Source: a virus
Virus record (IMG/VR): IMGVR_UViG_3300044821_000067
Coordinates: 1 to 37,467 of that record
Reading direction: 5' to 3' (one strand)
Length of the DNA: 37,467 bases
The notes under the pieces are model-generated. The model had not been told where the DNA came from. It ran no database searches and was given only the letters and a program-made list of their open reading frames with translations. A program made the translations under genes and the position numbers. Positions within the stretch are counted from its first letter, which is position 1, and each line of letters begins with the position of its first letter. Of this stretch, positions 1 through 37,467 are shown piece by piece.

Positions 1-156
1 GACTCGCTGCGGGACTCGCTGGGGGCCTCGCTGGGGGCCTCGCTGCGGGACTCGCTGGGGGCCTCGCTGCGGGACTCGCTGGGGGCCTCGCTGTGGGACT
101 CGCTGGGGGCCTCGCTGCGGGCCTCGCTGTGGGACTCGCTGCGGGCCTCGCTGCGG
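1..156 (+). repeat. 12-bp in-frame tandem repeat, 13 units
   Basis: Thirteen consecutive 12-bp units follow G(A/C)C TCG CTG (C/G/T)GG with no other change, and a degenerate unit follows at 157-168. Each unit encodes (Asp/Ala)-Ser-Leu-(Arg/Gly/Trp). Only two bases per unit vary: the second base of codon 1 and the first base of codon 4. The array is already running at base 1, so its full copy number is unknown. It lies inside the reading frame of the DUF6745-like gene. Confidence 0.97.
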
Positions 157-795
157 GACGCTTGGTGGGGACAGCACGAATCGTATTGGATCGCGTTCTA
201 TTTGTTCTGTCGCGACATCGTCGGCGTGAAATTCGACAAGAAGAGATCGCGCCAACTCGACATGTGGCGGGACATCGCCCAGTCGTGCTGCTGGTGGTGG
301 TGCTTCGAAAATTACGTCGTGGTCAGCGAGCGCCCGACGGTATGCCGGATGACCGAGCAGGAAGGGCGCCTGCATTGTGAGGATGGGCCGGCGCTCGCGT
401 TTGCGGATGGCTACGCGCTTTATCGCTGGCACGGGGTGACCGTTCCCGAAGACGTGGTCACAAAACCAAGCTCGATCACTGTCGCGCGCATCGACGCCGA
501 GAACAACGCCGAAATCAGGCGGGTGATGTTGGAGCGCTACGGCGAGGCCAAGTACCTGCAGGACAGCGGCGCCAAGCAAATTCAGCGTGACAAATGCGGA
601 TCGCTCTACCGTAAGGAGATCGCGGGAGACGAACCGCTGGTGATGGTGCGGGTGGTGAACTCGACGCCGGAGCCAGATGGTCATTTCAAAATCTACTGGT
701 TGAGAGTGCCCCCGACCATCGAGACTGCACGCGAGGCAGTGGCATGGACCTTCGGTGTTGACGCGAAGGACTACCGGCCGGCAGTGGAGACATGA
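1..795 (+). CDS. DUF6745-like repeat protein, 5'-truncated
   Basis: The frame is open from base 1, so the true start lies left of the window; 264 codons are visible. The first ~55 residues are the tetrapeptide repeat, followed by a conserved-looking domain with a Trp-rich stretch (CCWWWC), a GRLH..DGPALAF motif, an IDAENNAEIRRVM-ERYG motif and a C-terminal PPT...AREAVAWTFG segment. From memory this matches DUF6745-type proteins of high-GC bacteria, which carry similar degenerate (D/A)SV(R/G/W) repeats upstream of the same domain. Biochemical function is unknown. The stop overlaps the next start (ATGA, 792-795), so it is coupled to the early operon. Family members usually have a further N-terminal domain, presumably outside the window. 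An ATG at 202 also exists but would cut off conserved sequence. Confidence 0.8.
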   Translation, partial: DSLRDSLGASLGASLRDSLGASLRDSLGASLWDSLGASLRASLWDSLRASLRDAWWGQHESYWIAFYLFCRDIVGVKFDKKRSRQLDMWRDIAQSCCWWWCFENYVVVSERPTVCRMTEQEGRLHCEDGPALAFADGYALYRWHGVTVPEDVVTKPSSITVARIDAENNAEIRRVMLERYGEAKYLQDSGAKQIQRDKCGSLYRKEIAGDEPLVMVRVVNSTPEPDGHFKIYWLRVPPTIETAREAVAWTFGVDAKDYRPAVET

Positions 796-1007
796 CCAGC
801 AACCGGGAAGATGCGCCTCGCCGCGCACTCAGCAGCTCGGCCCGCTCGGCCAGTGGAGCCGCCGACGTTGTGAACGACGCTGGAGGCGTCCGCTGGTGCC
901 AGGGCTGTCTCACTGCACATGGAGCTTGGAACGCGTCCTGCCCGCGCTGTGGGCGCGCTCTGGTGGGGTTGCCGAGGCTATCGAGGATCAAGAGGGAAGC
1001 CGCGTAG
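792..1007 (+). CDS. Small zinc-ribbon protein
   Basis: A 71-residue protein whose C-terminal half has two Cys pairs, WCQGC and CPRC, about 14 residues apart. This is the usual spacing of a zinc ribbon, followed by a basic tail. Its ATG overlaps the upstream stop by 4 nt, and its TAG is followed directly by the initiator ATG at 1008, so it is almost certainly co-translated with the replication gene. The N-terminal ~35 residues are Ser/Ala/Arg-rich and probably disordered. A nucleic-acid or protein-binding adaptor role is inferred only from the ribbon. No named family is recognised. Confidence 0.72.
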   Translation: MTSNREDAPRRALSSSARSASGAADVVNDAGGVRWCQGCLTAHGAWNASCPRCGRALVGLPRLSRIKREAA

Positions 1008-1895
1008 ATGTGGGCTAAGTTCGACGACAGTTATTTCTCAAACCGCAAGGTGCGCTCCGTGAATGGGATGGCTCGTCTGCTGCATATGGCGTCGATCATC
1101 CACTGCTCAGCCCAGGAGTCGGACGGCTTCTATCCCAAAACCGATCTGGCCTTGGTGGCGGCGATGGCTGGCGTGGAAGATCCGGCATCCGCGGCAATAT
1201 CTCTGATGAACGCTCGCCTTCTTCACGACCGCGGAGACAGCTTCGAAGTACACGACTTCCTGGACTACAACCCGAGCCACGCCGAGCTGGAAGACAAGCG
1301 AGCGTCTGGCGCTAAACGCGTGAAGAACTGGAGAGGTAACGGTAAGCGTAACAAGGCTGGAAACGCTGTTAGTAACGGCGTTACACCAATTGTTAGTAAC
1401 AGCGTGTGTACAGGGCGTCCCGATCCCGATCTCTCTCTAAGAGATCAATCCTCTGAGAAGAGAGAGGATCCCGGTACGAACGCTGTTAGTAACGGCGTTA
1501 CACAGAAGCGGCCAAGCGGGCACGAGTTGGTGACCATGTTCGGGTCGATGCGCCTAGAGGTCTTCCCCAACACGCTACCGTGGAACACTGCCAGGGATCC
1601 CAGGGGAGAGGCCGGCTCATTCGCTGCCCTGCTCTCAGAAGACGAGATTGGCGATATCAAACCGACCATGCGCATGGCCCTTGAGAAGATCAGGACCAGC
1701 GCCATCGGTTGGACAAACCCGGAGTTAACGGTCAGTCCGACATTCGCCTTCGGCAAATGGAAGTCCGACTTCACGGGTTTACGAGAAGAACTGCACGGGA
1801 GAAGGCCCGTGATTGAACCAACCGCAGCGTCCACAAGGGTAGGACCGCGAGCCGGATCAATTCCTGAGAACTGGGAACCAGCGGAGACAACATGA
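1008..1895 (+). CDS. Phage replication initiator (lambda O-type)
   Basis: A 295-residue protein. Residues 1-95 resemble the winged-helix N-terminus of phage replisome organisers: an opening W-x-K-F-D-D-S-Y-F-S-N-R-K-V, then ARLLHMASIIHCS, then a second helical pair ending in HDFLDYNPS. Residues ~96-175 are a polar, low-complexity linker, and the DNA encoding it holds palindromic iterons (1362-1503), as ori does within lambda O. Residues ~175-295 form a less recognisable C-terminal domain, presumably the helicase-loader contact. The next gene overlaps by ATGA and looks like a helicase loader. By analogy the product would bind the iterons and recruit the host replicative helicase. Initiator role is well supported by domain order plus iterons; exact family is not assigned. 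Confidence 0.75.
   Translation: MWAKFDDSYFSNRKVRSVNGMARLLHMASIIHCSAQESDGFYPKTDLALVAAMAGVEDPASAAISLMNARLLHDRGDSFEVHDFLDYNPSHAELEDKRASGAKRVKNWRGNGKRNKAGNAVSNGVTPIVSNSVCTGRPDPDLSLRDQSSEKREDPGTNAVSNGVTQKRPSGHELVTMFGSMRLEVFPNTLPWNTARDPRGEAGSFAALLSEDEIGDIKPTMRMALEKIRTSAIGWTNPELTVSPTFAFGKWKSDFTGLREELHGRRPVIEPTAASTRVGPRAGSIPENWEPAETT
1362..1503. other. Candidate replication origin (iterons in initiator gene)
   Basis: A 25-bp sequence occurs identically at 1362-1386 and 1479-1503. Its first 21 bases form an imperfect palindrome, AACGC-Y-GTTA-S-TAAC-R-GCGTT. A partial copy with the core TGTTAGTAAC lies at 1390-1403. Further GTAAC half-sites lie just upstream at 1336-1352. Between the copies are two short hairpins, GATCTCT/AGAGATC and ATCCTCT/AGAGGAT (1428-1470). 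The arrangement matches origins embedded in the linker region of initiator genes. No strongly AT-rich unwinding element is evident. Confidence 0.62.
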
Positions 1896-2293
1896 AGCCA
1901 AAGACAAACGACAAGAAGGCCCGCAAGGACACCTTCGACGCCTGCATGAAAATTCTGGCCGGCGGGTACAGGTTCACCTTCGACCCGCCAGCCATGGATG
2001 CCTACTGGATTGGCGTGGGCGAGTTGGATCCGGTGAAGATGCGGGCTGCGTTCGAGAGGGCAATCCGCGAGGAGACCGGGCACTTTCCGCCGTCCCCTGG
2101 AAAGATCCGCGCGTGCGCGGCACCCGCTCGACAGTTGCCTCCCACGGAGAAGCCGTTCACGCCACCCACCAGCGCCGAGCTGGAGGAAATGCACGCGGGT
2201 ATCCAGGAGTTGCGCAAGCGGATTGCCATGAACGTCGCAGCTGAGGAAACCGCCGCTGGATCATTTGCTGAGCGCTGGGGGATCCGGTCTTGA
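1892..2293 (+). CDS. Putative replicative helicase loader
   Basis: A 133-residue protein. The core at residues ~20-80 has the pattern of small phage helicase loader/inhibitor proteins (G39P-like): an aromatic segment, a YW in a short helix, 'MRAAFERAIREE', then 'FPPSPGKIRA', meaning pick a site, move along, choose at a low-complexity Pro. The tail is Pro-rich, then a helix at 105-125. Its ATG overlaps the initiator stop (ATGA), and initiator followed by helicase loader is a classic phage pair (O-P, dnaD-dnaI type). No Walker motif is present, so it is not a DnaC-type ATPase. Assignment rests on size, pattern and position. Confidence 0.5.
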   Translation: MKPKTNDKKARKDTFDACMKILAGGYRFTFDPPAMDAYWIGVGELDPVKMRAAFERAIREETGHFPPSPGKIRACAAPARQLPPTEKPFTPPTSAELEEMHAGIQELRKRIAMNVAAEETAAGSFAERWGIRS

Positions 2294-2535
2294 GCGCCAT
2301 CGAGTCAACCGAGCCACCGAGCCCAGGCGATCTATCGCGATTGCGGAGCGCGAGGACCGCAGCACAAGCGTGGCTGGACACCGCCAACGACGACGTCATC
2401 AGGGCAACTCGCGAGCTTGAGTTGGCCAAGGATATCCAGCAGAGAGCGGAGGCCGCGCGGGACAAGGCCGAGCTCGAGTACGAGCAGAGGCTACGTGAAG
2501 CCCAGCACCCTATCTCGTTACGGAGGGTATCTTGA
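2290..2535 (+). CDS. Small coiled-coil protein, unknown function
   Basis: An 81-residue protein starting with TTG, which overlaps the preceding stop as TTGA. Residues ~18-72 are Ala/Glu/Arg/Lys-rich with heptad-like spacing (LELAKDIQQRAEAARDKAELEYEQRL) and should form one long helix or coiled coil. There are no Cys pairs, membrane segments or catalytic motifs. It lies between the putative helicase loader and a deoxyribosyltransferase-like gene, so it is an early gene, possibly a replication accessory. A strong GGAGG inside its end serves the next gene. Confidence 0.6.
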   Translation: MSAIESTEPPSPGDLSRLRSARTAAQAWLDTANDDVIRATRELELAKDIQQRAEAARDKAELEYEQRLREAQHPISLRRVS

Positions 2536-2936
2536 TGCGCATCTACCTAGCCGCCAGGTTCGGTCGCCGGGACGAACTCCGAGAAGTGGCGCGCACACTA
2601 CGACGTCACGGCTACACCGTGACGTCCAGATGGCTGGAGGTGGAGACAGACCAGGTCGACGCTCCCGACGGGCCCAAGTGGGCAGAGGGCGACGTCGCCG
2701 ATGTGCTATCCGCCGATGTGCTCGTGCTGTTTACCGAGATAGAGGGCACGCCCGGCGCCGGACGCGGAGGGCGTCACGTGGAGTTCGGCGTCGCCCTTGG
2801 TGCGGGGAAGGCCTTGATCACCGTGGGGCCGATTGAGAATATTTTTCATCGACACCCAAGCGTCGTGCGCGTGGGAAGCGTGACGAGGCTGCTGTCGTAT
2901 CTCGCGGCGGCTGACAACTGCGTGGGTGCAGCGTGA
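2535..2936 (+). CDS. Nucleoside 2-deoxyribosyltransferase-like protein
   Basis: A 133-residue Rossmann-like protein fitting the nucleoside 2-deoxyribosyltransferase family. It opens MRIYLAARF, has a central ADVLVLFTE strand, and a GGRHVEFGVALG segment whose Glu would be the family nucleophile, followed by VGP.ENIFHRHP. Such enzymes exchange or remove bases on (deoxy)nucleosides, and phages use them for nucleotide salvage or modified-base metabolism. ATG at 2535 is preferred: GGAGG at 2522-2526 lies 8 nt upstream and the stop/start overlap is TGATG. A TTG at 2532 is the alternative. The neighbours are replication genes, so acting on the nucleotide pool during replication is likely. Substrate cannot be read from the sequence. 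Confidence 0.72.
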   Translation: MRIYLAARFGRRDELREVARTLRRHGYTVTSRWLEVETDQVDAPDGPKWAEGDVADVLSADVLVLFTEIEGTPGAGRGGRHVEFGVALGAGKALITVGPIENIFHRHPSVVRVGSVTRLLSYLAAADNCVGAA

Positions 2937-3619
2937 CCGCTGCCATCATCCTGGCCTCTCTGTTTGCACTCTCGGCCCATGCCGGCGCTGCCGTGTCGCC
3001 CGAGATGGTTTGCAGCGTCCAGCGAGCAATCAGCCGCCGTCCAGCATGGCCCGAGAGTGAGTGTCGGCGGGTTGCGGCCGCGCTAAACGAGACGCCAAAG
3101 CCGCGCACAGTGGCGGCCATGGCAGTGCTCGAGTCTGATTTTCGCCCCGATGTTGCGGTCGAGGCGAAGGCTGGAACATTCGACGCCGGCTTGCTCGGCG
3201 TCCGTTGCGTGCTCTACCCAGGCAGCAGCGCACCCGCGCGGGGTTTTGGGCCCCGGTCGGCGGGTGATAGCAAGCCCAATGACCTACCCGCGGGCCGGTG
3301 CCAGAACGGGCCGGCTCGTGGGCACAATTTGGTAACCCTCGCCGACCCGGTTACCAACATCCGCGTGGCCGCGCAGATCATGGCCCAGAAGCGGGTGCGG
3401 TTCGGGAAGGACTACCTCTGGCGCTACAACGGCGCGAGCAAGCCCAACGGCTACGCCCGCAAGGTGCGGGTCATCGTGGCGGCCCTGGGCGGCGTGCGGT
3501 TGGCCTCGAAGTGCATGCGTGTGCGGCGGCTGGTGGATCTGATACTGGCGGCTGTGGCACCGCGGATTGTGTCCGTAAAAAGTAGGCCAGTGCCCAAATA
3601 CCTAAGTGGCAACCCATGA
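2933..3619 (+). CDS. Secreted lytic transglycosylase-like endolysin
   Basis: A 228-residue protein starting at GTG 2933, which overlaps the previous stop (GTGA). Residues 1-20 are a signal sequence ending AHAGAA. A lysozyme/SLT-like fold is suggested by 'AAMAVLESDFRPD' with candidate catalytic Glu67, 'DAGLLGVRCVLYPG' in place of the usual GLMQ segment, and 'DPVTNIRVAAQIMAQ...YLWRYNG' matching the helix plus YN/YNG motif of SLT enzymes. It probably cleaves peptidoglycan, either for host lysis or DNA entry; being exported it could act without a pore-forming holin. Codons near the 3' end run through the 30-bp repeat at 3572-3601. The stop overlaps the next start (ATGA). Confidence 0.7.
   Translation: MTAAIILASLFALSAHAGAAVSPEMVCSVQRAISRRPAWPESECRRVAAALNETPKPRTVAAMAVLESDFRPDVAVEAKAGTFDAGLLGVRCVLYPGSSAPARGFGPRSAGDSKPNDLPAGRCQNGPARGHNLVTLADPVTNIRVAAQIMAQKRVRFGKDYLWRYNGASKPNGYARKVRVIVAALGGVRLASKCMRVRRLVDLILAAVAPRIVSVKSRPVPKYLSGNP
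3572..3601 (+). repeat. 30-bp direct repeat, copy 1
   Basis: Identical over 30 bp to 8924-8953, with similarity continuing a few bases further (CTAAGTGG versus TAGTGG). It begins TCCGTAAAAAGTAGG and ends CCCAAATAC. This copy ends 14 bp before the ATPase start at 3616, inside the last codons of the transglycosylase-like gene. It may be a phage promoter or activator site, or a recombination boundary. Confidence 0.9.
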
Positions 3620-5334
3620 AGGCCAACATCCAACTAGCCCCAGGCCTGTCATTTCCAGCAGCCGAGTTTGCAACCGAGGTCGTGGCCTCCCTTGGCGCCC
3701 GTGGCGGCGGCAAGAGCAACGGCGCGGCCGTGGTGGCGGAAGGGCTCCTTGATGCTGGTGTTCAGGTCGTGGTGCTGGACTACGTTGGGATTTGGTTTTC
3801 GCTGCGCCTAGAGCCAGACGGAAAGACCCCATCGCGGTTCAAGATCGTCGTGCTAGGCGGATCTCACGGGGACATCGCCATCGCTCCCACTGCCGGCGCG
3901 GCCGTAGCAGAGGCGCTGGCCATAAGTGGAGCATCAGCCGTGCTCGACATCAGTGGTTTCTCGAAGGGCGATCGTTGCCGCTTCGCTACCGACTTCGCCG
4001 AGGCGTTCTTCGTTGCGAAGAAGAAGCACCCCGGGCCCGTGCAGCTGCTCCTCGAGGAGGCCCAGCGGTTCGTTCCACAGAAGTTGTTCGCCGGCCAGGA
4101 ACGCATGCTCGGAGCGTTCGAGGAGATCGGGGAAGTCGGCCGCAACTACGGGATCGGCCTGCACCTCATCAGCCAGCGCCCGCAGAAGATCAACAAGGAC
4201 GTACTCAACCTGGCCGACACCGTGCTCGGCTACCGAACCCTCGGTGTGCTCGAGCGCAAGGCGATCGGAGAGTGGGTGCAGGAGAAGGGAGCCGCCGGTC
4301 GCGACCGGGTCCAGGACGAGCTGCCAAGTCTCAAGGTGGGCAACGCGATCGCGTGGTGCCCATCGCGCGACCTGTACGGCAAGTTTGCCATTCGCAAGAA
4401 GACCACCTACGACGCCGGGGCGACTCCGGTCCAGGCGCGCGCGGCCGTGCACACCAAGCCCCTCGACCTGGGCGAACTAGAAACGGCCATGGGCAAGGCC
4501 GTTGAAGACGCCAGGGCCAACGACCCAACCGCCCTAAAGGCGGAGATCGCGCGGCTCAAGAGAGGGTTAGAGAAGTCAACCGGAAAACCGCCGGAAGTCG
4601 TGGTGGAAAAGACGGTGGAAGTTCCGGTGGTGCCGCCCGAGTGGATGGACGCGGTCAAGCGGGTGCTGACCAACTTGTCCCGCTCGAAAGTCGAGGTGCT
4701 GGGCGTGGTTGCGCGCGAGATGGACGACGCTGCGGCCGTGGTCGGGAAACTAGTCCACCTGTCCGAGCGGTACAAACCATCCCCTGGCCGCGTGCCCATG
4801 GCGCCGCGCCCGATGCGTGCGCAGTCCGCAGTGGCGCGACCGTTGCGCCCGTCCATTGCCGGGAAAGACGGCGAGGTCGCAAGCGGAGGCCTTCGCCGCA
4901 TGCTCATCGCCCTGGCCCAGCGACCACAGGGGCTCACCAATGCGCAGATCGGAGTGCGGGCCGGGCTGTCCTCAAAGAGCGGAACCTTTGCCACGTATAT
5001 GGGGCGCGCCCGAACGCAGGGGTGGATCGCCGACAACGGACAGACCAGGGTCATCACGGAGGCTGGGCTGGATGCGCTTGGATCGTTCGACGCTCTCCCG
5101 GAGGGTCAGGCACTTGCCGAGCATTGGATCGGCGAGCTGGGCGGTGGGGCATCCCGCATGCTGCAAGCGCTGGTCGAGGCGTATCCCGACAGCCTCACCA
5201 ATGCCGAGATCGGGGAGCGCGCCGGCATCTCGCCGGCATCGGGGACGTTCGCGACGTACATGGGTAAACTGCGCTCGCTCGAACTCGTCACAGGGCGCGG
5301 GCAGGTCCAAGCCTCGGCGGAGCTTTTCGGATGA
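3616..5334 (+). CDS. HerA/FtsK-type ATPase with tandem winged-helix tail
   Basis: A 572-residue P-loop ATPase. Walker A is GARGGGKS at residues 27-34, Walker B LLLEEAQ at 144-150, and SQRPQ at ~186-190 is the sensor typical of HerA/VirB4/DUF87 ATPases. Residues ~300-400 are helical, with a Glu/Val-rich segment. The C-terminus holds two copies of a winged-helix module, LTNAQIG-RAGLS and LTNAEIG-RAGIS, each followed by SGTFATYMG (about residues 425-485 and 510-570). They look like an internal duplication for DNA binding. HerA proteins pump DNA with NurA-type nucleases; no nuclease partner is recognisable here, but RuvC-like and Dam genes follow. The 30-bp repeat lies just upstream. Confidence 0.8.
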   Translation: MKANIQLAPGLSFPAAEFATEVVASLGARGGGKSNGAAVVAEGLLDAGVQVVVLDYVGIWFSLRLEPDGKTPSRFKIVVLGGSHGDIAIAPTAGAAVAEALAISGASAVLDISGFSKGDRCRFATDFAEAFFVAKKKHPGPVQLLLEEAQRFVPQKLFAGQERMLGAFEEIGEVGRNYGIGLHLISQRPQKINKDVLNLADTVLGYRTLGVLERKAIGEWVQEKGAAGRDRVQDELPSLKVGNAIAWCPSRDLYGKFAIRKKTTYDAGATPVQARAAVHTKPLDLGELETAMGKAVEDARANDPTALKAEIARLKRGLEKSTGKPPEVVVEKTVEVPVVPPEWMDAVKRVLTNLSRSKVEVLGVVAREMDDAAAVVGKLVHLSERYKPSPGRVPMAPRPMRAQSAVARPLRPSIAGKDGEVASGGLRRMLIALAQRPQGLTNAQIGVRAGLSSKSGTFATYMGRARTQGWIADNGQTRVITEAGLDALGSFDALPEGQALAEHWIGELGGGASRMLQALVEAYPDSLTNAEIGERAGISPASGTFATYMGKLRSLELVTGRGQVQASAELFG

Positions 5335-5510
5335 TCTGCCGCCTGCTCTGCAAACTCCTCGACCGTTTCGCACCGGTCGCCACGCCCGCGCAATCCGCCT
5401 GCGAGGACTGCCCCGATTCCAGAGCGCTCAAGTGCACCGACAGGCAGGCGGCCACGTGCAAGATCAGGTTGGACGCTATCGAGAGCGCGAAGGGAGTGGC
5501 AGCGCAATGA
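5331..5510 (+). CDS. Small Cys-rich protein
   Basis: A 59-residue protein that fills the space between the ATPase and Dam genes with a 4-nt overlap at each end (ATGA at 5331 and 5507). Six cysteines occur: an N-terminal CRLLC, a central CEDC and two later single Cys about 8 apart. The central and later cysteines could bind one metal ion. No family is recognised. The perfect coupling on both sides argues that it is real despite its size. Confidence 0.65.
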   Translation: MICRLLCKLLDRFAPVATPAQSACEDCPDSRALKCTDRQAATCKIRLDAIESAKGVAAQ

Positions 5511-6322
5511 CCGCGCGCCCGTTCCTGAAATGGGCGGGCGGCAAGACCCAGCTCTTGCCCAAGCTCCTCGCCCACGTGCCGGCGCACTTTGAGACCTACC
5601 GCGAGCCATTCCTAGGCGGCGGCGCTCTCTTCTTCGCCCTGCGGCCAGCGTGCGCGGTCCTCTCGGACGCCAACCGCGAGTTGGTGACCACGTTCCAGGC
5701 CGTGCGGGACAACGTCGAGGAGGTGATCGGACGCCTGCATAGCTTCGCAAAGTTCCATAGCCCGGAGTTGTTCGAGACCTTGCGCAGCGAGACCGGAACG
5801 GGGCTTCCGTTCGACGTCGCTGCCCGGATGATCTACCTGAACAAGACGTGCTTCAATGGGCTCTACCGGGTGAACGCCGCCGGCAAGTTCAACGTCCCGC
5901 CGGACAAGTCCAAGACTGCCGCTGTCATCTGCGACGAAAAGAACCTGCGCGCGTGTGCCGTAGCCCTGGCCAGCGCGTGGATCGAGCCGTGGGATTTTCG
6001 AACGGCCATTGGGCAGGCCGAGTCGGGCGACTTTGTTTACGCGGATCCGCCGTACTTGCCCAGCTCGGAAACCGCGGATTTCACGAGCTACACCGCCGAC
6101 GGATTCGGCCCCGGTGACCACGCCGACCTCGCCCTCGCGCTGACCATCGCCGGATCTCGTGGCGCGCACGTGCTCTTGTCGAGCGCCGACAACCCCACCA
6201 GCCGCAAGATCTACCGAGACCTGAAGCGCGAGAAGGTGAGCGCCCGCCGAAACATCAGCAGCAAGGGTGACGGCCGCGGCGCAGTCGGAGAGCTGCTGTG
6301 CACGTACAAAGGGGATCGTTAA
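5507..6322 (+). CDS. dam: DNA adenine methyltransferase, Dam/D12 class
   Basis: A 271-residue class I N6-adenine methyltransferase. The N-terminal FLKWAGGK (residues 6-13) and EPFLGGGALFF (33-43) bind S-adenosylmethionine, IYLNKTCFNGLYR (109-121) is the family signature, and the catalytic DPPY is at 180-183. Family length is normal (about 270). The start is the ATG at 5507, which gives the canonical N-terminus; the frame stays open upstream but that part is not Dam. It would methylate a short adenine target, GATC being the usual D12 site, for restriction evasion or replication timing. A cytosine methyltransferase lies 3 kb downstream. The stop overlaps the next ATG (TAATG). Confidence 0.95.
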   Translation: MTARPFLKWAGGKTQLLPKLLAHVPAHFETYREPFLGGGALFFALRPACAVLSDANRELVTTFQAVRDNVEEVIGRLHSFAKFHSPELFETLRSETGTGLPFDVAARMIYLNKTCFNGLYRVNAAGKFNVPPDKSKTAAVICDEKNLRACAVALASAWIEPWDFRTAIGQAESGDFVYADPPYLPSSETADFTSYTADGFGPGDHADLALALTIAGSRGAHVLLSSADNPTSRKIYRDLKREKVSARRNISSKGDGRGAVGELLCTYKGDR

Positions 6323-6522
6323 TGGGCAAGCGGACAAAAATCGGGCCCTGCCCACAACACGCCGCCGGCCAGCGCAAGTGCCCAAAGCCGACGTATCTCC
6401 TGCGCACCTGTCCGGCATGCATGGGCTACCTGGCGCTGCACCCTGAAGCCGCGGGCCTTGCAAAGTTCGGAGTGCCCGGGCGTTGCGTACCACGAACAGC
6501 CGCCCGATTGCGTACTGAGTGA
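6322..6522 (+). CDS. Small Cys-rich (CPAC) protein
   Basis: A 66-residue basic protein beginning MGKRTK, whose ATG overlaps the Dam stop. Cysteines are at about residues 10, 20, 30, 33 and 55, including a CPAC pair, so a small zinc-binding fold is likely. It is rich in Lys/Arg/Pro. No family is recognised. It belongs to a run of small CxxC proteins in this region. Confidence 0.6.
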   Translation: MGKRTKIGPCPQHAAGQRKCPKPTYLLRTCPACMGYLALHPEAAGLAKFGVPGRCVPRTAARLRTE

Positions 6523-6541
6523 AAACCAAAGGAGAAGACCG

Positions 6542-7348
6542 ATGAGCAAGAAGACCCCCAAGACCCCGAAAGAGACCAAGGAACCGAAGAGCACGAAGGG
6601 AGACAAGGACAGCAAGGACACCAAGGACCAGAAGAGCGTGAAGAAGCTGGTCAAGCGCATGCTGCCGTGCAAGCTCGATCAGGCGGCGCTGGCCAAGCTG
6701 GGCCAGGATCTGAGTGCCAACCTCGACAAGATCGCCGCGCTCGAAGAAAACAAGAAGGCCACAGACAAGGCCATCAACGGAGACATCGCGCTGCTCGAGG
6801 AAGGAACCAGCCTGTTGCGCGACAAGATTCGCAGCAAGAGCGTGGAGCGGGAGGTCGAGTGCGAGGAGGTGACCGACTACCGCGCCAACGAAGTGCGCGT
6901 GATCAGGCTCGACACCAAGGAAGAGTTCTCGAAGCGCACCCTCACGCGGGAAGAGTTGCAATTGCCCCTCGACGCGCAGAAGCCGGCCGGGAAGCTGCTC
7001 GCGATGGACGGCGGCAAGGGCAAGTTGCCGCAGATTCCATGCCCCGAGTGCAAAGGGGCAGGCCAAATCCCATTCGGAGAGAACAACCTGCTCACCAAGT
7101 GCGAGGGCTGCGACGGCACGGGCAAGGTCGACGACAAGGAACCGCTGAAGGCCAAGCTCGGCGATGTGGCTGCCCAGCACGCGAAGAACAAGGCCGATGC
7201 GGACACTGCGGCGGCGGCGCCGGCGGGCGAAGGCGATGGCCACCCCGAGGTCGAGCGGATGATCGCCGACCGGAAGAAGCCAAAGACCAAGAAGAATAGC
7301 CGCGGCGACGAGGTCGACGTTACCCCACCGCCAGGCGGCGACTTCTAG
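6542..7348 (+). CDS. Lys-rich protein with DnaJ-like zinc motifs
   Basis: A 268-residue protein. ATG 6542 follows AAAGGAGAA, a good ribosome site. Residues 1-36 are a Lys/Thr/Asp repeat-like tail, probably disordered. Residues ~40-100 are helical. Residues ~105-145 form a beta-rich segment. Then two CxxCxGxG modules, CPECKGAG (167-174) and CEGCDGTG (187-194), match half of a DnaJ-type zinc finger. No J-domain is present, so it is not a DnaJ co-chaperone. A zinc-binding scaffold or nucleic-acid protein is plausible. The tail is Lys/Asp-rich. Function unknown. Confidence 0.75.
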   Translation: MSKKTPKTPKETKEPKSTKGDKDSKDTKDQKSVKKLVKRMLPCKLDQAALAKLGQDLSANLDKIAALEENKKATDKAINGDIALLEEGTSLLRDKIRSKSVEREVECEEVTDYRANEVRVIRLDTKEEFSKRTLTREELQLPLDAQKPAGKLLAMDGGKGKLPQIPCPECKGAGQIPFGENNLLTKCEGCDGTGKVDDKEPLKAKLGDVAAQHAKNKADADTAAAAPAGEGDGHPEVERMIADRKKPKTKKNSRGDEVDVTPPPGGDF

Positions 7349-7353
7349 GCGCC

Positions 7354-7437
7354 ATGGACCTCGGCCCGTTCCAACCCTGCAAATCCTACGAGGCGCGACT
7401 GACCAAGAAAGTCGGCAAGAAGGTCACGCTGCTGTAG
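7354..7437 (+). CDS. Possible 27-residue peptide
   Basis: A short frame starting ATG 7354, five bases after the preceding stop, encoding a basic 27-residue peptide with one Cys and a KKVGKK cluster. It fills the gap before the next gene. A ribosome site is weak, so this is only a candidate. Confidence 0.3.
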   Translation: MDLGPFQPCKSYEARLTKKVGKKVTLL

Positions 7438-7452
7438 CCAGAGGTGTCCGCC

Positions 7453-7713
7453 ATGCCCACGAAGACCAAGCAGACCCAAGACCCCAGCGCCACCTACCGC
7501 GAGGGAATCGCCGTGCACTTTCGCGGCAGCGTGGCGGTCAAGATGCGATTGCAGAGCGCTGGCATGCAGGTCACACGGGTCTCGATGTGGCGGGGCGCGC
7601 TCGGGGAGACATGGGAGGCGGAGACAGATAGGGGCAAGCGCTGGGTGCGCCATACCGATAGCGGGTGGCAGATCCTGAAGGCGCCTCCGGTGAAAGAGAA
7701 GGTCAGCGCGTGA
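7453..7713 (+). CDS. Small hypothetical phage protein
   Basis: An 86-residue protein starting at ATG 7453, with AGAGG upstream; a GTG at 7444 is possible. It is basic at the N-terminus and has several Trp residues (SMWRGALGETWEAET, GKRWVRHTDSGWQILK), which suggests a small beta-sheet domain. No family is recognised. The stop overlaps the next GTG (GTGA), so translation is coupled. Confidence 0.6.
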   Translation: MPTKTKQTQDPSATYREGIAVHFRGSVAVKMRLQSAGMQVTRVSMWRGALGETWEAETDRGKRWVRHTDSGWQILKAPPVKEKVSA

Positions 7714-7880
7714 GCGACGACCAGCGAGACCGGCCGACCGAACCCGCCGACGAGCCCGAATGTGAAGCCGTGCGGCTTGGCTTCGCGCCAGCATGCAAGG
7801 GCGGCAAGTGCCACCGCCGACTATGGGGAAAGAGCTGTGAAGAAAGAGCCGAGGAGGGCAATGCCACCGAGGAACCATAG
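7710..7880 (+). CDS. Small acidic CxxxxC protein
   Basis: A 56-residue protein starting at GTG 7710, which overlaps the preceding stop. It is acidic at both ends, with a central cysteine cluster CKGGKC and two outlying Cys. Four Cys could hold a metal ion. It overlaps the next gene by 20 nt in another frame, with that gene's ribosome site inside its 3' end. Confidence 0.5.
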   Translation: MSDDQRDRPTEPADEPECEAVRLGFAPACKGGKCHRRLWGKSCEERAEEGNATEEP

Positions 7881-8031
7881 GCCACCGACGCCCGTCTTCG
7901 TGCACGTCGAGGAGCCCTACAAGCCAAGCGCGCGCTGGGTTGCATGCGAGGCCTGCTACAAGACCCGCAAGGCCGACGAGCTGTGGCGATTCCCTTGCGT
8001 GCCAAGGCGGCCGATGGGGACGCACTGCTGA
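7861..8031 (+). CDS. Small CxxC protein
   Basis: A 56-residue basic protein starting at ATG 7861, preceded by GAGGAGGG at 5 nt spacing, which is why this start is chosen. It is Pro-rich at the N-terminus and has CEAC plus two more C-terminal cysteines (FPC and the last residue HC), a possible zinc site. Its stop overlaps the RuvC-like start (TGATG). No family recognised. Confidence 0.55.
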   Translation: MPPRNHRPPTPVFVHVEEPYKPSARWVACEACYKTRKADELWRFPCVPRRPMGTHC

Positions 8032-8552
8032 TGCTGTTCGTCGGCATTGACCCGGGCAAGCTCGGCGCTGTTGGGGCCATCGACCCGGCCGGCCACGTGG
8101 TGTGCGTGCGCGACATGACCCTGGACCAGGATGACCAGCTCGACTACGACGCCATGGGCACGATCTTCGAGGAGCTGGCAGGCCTAGGCCACGGCCTGGA
8201 CGTCACCATTGAGGAGGTGCGGCCGATGCCCCACTGGAGCAAGGGCAAGGCCATCGGGCACGACACCAACAGCGCTTTCAAGCTGGGCGCGAGCTACGGG
8301 GCCTGGCGACGGGAGGTGTCCAGCCGAGGAATCAAGCCGCACCTGTACTCGCCGTCCAAGTGGAAGGGGATCATGCTGGGGGGACTGGAGAAGGGGAAGG
8401 AAGCGGCGGTCGGGCACGCGATTCGGATCTTCCCCGCCTCGGCCGACCTATTCAGAACCAAGCGCGGGAGGCTGCTGGACGGGCGCGCCGAGGCATTGCT
8501 GCTGGCCGAGCTCGGGCGGCGCATCTATCGGCTGTCGCACGGGATCGGGTAG
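8031..8552 (+). CDS. RuvC-like Holliday junction resolvase
   Basis: A 173-residue RNase H-fold nuclease of the phage RuvC-like type. Conserved acidic positions are visible: Asp7 in GIDPG, Glu61/62 in TIEEV, and Asp150 with Glu154 in LLDGRAEALLLA. 'LYSPSKWK' matches the family segment before the C-terminal helices. Length is usual for RuvC (about 170). It would resolve branched DNA before packaging or during recombination. The start is ATG 8031, overlapping the preceding stop; the frame is open further upstream but there it overlaps another gene. It is the last strong gene before the hairpin and tRNA region. Confidence 0.85.
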   Translation: MLFVGIDPGKLGAVGAIDPAGHVVCVRDMTLDQDDQLDYDAMGTIFEELAGLGHGLDVTIEEVRPMPHWSKGKAIGHDTNSAFKLGASYGAWRREVSSRGIKPHLYSPSKWKGIMLGGLEKGKEAAVGHAIRIFPASADLFRTKRGRLLDGRAEALLLAELGRRIYRLSHGIG

Positions 8553-8611
8553 CGGATAAGTCGACACACTTCCTCTTTTGGCACCTCAATTAAGGTCGCA
8601 AAACAGGAAGA

Positions 8612-8743
8612 ATGGAGCGCCACGACGACGGGAAGCGCAACCCGTCATTGGCTTTCGTGCAGTCGCGTGGTATTCCTCTTGACATGGAGCCATGCCATGG
8701 GAACTGCGGGGAACACGACGAACTGGAGTTTGGTACAGGGTAA
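8612..8743 (+). CDS. Possible 43-residue protein
   Basis: A short frame beginning at ATG 8612, with CAGGAAG 3-5 nt upstream. It encodes a 43-residue protein with a CHGNC pair and an acidic C-terminus. The 59 bases before it (8553-8611) hold no gene and look AT-richer. It overlaps the next candidate in another frame. Moderate support only. Confidence 0.4.
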   Translation: MERHDDGKRNPSLAFVQSRGIPLDMEPCHGNCGEHDELEFGTG

Positions 8744-8912
8744 CTGCCGGTGCGGCTTGCGCGCGTGCCAGAAGGCGCAGCGCGAGGCTCAGGCGCGACG
8801 CTTGGCCATCATAGAGGCTCAGGAGTCGATCTTCGACGAGCCATCCCGAAGCGCCAGCCTTTCCCGGCCGCTCCTCCTGGTGGCCTACGAGCGCGAGCGC
8901 CAGGCGGCCTAG
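8697..8912 (+). CDS. Possible 71-residue protein with Cys pair
   Basis: Starts at ATG 8697 within the previous candidate. It has CRCGLRAC near residue 20, then a long Ala/Arg/Glu helix. It ends just before the second 30-bp repeat. No family is recognised and the start is uncertain (a GTG at 8667 is in frame). One of the two overlapping small frames here may be spurious. Confidence 0.4.
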   Translation: MGTAGNTTNWSLVQGNCRCGLRACQKAQREAQARRLAIIEAQESIFDEPSRSASLSRPLLLVAYERERQAA

Positions 8913-8923
8913 TTCGGTTTCTT

Positions 8924-8953
8924 TCCGTAAAAAGTAGGCCAGTGCCCAAATAC
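8924..8953 (+). repeat. 30-bp direct repeat, copy 2
   Basis: Exact copy of 3572-3601, 5,352 bp downstream in the same orientation. This copy ends 20 bp before the first base of the tRNA at 8974, just as copy 1 ends 14 bp before the ATPase start. A promoter or activator site is consistent with both positions. Confidence 0.9.
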
Positions 8954-8973
8954 TAGTGGGTGAAGCTACCTAC

Positions 8974-9046
8974 TGCGGGTTCGCCAAGTGGCCAAGGCAT
9001 CGGGCTCATAATCCGACATTCGCTCGTTCGAATCGAGCACCCGCAA
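8974..9046 (+). tRNA. tRNA with CAU anticodon (Met or Ile2 type)
   Basis: A full cloverleaf can be drawn. The acceptor pairs TGCGGGT with ACCCGCA (7 bp), the D-stem is GCC/GGC, the anticodon stem TCGGG/TCCGA (one G-U) with loop CTCATAA, and the anticodon CAT is at 9007-9009. The variable loop is CATTC, the T-stem GCTCG/CGAGC with loop TTCGAAT, and the discriminator is A at 9046. CCA is not encoded. The T1-A72 closing pair and the D-arm GCCAAGTGG..AAGGCA look like bacterial tRNA-Gln, which is unusual for a CAU tRNA. It lacks initiator features, so elongator Met or lysidine-modified Ile(AUA) are the options. Confidence 0.93.
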
Positions 9047-9060
9047 CTTCTGCCGCTACA

Positions 9061-9190
9061 GTCCGGGATAGCCGGACACGCGTGCCAGCACGTATCGGCT
9101 GGCCCGACACCACGGGGCGTAACCTCGTGGGAGTCTCCTAAGTCCCTGGGAAAATCCGCGTGGCCAGGGAACCGCGCCGTGGAGGACGCT
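9061..9190 (+). ncRNA. Hairpin-rich gap, candidate structured RNA
   Basis: The 224 bases between the tRNA and the C5 methyltransferase lack a convincing gene. They contain four closely spaced perfect stems: GTCCGG/CCGGAC (9061-9077), GCCAGC/GCTGGC (9084-9103), CCACG/CGTGG (9110-9130) and TCCCTGG/CCAGGGA (9143-9170). A fifth possible stem starts at ACCGC (9171). High GC makes chance stems common, so this is a candidate only. It could be processed from the tRNA transcript or act as a leader of the methyltransferase mRNA. Confidence 0.35.
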
Positions 9191-9270
9191 CTTGGCACAA
9201 GCGGTGGGATGATGGTTCGCTCGGGGCAGCACCGGGCGGCGGCTTCAATTTGCGCGGATGAGGCGCGAGC

Positions 9271-10908
9271 GTGACCGCCTCGACGGTAAGCCTTTTCTGT
9301 GGCGGTGGCGGCGAGTCGGTGGGCAAGCATCTCGCCCTCGAGGAGCTTGGCATCCCGTCTCGCGAAATTCCCTCCCACGCGATCAACCACTGGGATCTGG
9401 CCGTTGCCACCCATGGCCGCAACCTTCCGTGGATCTCGGTCCACCAAGAAGACATCACACAGGTGACGGCCAAGACCTACGGGTTGAAGCACATCGACCT
9501 ACTGTGGGCCTCCCCATCGTGCGTGCACCATTCTCGCGCCCGGGGCGGGAAGCCGCGCGAGGAACAGCAGCGCAGTCACGCCTGGGAGGTGGTTGACCGC
9601 TGGCTCCGCGTGGCCAAGGTCGACGTGCTGCTGGTCGAAAACGTCTCTGAATTCATGGACTGGGGTCCGCTCGACGAGCACGGTCAGCCCATCAAGGCAC
9701 GCAAGGGAGAGGACTTCCGCGCGTTCGTGGCCGACTTGCGCAAGCTCGGCTACCAGGTCGAGTGGCGTGTGCTGTGCGCGGCCGACTACGGCGACCCGAC
9801 CACACGCCGTCGCTTTTTCCTTCAGGCCGCGCGCGACGGGCACCCGGTCGTGTGGCCAGAGCCCACGCACCACGATCCGCGCAAGGTCAGTGGCGAAGGT
9901 CTCCTGCCCTGGCGCACGGCCGCCGAGTGTATCGACTGGTCGCTGCCATGCAGGTCCATTTTCGACCGCAAGAAGCCGCTGGCCGAGGCTACGCTGCGGA
10001 GGATCGCCACCGGGGTGGTGCGGTTCGTGCTCAACGGCAAGCCGTTTATTGTGAATACGGCCTACGCGGGAACGACCGGACGCGGGCAGTACGTTTACGA
10101 TCCGAAGGATCCGATGCGCACCATCACGTCAGGTGGCGGATTTGGGGCGGTGGTGCCGACCGTCGAGCCGTTCGTCGTGAACTTCCGCGGTGGCGAAGAC
10201 AGCCACATCGCCAGCGCGGCCGGCGGCCTCGACGAACCGCTGCGCACCGTATCGGCGGGCGGGAACCACGCTGGAATCGTCACTCCATTCATCGCAGGAT
10301 TGGCCCACGGAGAGCACGCCGGACGCCATGAACCGCGCGTGGCACCTGCGACCGAACCGCTGCGCACGATCCACGCCGGCGGCAACAACCACGCGCTCGT
10401 GGCCGCGTTTCTGGCGAAGCATTACGGTGGCGGGCCAAACGGTGAATCTCCTCCCGGCCTCAGTCCCAATAGCCCCCTAGGGTCGGTGACGGCCGTCGAC
10501 CACCATGCAGTCGCCAAGGTTGACCTGGACCAGGCCGGCGGGCCGCGCGCAAAGCTAATCGCCGCGTTTCTCACCCACTACTACGGCACCCGCGGCCAGC
10601 ACCAGTCGCCCGATATCCCACTGCACACGGTGACGACCATCGCTAAGCACGGCCTGGTCACGGTCGACATCGATGGCGCGAGCTACGTCATCACGGACAT
10701 TGGCCTGCGCATGCTCGAACCGCGCGAGCTTGCCCTTGCGATGGGCTTCCCCTCCTGGTACCGCTGGGAGAAAGCGGACGGCTCGCCGCTGACCAAGCGG
10801 GACGCGGTCAAGATGATTGGTAACGCATGTCCCGTTGGGACCGTGAAGGCACTCATCAAGGCCGTGGTGCTCGAGCGCCGCGAGGCCTTCGGAATGGTGG
10901 CAGCGTAA
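9271..10908 (+). CDS. DNA cytosine-C5 methyltransferase
   Basis: A 545-residue C5-MTase. Motif I is SLFCGGGG (residues 7-14), the catalytic motif IV is SPSCVHHSRARGGKP with Cys84, ENV (motif VI) follows at about residue 122, and the C-terminus has the family 'LALAMGFP' and 'IGNACPV' motifs VIII-X. Motif IV reads PSC rather than PPCQ, as in some phage enzymes. The region between holds five degenerate units of the form P(L/M)xT(V/I)xxGG (about residues 285-475), an unusually repetitive target-recognition segment. It would methylate cytosines in phage DNA, most likely against host restriction. It starts at GTG 9271; a short upstream frame overlaps this start but is not convincing. The stop overlaps the next start (TAATG). 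Confidence 0.93.
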   Translation: MTASTVSLFCGGGGESVGKHLALEELGIPSREIPSHAINHWDLAVATHGRNLPWISVHQEDITQVTAKTYGLKHIDLLWASPSCVHHSRARGGKPREEQQRSHAWEVVDRWLRVAKVDVLLVENVSEFMDWGPLDEHGQPIKARKGEDFRAFVADLRKLGYQVEWRVLCAADYGDPTTRRRFFLQAARDGHPVVWPEPTHHDPRKVSGEGLLPWRTAAECIDWSLPCRSIFDRKKPLAEATLRRIATGVVRFVLNGKPFIVNTAYAGTTGRGQYVYDPKDPMRTITSGGGFGAVVPTVEPFVVNFRGGEDSHIASAAGGLDEPLRTVSAGGNHAGIVTPFIAGLAHGEHAGRHEPRVAPATEPLRTIHAGGNNHALVAAFLAKHYGGGPNGESPPGLSPNSPLGSVTAVDHHAVAKVDLDQAGGPRAKLIAAFLTHYYGTRGQHQSPDIPLHTVTTIAKHGLVTVDIDGASYVITDIGLRMLEPRELALAMGFPSWYRWEKADGSPLTKRDAVKMIGNACPVGTVKALIKAVVLERREAFGMVAA

Positions 10909-11867
10909 TGGGCAAAGAAACCGGCATAGCTTGGACCGATTCGACGTTTAACCCATGGTGGGGGTGCACCAAGGTCTCCGAGGGTTGCAAGAACTGTTAC
11001 GCCGAGACGTTCGCCAAGCGGTTCGGCGTGCAGTGGGGGGAGGAGGCGAGTCGGCGCGTGTTCAGGCACGGGGGCAAGCACTGGCACGATCCCGTGTCGT
11101 GGAATGCCAACGCCCAGGACGAGGGAGTGCGCCGGCGCGTGTTCTGCGGTTCGATGTGCGACGTGTTCGAAGATGGAAGGCGCGAGGAATTGGAGCCACA
11201 GCGCCGGCGCCTCTTCGACCTCATCGAGGGCACCGAGCATCTCGACTGGCTTCTGCTCACCAAGCGCCCGGAGAATCTGGCCGACATGTTGCCGAAGCAC
11301 TGGTTGCGCAGCCCGCGCTCGAACGTGTGGCTGGGCACCACGGTGGAGAACCAGAAGGCGGCCGACGAGCGGATCCCGATCCTGGTGCATACCCCGGCCG
11401 CTCTCCGCTTCCTGTCGATGGAGCCGATGCTGGAAGCGATTCAGATTCCAACGATGTTCTGCGACACGGAAAAGGTGCTGCGGGACTCAAAGCCCTGGGA
11501 TAACCTGGCTCGCGTTCCCATCCTGGCGCTAGGCGATCTAGTTCAGTGGATCATCGTTGGTGGCGAATCCGGCCCGCGGGCGCGCCCCTTCCACGTCGAG
11601 TGGGCCCGCTCCATTCAGGCCCAGTGCAAGGCGGCCGGCGTGGCGTTTTTCATGAAACAGCTGGGAGCGCATCCCGTGTTTCTCGACGGCTACGACCTAG
11701 ACGACGAGCGGGCGCGGATCATGGACGCCGCGGGAATGAACCCCCTGCAGATCGATCAGGCGGCCAGGTCTGGACTTGTGAGGATGCGCGACCGCGCTGG
11801 CGCCGATCCCTTCGAATGGCCCACAGACCTCCGCACCCAGGAGATGCCCGCGGGGCGCAAGTCTTGA
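10908..11867 (+). CDS. Phage Gp37/Gp68 family (DUF5131), radical-SAM-like
   Basis: A 319-residue protein of the Gp37/Gp68 (DUF5131) family, recognised by 'IAWTDSTFNPWWGC' and a Cys triad CX6CX2C (Cys20, 27, 30), then 'LLLTKRPEN', 'VWLGTTVENQ', 'FLSMEPML' and 'IVGGESGPRARP'. The family is considered radical-SAM-like: the Cys triad should hold an Fe-S cluster, though the spacing differs from CX3CX2C. Its reaction is not established. The start codon overlaps the C5-MTase stop, so the two are co-translated. This suggests a joint role on DNA or RNA bases (inference). The stop lies within the promoter of the next gene (TTGACA begins 11864). Confidence 0.9.
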   Translation: MGKETGIAWTDSTFNPWWGCTKVSEGCKNCYAETFAKRFGVQWGEEASRRVFRHGGKHWHDPVSWNANAQDEGVRRRVFCGSMCDVFEDGRREELEPQRRRLFDLIEGTEHLDWLLLTKRPENLADMLPKHWLRSPRSNVWLGTTVENQKAADERIPILVHTPAALRFLSMEPMLEAIQIPTMFCDTEKVLRDSKPWDNLARVPILALGDLVQWIIVGGESGPRARPFHVEWARSIQAQCKAAGVAFFMKQLGAHPVFLDGYDLDDERARIMDAAGMNPLQIDQAARSGLVRMRDRAGADPFEWPTDLRTQEMPAGRKS

Positions 11868-11891
11868 CATACACATGCGAAGCCGTATGTT
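11864..11891 (+). promoter_or_regulatory. Promoter P1 with internal dyad
   Basis: TTGACA at 11864-11869, a 16-bp spacer and TATGTT at 11886-11891. The predicted start of transcription (~11898) is about 3 nt before ATG 11901, so the mRNA would be almost leaderless. An inverted repeat ACATAC/GTATGT (11867-11872 and 11885-11890) overlaps both hexamers, as expected for an operator. The spacer shares TAC-N-C and CGA..GTATG positions with promoter P2 at 12362. Confidence 0.65.
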
Positions 11892-11900
11892 GGATTGAAC

Positions 11901-12311
11901 ATGCCCAAGCGCCACGTAGTATCCAGATCCGAAATCGCCAGAGGCGTGCTGGCATACCTTGGCGTTCCCAGCGCGGAGCTCAAATCGGCATGCGCGCGGT
12001 ATCTCGCCAGCCTGAACTCCACCGAACGGAGACGGGAAGCCTCATTGCGAACCCCGGCCGGAGAACGACTGGCCCACGCGAAGGCTGCGATCGCAGTCCG
12101 GTGGTCAAAGCGACCAGCGGGAGAGCTACCGGCCGACCAAGCCGCCATCATGGCTCGTCTGAATGGCCTGGAGACCGTCACGGTGAAGGCAATAGGCGAG
12201 CGACGACGGACCGCCATAGCCGCGCTGGCCACCGCTGGGAAGATCTGGGTGGTATCGCAGACAGCGACCGAAGCCACCCTGTCGTCAGTACCCCCAAAAG
12301 CTGCGGAATAA
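11901..12311 (+). CDS. Hypothetical protein under promoter P1
   Basis: A 136-residue basic protein starting MPKRHVVSRSEIARG. The N-terminal ~45 residues are helical and might be an HTH (SEIARGVLAYLGVPSAEL), followed by several Ala/Arg-rich helices. No family is recognised. ATG 11901 is chosen because it sits a few bases after the predicted transcription start and there is no ribosome site for other starts; a TTG at 11895 is possible. Because a dyad covers its own promoter it could be self-regulating, but DNA binding is not proven. Downstream is a short, AT-richer gap with a weak stem (ACTGA/TCAGT) and TTTTTCTT. Confidence 0.6.
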   Translation: MPKRHVVSRSEIARGVLAYLGVPSAELKSACARYLASLNSTERRREASLRTPAGERLAHAKAAIAVRWSKRPAGELPADQAAIMARLNGLETVTVKAIGERRRTAIAALATAGKIWVVSQTATEATLSSVPPKAAE

Positions 12312-12361
12312 CTGACCTTTTGTCCTGGCCGCCCGTTCAGTGCTTTTTCTTCGCCTCTTTG

Positions 12362-12389
12362 TTGACGTACGCTAACGATAGTGTATGAT
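12362..12389 (+). promoter_or_regulatory. Promoter P2 with internal palindrome
   Basis: TTGACG at 12362-12367, 16-bp spacer, TATGAT at 12384-12389, and ATG at 12396, so the transcript should begin at or next to the start codon. The 18 bp at 12368-12385 form an imperfect palindrome, TAC-R-CTA-W-CG-W-TAG-Y-GTA (14 of 18 positions symmetric), exactly filling the spacer. The spacer shows partial identity to P1, pointing to one common regulator. Confidence 0.68.
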
Positions 12390-12395
12390 TAAATC

Positions 12396-12623
12396 ATGTT
12401 CAACACGACGACGCGACGACGGCACCAGACGATGGAGAGCATGGTCGACATTGCAGCCGCCGACCCCGAGCAGGTTTTCACCCACCGGCGCGCTGACGTG
12501 ACCGAAGTCTCGTGGACCGAGCGCGGACAGCACCACAAGGTGCCCTACACGCGTCCGGCCTCGAAGTGGTCGCCCGAAGCACTGGATCGCCTTCTTGCCG
12601 ACATCAAAGGGGTCCGCTCGTGA
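12396..12623 (+). CDS. Small protein from leaderless transcript
   Basis: A 75-residue protein. ATG 12396 coincides with the expected transcription start of promoter P2 and has no ribosome site, so it is probably translated leaderless. The N-terminus is basic (TTRRRHQTMESM) and the C-terminus has a short helix (SPEALDRLLADIKGV). No family recognised. The stop overlaps the next GTG (GTGA), making it the first gene of a three-gene run. Confidence 0.6.
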   Translation: MFNTTTRRRHQTMESMVDIAAADPEQVFTHRRADVTEVSWTERGQHHKVPYTRPASKWSPEALDRLLADIKGVRS

Positions 12624-12829
12624 ACCGCAAGCTGCTCCCCGCGAGCATCGGCACTTACCGGATCATCCAGCGCAAGGAGTTGACGCCAGAGCAGCTGGCC
12701 ACGCTCCGGGCGGCTAGTGCCGAGCGGGTTCGCGAACGCCTCTGCGCTCTCATTGGCGATGGCCGGGCATCGGCGTCCCAGGTGCAGGCGAAGTATGGGG
12801 CATTGCTCGGAGAGTGCGGTCGTGCATAG
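12620..12829 (+). CDS. Small protein, tandem paralogue A
   Basis: A 69-residue protein starting at GTG 12620. Its second half (TLRAASAERVRERLCALIGDG followed by Q..Y....G) resembles the following gene (VLRAAGRGCVRRRLEALVNAG...Q..Y...FGG), suggesting a tandem duplication. Both are mostly helical. The function is unknown. The two genes overlap by 8 nt, and both are coupled to the P2 gene. Confidence 0.58.
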   Translation: MNRKLLPASIGTYRIIQRKELTPEQLATLRAASAERVRERLCALIGDGRASASQVQAKYGALLGECGRA

Positions 12830-13061
12830 CGTGGCGGTCGAGTATGCACGTGCCAGCGTCGCCGCGGACAGCCTGGCGGTGCTTCGGGCGGCCGGTCGCG
12901 GGTGCGTGCGCCGCCGCCTGGAAGCGCTGGTCAATGCAGGCATGCTCGGCCTGGCCGGAGCCCAGAAGATCTACCGCGATGCCTTTGGCGGTGAGCTGAA
13001 GGCCGTCAAGGCCGGCAAGTCTTCCAAGTTCCCTGGATGGCTCAGAAGGTCTCCCGTTTGA
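12822..13061 (+). CDS. Small protein, tandem paralogue B
   Basis: A 79-residue protein starting at GTG 12822, inside the end of its paralogue. The shared core is LRAA-x4-VR-x-RL-x-AL. It has a basic C-terminal tail (KAGKSSKFPGWLRR). Upstream extension of the frame to 12717 would overlap the paralogue fully and is less likely. Function unknown. A short hairpin ACGCCG/CGGCGT follows its stop, without a T-run. Confidence 0.55.
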   Translation: MHSVAVEYARASVAADSLAVLRAAGRGCVRRRLEALVNAGMLGLAGAQKIYRDAFGGELKAVKAGKSSKFPGWLRRSPV

Positions 13062-13126
13062 CGCCGAGGAGAACCGGCGTGACAATCGACTCATACGCTC
13101 ATCTGCAAATAGCCCTAGGAGGAACC

Positions 13127-13435
13127 ATGAGAATTCTAAAGCTCTTCGCTCTCGCCAGTGTCCTTGTTGGATGCAATGGCCCTGATCCACTGCCGGTCAC
13201 GGAGCCCGCGGATGCAGGATCGGACATCACGCCGGCTATCGATACCGAGATCACGTACTGCGGAGACGGTTACCACCGGGTGAACTATGCGCCGGCCGAG
13301 CTGGTGTATTGCAGTCCGATCGATGGGGTGGGCTGCGACAATGGGTCGTGTGGTTGTGGTCCAGGGTTCACGACGATGCACATCGGCGCGGATCCGACCG
13401 TGCTGTGCGTGCCGCCCTCGCCGGGAGCGCCGTGA
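13127..13435 (+). CDS. Disulfide-rich lipoprotein
   Basis: A 102-residue protein starting at ATG 13127, with a near-perfect AGGAGG at 6 nt. The signal sequence ends in the lipobox LVGC, so Cys16 should be lipid-anchored. The mature part contains seven more cysteines in a compact region (YCGDG, VYC, VGC, GSCGCGPG, VLC), so it is probably disulfide-bonded outside the cytoplasm. No Rz1-like Pro-rich stretch is obvious, so it is not a clear spanin. A superinfection-exclusion or lysogenic-conversion role is possible. It is coupled (TGATG) to a secreted protein. Such small Cys-rich lipoproteins are common in Myxococcota. Confidence 0.75.
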   Translation: MRILKLFALASVLVGCNGPDPLPVTEPADAGSDITPAIDTEITYCGDGYHRVNYAPAELVYCSPIDGVGCDNGSCGCGPGFTTMHIGADPTVLCVPPSPGAP

Positions 13436-13989
13436 TGATGCGCCGGATTCTGGCGGCCGTTCTCACATTCTCGGTGATGGCGGGCGCGGGTCGCAGCGCG
13501 GTCGCGCAGGGCACGGCAAAGCGAGCGGCCATGTGGGAAGCGTACCAATCCAGTCGCCCCATTGCTGATCGGGATTGGCTACCGGCCGTATTCGGGTATG
13601 AGCTGGCCGCCCAGGCCGAAGTCAAGGTGGCCAACAAGGCCAACATTGCGAACGAGCGCAAAGCGGCCAAGCACGGTGGTGTGGTCGATCTGGAGGCCCT
13701 CTACCAGTACCAGCAGCGCATTCGAGAAGCAGATGAGGAGTCTGCCCGGATCAGAGGCTTGGCCAAGTCCATGGGCGTACGGCCAGCGAAGTCCTCCAGC
13801 GCCAGCGTGGACACTGTGGCGAAGTGTGTGCAGTCCGGCAGCGATTCCACCTTGCGCGACGAGCGCGTGTTCTCGGCCGAGGATGCGGAGGCTGGGTCGT
13901 GTTTTTGGCTGTATCTGCTCCACTGCGAAATATCGGGGGATGGCGAATCGGTCAGAGGTTGGATGTCGCAGGCGTTTGGTCGCTCGTAG
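13435..13989 (+). CDS. Secreted hypothetical protein
   Basis: A 184-residue protein with a clear Sec signal: MMRR, a hydrophobic run, and AVAQ cleavage around residue 25. The mature part is helical, with Ala/Glu/Lys-rich stretches (residues ~60-110), and carries two or three Cys near the C-terminus. Its start overlaps the lipoprotein stop, so the pair probably acts together in the envelope. It could be a periplasmic lysis or exclusion factor. No family recognised. An ATG at 13438 is the alternative start. It is followed by 130 bases with a weak TTGACC promoter candidate at 14080. Confidence 0.65.
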   Translation: MMRRILAAVLTFSVMAGAGRSAVAQGTAKRAAMWEAYQSSRPIADRDWLPAVFGYELAAQAEVKVANKANIANERKAAKHGGVVDLEALYQYQQRIREADEESARIRGLAKSMGVRPAKSSSASVDTVAKCVQSGSDSTLRDERVFSAEDAEAGSCFWLYLLHCEISGDGESVRGWMSQAFGRS

Positions 13990-14119
13990 CAGCCCGACCC
14001 ACGACATGTCAGTGACCGCGTGGTGGCCGCGTTGCTCTCACCCGCGCTTGTGTCGGGCCACCAGTAGGCCACCAACCCCTTGACCCGCATACCATCCGCG
14101 AGTACCACCCCGACATAAG

Positions 14120-14596
14120 GTGTCGAAAACAAAGCCTGGCAAAGTTCCGGTATTGTCCAAGGCCGAGCGTCGTCAGCGCCAGCTATCGGGCCTGCGTCCC
14201 GCCAAGAAGGGCGAGGTGCGCAACCCACTCGGCAAGAACGGCCGGGACCGTAGTGACTACGTGGTGGGCATCCTCAGCGAGCCCGACAGTAAGGGCAAGC
14301 CGCAGATCTGGCACGTGGTGCAGGCAATGATCAGGCGAGCCCGCCGCGGTAGCGACGTCGCAGGCAACAACCTGGTCAATCACTTCAAGGGCCGGCCCAA
14401 GGTAGAGATCGACCTCACCAGCAGTGACCGCTCGATGTCTCCGAGTCGCAAGCCCACGACGGCCGAGGCTCGCCAGGAACTGGATCGAGTATTGGCCGCT
14501 ATCGAGAAGACCGTTCCAGGCGCCAGCGCGACACCACCAGCAGAGACGACAGGGGGAGGCGAGGCGTCGGCCACGGAGCCGAAGGCCCAGCCGTGA
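14120..14596 (+). CDS. Putative terminase small subunit / DUF5681-like
   Basis: A 158-residue basic protein starting at GTG 14120. The N-terminal ~50 residues have 'SGLRPAKKGEVRNPLGKNG', similar to the 'KPGQ.GNP.GR' motif of DUF5681-type proteins next to phage terminases. A helical core (residues 60-95) and an Ala/Glu-rich tail follow. It overlaps the large terminase start by GTGA and opens the late operon, so a DNA-recognising small terminase is the natural reading. No typical HTH is visible. The 130 bases upstream hold a partial AGTAGGCCA match to the 30-bp repeat (14063). Confidence 0.6.
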   Translation: MSKTKPGKVPVLSKAERRQRQLSGLRPAKKGEVRNPLGKNGRDRSDYVVGILSEPDSKGKPQIWHVVQAMIRRARRGSDVAGNNLVNHFKGRPKVEIDLTSSDRSMSPSRKPTTAEARQELDRVLAAIEKTVPGASATPPAETTGGGEASATEPKAQP

Positions 14597-16032
14597 ACCA
14601 ACTTCAGCTCGCTCGACTCCGGGCCGAGCTGCCCAACATGAGCCCGAGCGAGCGTGAGCACGTCGTGCAGCTCATGCAGGACCTGGTTGCACCGGAGCGG
14701 CCAGCGGATTTCATCCGACGAACCTCGCCGCACCTACCACCGCCGAAGCACATCTACCCGATTCTTGACCTGTTCGAACGCGGCGAGCGCGAGCCAATCC
14801 GGGCCTGCATCTCGATGCCACCCGGGCACGTTAAGACGCTTTCGATCCTCCACTGCCTGGCGTGGTGGATGCAGTTTCATGGAGGCGACACCAATGCCTA
14901 CCTGACCTACAACCAGGAGAAGGCATACGCGGAATCCAGGCGCGCCCGCGGTCTGGCGAATGCCGCTGGCGTATCTCTTGGGGAATCTGATGCCGTTGGC
15001 GAATGGCAGACGGCCGAGGGGGGCAGCTTCCTGGCGGCCGGCGCGCTGGCTGGCATCATGGGCCGCCGCGTGTCGGGCTGGTGCGTATGGGACGACCCCT
15101 ACCGCAGCCGCGAGGACGCCGATAGCGACATCTACAATGATCACCTTTGGTCAACTCTCACCGAGGGGCTCATCCCGCGCATGGAGGGCGGCTCCATGCT
15201 GGTCGTGATGCAGCGGTGGAACCCCGACGACATGGTTGGCCGACTGGTCGAGGAAAAGGGGTGGGAGTACATCAACCTCGCAGCGCTGGCCGAGGAGGGG
15301 GATCCGCTTGGCCGCGCGCCCGGAGAAGCGCTCTGGGCAGACAACCCGCTCTACACCGCCGCAGAGCTTGCGAAGATCCGAGACGCCATCGGAGAATGGT
15401 CGTTTGCCGCCCTCTATCAGGGGCGTCCGCGCCCGCGCGGTCACAACGTGTTCGGGACCGAGACCTACAGGACGGTGCCGCTCGCCGAGCACCGGCGGAT
15501 CATCTACGGAGACCCCGCGGCAAGCGAGAAAACCACGGCCGACGACGGGGCCATGCTGCTACTCGAGTGCGAGGGATACGGTCCAGACATGCGTGGACAC
15601 GTCGCCGATGTGCACAAGGGGCACTGGACAGTGCCCCAATACGCACGCGAGTTGATGGCATTCCAGAAAAAGCACGGAGGCGTCGAGACCTGGGTCGAGT
15701 CGGTATCCGGTTTCAAGGCCGTCGCCCAGATACTTCGCGAGATCGACCCTGACCTGCGCATTAAAGAGGACTTTCCGGTGGGCGACAAATTCCAGCGCGC
15801 GCAGCCAGCGGCCGCGGCGTGGGGTAGGACCCCGGGTCTCATCACGGTGCCTCCGGCTGAAACCGTCGACTGGGACGTGAAGGCATTCCTGCGCGAGGTG
15901 CAGCGGTTCACTGGCGTTGGATCACGCAAAGACAACCAAGTGGACTGCCTGACCGGCGCCTACAACGTGGCGCGACGGCACCAACCGATCAGCTACCCGC
16001 AACCAACGCCCAGCTGGAAGCCGCGGCGGTAA
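14593..16032 (+). CDS. terL: Terminase large subunit
   Basis: A 479-residue packaging motor. Walker A is MPPGHVKT (residues 75-82), a less common P-loop with His before Val-Lys-Thr. Walker B ends WCVWDDPY (163-170), with Asp-Asp rather than the usual Asp-Glu. The 'MQRWNPDDMVGRL' segment and ATPase coupling region follow, then a C-terminal RNase H nuclease starting IIYGDPAAS and ending 'DNQVDCLTGAYNVA'. It drives ATP-dependent DNA packaging and cleaves concatemers, docking on the portal encoded next. Normal length. It starts at GTG 14593, overlapping the preceding gene. Confidence 0.95.
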   Translation: MNQLQLARLRAELPNMSPSEREHVVQLMQDLVAPERPADFIRRTSPHLPPPKHIYPILDLFERGEREPIRACISMPPGHVKTLSILHCLAWWMQFHGGDTNAYLTYNQEKAYAESRRARGLANAAGVSLGESDAVGEWQTAEGGSFLAAGALAGIMGRRVSGWCVWDDPYRSREDADSDIYNDHLWSTLTEGLIPRMEGGSMLVVMQRWNPDDMVGRLVEEKGWEYINLAALAEEGDPLGRAPGEALWADNPLYTAAELAKIRDAIGEWSFAALYQGRPRPRGHNVFGTETYRTVPLAEHRRIIYGDPAASEKTTADDGAMLLLECEGYGPDMRGHVADVHKGHWTVPQYARELMAFQKKHGGVETWVESVSGFKAVAQILREIDPDLRIKEDFPVGDKFQRAQPAAAAWGRTPGLITVPPAETVDWDVKAFLREVQRFTGVGSRKDNQVDCLTGAYNVARRHQPISYPQPTPSWKPRR

Positions 16033-16049
16033 GAGCGTATAGGGGACCA

Positions 16050-17732
16050 ATGCGACCAGACACGCGAGTATTCCAACAGCTGCCGGTCACAACGAACTGG
16101 CGCACCACCGACAACGTCTCGGCCTATCGCGAGATGATGATCGAGCATGAGCAGGGCTATTTCATGAACTCGAGTACGTTCTGGGAAGAGTCCTTGAGCG
16201 ACGACAGAATAGCGGCGGTTGTCGACACGCGCATCGACGGGCTACTGGCCGCCGATCTGGAATTCGTCCCGGTCGACGACCGAAAGAAGTCGAAGAAGCT
16301 GGCGGAGGTACTCGGTGGCACCGACCGCACTCAGGATGACGGCCTGTGGCTGCAGATGATGGATCCCGACGTCGCCAAGGAGCTGCTCAAGTGGTACATC
16401 GGCCTAGGCTTCTGCTGCGGAGCGATCGACTGGGATACGAAGGGAACCGGCGCGGGTCGCGAATGGGTTCCTCGCGTAACACCCTGGCACCCGCGCTTCG
16501 TGCGATGGGACTGGAGCCGGTGGCAGTACGCAGTGAGCGCCTGGAACGAGCCAGTGGTGTACCTACCCCGCACCGACAAGACTCCACGCAGTGACGAAAA
16601 GTGGTTTGTTTGGGGCGGCTATCGCTCGTGGATGAACGGTCTCGTGCGCTCGCTGGGCGTGCCCTACCTAGATCGCACCTGGAACCAGCGCGACGCCGCC
16701 CGCCGGTCCGAGAAATACGGCATGGGCATTGTGAAGGGTCTCGTGCCGCCCGGGCCAGATACCGAGGACAAGGCACGGTTCGGGGCCAGCCTGCGCAACC
16801 TCGGTGCTGAGCCGACCATCATCTGCCCACAGGGCGAGGGTGGATCGCCGGGCTTCGACGTGAAGGTCGAAGAGACGCGCGGCGAGGGCTGGCAGATCTT
16901 CGGTGACCGCGAGAAGTCGCTCAACACGAACATCGCCGTGCGCGTGCTCGGGCAGAACCTCACCACTGAGGTCAGTGGCACCGGTAGCCTAGCAGCCGGC
17001 AAGGTGCATGAGATGGTTCGTGGCGACATCAAGCGGGCGGATTCGCGTTTCTACACGAAGGTGCGCGATCAACTGTTGACGTGGTGGGCGTATCGCAACG
17101 GCGGCGATCCCGACCTGGCGCCGTATCCGCGCGCGCAGATTCACGCTCCCGCAGATCCGCTCGACGACGCCAAGGAGTTGCTAATCGTGGTGACCGCCAT
17201 CGAGAAGGCACCGCCAGAGCTCGACGTGGTGGCGGTACTTGAAGCCCACGGTTTGCCGGTGCTCGAAGGCGACGAGTTGGTCGCGCGGCTGAAGGTCATG
17301 CAGGCGCTGCGGCCGGCGGCGACACCTGCACCTAGCGGTGCTCCCGCAGCTGAGCAGGGGCAGGCCCCACTCGACGAAGGATTCGCGATGGACCTCGGCG
17401 CCGCCCGCCAGCTATCCGACGCTGTCTCCTTGAGCGCAGGCACCGGCATCACGCGCAAGCGCGCCAAGTACCAGGTTGCGCAGGCCAACCGGGCCGCGCG
17501 CGCCGCCAGTAAAACGCTGCGACCATTCATCACGCGCGTGCTGGCGGCAGTCGATAGTCAGGGCGACGAGACCGACCGTGAGGCATGGTTCGCCAGGCTA
17601 CGCAGAGAGATCGTTGCCGAAGGGCGACGTCGTGGAGCCGATGTTGCCGGACTCGCGAAGCTCACCGAGCAGGTCAACATGCTGGCCCGCCTGCACGGTC
17701 GCGAGGCGGCTCTTGCCAACGTCATCAAGTAG
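16050..17732 (+). CDS. Portal protein, Mu gp29/DUF935-like
   Basis: A 560-residue protein. Features are an N-terminal segment with 'DDRIAAVVDTRIDGLLAADLEFVP', 'KWYIGLGFCCGAIDW' and 'WHPRFVRWDWSRWQYAV', then 'GIVKGLVPP' and 'SLNTNIAVRVLGQNLTTE', consistent with Mu gp29-type portals. The C-terminal ~120 residues are Ala-rich and helical. The portal forms the dodecameric ring at the head vertex. It lies between terminase and MuF, as in Mu-like phages, and AGGGG precedes ATG 16050. Family call rests on pattern and position. Confidence 0.85.
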   Translation: MRPDTRVFQQLPVTTNWRTTDNVSAYREMMIEHEQGYFMNSSTFWEESLSDDRIAAVVDTRIDGLLAADLEFVPVDDRKKSKKLAEVLGGTDRTQDDGLWLQMMDPDVAKELLKWYIGLGFCCGAIDWDTKGTGAGREWVPRVTPWHPRFVRWDWSRWQYAVSAWNEPVVYLPRTDKTPRSDEKWFVWGGYRSWMNGLVRSLGVPYLDRTWNQRDAARRSEKYGMGIVKGLVPPGPDTEDKARFGASLRNLGAEPTIICPQGEGGSPGFDVKVEETRGEGWQIFGDREKSLNTNIAVRVLGQNLTTEVSGTGSLAAGKVHEMVRGDIKRADSRFYTKVRDQLLTWWAYRNGGDPDLAPYPRAQIHAPADPLDDAKELLIVVTAIEKAPPELDVVAVLEAHGLPVLEGDELVARLKVMQALRPAATPAPSGAPAAEQGQAPLDEGFAMDLGAARQLSDAVSLSAGTGITRKRAKYQVAQANRAARAASKTLRPFITRVLAAVDSQGDETDREAWFARLRREIVAEGRRRGADVAGLAKLTEQVNMLARLHGREAALANVIK

Positions 17733-17735
17733 GCC

Positions 17736-19082
17736 ATGCCAGACATCCAGATCCCCGAACACGAGCATTACGCCGAGGCCATTGCGTCCGTACGCAAGCG
17801 CGTGCCCGTGCCCAAGGCGGTCTGGAATGCCATGCAGGCCGATGAGCGCGAGCACGCATTCACGGTTTCGCAAGTGGCGCGCACTCAGGTGTTGCAGTCG
17901 GTACTCGACGCCATCGACAAGGCGGTCACGACCGGAACGGCCATCACGGACTTCCGCGACGAGGTTGCCGACAAGCTGATCGACCAGTGGGGAGGGGAGA
18001 TACCGGGGAGAATCGAAACGATCTTCAGGACCAACATTGGCCACGCCTACGCCGAGGGCAGGCACGCGATCAACAGCGCGCCAGCCGTAAAAGAGGCGCG
18101 GCCATACTGGCGGTATGACGACACCGACAACGATCGCGAGTGCGACGTGTGCCACGACTGCCATGGCGTGGTCCTGCCGGCCGATAATCCGTGGTGGCAG
18201 ACGCATCACTCGCCGCTGCACCACTGCTGCGAATGTGAGATCACCGCGCTATCACCCGAGGAGGCAGCGGACGAAGGGATCGACGATGCGGGGCCCGACG
18301 TTGAGGCCGACGAAGGATTCGGCAATGAGCCGAGCAGCGAGGGCAAGGACTGGGCGCCCGACCTGAGCAACATCGACCCGGAGCTGCGGGCTGCCCTCGA
18401 GGCTAAGCTCGCGGAGATCAAGGGCCCGGACTGGGACGTGAGCCCGGACTATCCACGCAAGGTGGAGGCGCCCGAAGACAGGCCAGCGGCGAAGCCCGTT
18501 TTTGATATGCCACCCGAGCCACAGCCGGAATTGAACCCAAGCGAGAGGATCCAAAGCCACATCGAGGCCTTTGAGGACAAGTACATCGACAGGAGATCGG
18601 AGAAGGCTCTAATCGTGGACGGCCGCGGAGAGGCGCTCCTGGAAAAAGCCGGGACAGCTCGGTCTGTTGGATTCACGGCCGCCGAGCTGCGGCTGATGAA
18701 GGACGCCCACGTGGTGCACAACCACCCATCGGGGCAGTCGCTTTCGCCCGCCGATCTTCACGTGGCCATCGGCGCCGATGCTCAGACAATGGTCGCCATA
18801 GGGCGCGACGCGGTCACCGGCAAGTTCAAAAACTATTCGTTCAATCGGCCGGCTGGCGGCTGGCCGCAGTTCGAAACGGTAATGCGGATCCGCGCGGAGG
18901 CCACGGCGGCGGTCATGGAAAAGCTATACCGCGAGGTAGGCGAGGGTCGGATAACCTCGGACGAGGCAGCCGCGAGGCATCATGACGAGGTATGGAAGCT
19001 GGTACAACACCGGGTTGACGTGGGGTACAATTCCAAGGAGAGAGACGGGCGAAAGCGCGGCGAGGGGAGGAAGGCGCGATGA
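17736..19082 (+). CDS. MuF-type head protein fused to JAB-like domain
   Basis: A 448-residue fusion. Residues 40-175 match the MuF minor head domain: 'ARTQVLQSVLDAI', 'IETIFRTNIGHAYAEGRH', then the cysteine part CDVCHDCHG (136-143) and HHCCEC (162-167). Residues ~180-285 are a Pro/Glu linker. Residues ~288-365 contain HNHPSG (328-333) with SPAD (337-340), close to the HxHP...SxxD metal site of JAB/RadC-type domains. MuF proteins often carry C-terminal enzymatic or toxin modules that may be delivered with DNA. Target unknown. The last ~60 residues are basic and helical. Its stop overlaps a small gene (ATGA). Confidence 0.85.
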   Translation: MPDIQIPEHEHYAEAIASVRKRVPVPKAVWNAMQADEREHAFTVSQVARTQVLQSVLDAIDKAVTTGTAITDFRDEVADKLIDQWGGEIPGRIETIFRTNIGHAYAEGRHAINSAPAVKEARPYWRYDDTDNDRECDVCHDCHGVVLPADNPWWQTHHSPLHHCCECEITALSPEEAADEGIDDAGPDVEADEGFGNEPSSEGKDWAPDLSNIDPELRAALEAKLAEIKGPDWDVSPDYPRKVEAPEDRPAAKPVFDMPPEPQPELNPSERIQSHIEAFEDKYIDRRSEKALIVDGRGEALLEKAGTARSVGFTAAELRLMKDAHVVHNHPSGQSLSPADLHVAIGADAQTMVAIGRDAVTGKFKNYSFNRPAGGWPQFETVMRIRAEATAAVMEKLYREVGEGRITSDEAAARHHDEVWKLVQHRVDVGYNSKERDGRKRGEGRKAR

Positions 19083-19264
19083 CCGAAAAGACATGGCCAA
19101 GTAGAAAAGAGATGCTTGAGAACGGCATCACGGTCGACGAGGATCGCGACAACGAAGTACCAGACTACGCGCGCGCGAAGGCGCACGACGAGGCCACCGG
19201 ACCAAAGGCGCCTGCCCATGGCGAAAGTAGTCCACCCTCGCCGAGCAAGACGTCGGCCAGCTGA
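19079..19264 (+). CDS. Small acidic protein after MuF
   Basis: A 61-residue, polar, probably disordered protein coupled to MuF by ATGA. An acidic stretch (VDEDRDNEVPDY) is followed by a Ser/Pro-rich tail. It ends exactly where the leftward cassette ends: the palindrome TGATCA at 19262-19267 supplies TGA stops on both strands. It might be an inhibitor or partner of the MuF extension, but this is inferred from position alone. Confidence 0.55.
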   Translation: MTEKTWPSRKEMLENGITVDEDRDNEVPDYARAKAHDEATGPKAPAHGESSPPSPSKTSAS

Positions 19265-19471
19265 TCACCGAATGGGTGGCGGCTGGCTGCTCGAGCTGTG
19301 CTTGATCGCAGCGGCCTGCTGGTCGAGGGCGTCTTGCTCGCCACGGTTGGCAGCGTCGCGGAGCTGGCGGAGCAGCTCGACCTGTTCCTTGAGCAGGCCG
19401 ATAGCCTTACTGGCCTTGTGATCCAGGAAAAACAGGGCCAGTACAACGATCGCGAGAAGCAGCCAAGTCAT
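19265..19471 (-). CDS. Small membrane protein, leftward cassette
   Basis: A 68-residue protein read leftward from ATG 19471. It has one N-terminal membrane segment (residues ~2-17, MTWLLLAIVVLALFFL), a helix rich in Leu/Gln/Arg with heptad-like spacing, and a Ser/Pro-rich tail. The topology resembles small holin/spanin-like or membrane-anchored regulators but no family is recognised. It is the last gene of the cassette and shares its stop palindrome with the rightward gene. A 31-base gap separates it from the preceding gene. Confidence 0.6.
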   Translation of the reverse strand: MTWLLLAIVVLALFFLDHKASKAIGLLKEQVELLRQLRDAANRGEQDALDQQAAAIKHSSSSQPPPIR

Positions 19472-19502
19472 TCCGACATCTTCATGCCGGATGGCGGTGG
19501 CG

Positions 19503-19697
19503 TCAAATTGGCTTGCGCGAAGGTGCCGGCGGCGTGGGAGTTGGAGCGTCCTCGACCGCGGCCGGGTTCATCCGCTTGAGGCATGCCACGCAAGCCGAGA
19601 CATCGATGTCGAGCCCAGCGCGCCTGCATTCCTCCGGAGGGGCCAAAGGAGCAGACTCGCCGCACAGTTCGCAGACACCAGCGAAGAAGGAGACCAC
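19503..19697 (-). CDS. Small zinc-binding protein, leftward cassette
   Basis: A 64-residue protein read from GTG 19697, three bases after the preceding gene. It has CELC near residue 10, a Cys near 24 and CVAC near 37, so four or five Cys could hold one or two zinc ions. A Pro-rich tail follows. No family is recognised. Confidence 0.58.
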   Translation of the reverse strand: MVSFFAGVCELCGESAPLAPPEECRRAGLDIDVSACVACLKRMNPAAVEDAPTPTPPAPSRKPI

Positions 19698-19700
19698 GGG

Positions 19701-20054
19701 TCAGTCCTCGTCCCCAAGGTCCACGTCAACGCTCGGCCCTGGCGCGAATTCCTTGTCGCACAGATTGGCGAATGCGTCTTCCTCTGGCTCGCCGATCCCT
19801 TTCTCAATTGCATTGATGAGCGCAACGGACTCCCCAACAATTGCGGCGTCTTCCCCTGGGATGTCGCGATCAACGTATGCGTCGAGCAAGTTGCACTGGC
19901 TTACTAGCCGCCTGCAAACTGCCAGTAGCTTGTCGCGGTCGGCTCGCAATAACTCTGCCCGCGCGTGCGATGCGGACGCTGCGGCGTAGGCCTCAAGCTT
20001 CTTCTGGTTCTCGTAGGCAGCGAAAGCCCTATCTCGAACGCCGTCCGTGCTCAT
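19701..20054 (-). CDS. Helical hypothetical protein, leftward cassette
   Basis: A 117-residue protein starting at ATG 20054, seven bases after the previous gene of the cassette. The first ~75 residues are Ala/Arg/Glu/Leu-rich helix (AYENQKKLEAYAAASASHARAE); the C-terminus is strongly acidic. No motif is recognised. A longer frame extends upstream to 20129 but would overlap the neighbour, so ATG 20054 is chosen. Confidence 0.58.
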   Translation of the reverse strand: MSTDGVRDRAFAAYENQKKLEAYAAASASHARAELLRADRDKLLAVCRRLVSQCNLLDAYVDRDIPGEDAAIVGESVALINAIEKGIGEPEEDAFANLCDKEFAPGPSVDVDLGDED

Positions 20055-20061
20055 GGCCGGC

Positions 20062-20499
20062 TCACTCGACCGGCCCCCGCAGCGCTCCCATGTGTTGCTC
20101 CTGCCACTGCACCAGCGGTGCGCGCGCAAGTATCGCCATCGGCCCCGACGCTACTCGGCCCCGCGGCTGCTGCCCACCCTGCGTGAGCAGCTTCGGACCG
20201 AGCATGTCCTCGACCATCGTGCCGAGGATGGCGACGACGTCACACTTCTCAGGTGGCAGCGGCTTGCCAAGCTCGCACACGTCGGAGCCCTCGGGAGGCT
20301 TGCGCCACTCCTCGGGATCGCCGGTCAGTATTTCGACCACGCCCTCGGTGGTGCGCATTCGCTGCGGCGGCACGAGCATCACCTGAACTTGGGGCATGAC
20401 CTGCAACTGAATGTCCACGCCCACGCGATGACCGACGGGAAGGAGCGGCGGCAGCGTGGCGTTCAAGGTGGCGCGTGGGTTGGACTTGTGGTCAGACAT
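20062..20499 (-). CDS. Hypothetical protein, leftward cassette
   Basis: A 145-residue protein starting at ATG 20499 with AAAGGAG upstream on the minus strand, the best ribosome site of the cassette. It overlaps the end of the HTH gene by 8 nt. Residues ~20-60 contain 'VGVDIQLQVMPQVQVMLVPP', suggesting beta structure; then 'ILTGDPEEWRKPPEG' and a Gln-rich C-terminus. Two Cys are present. Function unknown. Confidence 0.62.
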   Translation of the reverse strand: MSDHKSNPRATLNATLPPLLPVGHRVGVDIQLQVMPQVQVMLVPPQRMRTTEGVVEILTGDPEEWRKPPEGSDVCELGKPLPPEKCDVVAILGTMVEDMLGPKLLTQGGQQPRGRVASGPMAILARAPLVQWQEQHMGALRGPVE

Positions 20500-20701
20500 T
20501 GCGGGTCTCCTTTGTGGGCGCAGCAGTATCCGTCGCCGACGGCAAAAGATTCTCGGCGCGCAGCGCGCGCGCGATGCGCTCACCGACGGCCCCATGGATC
20601 ATAATGCCCTGACAAAAGCGTTCGACAGTTCGCGGGTCAGCTTCGGCAGCGGCGGCGATGCGCAGCCTTACGTGTCTCGGAGGGATACGCGGTGTTGGCA
20701 T
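20492..20701 (-). CDS. Small HTH DNA-binding protein
   Basis: A 69-residue protein starting at ATG 20701. Residues 4-50 have the pattern of small Cro/LacI-type HTH domains: R-I-A-A-A-A-E-A-D-P-R-T-V-E-R-F-C-Q-G, then an 'IHGAVGERIARALRAE' helix. It heads the leftward cassette, so it probably regulates it and perhaps the divergent head genes. No ribosome site precedes it. A TTGACA lies 37 bases upstream, so its mRNA may be nearly leaderless like those at 11901 and 12396. A TTG at 20743 is a possible longer start. Confidence 0.72.
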   Translation of the reverse strand: MPTPRIPPRHVRLRIAAAAEADPRTVERFCQGIMIHGAVGERIARALRAENLLPSATDTAAPTKETRNV

Positions 20702-20714
20702 GGCGTAGTCATGG

Positions 20715-20743
20715 GGTGTACGGCGCGCGGAATTAGCTGTCAA
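20715..20743 (-). promoter_or_regulatory. Candidate leftward promoter
   Basis: On the minus strand, TTGACA (20743-20738), a 17-bp spacer and a weak -10 TACACC (20720-20715). Transcription would begin near 20708, about 7 nt before the HTH gene ATG. The -35 is perfect but the -10 is poor, so an activator or different spacing may be needed. The region to 20795 is the only divergent gap of the late operon. Confidence 0.4.
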
Positions 20744-20795
20744 TAGCCTCGCTCTCTATTTCGCGCGATCCGCCGCAGGCGTAACACCCAATCCA

Positions 20796-22061
20796 GTGGG
20801 CGAGGCAAAGCGTAAGCGAGAATACGAGCGGTCGGTCGCACTTGCGGCTTACGGCGTAGTCGGCTTCGATCCTCCAGCGGAGGGTAAGAATCGAGTTGCC
20901 CCGACAGAGTTCCGGCTTTTTCGGTACGGCGTAAACGCCACGATGAAGGGCGACTTCGTTTTCGACGAGCGCTCCGCTGAATCGACGATGGCCAGGTATG
21001 TGCAGCAGGGCGTTCCGTACTGTGGCGACTACGAGCACATGAGCTTGGTCCGCCCGCCCATCAAGGCGCCGAACAGCATCACCGAGTTTGTGCCTGAGAT
21101 TCGCCAGGACTCCACCGGTAAGCCGGAACTGTGGGCGGCCAACGTGCACTGGACCGACGATGCCAAGGCCGAATTGGAGGCTGGACACTACCGCCTCTAC
21201 TCGCCCGCGTTCATGCCCGACCTAGACGCCGACGGCAATCCCACGCCGGACAACCACATCGATTACTTGATCAACGTGTCGCTGACGAATCTGCCGGCGA
21301 CCTACGGCCTACAACCGCTCGTCGCGGCCAGCGCCGCACAAACCTCCACAGGAGATCCACCGATGGAAGAACTCAAGGCAATGGCAGAGAAGCTCGCGGC
21401 GTCCGAGAAGGAGCGCGAAGAGTTCAAGGCGCTTTGCCAGAAGATGGGCGCCACCGTGCAGAAGCTGACCGGCAAGAGCTTCGACGACTGGGCGAAGGAA
21501 GAGTCGGACGAGCACGAGGCGCTGAGCGAAAGCGACGAAGAGAAGGCGCTACGCAAGAAGTCGGTGCCCGAGCTGAAGACCGAGCTGAAGGCCCTCACTG
21601 CGCTCAAGGCGAAGCTCGTCGACCTGACCGGCAAGGTGGATCCGACGGATGCGCTCGCGCTGGTCGCGCTGTCCCTTGGTCAGGCCAAGGAGCTCGTCGC
21701 GCTCAAGGCGACGATGGAAGCCGAGCGCGTCACTGCGCTCAAGACTGAGTTTGAAGGCCTGCTCACCCAGGCGGTTACGGGCGGAAAGCTCCCCCCGGCC
21801 GGCCCCGTCAGCAAGGAATTCTTTGTGAGCCTCGCGGCTGACTTTGGCGTCGAGAAGGCGCTGCCTATGCTCAAGAAGGCGATCCCGAGCGAGGCCATCG
21901 TGCAGCTCACGGCGCCCCGTGAGCCCAACCCGTCATCGGCCGTTTCCGAAGCTCAGATCACCGTCGCCAGCATGTGCGGCGGACGATTCGGCGGCGTCGA
22001 GCAATTCAAAGCCCAGCGCATCGCCGAAGAGAAGGAACGCGCCGGGGCGCCGACCACGTAG
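20796..22061 (+). CDS. Mu gpI-like prohead protease with scaffold
   Basis: A 421-residue protein. The N-terminal ~175 residues match Mu-like I proteases ('FRYGVNATMKGDFVFDE', 'DYEHMSL', 'HWTDDAKAELEAGHYRLYSPAF', 'ISLTNLPA'-like). His and Ser candidates lie in DYEH and LYS. The C-terminal ~230 residues are Glu/Lys/Leu-rich coiled coil, the scaffold. It cleaves scaffold and itself while the head assembles. It starts at GTG 20796 with a poor ribosome site; an ATG at 20943 would lose conserved residues. A strong internal start at 21363 would make scaffold alone. Confidence 0.85.
   Translation: MGEAKRKREYERSVALAAYGVVGFDPPAEGKNRVAPTEFRLFRYGVNATMKGDFVFDERSAESTMARYVQQGVPYCGDYEHMSLVRPPIKAPNSITEFVPEIRQDSTGKPELWAANVHWTDDAKAELEAGHYRLYSPAFMPDLDADGNPTPDNHIDYLINVSLTNLPATYGLQPLVAASAAQTSTGDPPMEELKAMAEKLAASEKEREEFKALCQKMGATVQKLTGKSFDDWAKEESDEHEALSESDEEKALRKKSVPELKTELKALTALKAKLVDLTGKVDPTDALALVALSLGQAKELVALKATMEAERVTALKTEFEGLLTQAVTGGKLPPAGPVSKEFFVSLAADFGVEKALPMLKKAIPSEAIVQLTAPREPNPSSAVSEAQITVASMCGGRFGGVEQFKAQRIAEEKERAGAPTT
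21363..22061 (+). CDS. Nested scaffold protein (in-frame internal start)
   Basis: ATG 21363 lies in frame with the protease, at codon 190, and is preceded by CACAGGAGATCC, a good ribosome site. The product, 232 residues, contains the whole coiled-coil scaffold and none of the protease. This mirrors phage Mu, in which scaffold Z is made from within gene I. The site between the two domains falls exactly at the end of the 'ISLTNLP'-like protease segment. Confidence 0.75.
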   Translation: MEELKAMAEKLAASEKEREEFKALCQKMGATVQKLTGKSFDDWAKEESDEHEALSESDEEKALRKKSVPELKTELKALTALKAKLVDLTGKVDPTDALALVALSLGQAKELVALKATMEAERVTALKTEFEGLLTQAVTGGKLPPAGPVSKEFFVSLAADFGVEKALPMLKKAIPSEAIVQLTAPREPNPSSAVSEAQITVASMCGGRFGGVEQFKAQRIAEEKERAGAPTT

Positions 22062-22115
22062 GTCGGTAACCCATCACCCCAGCCCCCAACTGCAAAGCAG
22101 GAAGGAAAAGACCAC

Positions 22116-23009
22116 ATGGCACTTTCAGCCCCCAGCATTCGACCCTCCGACGAGGAACCTCGCCTCGGTTATCACCCGATGGCGGCCGTCAAGGCCTTTC
22201 AGGGTGGCATTGCCGTCCTGTCGGGCGGGTACGTCCAGCCAGGAACCTCCGCGACCGGCCTGGTCTGCGTCGGCATCTTCGACTTCTCCGGCGACGTCAT
22301 GGAAGGCGTGATGGACAACTCGGGCGGCGCGCCCGGTGCCATGAACGCCCGCGTGCGTGGCGGCGTCTTCCGCTTCGCCAACAAGAGCGGCGACGCGGTT
22401 CTGGCGACCGACGCCGGCTCGCCCTGCTACATCTACGATGACAACACCGTGTGCCGCACGGGCACCGGCAAGTCGGTCGCGGGCACGGTGAAGCGCGCTG
22501 ACTCCACGTGGGTGTGGGTCCATCTCGGCAGCGTCGACGGCACGGCTCTAGCGGCGGAAATCACCGCGCGCGCCGCACTGGCGGCGGACCTGGCCAGCCC
22601 GACCGGCACCACGTTGGTTGGCGTGCTGACGGGCACCCAGGTGGCCAACGTCGCCGACGCGAATGTCATTGGCGGCATCCAGATTGCCCACCGGGTGGCC
22701 GTCGCCGACGGCGTGACCGCGGACATCGATGTGGTGTTGACCCACAAAACACTGGTCACCGGAATCGAGGTCATCAAGGGACAGGCCGCTGGCGGCGCCA
22801 GCGACACGATCACCGTCAAGAACGCTGCGGCCGCCATCACCGATGCCATGAGCATCAACGTGGCCGCGAAGACGGTCGTTCGTCCGACGACGATCGACGA
22901 CGCGCAGATCACCATCGCAGCGGGCGGCACCCTGCGCATCACCCGCACCAAGGCGTCAGCCGCGAACGTCGGCTGCACGGTCATCGTCCGCGGCCTCCGG
23001 GTCGCCTAA
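22116..23009 (+). CDS. Head decoration-like protein
   Basis: A 297-residue protein with AGGAAGGAAAA upstream of ATG 22116. The N-terminal ~150 residues resemble small decoration proteins (DUF2190-like): Gly/Val-rich, 'GGIAVLSGGYVQPGTS', 'GDAVLATDAGSPCYIYDDNTV'. The C-terminal ~150 residues are beta-rich ('IEVIKGQAAGGASDTITVKNAAAA'), a likely surface-exposed add-on. It lies between protease and major head gene, the usual place for decoration. Structural role is inferred. Confidence 0.65.
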   Translation: MALSAPSIRPSDEEPRLGYHPMAAVKAFQGGIAVLSGGYVQPGTSATGLVCVGIFDFSGDVMEGVMDNSGGAPGAMNARVRGGVFRFANKSGDAVLATDAGSPCYIYDDNTVCRTGTGKSVAGTVKRADSTWVWVHLGSVDGTALAAEITARAALAADLASPTGTTLVGVLTGTQVANVADANVIGGIQIAHRVAVADGVTADIDVVLTHKTLVTGIEVIKGQAAGGASDTITVKNAAAAITDAMSINVAAKTVVRPTTIDDAQITIAAGGTLRITRTKASAANVGCTVIVRGLRVA

Positions 23010-23046
23010 CCGCTGCCTGGCTCAACTTTCGAAAGGGATCATCGAG

Positions 23047-24009
23047 ATGGACATCACCCCAAGCAATCTGAAGCTCCTCTTCCAACAGTTCGACCGGCAG
23101 TTCAACGCCATGTTCGGCGCCACCGAGGTCTGCTGGCCTCTGTACGCGTCCGAGTTTCCCAGCAAGACCAAGCAGACGGTCTACGGCTGGCTGGCGCAGT
23201 TCGGCGGCATGCGGAAGTGGGAAGGCTCCCGCCAGGCTGTCGACGCCGTTGGGCGCTCGTACACCCTGACCAACATCCCGTTCGAGCGCACGGTTGAGCT
23301 CGACCGCGACGATATCTTTTTCGACCAATACGGCTTCTTCGGGGCCGTGGTCGAAAACCTGGCCATGGCGGCGAAGACGTTGCAGGACCAGGAGACGGCG
23401 GATGCCATCACCCACGGCGTGTCCCGTGTTTGCTGGGATGGCCAGTTCTTCTTCGACTCCGACCACCCCGTGAACCCGGACGATCCGTCGCTCGGGTACT
23501 ACGAGAACAACCTCGTGGGCGCGTCCTACAACTTCTCCACCGACCCCAAGGGCGTGTGGGCGAAGGCAAAGGCCCGCATGAAGTCATTCAAGGATGACGG
23601 TGGCAAGCCGCTGAACGCTTCGCCGGACACCATCCTCTGCGGCCCCGACCTTGAGGACGCTGCCCTCCAGGTGGCCAACGCGGCGACCATCGCCCAGGCC
23701 ATCCAGAACAAGGCCGGTTCCGAGAACGTGGCCGGCGCGGGCGTGACCAACGTCTACGCGGGCAAGGTCAACGTCGTCGTCAGCTCGTGGGTCGGCCTGG
23801 CCGACACCTCGGCGATGTATGCCCTGTGCACGAAGAAGCCGGTCAAGCCGATCCTTTGGCAGAACGCCAAGGCGGCCCAACTCCTCGCGCGCATCAACCC
23901 CGAAGACCCCAAGGTCTTCGACATGAAGAAATTCACCTACGGCGTGGACGCCTTGGGTGCGGCCGGATACGGCCTGCCCTGGACCGCCGTTCGCTGCGCA
24001 CCTTCGTAG
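23047..24009 (+). CDS. Major head protein, Mu gpT-like
   Basis: A 320-residue protein with GAAAGGG upstream of ATG 23047. It opens 'MDITPSNLKLLFQQFDRQFNAMFG', interrupted here, then 'YGWLAQFGGMRKWEGSRQ', 'FERTVELDRDDI' and 'FFDSDHPVNP', typical of Mu gpT-type major head subunits with HK97 fold. Normal family length (about 305). The subunit forms the icosahedral shell with the decoration protein. A strong terminator follows, a usual way to keep head protein expression high. Confidence 0.93.
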   Translation: MDITPSNLKLLFQQFDRQFNAMFGATEVCWPLYASEFPSKTKQTVYGWLAQFGGMRKWEGSRQAVDAVGRSYTLTNIPFERTVELDRDDIFFDQYGFFGAVVENLAMAAKTLQDQETADAITHGVSRVCWDGQFFFDSDHPVNPDDPSLGYYENNLVGASYNFSTDPKGVWAKAKARMKSFKDDGGKPLNASPDTILCGPDLEDAALQVANAATIAQAIQNKAGSENVAGAGVTNVYAGKVNVVVSSWVGLADTSAMYALCTKKPVKPILWQNAKAAQLLARINPEDPKVFDMKKFTYGVDALGAAGYGLPWTAVRCAPS

Positions 24010-24019
24010 TCGATCAGCG

Positions 24020-24058
24020 GCGGGTCGAGTGCTGTTCTCCCACTCGGCCCGCCCCTCC
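24020..24058 (+). terminator. Terminator after major head gene
   Basis: A 12-bp stem GCGGGTCGAGTG (24020-24031) pairs with CACTCGGCCCGC (24041-24052) with one G-U, a 9-base loop, then CCCTCCTTTCT. The T-run is interrupted but the stem is strong. It lies 10 nt after the major head stop. Confidence 0.7.
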
Positions 24059-24101
24059 TTTCTCGGGGGACGTCGCTTCTTGCTGATGAGGTAACATCAC
24101 C

Positions 24102-24632
24102 ATGAGTCAACGCTACACAGTGACGGCGCTCGACCGAAGTTCGATTGGGCACCCAAACTACCACCGCGCCGGCCGTTCCTGGCCGAGCGGCCAAGAGGTC
24201 GAAGTCGAGGTCTTGGACCAAGATGACGATCCCTTGGAGACCACCACGGTCAAGGGTGAGACGCGCGTATTCGCGCATCCCACCAAGATCGGTCGCGAGA
24301 GTTGGGCGGCCATCGTCAGGGACAAGCAACTCATCAAGCAGCCCGTTGGCGCGACCGTCAACGAGGCCCTAGCGCTGCAGGCCGCCTACGACGCAATGAA
24401 GGCAGAGCTTGGTCGCACGCTCACCCGCGCCGAGATGGCCGAGTCCGCTCTGGCAGAGCGCAACGCAGGCGTGGACCGCCTGAACGTGCAGCTCGACGAG
24501 GCTCGCGCGAAGATCGCCGAGTTGGAAGAGCAGCTCGCCACCCCCGGAGTGGTGAAGGCCCAGGACGACGCTGCCAAAGCTGACGAGCAGACCCCTGCCG
24601 CCAAGGGCAAGGGCTCCAAGAGCAGAGGCTAA
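24102..24632 (+). CDS. Hypothetical head/neck protein
   Basis: A 176-residue protein with GAGGTAAC upstream of ATG 24102. The first ~90 residues are beta-rich ('YTVTALDRSSIGHPNYHRAGRSWPSG', shortened here); residues 95-165 are a coiled coil ending Lys-rich. The place, between gpT and gp36, suggests a neck or head-completion part such as Mu gp35. No motif proves it. Confidence 0.55.
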   Translation: MSQRYTVTALDRSSIGHPNYHRAGRSWPSGQEVEVEVLDQDDDPLETTTVKGETRVFAHPTKIGRESWAAIVRDKQLIKQPVGATVNEALALQAAYDAMKAELGRTLTRAEMAESALAERNAGVDRLNVQLDEARAKIAELEEQLATPGVVKAQDDAAKADEQTPAAKGKGSKSRG

Positions 24633-24635
24633 CCC

Positions 24636-25079
24636 GTGGACGGCTATTGCACGACTGCCCAGCTCACGCAGTACGGGATTCGTGCGGAAGCCCTGCGCAC
24701 CATCGATCCGTCCGACCTCCAAGCGGCCATTTTGGCCGCCAGTAAAACGATCGACGGTTACCTCCGGTCGCGCTACAAGCTGCCGCTGGTCGCTTGGGGG
24801 GAGGACATTAGGCTGATCTGTGCGCGTCTCGCCGTGTACCAACTTGTAGTGGTGCGCGGCTTCAACGCGGCCCGGGCCGGTGACGACCAGATCGAGAAGC
24901 AGCAAGACCTCTCGATGCAAACGCTGCGGGACATCCCCGCCAACAAGTACACGCCAGACGTCACCGACTCGTCGAGCGGCGCGGCTCCTGGCGTGTCGGC
25001 ACCGGCCGGCTCAGTTCAGGTCTTTTCGGACACGGGGCGCGGCTACGCCGGAAACAGCGCATTTGGGGGGAGGCGATAG
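24636..25079 (+). CDS. Head-tail connector, gp36/DUF1320-like
   Basis: A 147-residue protein starting at GTG 24636, 3 nt after the preceding stop. The family pattern is clear: 'YCTTAQLTQYG', 'AILAASKTIDGYLRSRYKLPL', 'LICARLAVYQL', then 'QTLRDIPANK'. DUF1320 (Mu gp36) proteins form the ring below the portal. The Gly/Ser-rich C-terminus is probably flexible. The next gene starts directly after its stop. Confidence 0.85.
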   Translation: MDGYCTTAQLTQYGIRAEALRTIDPSDLQAAILAASKTIDGYLRSRYKLPLVAWGEDIRLICARLAVYQLVVVRGFNAARAGDDQIEKQQDLSMQTLRDIPANKYTPDVTDSSSGAAPGVSAPAGSVQVFSDTGRGYAGNSAFGGRR

Positions 25080-25601
25080 GTGGCAGGCGTTACCTACGAC
25101 CGCCAGATCGCGCTGGACATGCACCGCAGCCTGGAAGGGCTGAAGCTTGGCGTGTACGTGCCGAGGCTCGCGCAGCTCGTGGCCGTGGGTGGCGTGAAGC
25201 TGACCATGGACATCTTCCGCGCGCAGCGCGACCCGTACGGCCGCGACTGGCAGCCGCTAGCCCGCGAGCGAGCGCGTGACCGCAAGGCACGCCTGCGCGC
25301 CGTTGCTCGCGGCCAGAAGCCACGCGGGCAAAAGATCCTCATCAACACAGCCCGCATGCGAAACAGCACAGCGCCGATCCACATGGGGCGCAGCGGCGGC
25401 GTCGCGATTCCGACCGGCTATGCGGCTGTGCACCAGGATGGCGGACGGGTGATGCGCGGCGGGCGCCAGGTCGGCGTGATTCCTCGCCGGATGATGCTAC
25501 CCGATCGCGCGCAAGGCTTGCCCGGAACCTGGCAACGGATGCTCCAGCGCGATACGGTTGGACTGCTCACCCGATGGGTCCAGAAGGGCGCGCGCGCATG
25601 A
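25080..25601 (+). CDS. Virion morphogenesis protein, Mu gpG-like
   Basis: A 173-residue protein starting at GTG 25080. Typical pattern: N-terminal helix, 'DIFRAQRDPYGRDWQPLA', 'KILINTARMRNS', 'GVAIPTGYAAVHQDGG' and 'VIPRRMMLPD'. Such proteins help head-tail joining or tail assembly. It is highly basic and overlaps the next start (ATGA). Confidence 0.85.
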   Translation: MAGVTYDRQIALDMHRSLEGLKLGVYVPRLAQLVAVGGVKLTMDIFRAQRDPYGRDWQPLARERARDRKARLRAVARGQKPRGQKILINTARMRNSTAPIHMGRSGGVAIPTGYAAVHQDGGRVMRGGRQVGVIPRRMMLPDRAQGLPGTWQRMLQRDTVGLLTRWVQKGARA

Positions 25602-26143
25602 GCCTGCCCCTTACCAGCCAGGTGGCCCACATCGGCAACGTGGTCAAACACGTGCTTGACGAGCTTGTGGCGAAGAATCCGAACTTCCACGGCCAGCCTC
25701 TGCTCGTCTTCGGGCCTTCAGAGGACGCGGCCAACGCCTCTGCGCCGTCGGTCTACTGGCTACCTGTGCGCGAGCAGTTCGCGCCCGGCCAGCGTCTCGG
25801 GGCTCCTAGGGCACCGGGGCCGCTCTACAACCGCGGCGTTCCGATCTCGTTTCTGCTGTTCGGTGGCGTAGAGCCCGAGGGCACCTACACCGACGCCGAG
25901 GCGCCGTATCACGACTGCGACCTTTCCGAGATCTTGCTTTCGAAGCTGGTCAACTGCATCCACCGCAACCTCTCGCAGCAGTCGTACGAGATTGAGTCCG
26001 CGCAGTGGTTCAACGGTGGCCGCACCGGGATCGGCATGAGCTGCGAGCTGATTGTGACCGTGAAAGTGCCGCTCATTCGAGAGGACAACCCGACGGTCAC
26101 CGTGACTGGCGCCAAAGCCAACGTGGAGATCGCCCATGACTGA
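25598..26143 (+). CDS. Tail terminator-like, Mu gp37-type
   Basis: A 181-residue protein with ATG 25598 overlapping the preceding stop. It has an N-terminal helix, then mixed alpha/beta segments ('PISFLLFGGVEPEG', 'CELIVTVKVPLIRE'). Size and place just before the sheath match gp37 (DUF1834-like) tail-terminator or tail-completion proteins. Sequence motifs are weak. A start at 25574 is possible but overlaps the previous gene more. Confidence 0.6.
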   Translation: MSLPLTSQVAHIGNVVKHVLDELVAKNPNFHGQPLLVFGPSEDAANASAPSVYWLPVREQFAPGQRLGAPRAPGPLYNRGVPISFLLFGGVEPEGTYTDAEAPYHDCDLSEILLSKLVNCIHRNLSQQSYEIESAQWFNGGRTGIGMSCELIVTVKVPLIREDNPTVTVTGAKANVEIAHD

Positions 26144-26396
26144 CGTCCAGCTCGAGTCCCAGGATGAGGCGAAAACACAGAGCCCAGAGATGCAGCCTCT
26201 GCGCGTGTGGGCCGAGAAAGCCGGCCACCTGCCCGAGACCTTCGAGGGCGACAAGATGCGCCCCGTTCGCTTCAACCGCAAGAGCTGGCTCATGCGTGCC
26301 GTTTGCGCGCACCTCAATCTCACGCTCGATTCCCCAATCGAGGAAACGATCTATGCCAACGCCGTGGCGGCCGTGTCCGCCGTGGACGCTCGCTAG
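26136..26396 (+). CDS. Small hypothetical protein before sheath
   Basis: An 86-residue acidic protein overlapping the previous gene by 8 nt. It has a short disordered N-terminus, 'VWAEKAGHLPETFEG', a basic 'VRFNRKSWLMRAV' segment and a helical C-terminus. No family recognised. It could be a tail-assembly partner. Confidence 0.6.
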   Translation: MTDVQLESQDEAKTQSPEMQPLRVWAEKAGHLPETFEGDKMRPVRFNRKSWLMRAVCAHLNLTLDSPIEETIYANAVAAVSAVDAR

Positions 26397-26407
26397 CAAG
26401 GAGACCC

Positions 26408-28102
26408 ATGGCACTTCCATCAGTAAAAGCTCGGTTCTTGAATGGTGGCCTCGGTATTGTCACCAGCGGAGCGGGCAAGACGCAGGTCAAGGTCGGCGTG
26501 TCGCTCCTGGGCGATGCCAACACGGTCCTTGTCTGCTCGGGTAGCACTACCGCCAAGAAGCTGCTCAAGGGCGGCTCACTGTGCGACTGTGTCGTCAATC
26601 AGACCCGGCGTAGCGGCGCAACGGTGCTCGCGATCAACGTCCCCATCAGTGCGATGGGCGCTGTGGGCGCAGTTACCCAGCAGGGAACCGGAGCGGGTGT
26701 CGTAAGCGGCAGCGCGGGCCCAGTCGACCAGATCCTCGCCAAGTGCACCACGGCTGGCGCAGTGGGGACGGCCGCGTTCCAGTTCAGTGTGGGCGGCGCG
26801 GCCTACGGCCCAGCCGTTGCCAGCCAGGGCACCACGTGGACCTACCGCGTGCCGGGGACCTTCACCGACCTAGTCTTCGCGCCGGGGACTTACCGGCTGA
26901 ACGACGTCTACACGATCACCGCGGCCGGCGTCATCTCGGTGACGGCTGGTGGTTCGGCCACGGTCACGCAGTCCTCTAGCCCGGTGGACGCCTACCGCGT
27001 GATCGTGACGGTCGCCAAGTCGGGCGCGCGCGGCACGGCTCAGTTCAGCTACTCGCTGGACAACGGCGCGAACACCTCGCGGATCTACACGACGGCCGCA
27101 ACGTTTGTGATCCCTGGCGCCGGCATCGTGCTGGCGTTCACGGACGCGGCCTACGTGCAGACCGACATCTACACCTCGACCTGCACCGGTCCGTCGTTCA
27201 CGTCCTCGGACGCGCAGACGGCCATTGAGGCCGCGCTTCAGAGCGCCTTCACCTTTGAGGGCATTCACATCGTGGGCACGCCGTCGAACGCGGCGAACGC
27301 ACTCACGCTGGCCACGATGCTCGATACCGAGCTGCAAGGGGCCGAGACCGAGTACCTCCGGTACATCTGGGGTGTGTCGGAGTGCCCAACCGTCGAGGCG
27401 GACGCCACCGTGCAAACCGCCTTTGCAAATCTGGTCAGTAAGACGGGCCGCCTGGGTGTGGCCATCGGTGACGAAGATCTCTCCTCGGGTGACACCGGGC
27501 TGGTCATGAAGAGGAACGCCGCTTGGCCGTACACCACTCGCCTGGCCTCGACCAAGGAATCGACCCATCCGGGCTTTGTCGACCACGGCGGCGGCGCGCT
27601 GCCTGGCGTGCAGGATATCTATCCCGCCTTCGGCGGCGGACCGGTGGCCGACACCTTCGATGATTCGCGCTTCGTCACTTTGCGCACCATCCAGGGCACG
27701 GCTGGCTACTACGTGACCCGTGGCAACACCATGGACGTGGCGACCAGCGACTATCACGCGATCCAGTTCGTGCGGGTCATCAACCGCGCCGCGACCATCG
27801 CGCAGATGGAGCTGACCAACGACCTCAACGCTGATTGGCGCATCGATCCCGACACCGGAGCGCTCGACAGCCGCGACGCGCTCTCCATCGAGGGCACGGT
27901 CGAGCAGGAGATCAAGAGCGCCATGATGGGCGAGCGGGGCAGCGCCAAGGACAACATCTCTGGCGCCTCGGTGGCGCTCGATCCCGACATGAACCTGCTT
28001 TCCGACTCCACCCTGACGGCCACCGTCTCTGTCGTGCCTAAGGGGTACAGCGAGAACATCGACATCCCAATCGGTTTCGTCAACCCGCGCCTGAACGCCT
28101 AA
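26408..28102 (+). CDS. Tail sheath protein, DUF2586-like
   Basis: A 564-residue protein with AAGGAG upstream of ATG 26408. The C-terminal ~150 residues match sheath proteins ('GYYVTRGNTMDVATSDYH', 'FVRVINRAATIAQ', then a beta-strand end), and the N-terminus and DUF2586-type middle fit contractile-tail sheaths. Residues ~104-170 and ~192-260 are two copies of a beta domain (each with PVD, GT-A-F-S and DVYT/DIYT marks), probably displayed on the sheath surface. The sheath contracts to drive the tube through the cell envelope. The frame is open further upstream but only as a shadow. Confidence 0.85.
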   Translation: MALPSVKARFLNGGLGIVTSGAGKTQVKVGVSLLGDANTVLVCSGSTTAKKLLKGGSLCDCVVNQTRRSGATVLAINVPISAMGAVGAVTQQGTGAGVVSGSAGPVDQILAKCTTAGAVGTAAFQFSVGGAAYGPAVASQGTTWTYRVPGTFTDLVFAPGTYRLNDVYTITAAGVISVTAGGSATVTQSSSPVDAYRVIVTVAKSGARGTAQFSYSLDNGANTSRIYTTAATFVIPGAGIVLAFTDAAYVQTDIYTSTCTGPSFTSSDAQTAIEAALQSAFTFEGIHIVGTPSNAANALTLATMLDTELQGAETEYLRYIWGVSECPTVEADATVQTAFANLVSKTGRLGVAIGDEDLSSGDTGLVMKRNAAWPYTTRLASTKESTHPGFVDHGGGALPGVQDIYPAFGGGPVADTFDDSRFVTLRTIQGTAGYYVTRGNTMDVATSDYHAIQFVRVINRAATIAQMELTNDLNADWRIDPDTGALDSRDALSIEGTVEQEIKSAMMGERGSAKDNISGASVALDPDMNLLSDSTLTATVSVVPKGYSENIDIPIGFVNPRLNA

Positions 28103-28112
28103 AGGAGCATCC

Positions 28113-28640
28113 ATGCCGACGTATTCACAGGTACTGGGATTCCCCGACGATGCGGGCTATTCCCATTCGTTCTCATCCGTCGAGATCTCCATCGGCGGGG
28201 TCAAGAAGGTCGTGGCGACCAAGTCGCTCAAGTACAGTGACCCGCTCCAGATCGGCAAGGGCTGGGGCACGTCGCCACACAAGATCATCCGCACCCGCGG
28301 CCAGTCCGACCCAACGGGGACCTGGGAGGTCTATCGCTCGGCCTGGGACATGCTCATGGCCGACGTGCTGGCCATCGGGGGCAAGCTCGGGTTCGCCGAG
28401 GTCTCTCTGCCCATCTTCGTCAGCTACGGCGAGCCCAGCAACCCGCTCCTGACCGTACAGGACATCTTGCTCGGCACGCGCATCCACAGCCCCGAGGGCG
28501 GCGGCCAGGAAGGGACCGATCCGTTGGTCGTGCCGTTGCAGCTCGACATCATGCGGATCGTGTGGGGCAAGGGCAAAGGCGCTCCCGGCTTCATGCAGCT
28601 TTCGCCGGTCTCCGGCTTTATCTCGACCGCGGCGTTCTAG
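28113..28640 (+). CDS. Tail tube protein
   Basis: A 175-residue protein with AAAGGAG upstream of ATG 28113, next to the sheath as usual for the tube. It is beta-rich ('EISIGGVKKVVATKSLKYSD', 'VPLQLDIMRIVWGKG') and has a 'RTRGQSDPTGTWEVYR' segment. It would form the inner tube inside the sheath. Family call rests on size, pattern and order (sheath, tube, chaperone, tape measure). Confidence 0.75.
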   Translation: MPTYSQVLGFPDDAGYSHSFSSVEISIGGVKKVVATKSLKYSDPLQIGKGWGTSPHKIIRTRGQSDPTGTWEVYRSAWDMLMADVLAIGGKLGFAEVSLPIFVSYGEPSNPLLTVQDILLGTRIHSPEGGGQEGTDPLVVPLQLDIMRIVWGKGKGAPGFMQLSPVSGFISTAAF

Positions 28641-28676
28641 CCGTTCGGTCGCAACACCATCCTGGAGAGGTAACCC

Positions 28677-29072
28677 ATGGATTCGACCCAACCGCAGAAC
28701 GATGAAAACGCAACCCGCCTCGAAGCAGAGACCAAAGCCATCCAGGCCGCGAAAGTCGCCGCCGGGATCGCCTATCCCCTGCTCGTGGTTGAGGCCACTC
28801 ACCCGACAGACCCCAACGCCGCCGGTCCTCGGATCGCGTTTCGCCGACCGAATCCAGCTGAGTGGCATCGCTACCGGTCGGAATCACTCACCAACGATCC
28901 AGCGGTCAAGGCCAACGCCTTTCAGACGATCGTTATCCCCTGCTGCATCTATCCCGAGCGCACGGCGTTTCTGGCAATGGTCCAGGACCGGCCTGGCCTC
29001 GTCGAGCTGTGCGGTGGTGAGCTGGTGGAGTTCGCTGGCGCCGAGCGCGCAAAAAAAGTCGAGCGGCTGTAG
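28677..29072 (+). CDS. Tail assembly chaperone, short form
   Basis: A 131-residue protein with GGAGAGG upstream of ATG 28677. Acidic N-terminus, then a conserved-looking 'RIAFRRPNPAEWHRYRSE' and 'ELCGGELVEFAGAERAKK'. It ends 13 bases after an A7 slippery run. It precedes the tape measure, exactly where gpG-type chaperones lie, and is proposed to bind the tape measure during tail assembly. The longer form uses the frameshift. Confidence 0.8.
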   Translation: MDSTQPQNDENATRLEAETKAIQAAKVAAGIAYPLLVVEATHPTDPNAAGPRIAFRRPNPAEWHRYRSESLTNDPAVKANAFQTIVIPCCIYPERTAFLAMVQDRPGLVELCGGELVEFAGAERAKKVERL

Positions 29073-29254
29073 ACGACTGGCGGCGCTCCCGCGAAAAGCT
29101 GGACCAAATGGCCGACTGTCTCACCTCTTGGAAAACCGGGGAGGACTCGGCCACCGCAGAAGCGGGCGCGCTGCTGGTAGCAGAAGCCATTTCGAACCTC
29201 GATGTCTGCGCGCGGTTCGCTGTTCAGTACGCCAAATATCTCAGCAGGGGGTAG
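28677..29254 (+). CDS. Tail assembly chaperone, frameshifted form
   Basis: At 29051-29057 the zero frame reads GCA-AAA-AAA, giving the heptamer A-AAA-AAA followed by G, in the correct phase for -1 slippage. After it, the -1 frame is open for 65 codons (SRAAVDDWRRSREKLDQ...) and stops at 29252-29254, 3 bases before the tape measure GTG. It has no good start of its own at the junction, although an ATG occurs inside. The resulting 192-residue fusion corresponds to the gpG-GT type. A short stem AGTCG/CGACT directly follows the slip site. Confidence 0.8.
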
Positions 29255-29257
29255 CGG

Positions 29258-30694
29258 GTGGCTGACGGTATCAAATTCCTTATCGATCTAGACAGTCGCA
29301 CGGCTGGCGCGAATGCGGCCGACACCGCTCTCGGTCGCGTGGAGGCGTCTGCCGATCGAGCCGATGGGCATTTGAAGAGCATGGGGCACCACGCCGAGGG
29401 GCTGAGCCGAGACGTCTTCAAGGCCGACTTTGCCATGGAGGTGCTCAAGAAGAGTGCCGAGCTGGCATGGGAAGGTGTGCATAAAGTCGCCGAACTCATC
29501 AAGGACACCGTCACCGAAGTGGCCGACGAGCGACGCGAGAAGATGGCGATGACCAATCTCCTGGGAGGAGAGGAGGACGCCGAGAAGGCAATCCACTACC
29601 TCGACCGCTTCAGCGAGGCGAGCGAGTTTGGGGAAGCGCGCACCAAGGCGATGGGCATCGAATTGCTCAATGCCGGCTACAGGGGCCAGGAGTGGCAGAA
29701 CGCTCTCGCGGGAATCGCCGATGCGGCATCAATGTCGTCGGACAAGATGGCTGGCGCCGAGGGCGCGCTGTCGTCCTTCATGCGGATGAAGGAAACGGGC
29801 AAGCTCGACGCGCGAATTCTCCGACGCTTGCACCTCAACGTGAAGGACGTGGTCAAGGGCCTCGGCGACTCGCTGGGCATGACCCCGTCCGCCGTGAAGA
29901 AAGGCCTGCTTGAGGGCAGTATCCCGGCGGCCAAGGCCTACGAGACGGTACTCCGCGCGATTGAGAAGAAGACGGGCAAGAGCCTTGGCGAGGCTGGTCT
30001 AACTGCTGGCAAGGGGCTCGAAGCCAAGCTCACGCACCTGAAAGAACTGCCCGAGAAGATCATGAAGTCCGTTTCGGACTCTCCCGGCATGGAGAAGATC
30101 GAACACGGCTTCGATAAACTACTCGAGTCCTTCGATCCCGATAGCACGGGCGGCAAGAAGATGATCTCCGGGCTATCATCCCTCATGGGCAGTGTGGGCG
30201 ACCTGGTGGAAGGGACCGACTGGGACGCAGTCGCCACTCACGTGGGGGACATTGCCTCAAGCATCGGCAAATGGGTGGATCCGCTGGCCAAGGCCGTTGG
30301 TCTGGTCGGAAAGCTGGCCGAGGGCATCCTTGGATTGCCAACCTTTGGTGAGGACGTCGGCGACTGGGTGGCACGCAAGCTGCACCCTGAGCTGAATCAG
30401 ACGCCAACACACGTGCTGGAAGCCCGCGCGCGCAGGCAGGCCGAGTTTGACGCCACAAACGCGGCAGAGTGGCGAGACGTGGATCTGGCTCGCGGGAAGG
30501 GCGAGGGTAAGGCCGGGGCGGCTGGCGGCACCCACATCGAGGGTAAGGCCGAGGTTACGGTGCATGTGCACGGATCCAAAGCCAGCGCCGAGGACATCGG
30601 CCACGCTGCCAAGAAGGGCGTCGAGGCAGGTCTCACCACCGCGCTCGAACAGCAGGCACTGCACGCGGGAACCCGCAGCGCGAGGAAACGCTGA
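29258..30694 (+). CDS. Tape measure protein
   Basis: A 478-residue, mostly helical protein starting at GTG 29258. It opens like tape measures (ADGIKFLIDLDSRTAGANAADT) and contains long Ala/Lys/Glu helices, a hydrophobic stretch at ~330-375 (LVGKLAEGILGLP) and 'DVGDWVARKLHP'. It sets tail length; at about 0.15 nm per residue it predicts roughly 70 nm, short for Mu-like tails. It lies directly after the frameshifted chaperone. Confidence 0.88.
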   Translation: MADGIKFLIDLDSRTAGANAADTALGRVEASADRADGHLKSMGHHAEGLSRDVFKADFAMEVLKKSAELAWEGVHKVAELIKDTVTEVADERREKMAMTNLLGGEEDAEKAIHYLDRFSEASEFGEARTKAMGIELLNAGYRGQEWQNALAGIADAASMSSDKMAGAEGALSSFMRMKETGKLDARILRRLHLNVKDVVKGLGDSLGMTPSAVKKGLLEGSIPAAKAYETVLRAIEKKTGKSLGEAGLTAGKGLEAKLTHLKELPEKIMKSVSDSPGMEKIEHGFDKLLESFDPDSTGGKKMISGLSSLMGSVGDLVEGTDWDAVATHVGDIASSIGKWVDPLAKAVGLVGKLAEGILGLPTFGEDVGDWVARKLHPELNQTPTHVLEARARRQAEFDATNAAEWRDVDLARGKGEGKAGAAGGTHIEGKAEVTVHVHGSKASAEDIGHAAKKGVEAGLTTALEQQALHAGTRSARKR

Positions 30695-31458
30695 TGGCAT
30701 CCAAGGCGAACGGCAAAGCAGTCGGCGCTGGCGAGCCTATCGACCTGACTGGCTACGCCGGGCCCGACACGGAGGGTGAATACTTCCAGCCATTCTGGGA
30801 TCTGGAGCTGTACGACGATGATGACAACCCGGTCGGCGTCGACGGGCCAGTCTTCGTCGAGAATGCGTGGGACCGGGTGCAGCTTGGTGACTATGTGCTC
30901 CCAGGACTGTGGACCGCAAGCGCAACGCCAGCTCTCAAGCTCGATATTCAGGCACCGAAGGGCTACGACGGTGCGGCCGTCATCACGCGCGGCTACCTGC
31001 CCGCGGGCATTACCCTGACGGGGCTGCTGTGGACGCCGCTCCAGTGGCGGCGTATGCAGGAAATTTTCCCAGCAATCTGGACGCGACCGTTCAAGGTGGC
31101 CGCGAACGATGTGGTTATTGGTAAGGGCGGAAAAGTCAGCGCATCCGAAAAGGACACTGGGCAAATCGTTGGCAAGCAACGTTCGCTGACCGTCACCAAC
31201 CCCGCACTGAATTTTTTGGGCATCACCGCCCTGGTCATCGAGCGCCCAACTCCACCTGTGCCGCACGCGATCCCTGGAGTGCGACAGATGACGTTTCAAT
31301 GCATCGAGTACGTGGCCGAGCCGTCCCGCAAGCCATCGGCGATCAAGGTAATCGCTGGCCAGGCCCGCGGCAAAAACGCCTTCGACAAGGAGATCGAGGA
31401 GAAGGACGCGCGCAACCCTAAAGCGCCCAGCAAGCGCAAAGAGGCAGCGGAACCCTGA
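30694..31458 (+). CDS. Putative baseplate protein
   Basis: A 254-residue protein with ATG 30694 overlapping the tape-measure stop. The N-terminal ~40 residues are Gly/Asp-rich; the middle is beta-rich with several Trp ('GYLPAGITLTGLLWTPLQWRRM'); the C-terminus is Lys/Asp/Glu-rich and probably disordered. The place, after the tape measure and before the hub, suggests a tube-initiation or hub-associated baseplate protein. No family recognised. Confidence 0.5.
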   Translation: MASKANGKAVGAGEPIDLTGYAGPDTEGEYFQPFWDLELYDDDDNPVGVDGPVFVENAWDRVQLGDYVLPGLWTASATPALKLDIQAPKGYDGAAVITRGYLPAGITLTGLLWTPLQWRRMQEIFPAIWTRPFKVAANDVVIGKGGKVSASEKDTGQIVGKQRSLTVTNPALNFLGITALVIERPTPPVPHAIPGVRQMTFQCIEYVAEPSRKPSAIKVIAGQARGKNAFDKEIEEKDARNPKAPSKRKEAAEP

Positions 31459-32120
31459 TGGCCACCCTGCGACTTGCCACGGGCCAGAGCCTCTACGTGA
31501 CCGGCGGCGAGGTGCTGCTGCCTCGCACGGGCGTCTGGCTGGCCAACCTTCACGTCAACGAGCAGAATCCACTGCCCGATCGGCTGGTGCTAGATCTCGG
31601 CGAGGTCGATATGCCGGCCGCGGTGGCGAAGGCCGAGCTCATCGCAGGCGTCACCGAAGTGCGACTCGTCGGCGGCGCCGGTGGACTCGGCGAGCTTGCC
31701 CGGCCCAAGCATTACCACCGGCCCCTAGTGAAACACGTACTTGCCGATCTGCTGCGCGACTCGGGCGAGACCCTGGCCACCACCTCGACCCCTGCCGTTC
31801 TGTCCAAGGATCTAGAAGCGTGGACTACCCTGGCACTTACCACCGGGGCGATCCTGGCAGCGCTGTGCAGGGTTGCCAGCAGCGACGTAAATTGGCGTGT
31901 GCTCGCCGATGGCACCGTTTGGATTGGCACCGAGACCTGGCCGGATTCCGCCGTTGTCTCGCGCTCCATCGAAAGCGACGGACCGAATGCTGCCACCATC
32001 ATCGGCACCGACATCCCGGAGCTGTGGCCGGGTACTCTGCTGGACGGCCGCCGCGTCGACTACGTTAGGCACGACCTGGATGACAACCGCACCACCGTGC
32101 TCTTCGCGGAGGGGCTATGA
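31458..32120 (+). CDS. Putative baseplate hub protein
   Basis: A 220-residue protein with ATG 31458 overlapping the preceding stop (TGATG). It has the beta-rich pattern of gp27/gpP-type hubs: 'YHRPLVKHVLADLLRDSGE', 'DVNWRVLADGTVWIGTETW' and a C-terminal 'GTLLDGRRVDYVRHDLDDNRTTVLF'. It is shorter than Mu gpP, so it may be a reduced hub. It is coupled to the spike gene by ATGA. Confidence 0.6.
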   Translation: MATLRLATGQSLYVTGGEVLLPRTGVWLANLHVNEQNPLPDRLVLDLGEVDMPAAVAKAELIAGVTEVRLVGGAGGLGELARPKHYHRPLVKHVLADLLRDSGETLATTSTPAVLSKDLEAWTTLALTTGAILAALCRVASSDVNWRVLADGTVWIGTETWPDSAVVSRSIESDGPNAATIIGTDIPELWPGTLLDGRRVDYVRHDLDDNRTTVLFAEGL

Positions 32121-32677
32121 GTGCCGACCGCTCACTCGCCGCCTGGACAGGCCTGCAGGATGCGCAGGATCCCACGGGGCTGTACGCGCGCATGTATCGC
32201 GCCAAGGTGGTCGCCCAGTCCGATGACGCCGACGAGGTTGACGTTCGCCCCGATTTGCCGCTGCTGCCCGACATGGCAAAGATCCCATTGCGCCACGGGG
32301 TGCCCGGCTTGCGCGTCCACGTGGCGCTAGGCTCGTACATACTGGTTGGGTGGGACGACGGCCGCCCAGATCACGCATTTGCGTCGCTGTGGAACCCCGA
32401 CGTGCGAGTGCTGAAGCTGTCCTTTGTCGCGGATGATCTGCGCCTCGGCGGACGCGATGCCAGTGAGGCGTTGGTGCAGGGCACGAGCTACCGAGGCGCC
32501 GAAGATCAGATGCTGACCGGCCTGCAGGCCGGCTTGACCGCTATGGCCAGCGCGGCCCAGGGCGCGCTCATGCCGCTGCAGCCTGGAATCACTGCATGCC
32601 TCCAGGCCGTTACACAGTTCATCGCCGCCGCCGCGGCAGCACGCGGCTACCTCTCACCCACGGTGAAAACTGTATGA
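32117..32677 (+). CDS. Putative tail spike / gpV-like protein
   Basis: A 186-residue protein. Residues ~25-95 form an OB-fold-like segment ('YRAKVVAQSDDADEVDVRP', 'HGVPGLRVHVALGSYILVGWDDG'), as at the N-terminus of gpV/gp45 spikes. An Ala/Gln-rich helical end follows. It would cap the tube and pierce the envelope. It follows the hub, as expected. The usual repeat beta-helix is not obvious. Confidence 0.65.
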   Translation: MSADRSLAAWTGLQDAQDPTGLYARMYRAKVVAQSDDADEVDVRPDLPLLPDMAKIPLRHGVPGLRVHVALGSYILVGWDDGRPDHAFASLWNPDVRVLKLSFVADDLRLGGRDASEALVQGTSYRGAEDQMLTGLQAGLTAMASAAQGALMPLQPGITACLQAVTQFIAAAAAARGYLSPTVKTV

Positions 32678-35397
32678 ACGACTCAGTTACAGGGCGCGCG
32701 ATCGGAATAGATACTGCGGCAGCGCAAAAGGACATTGCCGACAAGTTCTGGTACGAGTGGGGCCCCAAGTGGCCCCTGCTCGACCGGACCTCGCAAGATC
32801 GCGCGCTGGCAGATCTGGCCCTGCGGCTATTGAAGGGGTCTGGTAACGCCACCATCACACACGTGCCTGGGTGGGACCGGATCACATTCGACCCATCTAG
32901 CGGTAGCCACATCGACCCCGATCCAACGACGGATGGGGCCACGACGTTCGTGCGCCCTATGCCTGCGCTGGCTCAGCAGCACGATCCAGGTACAGGTGAG
33001 TTCATTGCACTGTGGCTCAAAACCGGCGCTGGAGAGAACGACTGGACCAAGCTGGGGGCGGGTGATGGCGGTACCACCGCGACAACCCGCCTTTACTTGT
33101 GCGACTTCGAGGCGGACATGGACGGGTTTAAGGAGCCGCAGTCGTTGCAGCTCGAACCGCCCACGACCGCCGCGCGTGACGTGTCCGTGACGGCGGGAGC
33201 TGCTGCCAATCTGGTGTTCGCGAATTCTACCAACCTGATGCCGAAGGTGGTTATCTGGCCAGCGGGCCGGTGGAAGCTCCACGTCTTCGTGAAGACCGAT
33301 GGCGGGCCGGGCGTCGTCACCTTCGCGCTCAAGCGCATGAAGTCCGATGGTTCAGCGTTCGTCACGCTGGCCACAGGGGTAGCGACGGTCGCGACGTCGA
33401 GCACGTCCTACGGTGCGCAAAATCTCACTGTCGACGTTGCCGAGACTGCCGGCCTCCTTGCCGATGAAATCTATCTAGAGGCCGAGGGGAGCACCTCGTC
33501 GGGCACAGCGGTCCAGGTGTTCGTGGGCATGGGGGGAGCTCAAGCGAGCTACATCGAACTGCCCTTCGCCGCAACCGCAGTGATCTCGCACCCTGAGCTC
33601 ACCAATAGGGACATTTCCCACCAGCATCCCGACCTTGCCATCGACGTAGCCGCGAGCGGGTTCACCAAGAACCTAAGCAGCGCTGACGACACGCTGGCGA
33701 AGGCGCTCCATACCCTTGACCTCCTGGCGGCCCTGGGTTCGATCTGGCATGGCGGATCCGGCGTGCCGAGCTCGGGGCTAGGCGCCAACGGCGACTGGTA
33801 TCTGAACCTCACGAATTGCGACGTGTACGGGCCGAAGACGGCCGGCGCGTGGGGATCTGTCGTAGGGAACATCAAGGGCGCACCGGGTGACCCAGGTGGG
33901 CCCGGCCTGGACGGCGCGAACGGCGCGGAGGGGCCTGCAGGTCCTTCGCCGCTTGGCTACTTCTACCCGACGGTGAACGTTTCAGGGCTCCTCGCGCGCG
34001 CGGAAGAGCTTCGAGACAGTTGGAGCGGGACACCGCACGCCATTGCTTCGACTCCCGTCATCGCTTCATCTGGCTACGTGCCCTTCTTCACGGGCCTGCG
34101 GAACATCCCGCTTGAGTCGTGGCCGGCAGGCCTCTGGAAGATCCGCGCACGGCTGAAGTCGAGCAATGCGAGCCTCAATGCCACTTGCCGGGTGACCGCC
34201 AATTGGAAGCAGCCAGGGGGATACGCCCTCGCGGTCTTCCAGGCTACCTTCGAGATCACATCGACGGATTACGTTGTCTTCGAGCACTCCGACACCGCCC
34301 CTCACATGGTGGCATCAACGGCGGACAGCCTGGAGCTGGTCTTCGAGGTCCACACCACGGGCAGCAGTCCCGTTTCGGTGACTCTCGAAATCGACGACGC
34401 CAACCACGACACGCGCCTTGAGACGACACTTGCGATCCCTGTCGGCCTTGTCGCGGTGAAGCTGCTGGATACGCCTGGCTATGCCTACGACAAGATCGAA
34501 GTAGCGGCGGGCCTGGTGAAGTCCTACGGTGGCGCGGCCCCAAATCAGACGGTGTTGCTCGCACTGGCCAACCCGCGCAAGCCCAACGTTGACGCCGTCT
34601 TCAGTCCCAACGTCGAGACGGAAAATCCGCTAGGCGGCTTCGATGCTGGCCCGGCGGGCACCTGGACGCGAAATTCCTACGGCGCTCTGCCCGCGTACTT
34701 CACCGATGGAGTGACGCCGGTCGCGAATATGCGCGTGCTCGTCTATTCGCCTGGCGTCTCTTCGGATAACGAGCCCTTTCAAGGGATCTATCGCCTGGCC
34801 GTGGTTGGCGACGGCAGCCACTACACGCAACTTGTGCGCGCGGACGATGCCGACACGGGAGCTGAGTACACGGACCAAATGGAGGTCCTTTGCCTCGGCG
34901 GTGCGGTGTACGCCGGCTCCCTGTTCGTCCTGACGTCGGCGCAGCCTATCGTGCTGGAAGTCTCGCCGATCACATTGGCGCGTATGTCCATCGGCTCTGG
35001 TGGCCTCGTGGCGCTCGGCGTGGTGGGTGGATCCAATCGCATCAATCTGGGCGGCCCCGACAACAATCGGTCGGCAGTCCCCACCGTGGGTGAAGCGCAG
35101 CAGGTAGATCCATCGACCTACGCCAGCTCTGCGGTGTGGCGCTTTCAGTGCGTGGCGGCCGTGGCCAATGCGGGAACGTCGGGAACCGTGGTGCTCTACA
35201 ACCTCACGGATAGCAGCGTGGCGGCCACGTTGACCGTCACAGGGACCACGCCGGCCCTGTACAGCGCAACGCTGACGGTGCCGACCAATCTGCCCAACGC
35301 TGCGAAGCTTTACGAAGCGCGCTTCCAAATGGTGGCGCCGCTTCCCACTGACAAGATCATTGTCAGCTCGATCACTCTCACGGCGAGCGCCGCTTAG
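32674..35397 (+). CDS. Tail fibre with collagen-like segment
   Basis: A 907-residue protein starting at ATG 32674, which overlaps the spike stop. The N-terminal ~150 residues may anchor to the tail. Residues ~405-430 hold about eight Gly-X-Y triplets (GAPGDPGGPGLDGANG, then GAEGPAGP), a collagen-like trimerising stretch, with beta-rich domains on both sides and a Ser/Thr-rich C-terminus. It is likely the receptor-binding fibre. No chaperone domain is evident. Confidence 0.8.
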   Translation: MNDSVTGRAIGIDTAAAQKDIADKFWYEWGPKWPLLDRTSQDRALADLALRLLKGSGNATITHVPGWDRITFDPSSGSHIDPDPTTDGATTFVRPMPALAQQHDPGTGEFIALWLKTGAGENDWTKLGAGDGGTTATTRLYLCDFEADMDGFKEPQSLQLEPPTTAARDVSVTAGAAANLVFANSTNLMPKVVIWPAGRWKLHVFVKTDGGPGVVTFALKRMKSDGSAFVTLATGVATVATSSTSYGAQNLTVDVAETAGLLADEIYLEAEGSTSSGTAVQVFVGMGGAQASYIELPFAATAVISHPELTNRDISHQHPDLAIDVAASGFTKNLSSADDTLAKALHTLDLLAALGSIWHGGSGVPSSGLGANGDWYLNLTNCDVYGPKTAGAWGSVVGNIKGAPGDPGGPGLDGANGAEGPAGPSPLGYFYPTVNVSGLLARAEELRDSWSGTPHAIASTPVIASSGYVPFFTGLRNIPLESWPAGLWKIRARLKSSNASLNATCRVTANWKQPGGYALAVFQATFEITSTDYVVFEHSDTAPHMVASTADSLELVFEVHTTGSSPVSVTLEIDDANHDTRLETTLAIPVGLVAVKLLDTPGYAYDKIEVAAGLVKSYGGAAPNQTVLLALANPRKPNVDAVFSPNVETENPLGGFDAGPAGTWTRNSYGALPAYFTDGVTPVANMRVLVYSPGVSSDNEPFQGIYRLAVVGDGSHYTQLVRADDADTGAEYTDQMEVLCLGGAVYAGSLFVLTSAQPIVLEVSPITLARMSIGSGGLVALGVVGGSNRINLGGPDNNRSAVPTVGEAQQVDPSTYASSAVWRFQCVAAVANAGTSGTVVLYNLTDSSVAATLTVTGTTPALYSATLTVPTNLPNAAKLYEARFQMVAPLPTDKIIVSSITLTASAA

Positions 35398-35404
35398 GAG
35401 ACAC

Positions 35405-36580
35405 ATGGCCCTATCAATACCAGCACCTACGCGAAATTGGCGCTTCTGCGTGAATCAGTTCGTCGGCGGATCGGGGAACGGAACGACCGACTACCAGGAT
35501 GTTGCCTGGAAGATGATCAACATTCTGCTCAATGGCGTGAGCGTTGAGTGGACAGATATGACCGGCGCTGCTGCGTCCGCTCCTGCACCTATGACCGCGG
35601 TGATGTTTGCGGACGGCTCCGCGTCTGCACCGTCGGCTACGCCATGGCCCGACCGAACCAAGTGCGTGTTCGCACCGCCGGCCTCAAATCACGCGTGGGC
35701 GCTACTCGGCAATGCGCTTGGCGCCTCAAGCCCCGCACAATTCTGTTTTGAACTGACCAACAATAACGGAATCAGCTTGCCCTTGTCATTAGGCGCGGGC
35801 ACTGAAACCAGCGGAAGCGCCCCGAACGCGACTCAACAAGGCGGCTTCTTTGTGTCGCATACAGGCGGGATGACCAGCGGCATCGCAGCTCGCCGGCCCT
35901 ATTGCAGCGACGAAATACAGCTTGGCAGCAAACGTGGCACAGGCGGGCAATACACTTGGATGGCTGCTTCCAGCAGTACCACGACTTGGTACGGACGTAT
36001 GCACGTAATGAGAACGCTTGACGGTTCATGTACTCGGATCATCGTCTACCTAGGCGGGATCCCGATATTCTTTCTCTGGCTTGACACGCCAGATAGCCCG
36101 TTCGTTACCAACGGATCCCCCAACCACACGTGGAATGTCGACGATACACCTTTCTACGGTGGCGCAATTGGCGGCTCTAGCGGCGCCATGTTGTACACGG
36201 GGGGATCCGTCGGTTGGTTCACGGACATCTCGTCAAACCTAGGATCACGAATCGCCAGCAAGATCAACCCGACGGCCAAAAGCGTTCAACCGCTCGGGCT
36301 AGTTTGCGCCTACTCCTCGGCAACAGGCGTTGCCGGAATCGTGTCGGGAATGAATGCAGCCAACGATGGCGATGGCGGCTACACGCCGGTGCCAATTGGC
36401 CTGTGCTGCGGATCTTCTGGTTACAGACAAGCCAAGTGTGGAACCTGCCCGGACATCTATTTTGTGCCTTCAATCCTAAATGAGGGTGACTACGCGGACG
36501 ATCTGACCAATCACTATTCTTGGCGCGTAATGGGTGACTTCCTGTTGCCGTGGGACACCTCAACACTATTGGTGACGTGA
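35405..36580 (+). CDS. Putative tail-tip protein
   Basis: A 391-residue protein with TTAGGAGA upstream of ATG 35405. It is rich in Gly/Ser/Thr/Asn and Trp, beta-like throughout ('YTWMAASSSTTTWYGRMHV', 'YRQAKCGTCPDIYFVP'), with a few Cys pairs near the C-terminus. No family recognised. Visibly less GC-rich than the rest. Structural receptor-side role inferred from place between fibre and small tip genes. Confidence 0.55.
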   Translation: MALSIPAPTRNWRFCVNQFVGGSGNGTTDYQDVAWKMINILLNGVSVEWTDMTGAAASAPAPMTAVMFADGSASAPSATPWPDRTKCVFAPPASNHAWALLGNALGASSPAQFCFELTNNNGISLPLSLGAGTETSGSAPNATQQGGFFVSHTGGMTSGIAARRPYCSDEIQLGSKRGTGGQYTWMAASSSTTTWYGRMHVMRTLDGSCTRIIVYLGGIPIFFLWLDTPDSPFVTNGSPNHTWNVDDTPFYGGAIGGSSGAMLYTGGSVGWFTDISSNLGSRIASKINPTAKSVQPLGLVCAYSSATGVAGIVSGMNAANDGDGGYTPVPIGLCCGSSGYRQAKCGTCPDIYFVPSILNEGDYADDLTNHYSWRVMGDFLLPWDTSTLLVT

Positions 36581-37044
36581 TGGAGCAGTCAAAATTCACT
36601 AGCAGTTGGCACTTCGTAGTTCGCGACAAGCGAGGGCGAATTAGAGGCCGCCGAGTAGTGAAGAACCTGCGCACTACAGCCGGCATGGACTGGGCTATTG
36701 CGCAGCTCTATTCGGGGGCTCCCGTCGGTAGTAAAGGCTTCAACTTTATTGCGCTGTCCACTGACGCTACAGGCGGCACAGGAGCGTCAACAACCCTCAC
36801 TTCGGAGATCGTAGGGTCGGGGCTGACTCGTGCTGCGGCAACGTACTCCCACACCGCGGGCACGGCCGTGTGCACGCTTGTGCACGCCTTTACATACGCG
36901 GGGGCCGGCTCTGCACAATTGCGCTCGGCCGCACTATTCACAGACGCCAGCGGCGGTACCATGAACCACCTCGTGGCCTACACACTGCTGTCTTTGCCCA
37001 ATGGCCAGACGGTCACGGTCACAGTCACAATCACCGGGTCATAG
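36580..37044 (+). CDS. Small structural protein at tail end
   Basis: A 154-residue protein with ATG 36580 overlapping the previous stop (GTGATGG). Basic N-terminus ('RDKRGRIRGRRVVKN'), then Gly/Ala/Thr-rich beta strands ending 'TVTVTVTITGS'. Such proteins often occur beside fibre genes in phages and may be minor tail-tip parts. Not recognised by family. Confidence 0.55.
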   Translation: MEQSKFTSSWHFVVRDKRGRIRGRRVVKNLRTTAGMDWAIAQLYSGAPVGSKGFNFIALSTDATGGTGASTTLTSEIVGSGLTRAAATYSHTAGTAVCTLVHAFTYAGAGSAQLRSAALFTDASGGTMNHLVAYTLLSLPNGQTVTVTVTITGS

Positions 37045-37365
37045 ATGGCGGTTCTCAATCTAAGCGAAACCTTTGCCTTCGTAGAGGCCATCTTTCCGAA
37101 GGTGTACAGCCCTCTGGGCGGGATGAGCTTGGGGCTCGTGAACTACATCACGCCGGAGGCGCCGATCACGCAGCGCCGAGGTTGGTCTGTATTTCTGACC
37201 TCGGAGTTCGGCGTTGGTTCTAAGCTGCGCAAGATCGTGATGCGTGGGATCGATACCACGGGAGCATACCGCTACTGGGAGACGGACGTCGCCGACGGCG
37301 CCGCAATTGCGTACAGCGGCCCTAATAAGCCTCTGACCGATGTCTGTGTGTTCAAGTCTTACTAG
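37045..37365 (+). CDS. Small hypothetical tail-region protein
   Basis: A 106-residue protein starting at ATG directly after the previous TAG. Mixed beta pattern ('GWSVFLTSEFGVGSKLRKIVMRG') and a Tyr/Trp-containing end. Unknown. Co-transcribed with the two preceding genes. Confidence 0.55.
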   Translation: MAVLNLSETFAFVEAIFPKVYSPLGGMSLGLVNYITPEAPITQRRGWSVFLTSEFGVGSKLRKIVMRGIDTTGAYRYWETDVADGAAIAYSGPNKPLTDVCVFKSY

Positions 37366-37398
37366 AAACCATCAACCAACTAGAAGCGGAATCGAACC

Positions 37399-37467
37399 AT
37401 GTCAATGACCGTAGCTCACACAGCCTTGTACAGCACCGCAGGCGGCGCAGGCGGAACGCTCGACGAC
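37399..37467 (+). CDS. Gene start cut by window edge
   Basis: ATG 37399 opens 23 codons reaching the last base: MSMTVAHTALYSTAGGAGGT, then LDD. It is Gly/Ala/Thr-rich. Too short to name. If the sequence were circular it would run in frame into the gene at base 1 (see findings). Confidence 0.45.
   Translation, partial: MSMTVAHTALYSTAGGAGGTLDD

Follow-up and report, generated by a model that had tools for sequence, protein, structure and literature searches.

A C5-cytosine methyltransferase gene overlapping a DUF5131 gene of predicted radical-SAM fold in a probable accessory cassette of a myophage

Orphan C5-cytosine DNA methyltransferases of the phrog_116 type have relatives in 368 phage records, and CmoX, a phage homologue of the C5-methyltransferases, is a cytosine carboxymethyltransferase in which Arg replaces Asn304 of HhaI (PMC12783734). 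For the proteins of the DUF5131/Gp37-Gp68 family (PF07505, phrog_2045), the chemistry is undescribed in the papers searched, in which the name DUF5131 is not used either. Their nearest solved fold is that of spore photoproduct lyase, and they match one component of PDC-M41, a candidate defence system that was proposed from genomic embedding and is not validated (PMC10855318). The present locus brings members of both families together. The window, that is, the whole stretch of DNA analysed, comprises the 37,467 bases of an IMG/VR virus record, in which a myovirus tail sheath, a portal and a terminase were found along with Mu-like head genes. The features of the gene pair and of the Dam gene in front of it are as follows:

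5507 to 6322, plus strand: Dam-family adenine methyltransferase (PF02086, E 8e-47; TIGR00571, E 7e-71)
9271 to 10908, plus strand: C5-cytosine DNA methyltransferase, 545 amino acids, GTG start (PF00145, E 6e-27; phrog_116, E 1e-73; motif alignment)
9520 to 9522, plus strand: codon for residue 84 of the methyltransferase, the cysteine predicted to be catalytic (motif IV alignment; Cys in all aligned relatives)
10906 to 10910, plus strand: TAATG overlap, with base 10908 common to the methyltransferase stop and the DUF5131 start (sequence and list of open reading frames)
10908 to 11867, plus strand: DUF5131/Gp37-Gp68 protein, 319 amino acids, ATG start, predicted radical-SAM-type fold (PF07505, E 2e-72; AlphaFold2 model; structural matches)
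10965 to 10997, plus strand: codons of C20-x6-C27-x2-C30, putative [4Fe-4S]-binding cysteines (alignment of 61 sequences)

The methyltransferase and the gene overlap

The window methyltransferase has the PF00145 domain and all of the motifs I, IV, VI, VIII and X of C5-cytosine DNA methyltransferases, which, aligned with its relatives, read FCGGGG, SPSC, ENV, TRRR and GNACPV, respectively. The full set of catalytic motifs is shared with the phage orphan enzymes of phrog_116, from which it differs in having PSC instead of PPC in motif IV, as is the case throughout its own subfamily. With the motifs intact, the best-supported activity is that the enzyme would methylate phage cytosines, and, by analogy with other phage methyltransferases, it may act as an orphan enzyme that self-methylates the phage DNA against host restriction. 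Asn304 of HhaI, which we take to be the Asn of the motif X GN, is retained by the window enzyme, whereas CmoX has Arg at this position. A CmoX-type carboxymethylase is disfavoured because this Asn is present, and the identity was dropped, the CmoA-like family also being absent from the window proteins scanned.

The earlier note on this DNA had described a start codon shared with the methyltransferase stop and a wider base-modification theme in the phage, comprising a Dam gene and a nucleoside deoxyribosyltransferase-like gene. The shared base is present, and so is the Dam gene, upstream of the methyltransferase; the deoxyribosyltransferase-like label gained no support, as the gene at 2532-2936 had zero matches in Pfam, NCBIfam and PHROGs at E<=0.01. 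Other genes of base hypermodification or downstream tailoring were not found among the window proteins scanned.

It should be noted that overlaps of 1-4 nt occur at about 13 of the 26 plus-strand junctions examined in the window, and that the 1-nt overlap at 10908 is seen again at 30694 and 31458. Overlapping genes are thus the rule in this genome, and for this reason little weight is placed on the overlap of the methyltransferase and DUF5131 genes alone. The one-base overlap would lead to co-translation of the two genes, but genes are usually packed in this way here. The record opens, at 3-171, with about 14 tandem copies of a 12-nt unit (CTCGCTGSGGGM).

The predicted fold of the DUF5131 protein

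The window protein is a full match to its family, with the CX6CX2C motif and the family blocks FNPWWGC, VFCxSM, LLLTKRPEN and GGESG; it differs from the family in that its gene overlaps that of a C5-methyltransferase and is not accompanied by TcmP. The three cysteines C20, C27 and C30 are invariant in 61/61 sequences of an alignment composed of the window sequence and 60 viral loci. In the AlphaFold2 model (mean pLDDT 88.6), they are situated between the first strand (E17-19) and the first helix (H31-39).

For the comparison with solved structures, realignment with VIA-align was preferred over the Foldseek ranking, which on its own gave nothing at E<=0.001 and placed generic TIM barrels with large rmsd on top. 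After realignment, spore photoproduct lyase was the best match (Z 13.8, rmsd 3.2, 209 residues), followed by viperins (Z about 10-11) and, at Z about 9, by biotin synthase (BioB), NosL and others; a radical SAM methyltransferase and lipoyl synthase were among the further matches, and the best 18 rows (Z 13.8 to 8.8) were radical SAM enzymes throughout. An NCBIfam scan yielded a weak match to radical SAM mobile pair protein A (rSAM_mob_pairA, E 1e-8). Motif conservation, the VIA-align ranking and this weak match together mean that a radical-SAM fold is well supported as a prediction, and the "radical-SAM-like" label that the earlier note had given to the protein was borne out by the conserved cysteines and the predicted fold. 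The three-Cys loop and the partial or full TIM barrel of radical SAM enzymes are both present in the predicted model, with a spacing, CX6CX2C, that is non-canonical.

Sequence searches of the PDB with the DUF5131 protein gave zero relatives with phmmer, and a profile search gave mostly KaiC rows, which were taken as chance (E 0.1 or more). With hhalign, the DUF5131 profile and one spore-photoproduct-lyase-like protein had a short match at the Cys motif (probability 0.7%). As in DUF5131, three Cys of spore photoproduct lyase lie in the loop that joins the first strand to the first helix, and a Tyr comes next, but the spacing is CX3CX2C in the lyase and the identity is about 10%. C80 of DUF5131, at the end of strand 2, is more than 90% conserved and is not reliably alignable to the H-donor Cys that follows strand 2 in the lyase. 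An identity as spore photoproduct lyase itself was rejected both by sequence, with TIGR04070 unmatched in NCBIfam at E<=0.01, and by the cysteine spacing. The control genome of Thermotoga maritima also has a DUF5131 gene that scores above the cut-off of the family and is possibly a source of a stable homologue.

The [4Fe-4S]/SAM chemistry and the nucleic-acid substrate are both inferred. Most likely, DUF5131 would use SAM-radical chemistry to repair or modify a nucleic acid or nucleotide. That the product is an altered nucleotide, as in viperins, and that polymeric DNA or RNA is not attacked at all, is very improbable: viperins do rank second among the structural groups (Z about 10.9), but spore photoproduct lyase, at Z 13.8, is clearly closer, and no kinase or nucleotide-salvage partner was prominent in the neighbourhood analysis.

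An accessory cassette and its linkage across phages and bacteria

Comparison with related records placed two further features around the gene pair:

8911 to 11850, plus strand: accessory cassette of 2.94 kb, consisting of a leader of about 300 bp, the methyltransferase and DUF5131 (blastn/tblastn synteny, flank alignment)
8915 to 8953, plus strand: direct repeat of 39 nt, at the left end of the cassette (repeat search; other copy at 3563-3601; 0 expected by chance)

A relative with a 90% identical terminase (L196, record G090) is syntenic with the window over a region that starts with genes ahead of Dam and extends to the terminase, and it retains the Dam gene, but blastn, tblastn and flank alignment all indicated that about 32 bp stand in place of window positions 8911-11850. 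Neither the C5-methyltransferase nor the DUF5131 family was found in the whole record. The exact 2.9-kb gap therefore indicates that the pair is an accessory cassette and behaves as one block in this lineage. The two copies of the repeat at its left edge are 92% identical, with 30 nt perfect, and are the only occurrences; the copy at 3563-3601 lies at the left end of another stretch that L196 lacks, which carries a HerA-like gene, and an exact search of viral contigs gave no match to the repeat. It is perhaps a recombination boundary, or a promoter that travels with accessory genes. The HerA/FtsK-like ATPase gene itself (3616-5334) is missing in L196, where the lysozyme-like and Dam genes adjoin.

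Other relatives point to separate histories of the two genes. One record (G051) contains a methyltransferase 97% identical to that of the window (L082), and the DNA of window positions 9270-10901 is 89% identical, with the homology starting and stopping at the ends of the gene. The 89% match of this kind against L092 points to a recent exchange of the single gene. The DUF5131 gene of the same record is 10 kb away from the methyltransferase, its product is 35% identical overall, and DNA-level similarity is found only near its 3' end. In another relative, with a 76% identical terminase (L195, record G092), a DUF5131 gene (31% identical) is close to the terminase, and the 16-kb contig contains no C5-methyltransferase. 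The two proteins would seem to be functionally independent. It is thus probable that the locus is a cassette of a Mu-like-headed myophage in which an orphan methyltransferase is combined with an independently acquired radical-SAM-fold enzyme of a nucleic-acid type, the action of which would be independent of 5-methylcytosine.

The linkage was examined in flanks of 5 kb around 95 viral and 80 bacterial DUF5131 loci. A C5-methyltransferase was found at 9 of the 95 viral loci (about 9%), always within about 1.2 kb and on either side, and at three of the 80 bacterial loci (4%), adjacent in none; PF00145 was present anywhere in 12 of 50 whole viral records bearing DUF5131. On a DUF5131 tree of 184 rows, adjacency to a methyltransferase (14 rows) required 12 changes versus 13.6 after shuffling, and adjacency to TcmP (74 rows) required 10 versus 57.8; the former is nearly as scattered as chance, and the latter is inherited. 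The neighbouring methyltransferases have motif IV of the types SPSC, SPDC, SPEC, FPC and SPC, and therefore do not constitute a single co-evolving pair with DUF5131. A conserved pairing was thus not found, and the linkage is ordinary and occasional. Small genes of the ASCH or DUF3850 type were repeatedly observed near phage DUF5131 genes (L003, L089, L250).

Nevertheless, a possible functional link is favoured by the clustering within 1.2 kb, by the gain or loss of the two genes as one block in this lineage, and by the Gordonia phage Bakery, in which DUF5131 again has a one-base overlap, with a different C5-methyltransferase. The placement of all C5-methyltransferases at 1.2 kb or less within 5 kb has a p of about 2e-4 under uniform placement (8 independent loci), and a C5-methyltransferase is near 0 of 44 Dam loci (Fisher p 0.04 versus the DUF5131 loci), both tests being modest and after the fact. 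Dam served as the control bait because the terminase and the RuvC-like resolvase of the window yielded too few loci (3 and 5). Among cultivated phages, Dfl-JY45, Zirinka and RcapNL have the methyltransferase 570-750 bp upstream of DUF5131, Phayonce has one about 2 kb away, and most others have none; this sample was partly hand-chosen, Bakery and Dfl-JY45 having been picked for their methyltransferases, and does not represent a rate.

These results bear on the two-step modification proposed in the earlier note, in which the methyltransferase would make 5-methylcytosine and DUF5131 would alter its methyl group by radical chemistry, shielding the phage DNA. The radical-SAM fold, the one-base overlaps of the window and of Bakery, the clustering within 1.2 kb, the presence or absence of the cassette as a unit in one comparison, and the methyltransferase fold of TcmP, the regular bacterial partner of DUF5131, are in line with such a pathway. 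However, no C5-methyltransferase is nearby at about 90% of the DUF5131 loci in phages and 96% of those in bacteria, just 12 of the 50 viral contigs encode one anywhere, the linkage is scattered on the tree with methyltransferases of unrelated types, the methyltransferase is also found apart from DUF5131, and no downstream tailoring genes were found in the window. The note had itself named a general lack of linkage between DUF5131 and methyltransferases as an outcome that would speak against its proposal, and this is largely what the viral and bacterial loci revealed. With scattered linkage, a methyltransferase that travels alone and no other hypermodification gene found among the window proteins scanned, the two-step pathway is unsupported, and we regard it as quite unlikely.

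TcmP and the role of the DUF5131 family

The regular bacterial partner of DUF5131 is TcmP (TIGR04474), which adjoins it in 59 of the 80 bacterial loci (L093-L172) and lies within the flank in 60; it is found in 14 of the 95 viral loci and is absent from the window. It also ranks first in the NCBIfam tally of DUF5131 neighbours (13 of 113, dcm accounting for 2). The TcmP model (pLDDT 85.0) matches Trm1 (Z 14.2) and RlmJ (Z 13.6), with Foldseek E values down to 2e-5, and TcmP is by fold a predicted class I SAM methyltransferase. In the Gordonia phage BaxterFox (L256), a DUF5131 frame is located on the plus strand at 4722-5747, opposite annotated minus-strand genes 39-41, with TcmP on the minus strand in convergent orientation; the annotation in the public record looks wrong here.

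In PADLOC, DUF5131 matches PDC-M41B (E 4e-51) and PDC-M30B (E 2e-50), and TcmP matches PDC-M41A. The window protein thus corresponds to the B component of the TcmP-DUF5131 pair, but the A component is missing and a C5-methyltransferase stands beside DUF5131 instead, so that the locus does not belong to PDC-M41. Phage DUF5131 might be half of this system, excluding rival phages or interfering with the system of the host. The matches of both proteins to PDC-M41 and their adjacency in the bacterial loci would favour such a role in defence or counter-defence; nevertheless, it is unlikely, since neither the window nor the majority of phage loci carry TcmP, and the defence role of PDC-M41 itself stems from genomic embedding only (PMC10855318).

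The locus adds one more example to families already known, and the joint role of DUF5131 and TcmP is the more interesting question. While the two-step base-modification story is set aside for this locus, a testable picture is gained of a widespread, uncharacterised family of radical-SAM fold with a regular partner, TcmP, that is a predicted class I methyltransferase. A more general view, in which DUF5131 would be a radical-SAM modifier of nucleic acids that works with methyltransferase-fold partners, with TcmP in bacterial defence and with various C5-methyltransferases in the counter-defence of some phages, is rather doubtful; if true, it would represent an undescribed route to hypermodified bases. 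If TcmP and DUF5131 modify nucleic acids, this would account for a catalogued anti-phage candidate and for the presence of one of its halves in phages.
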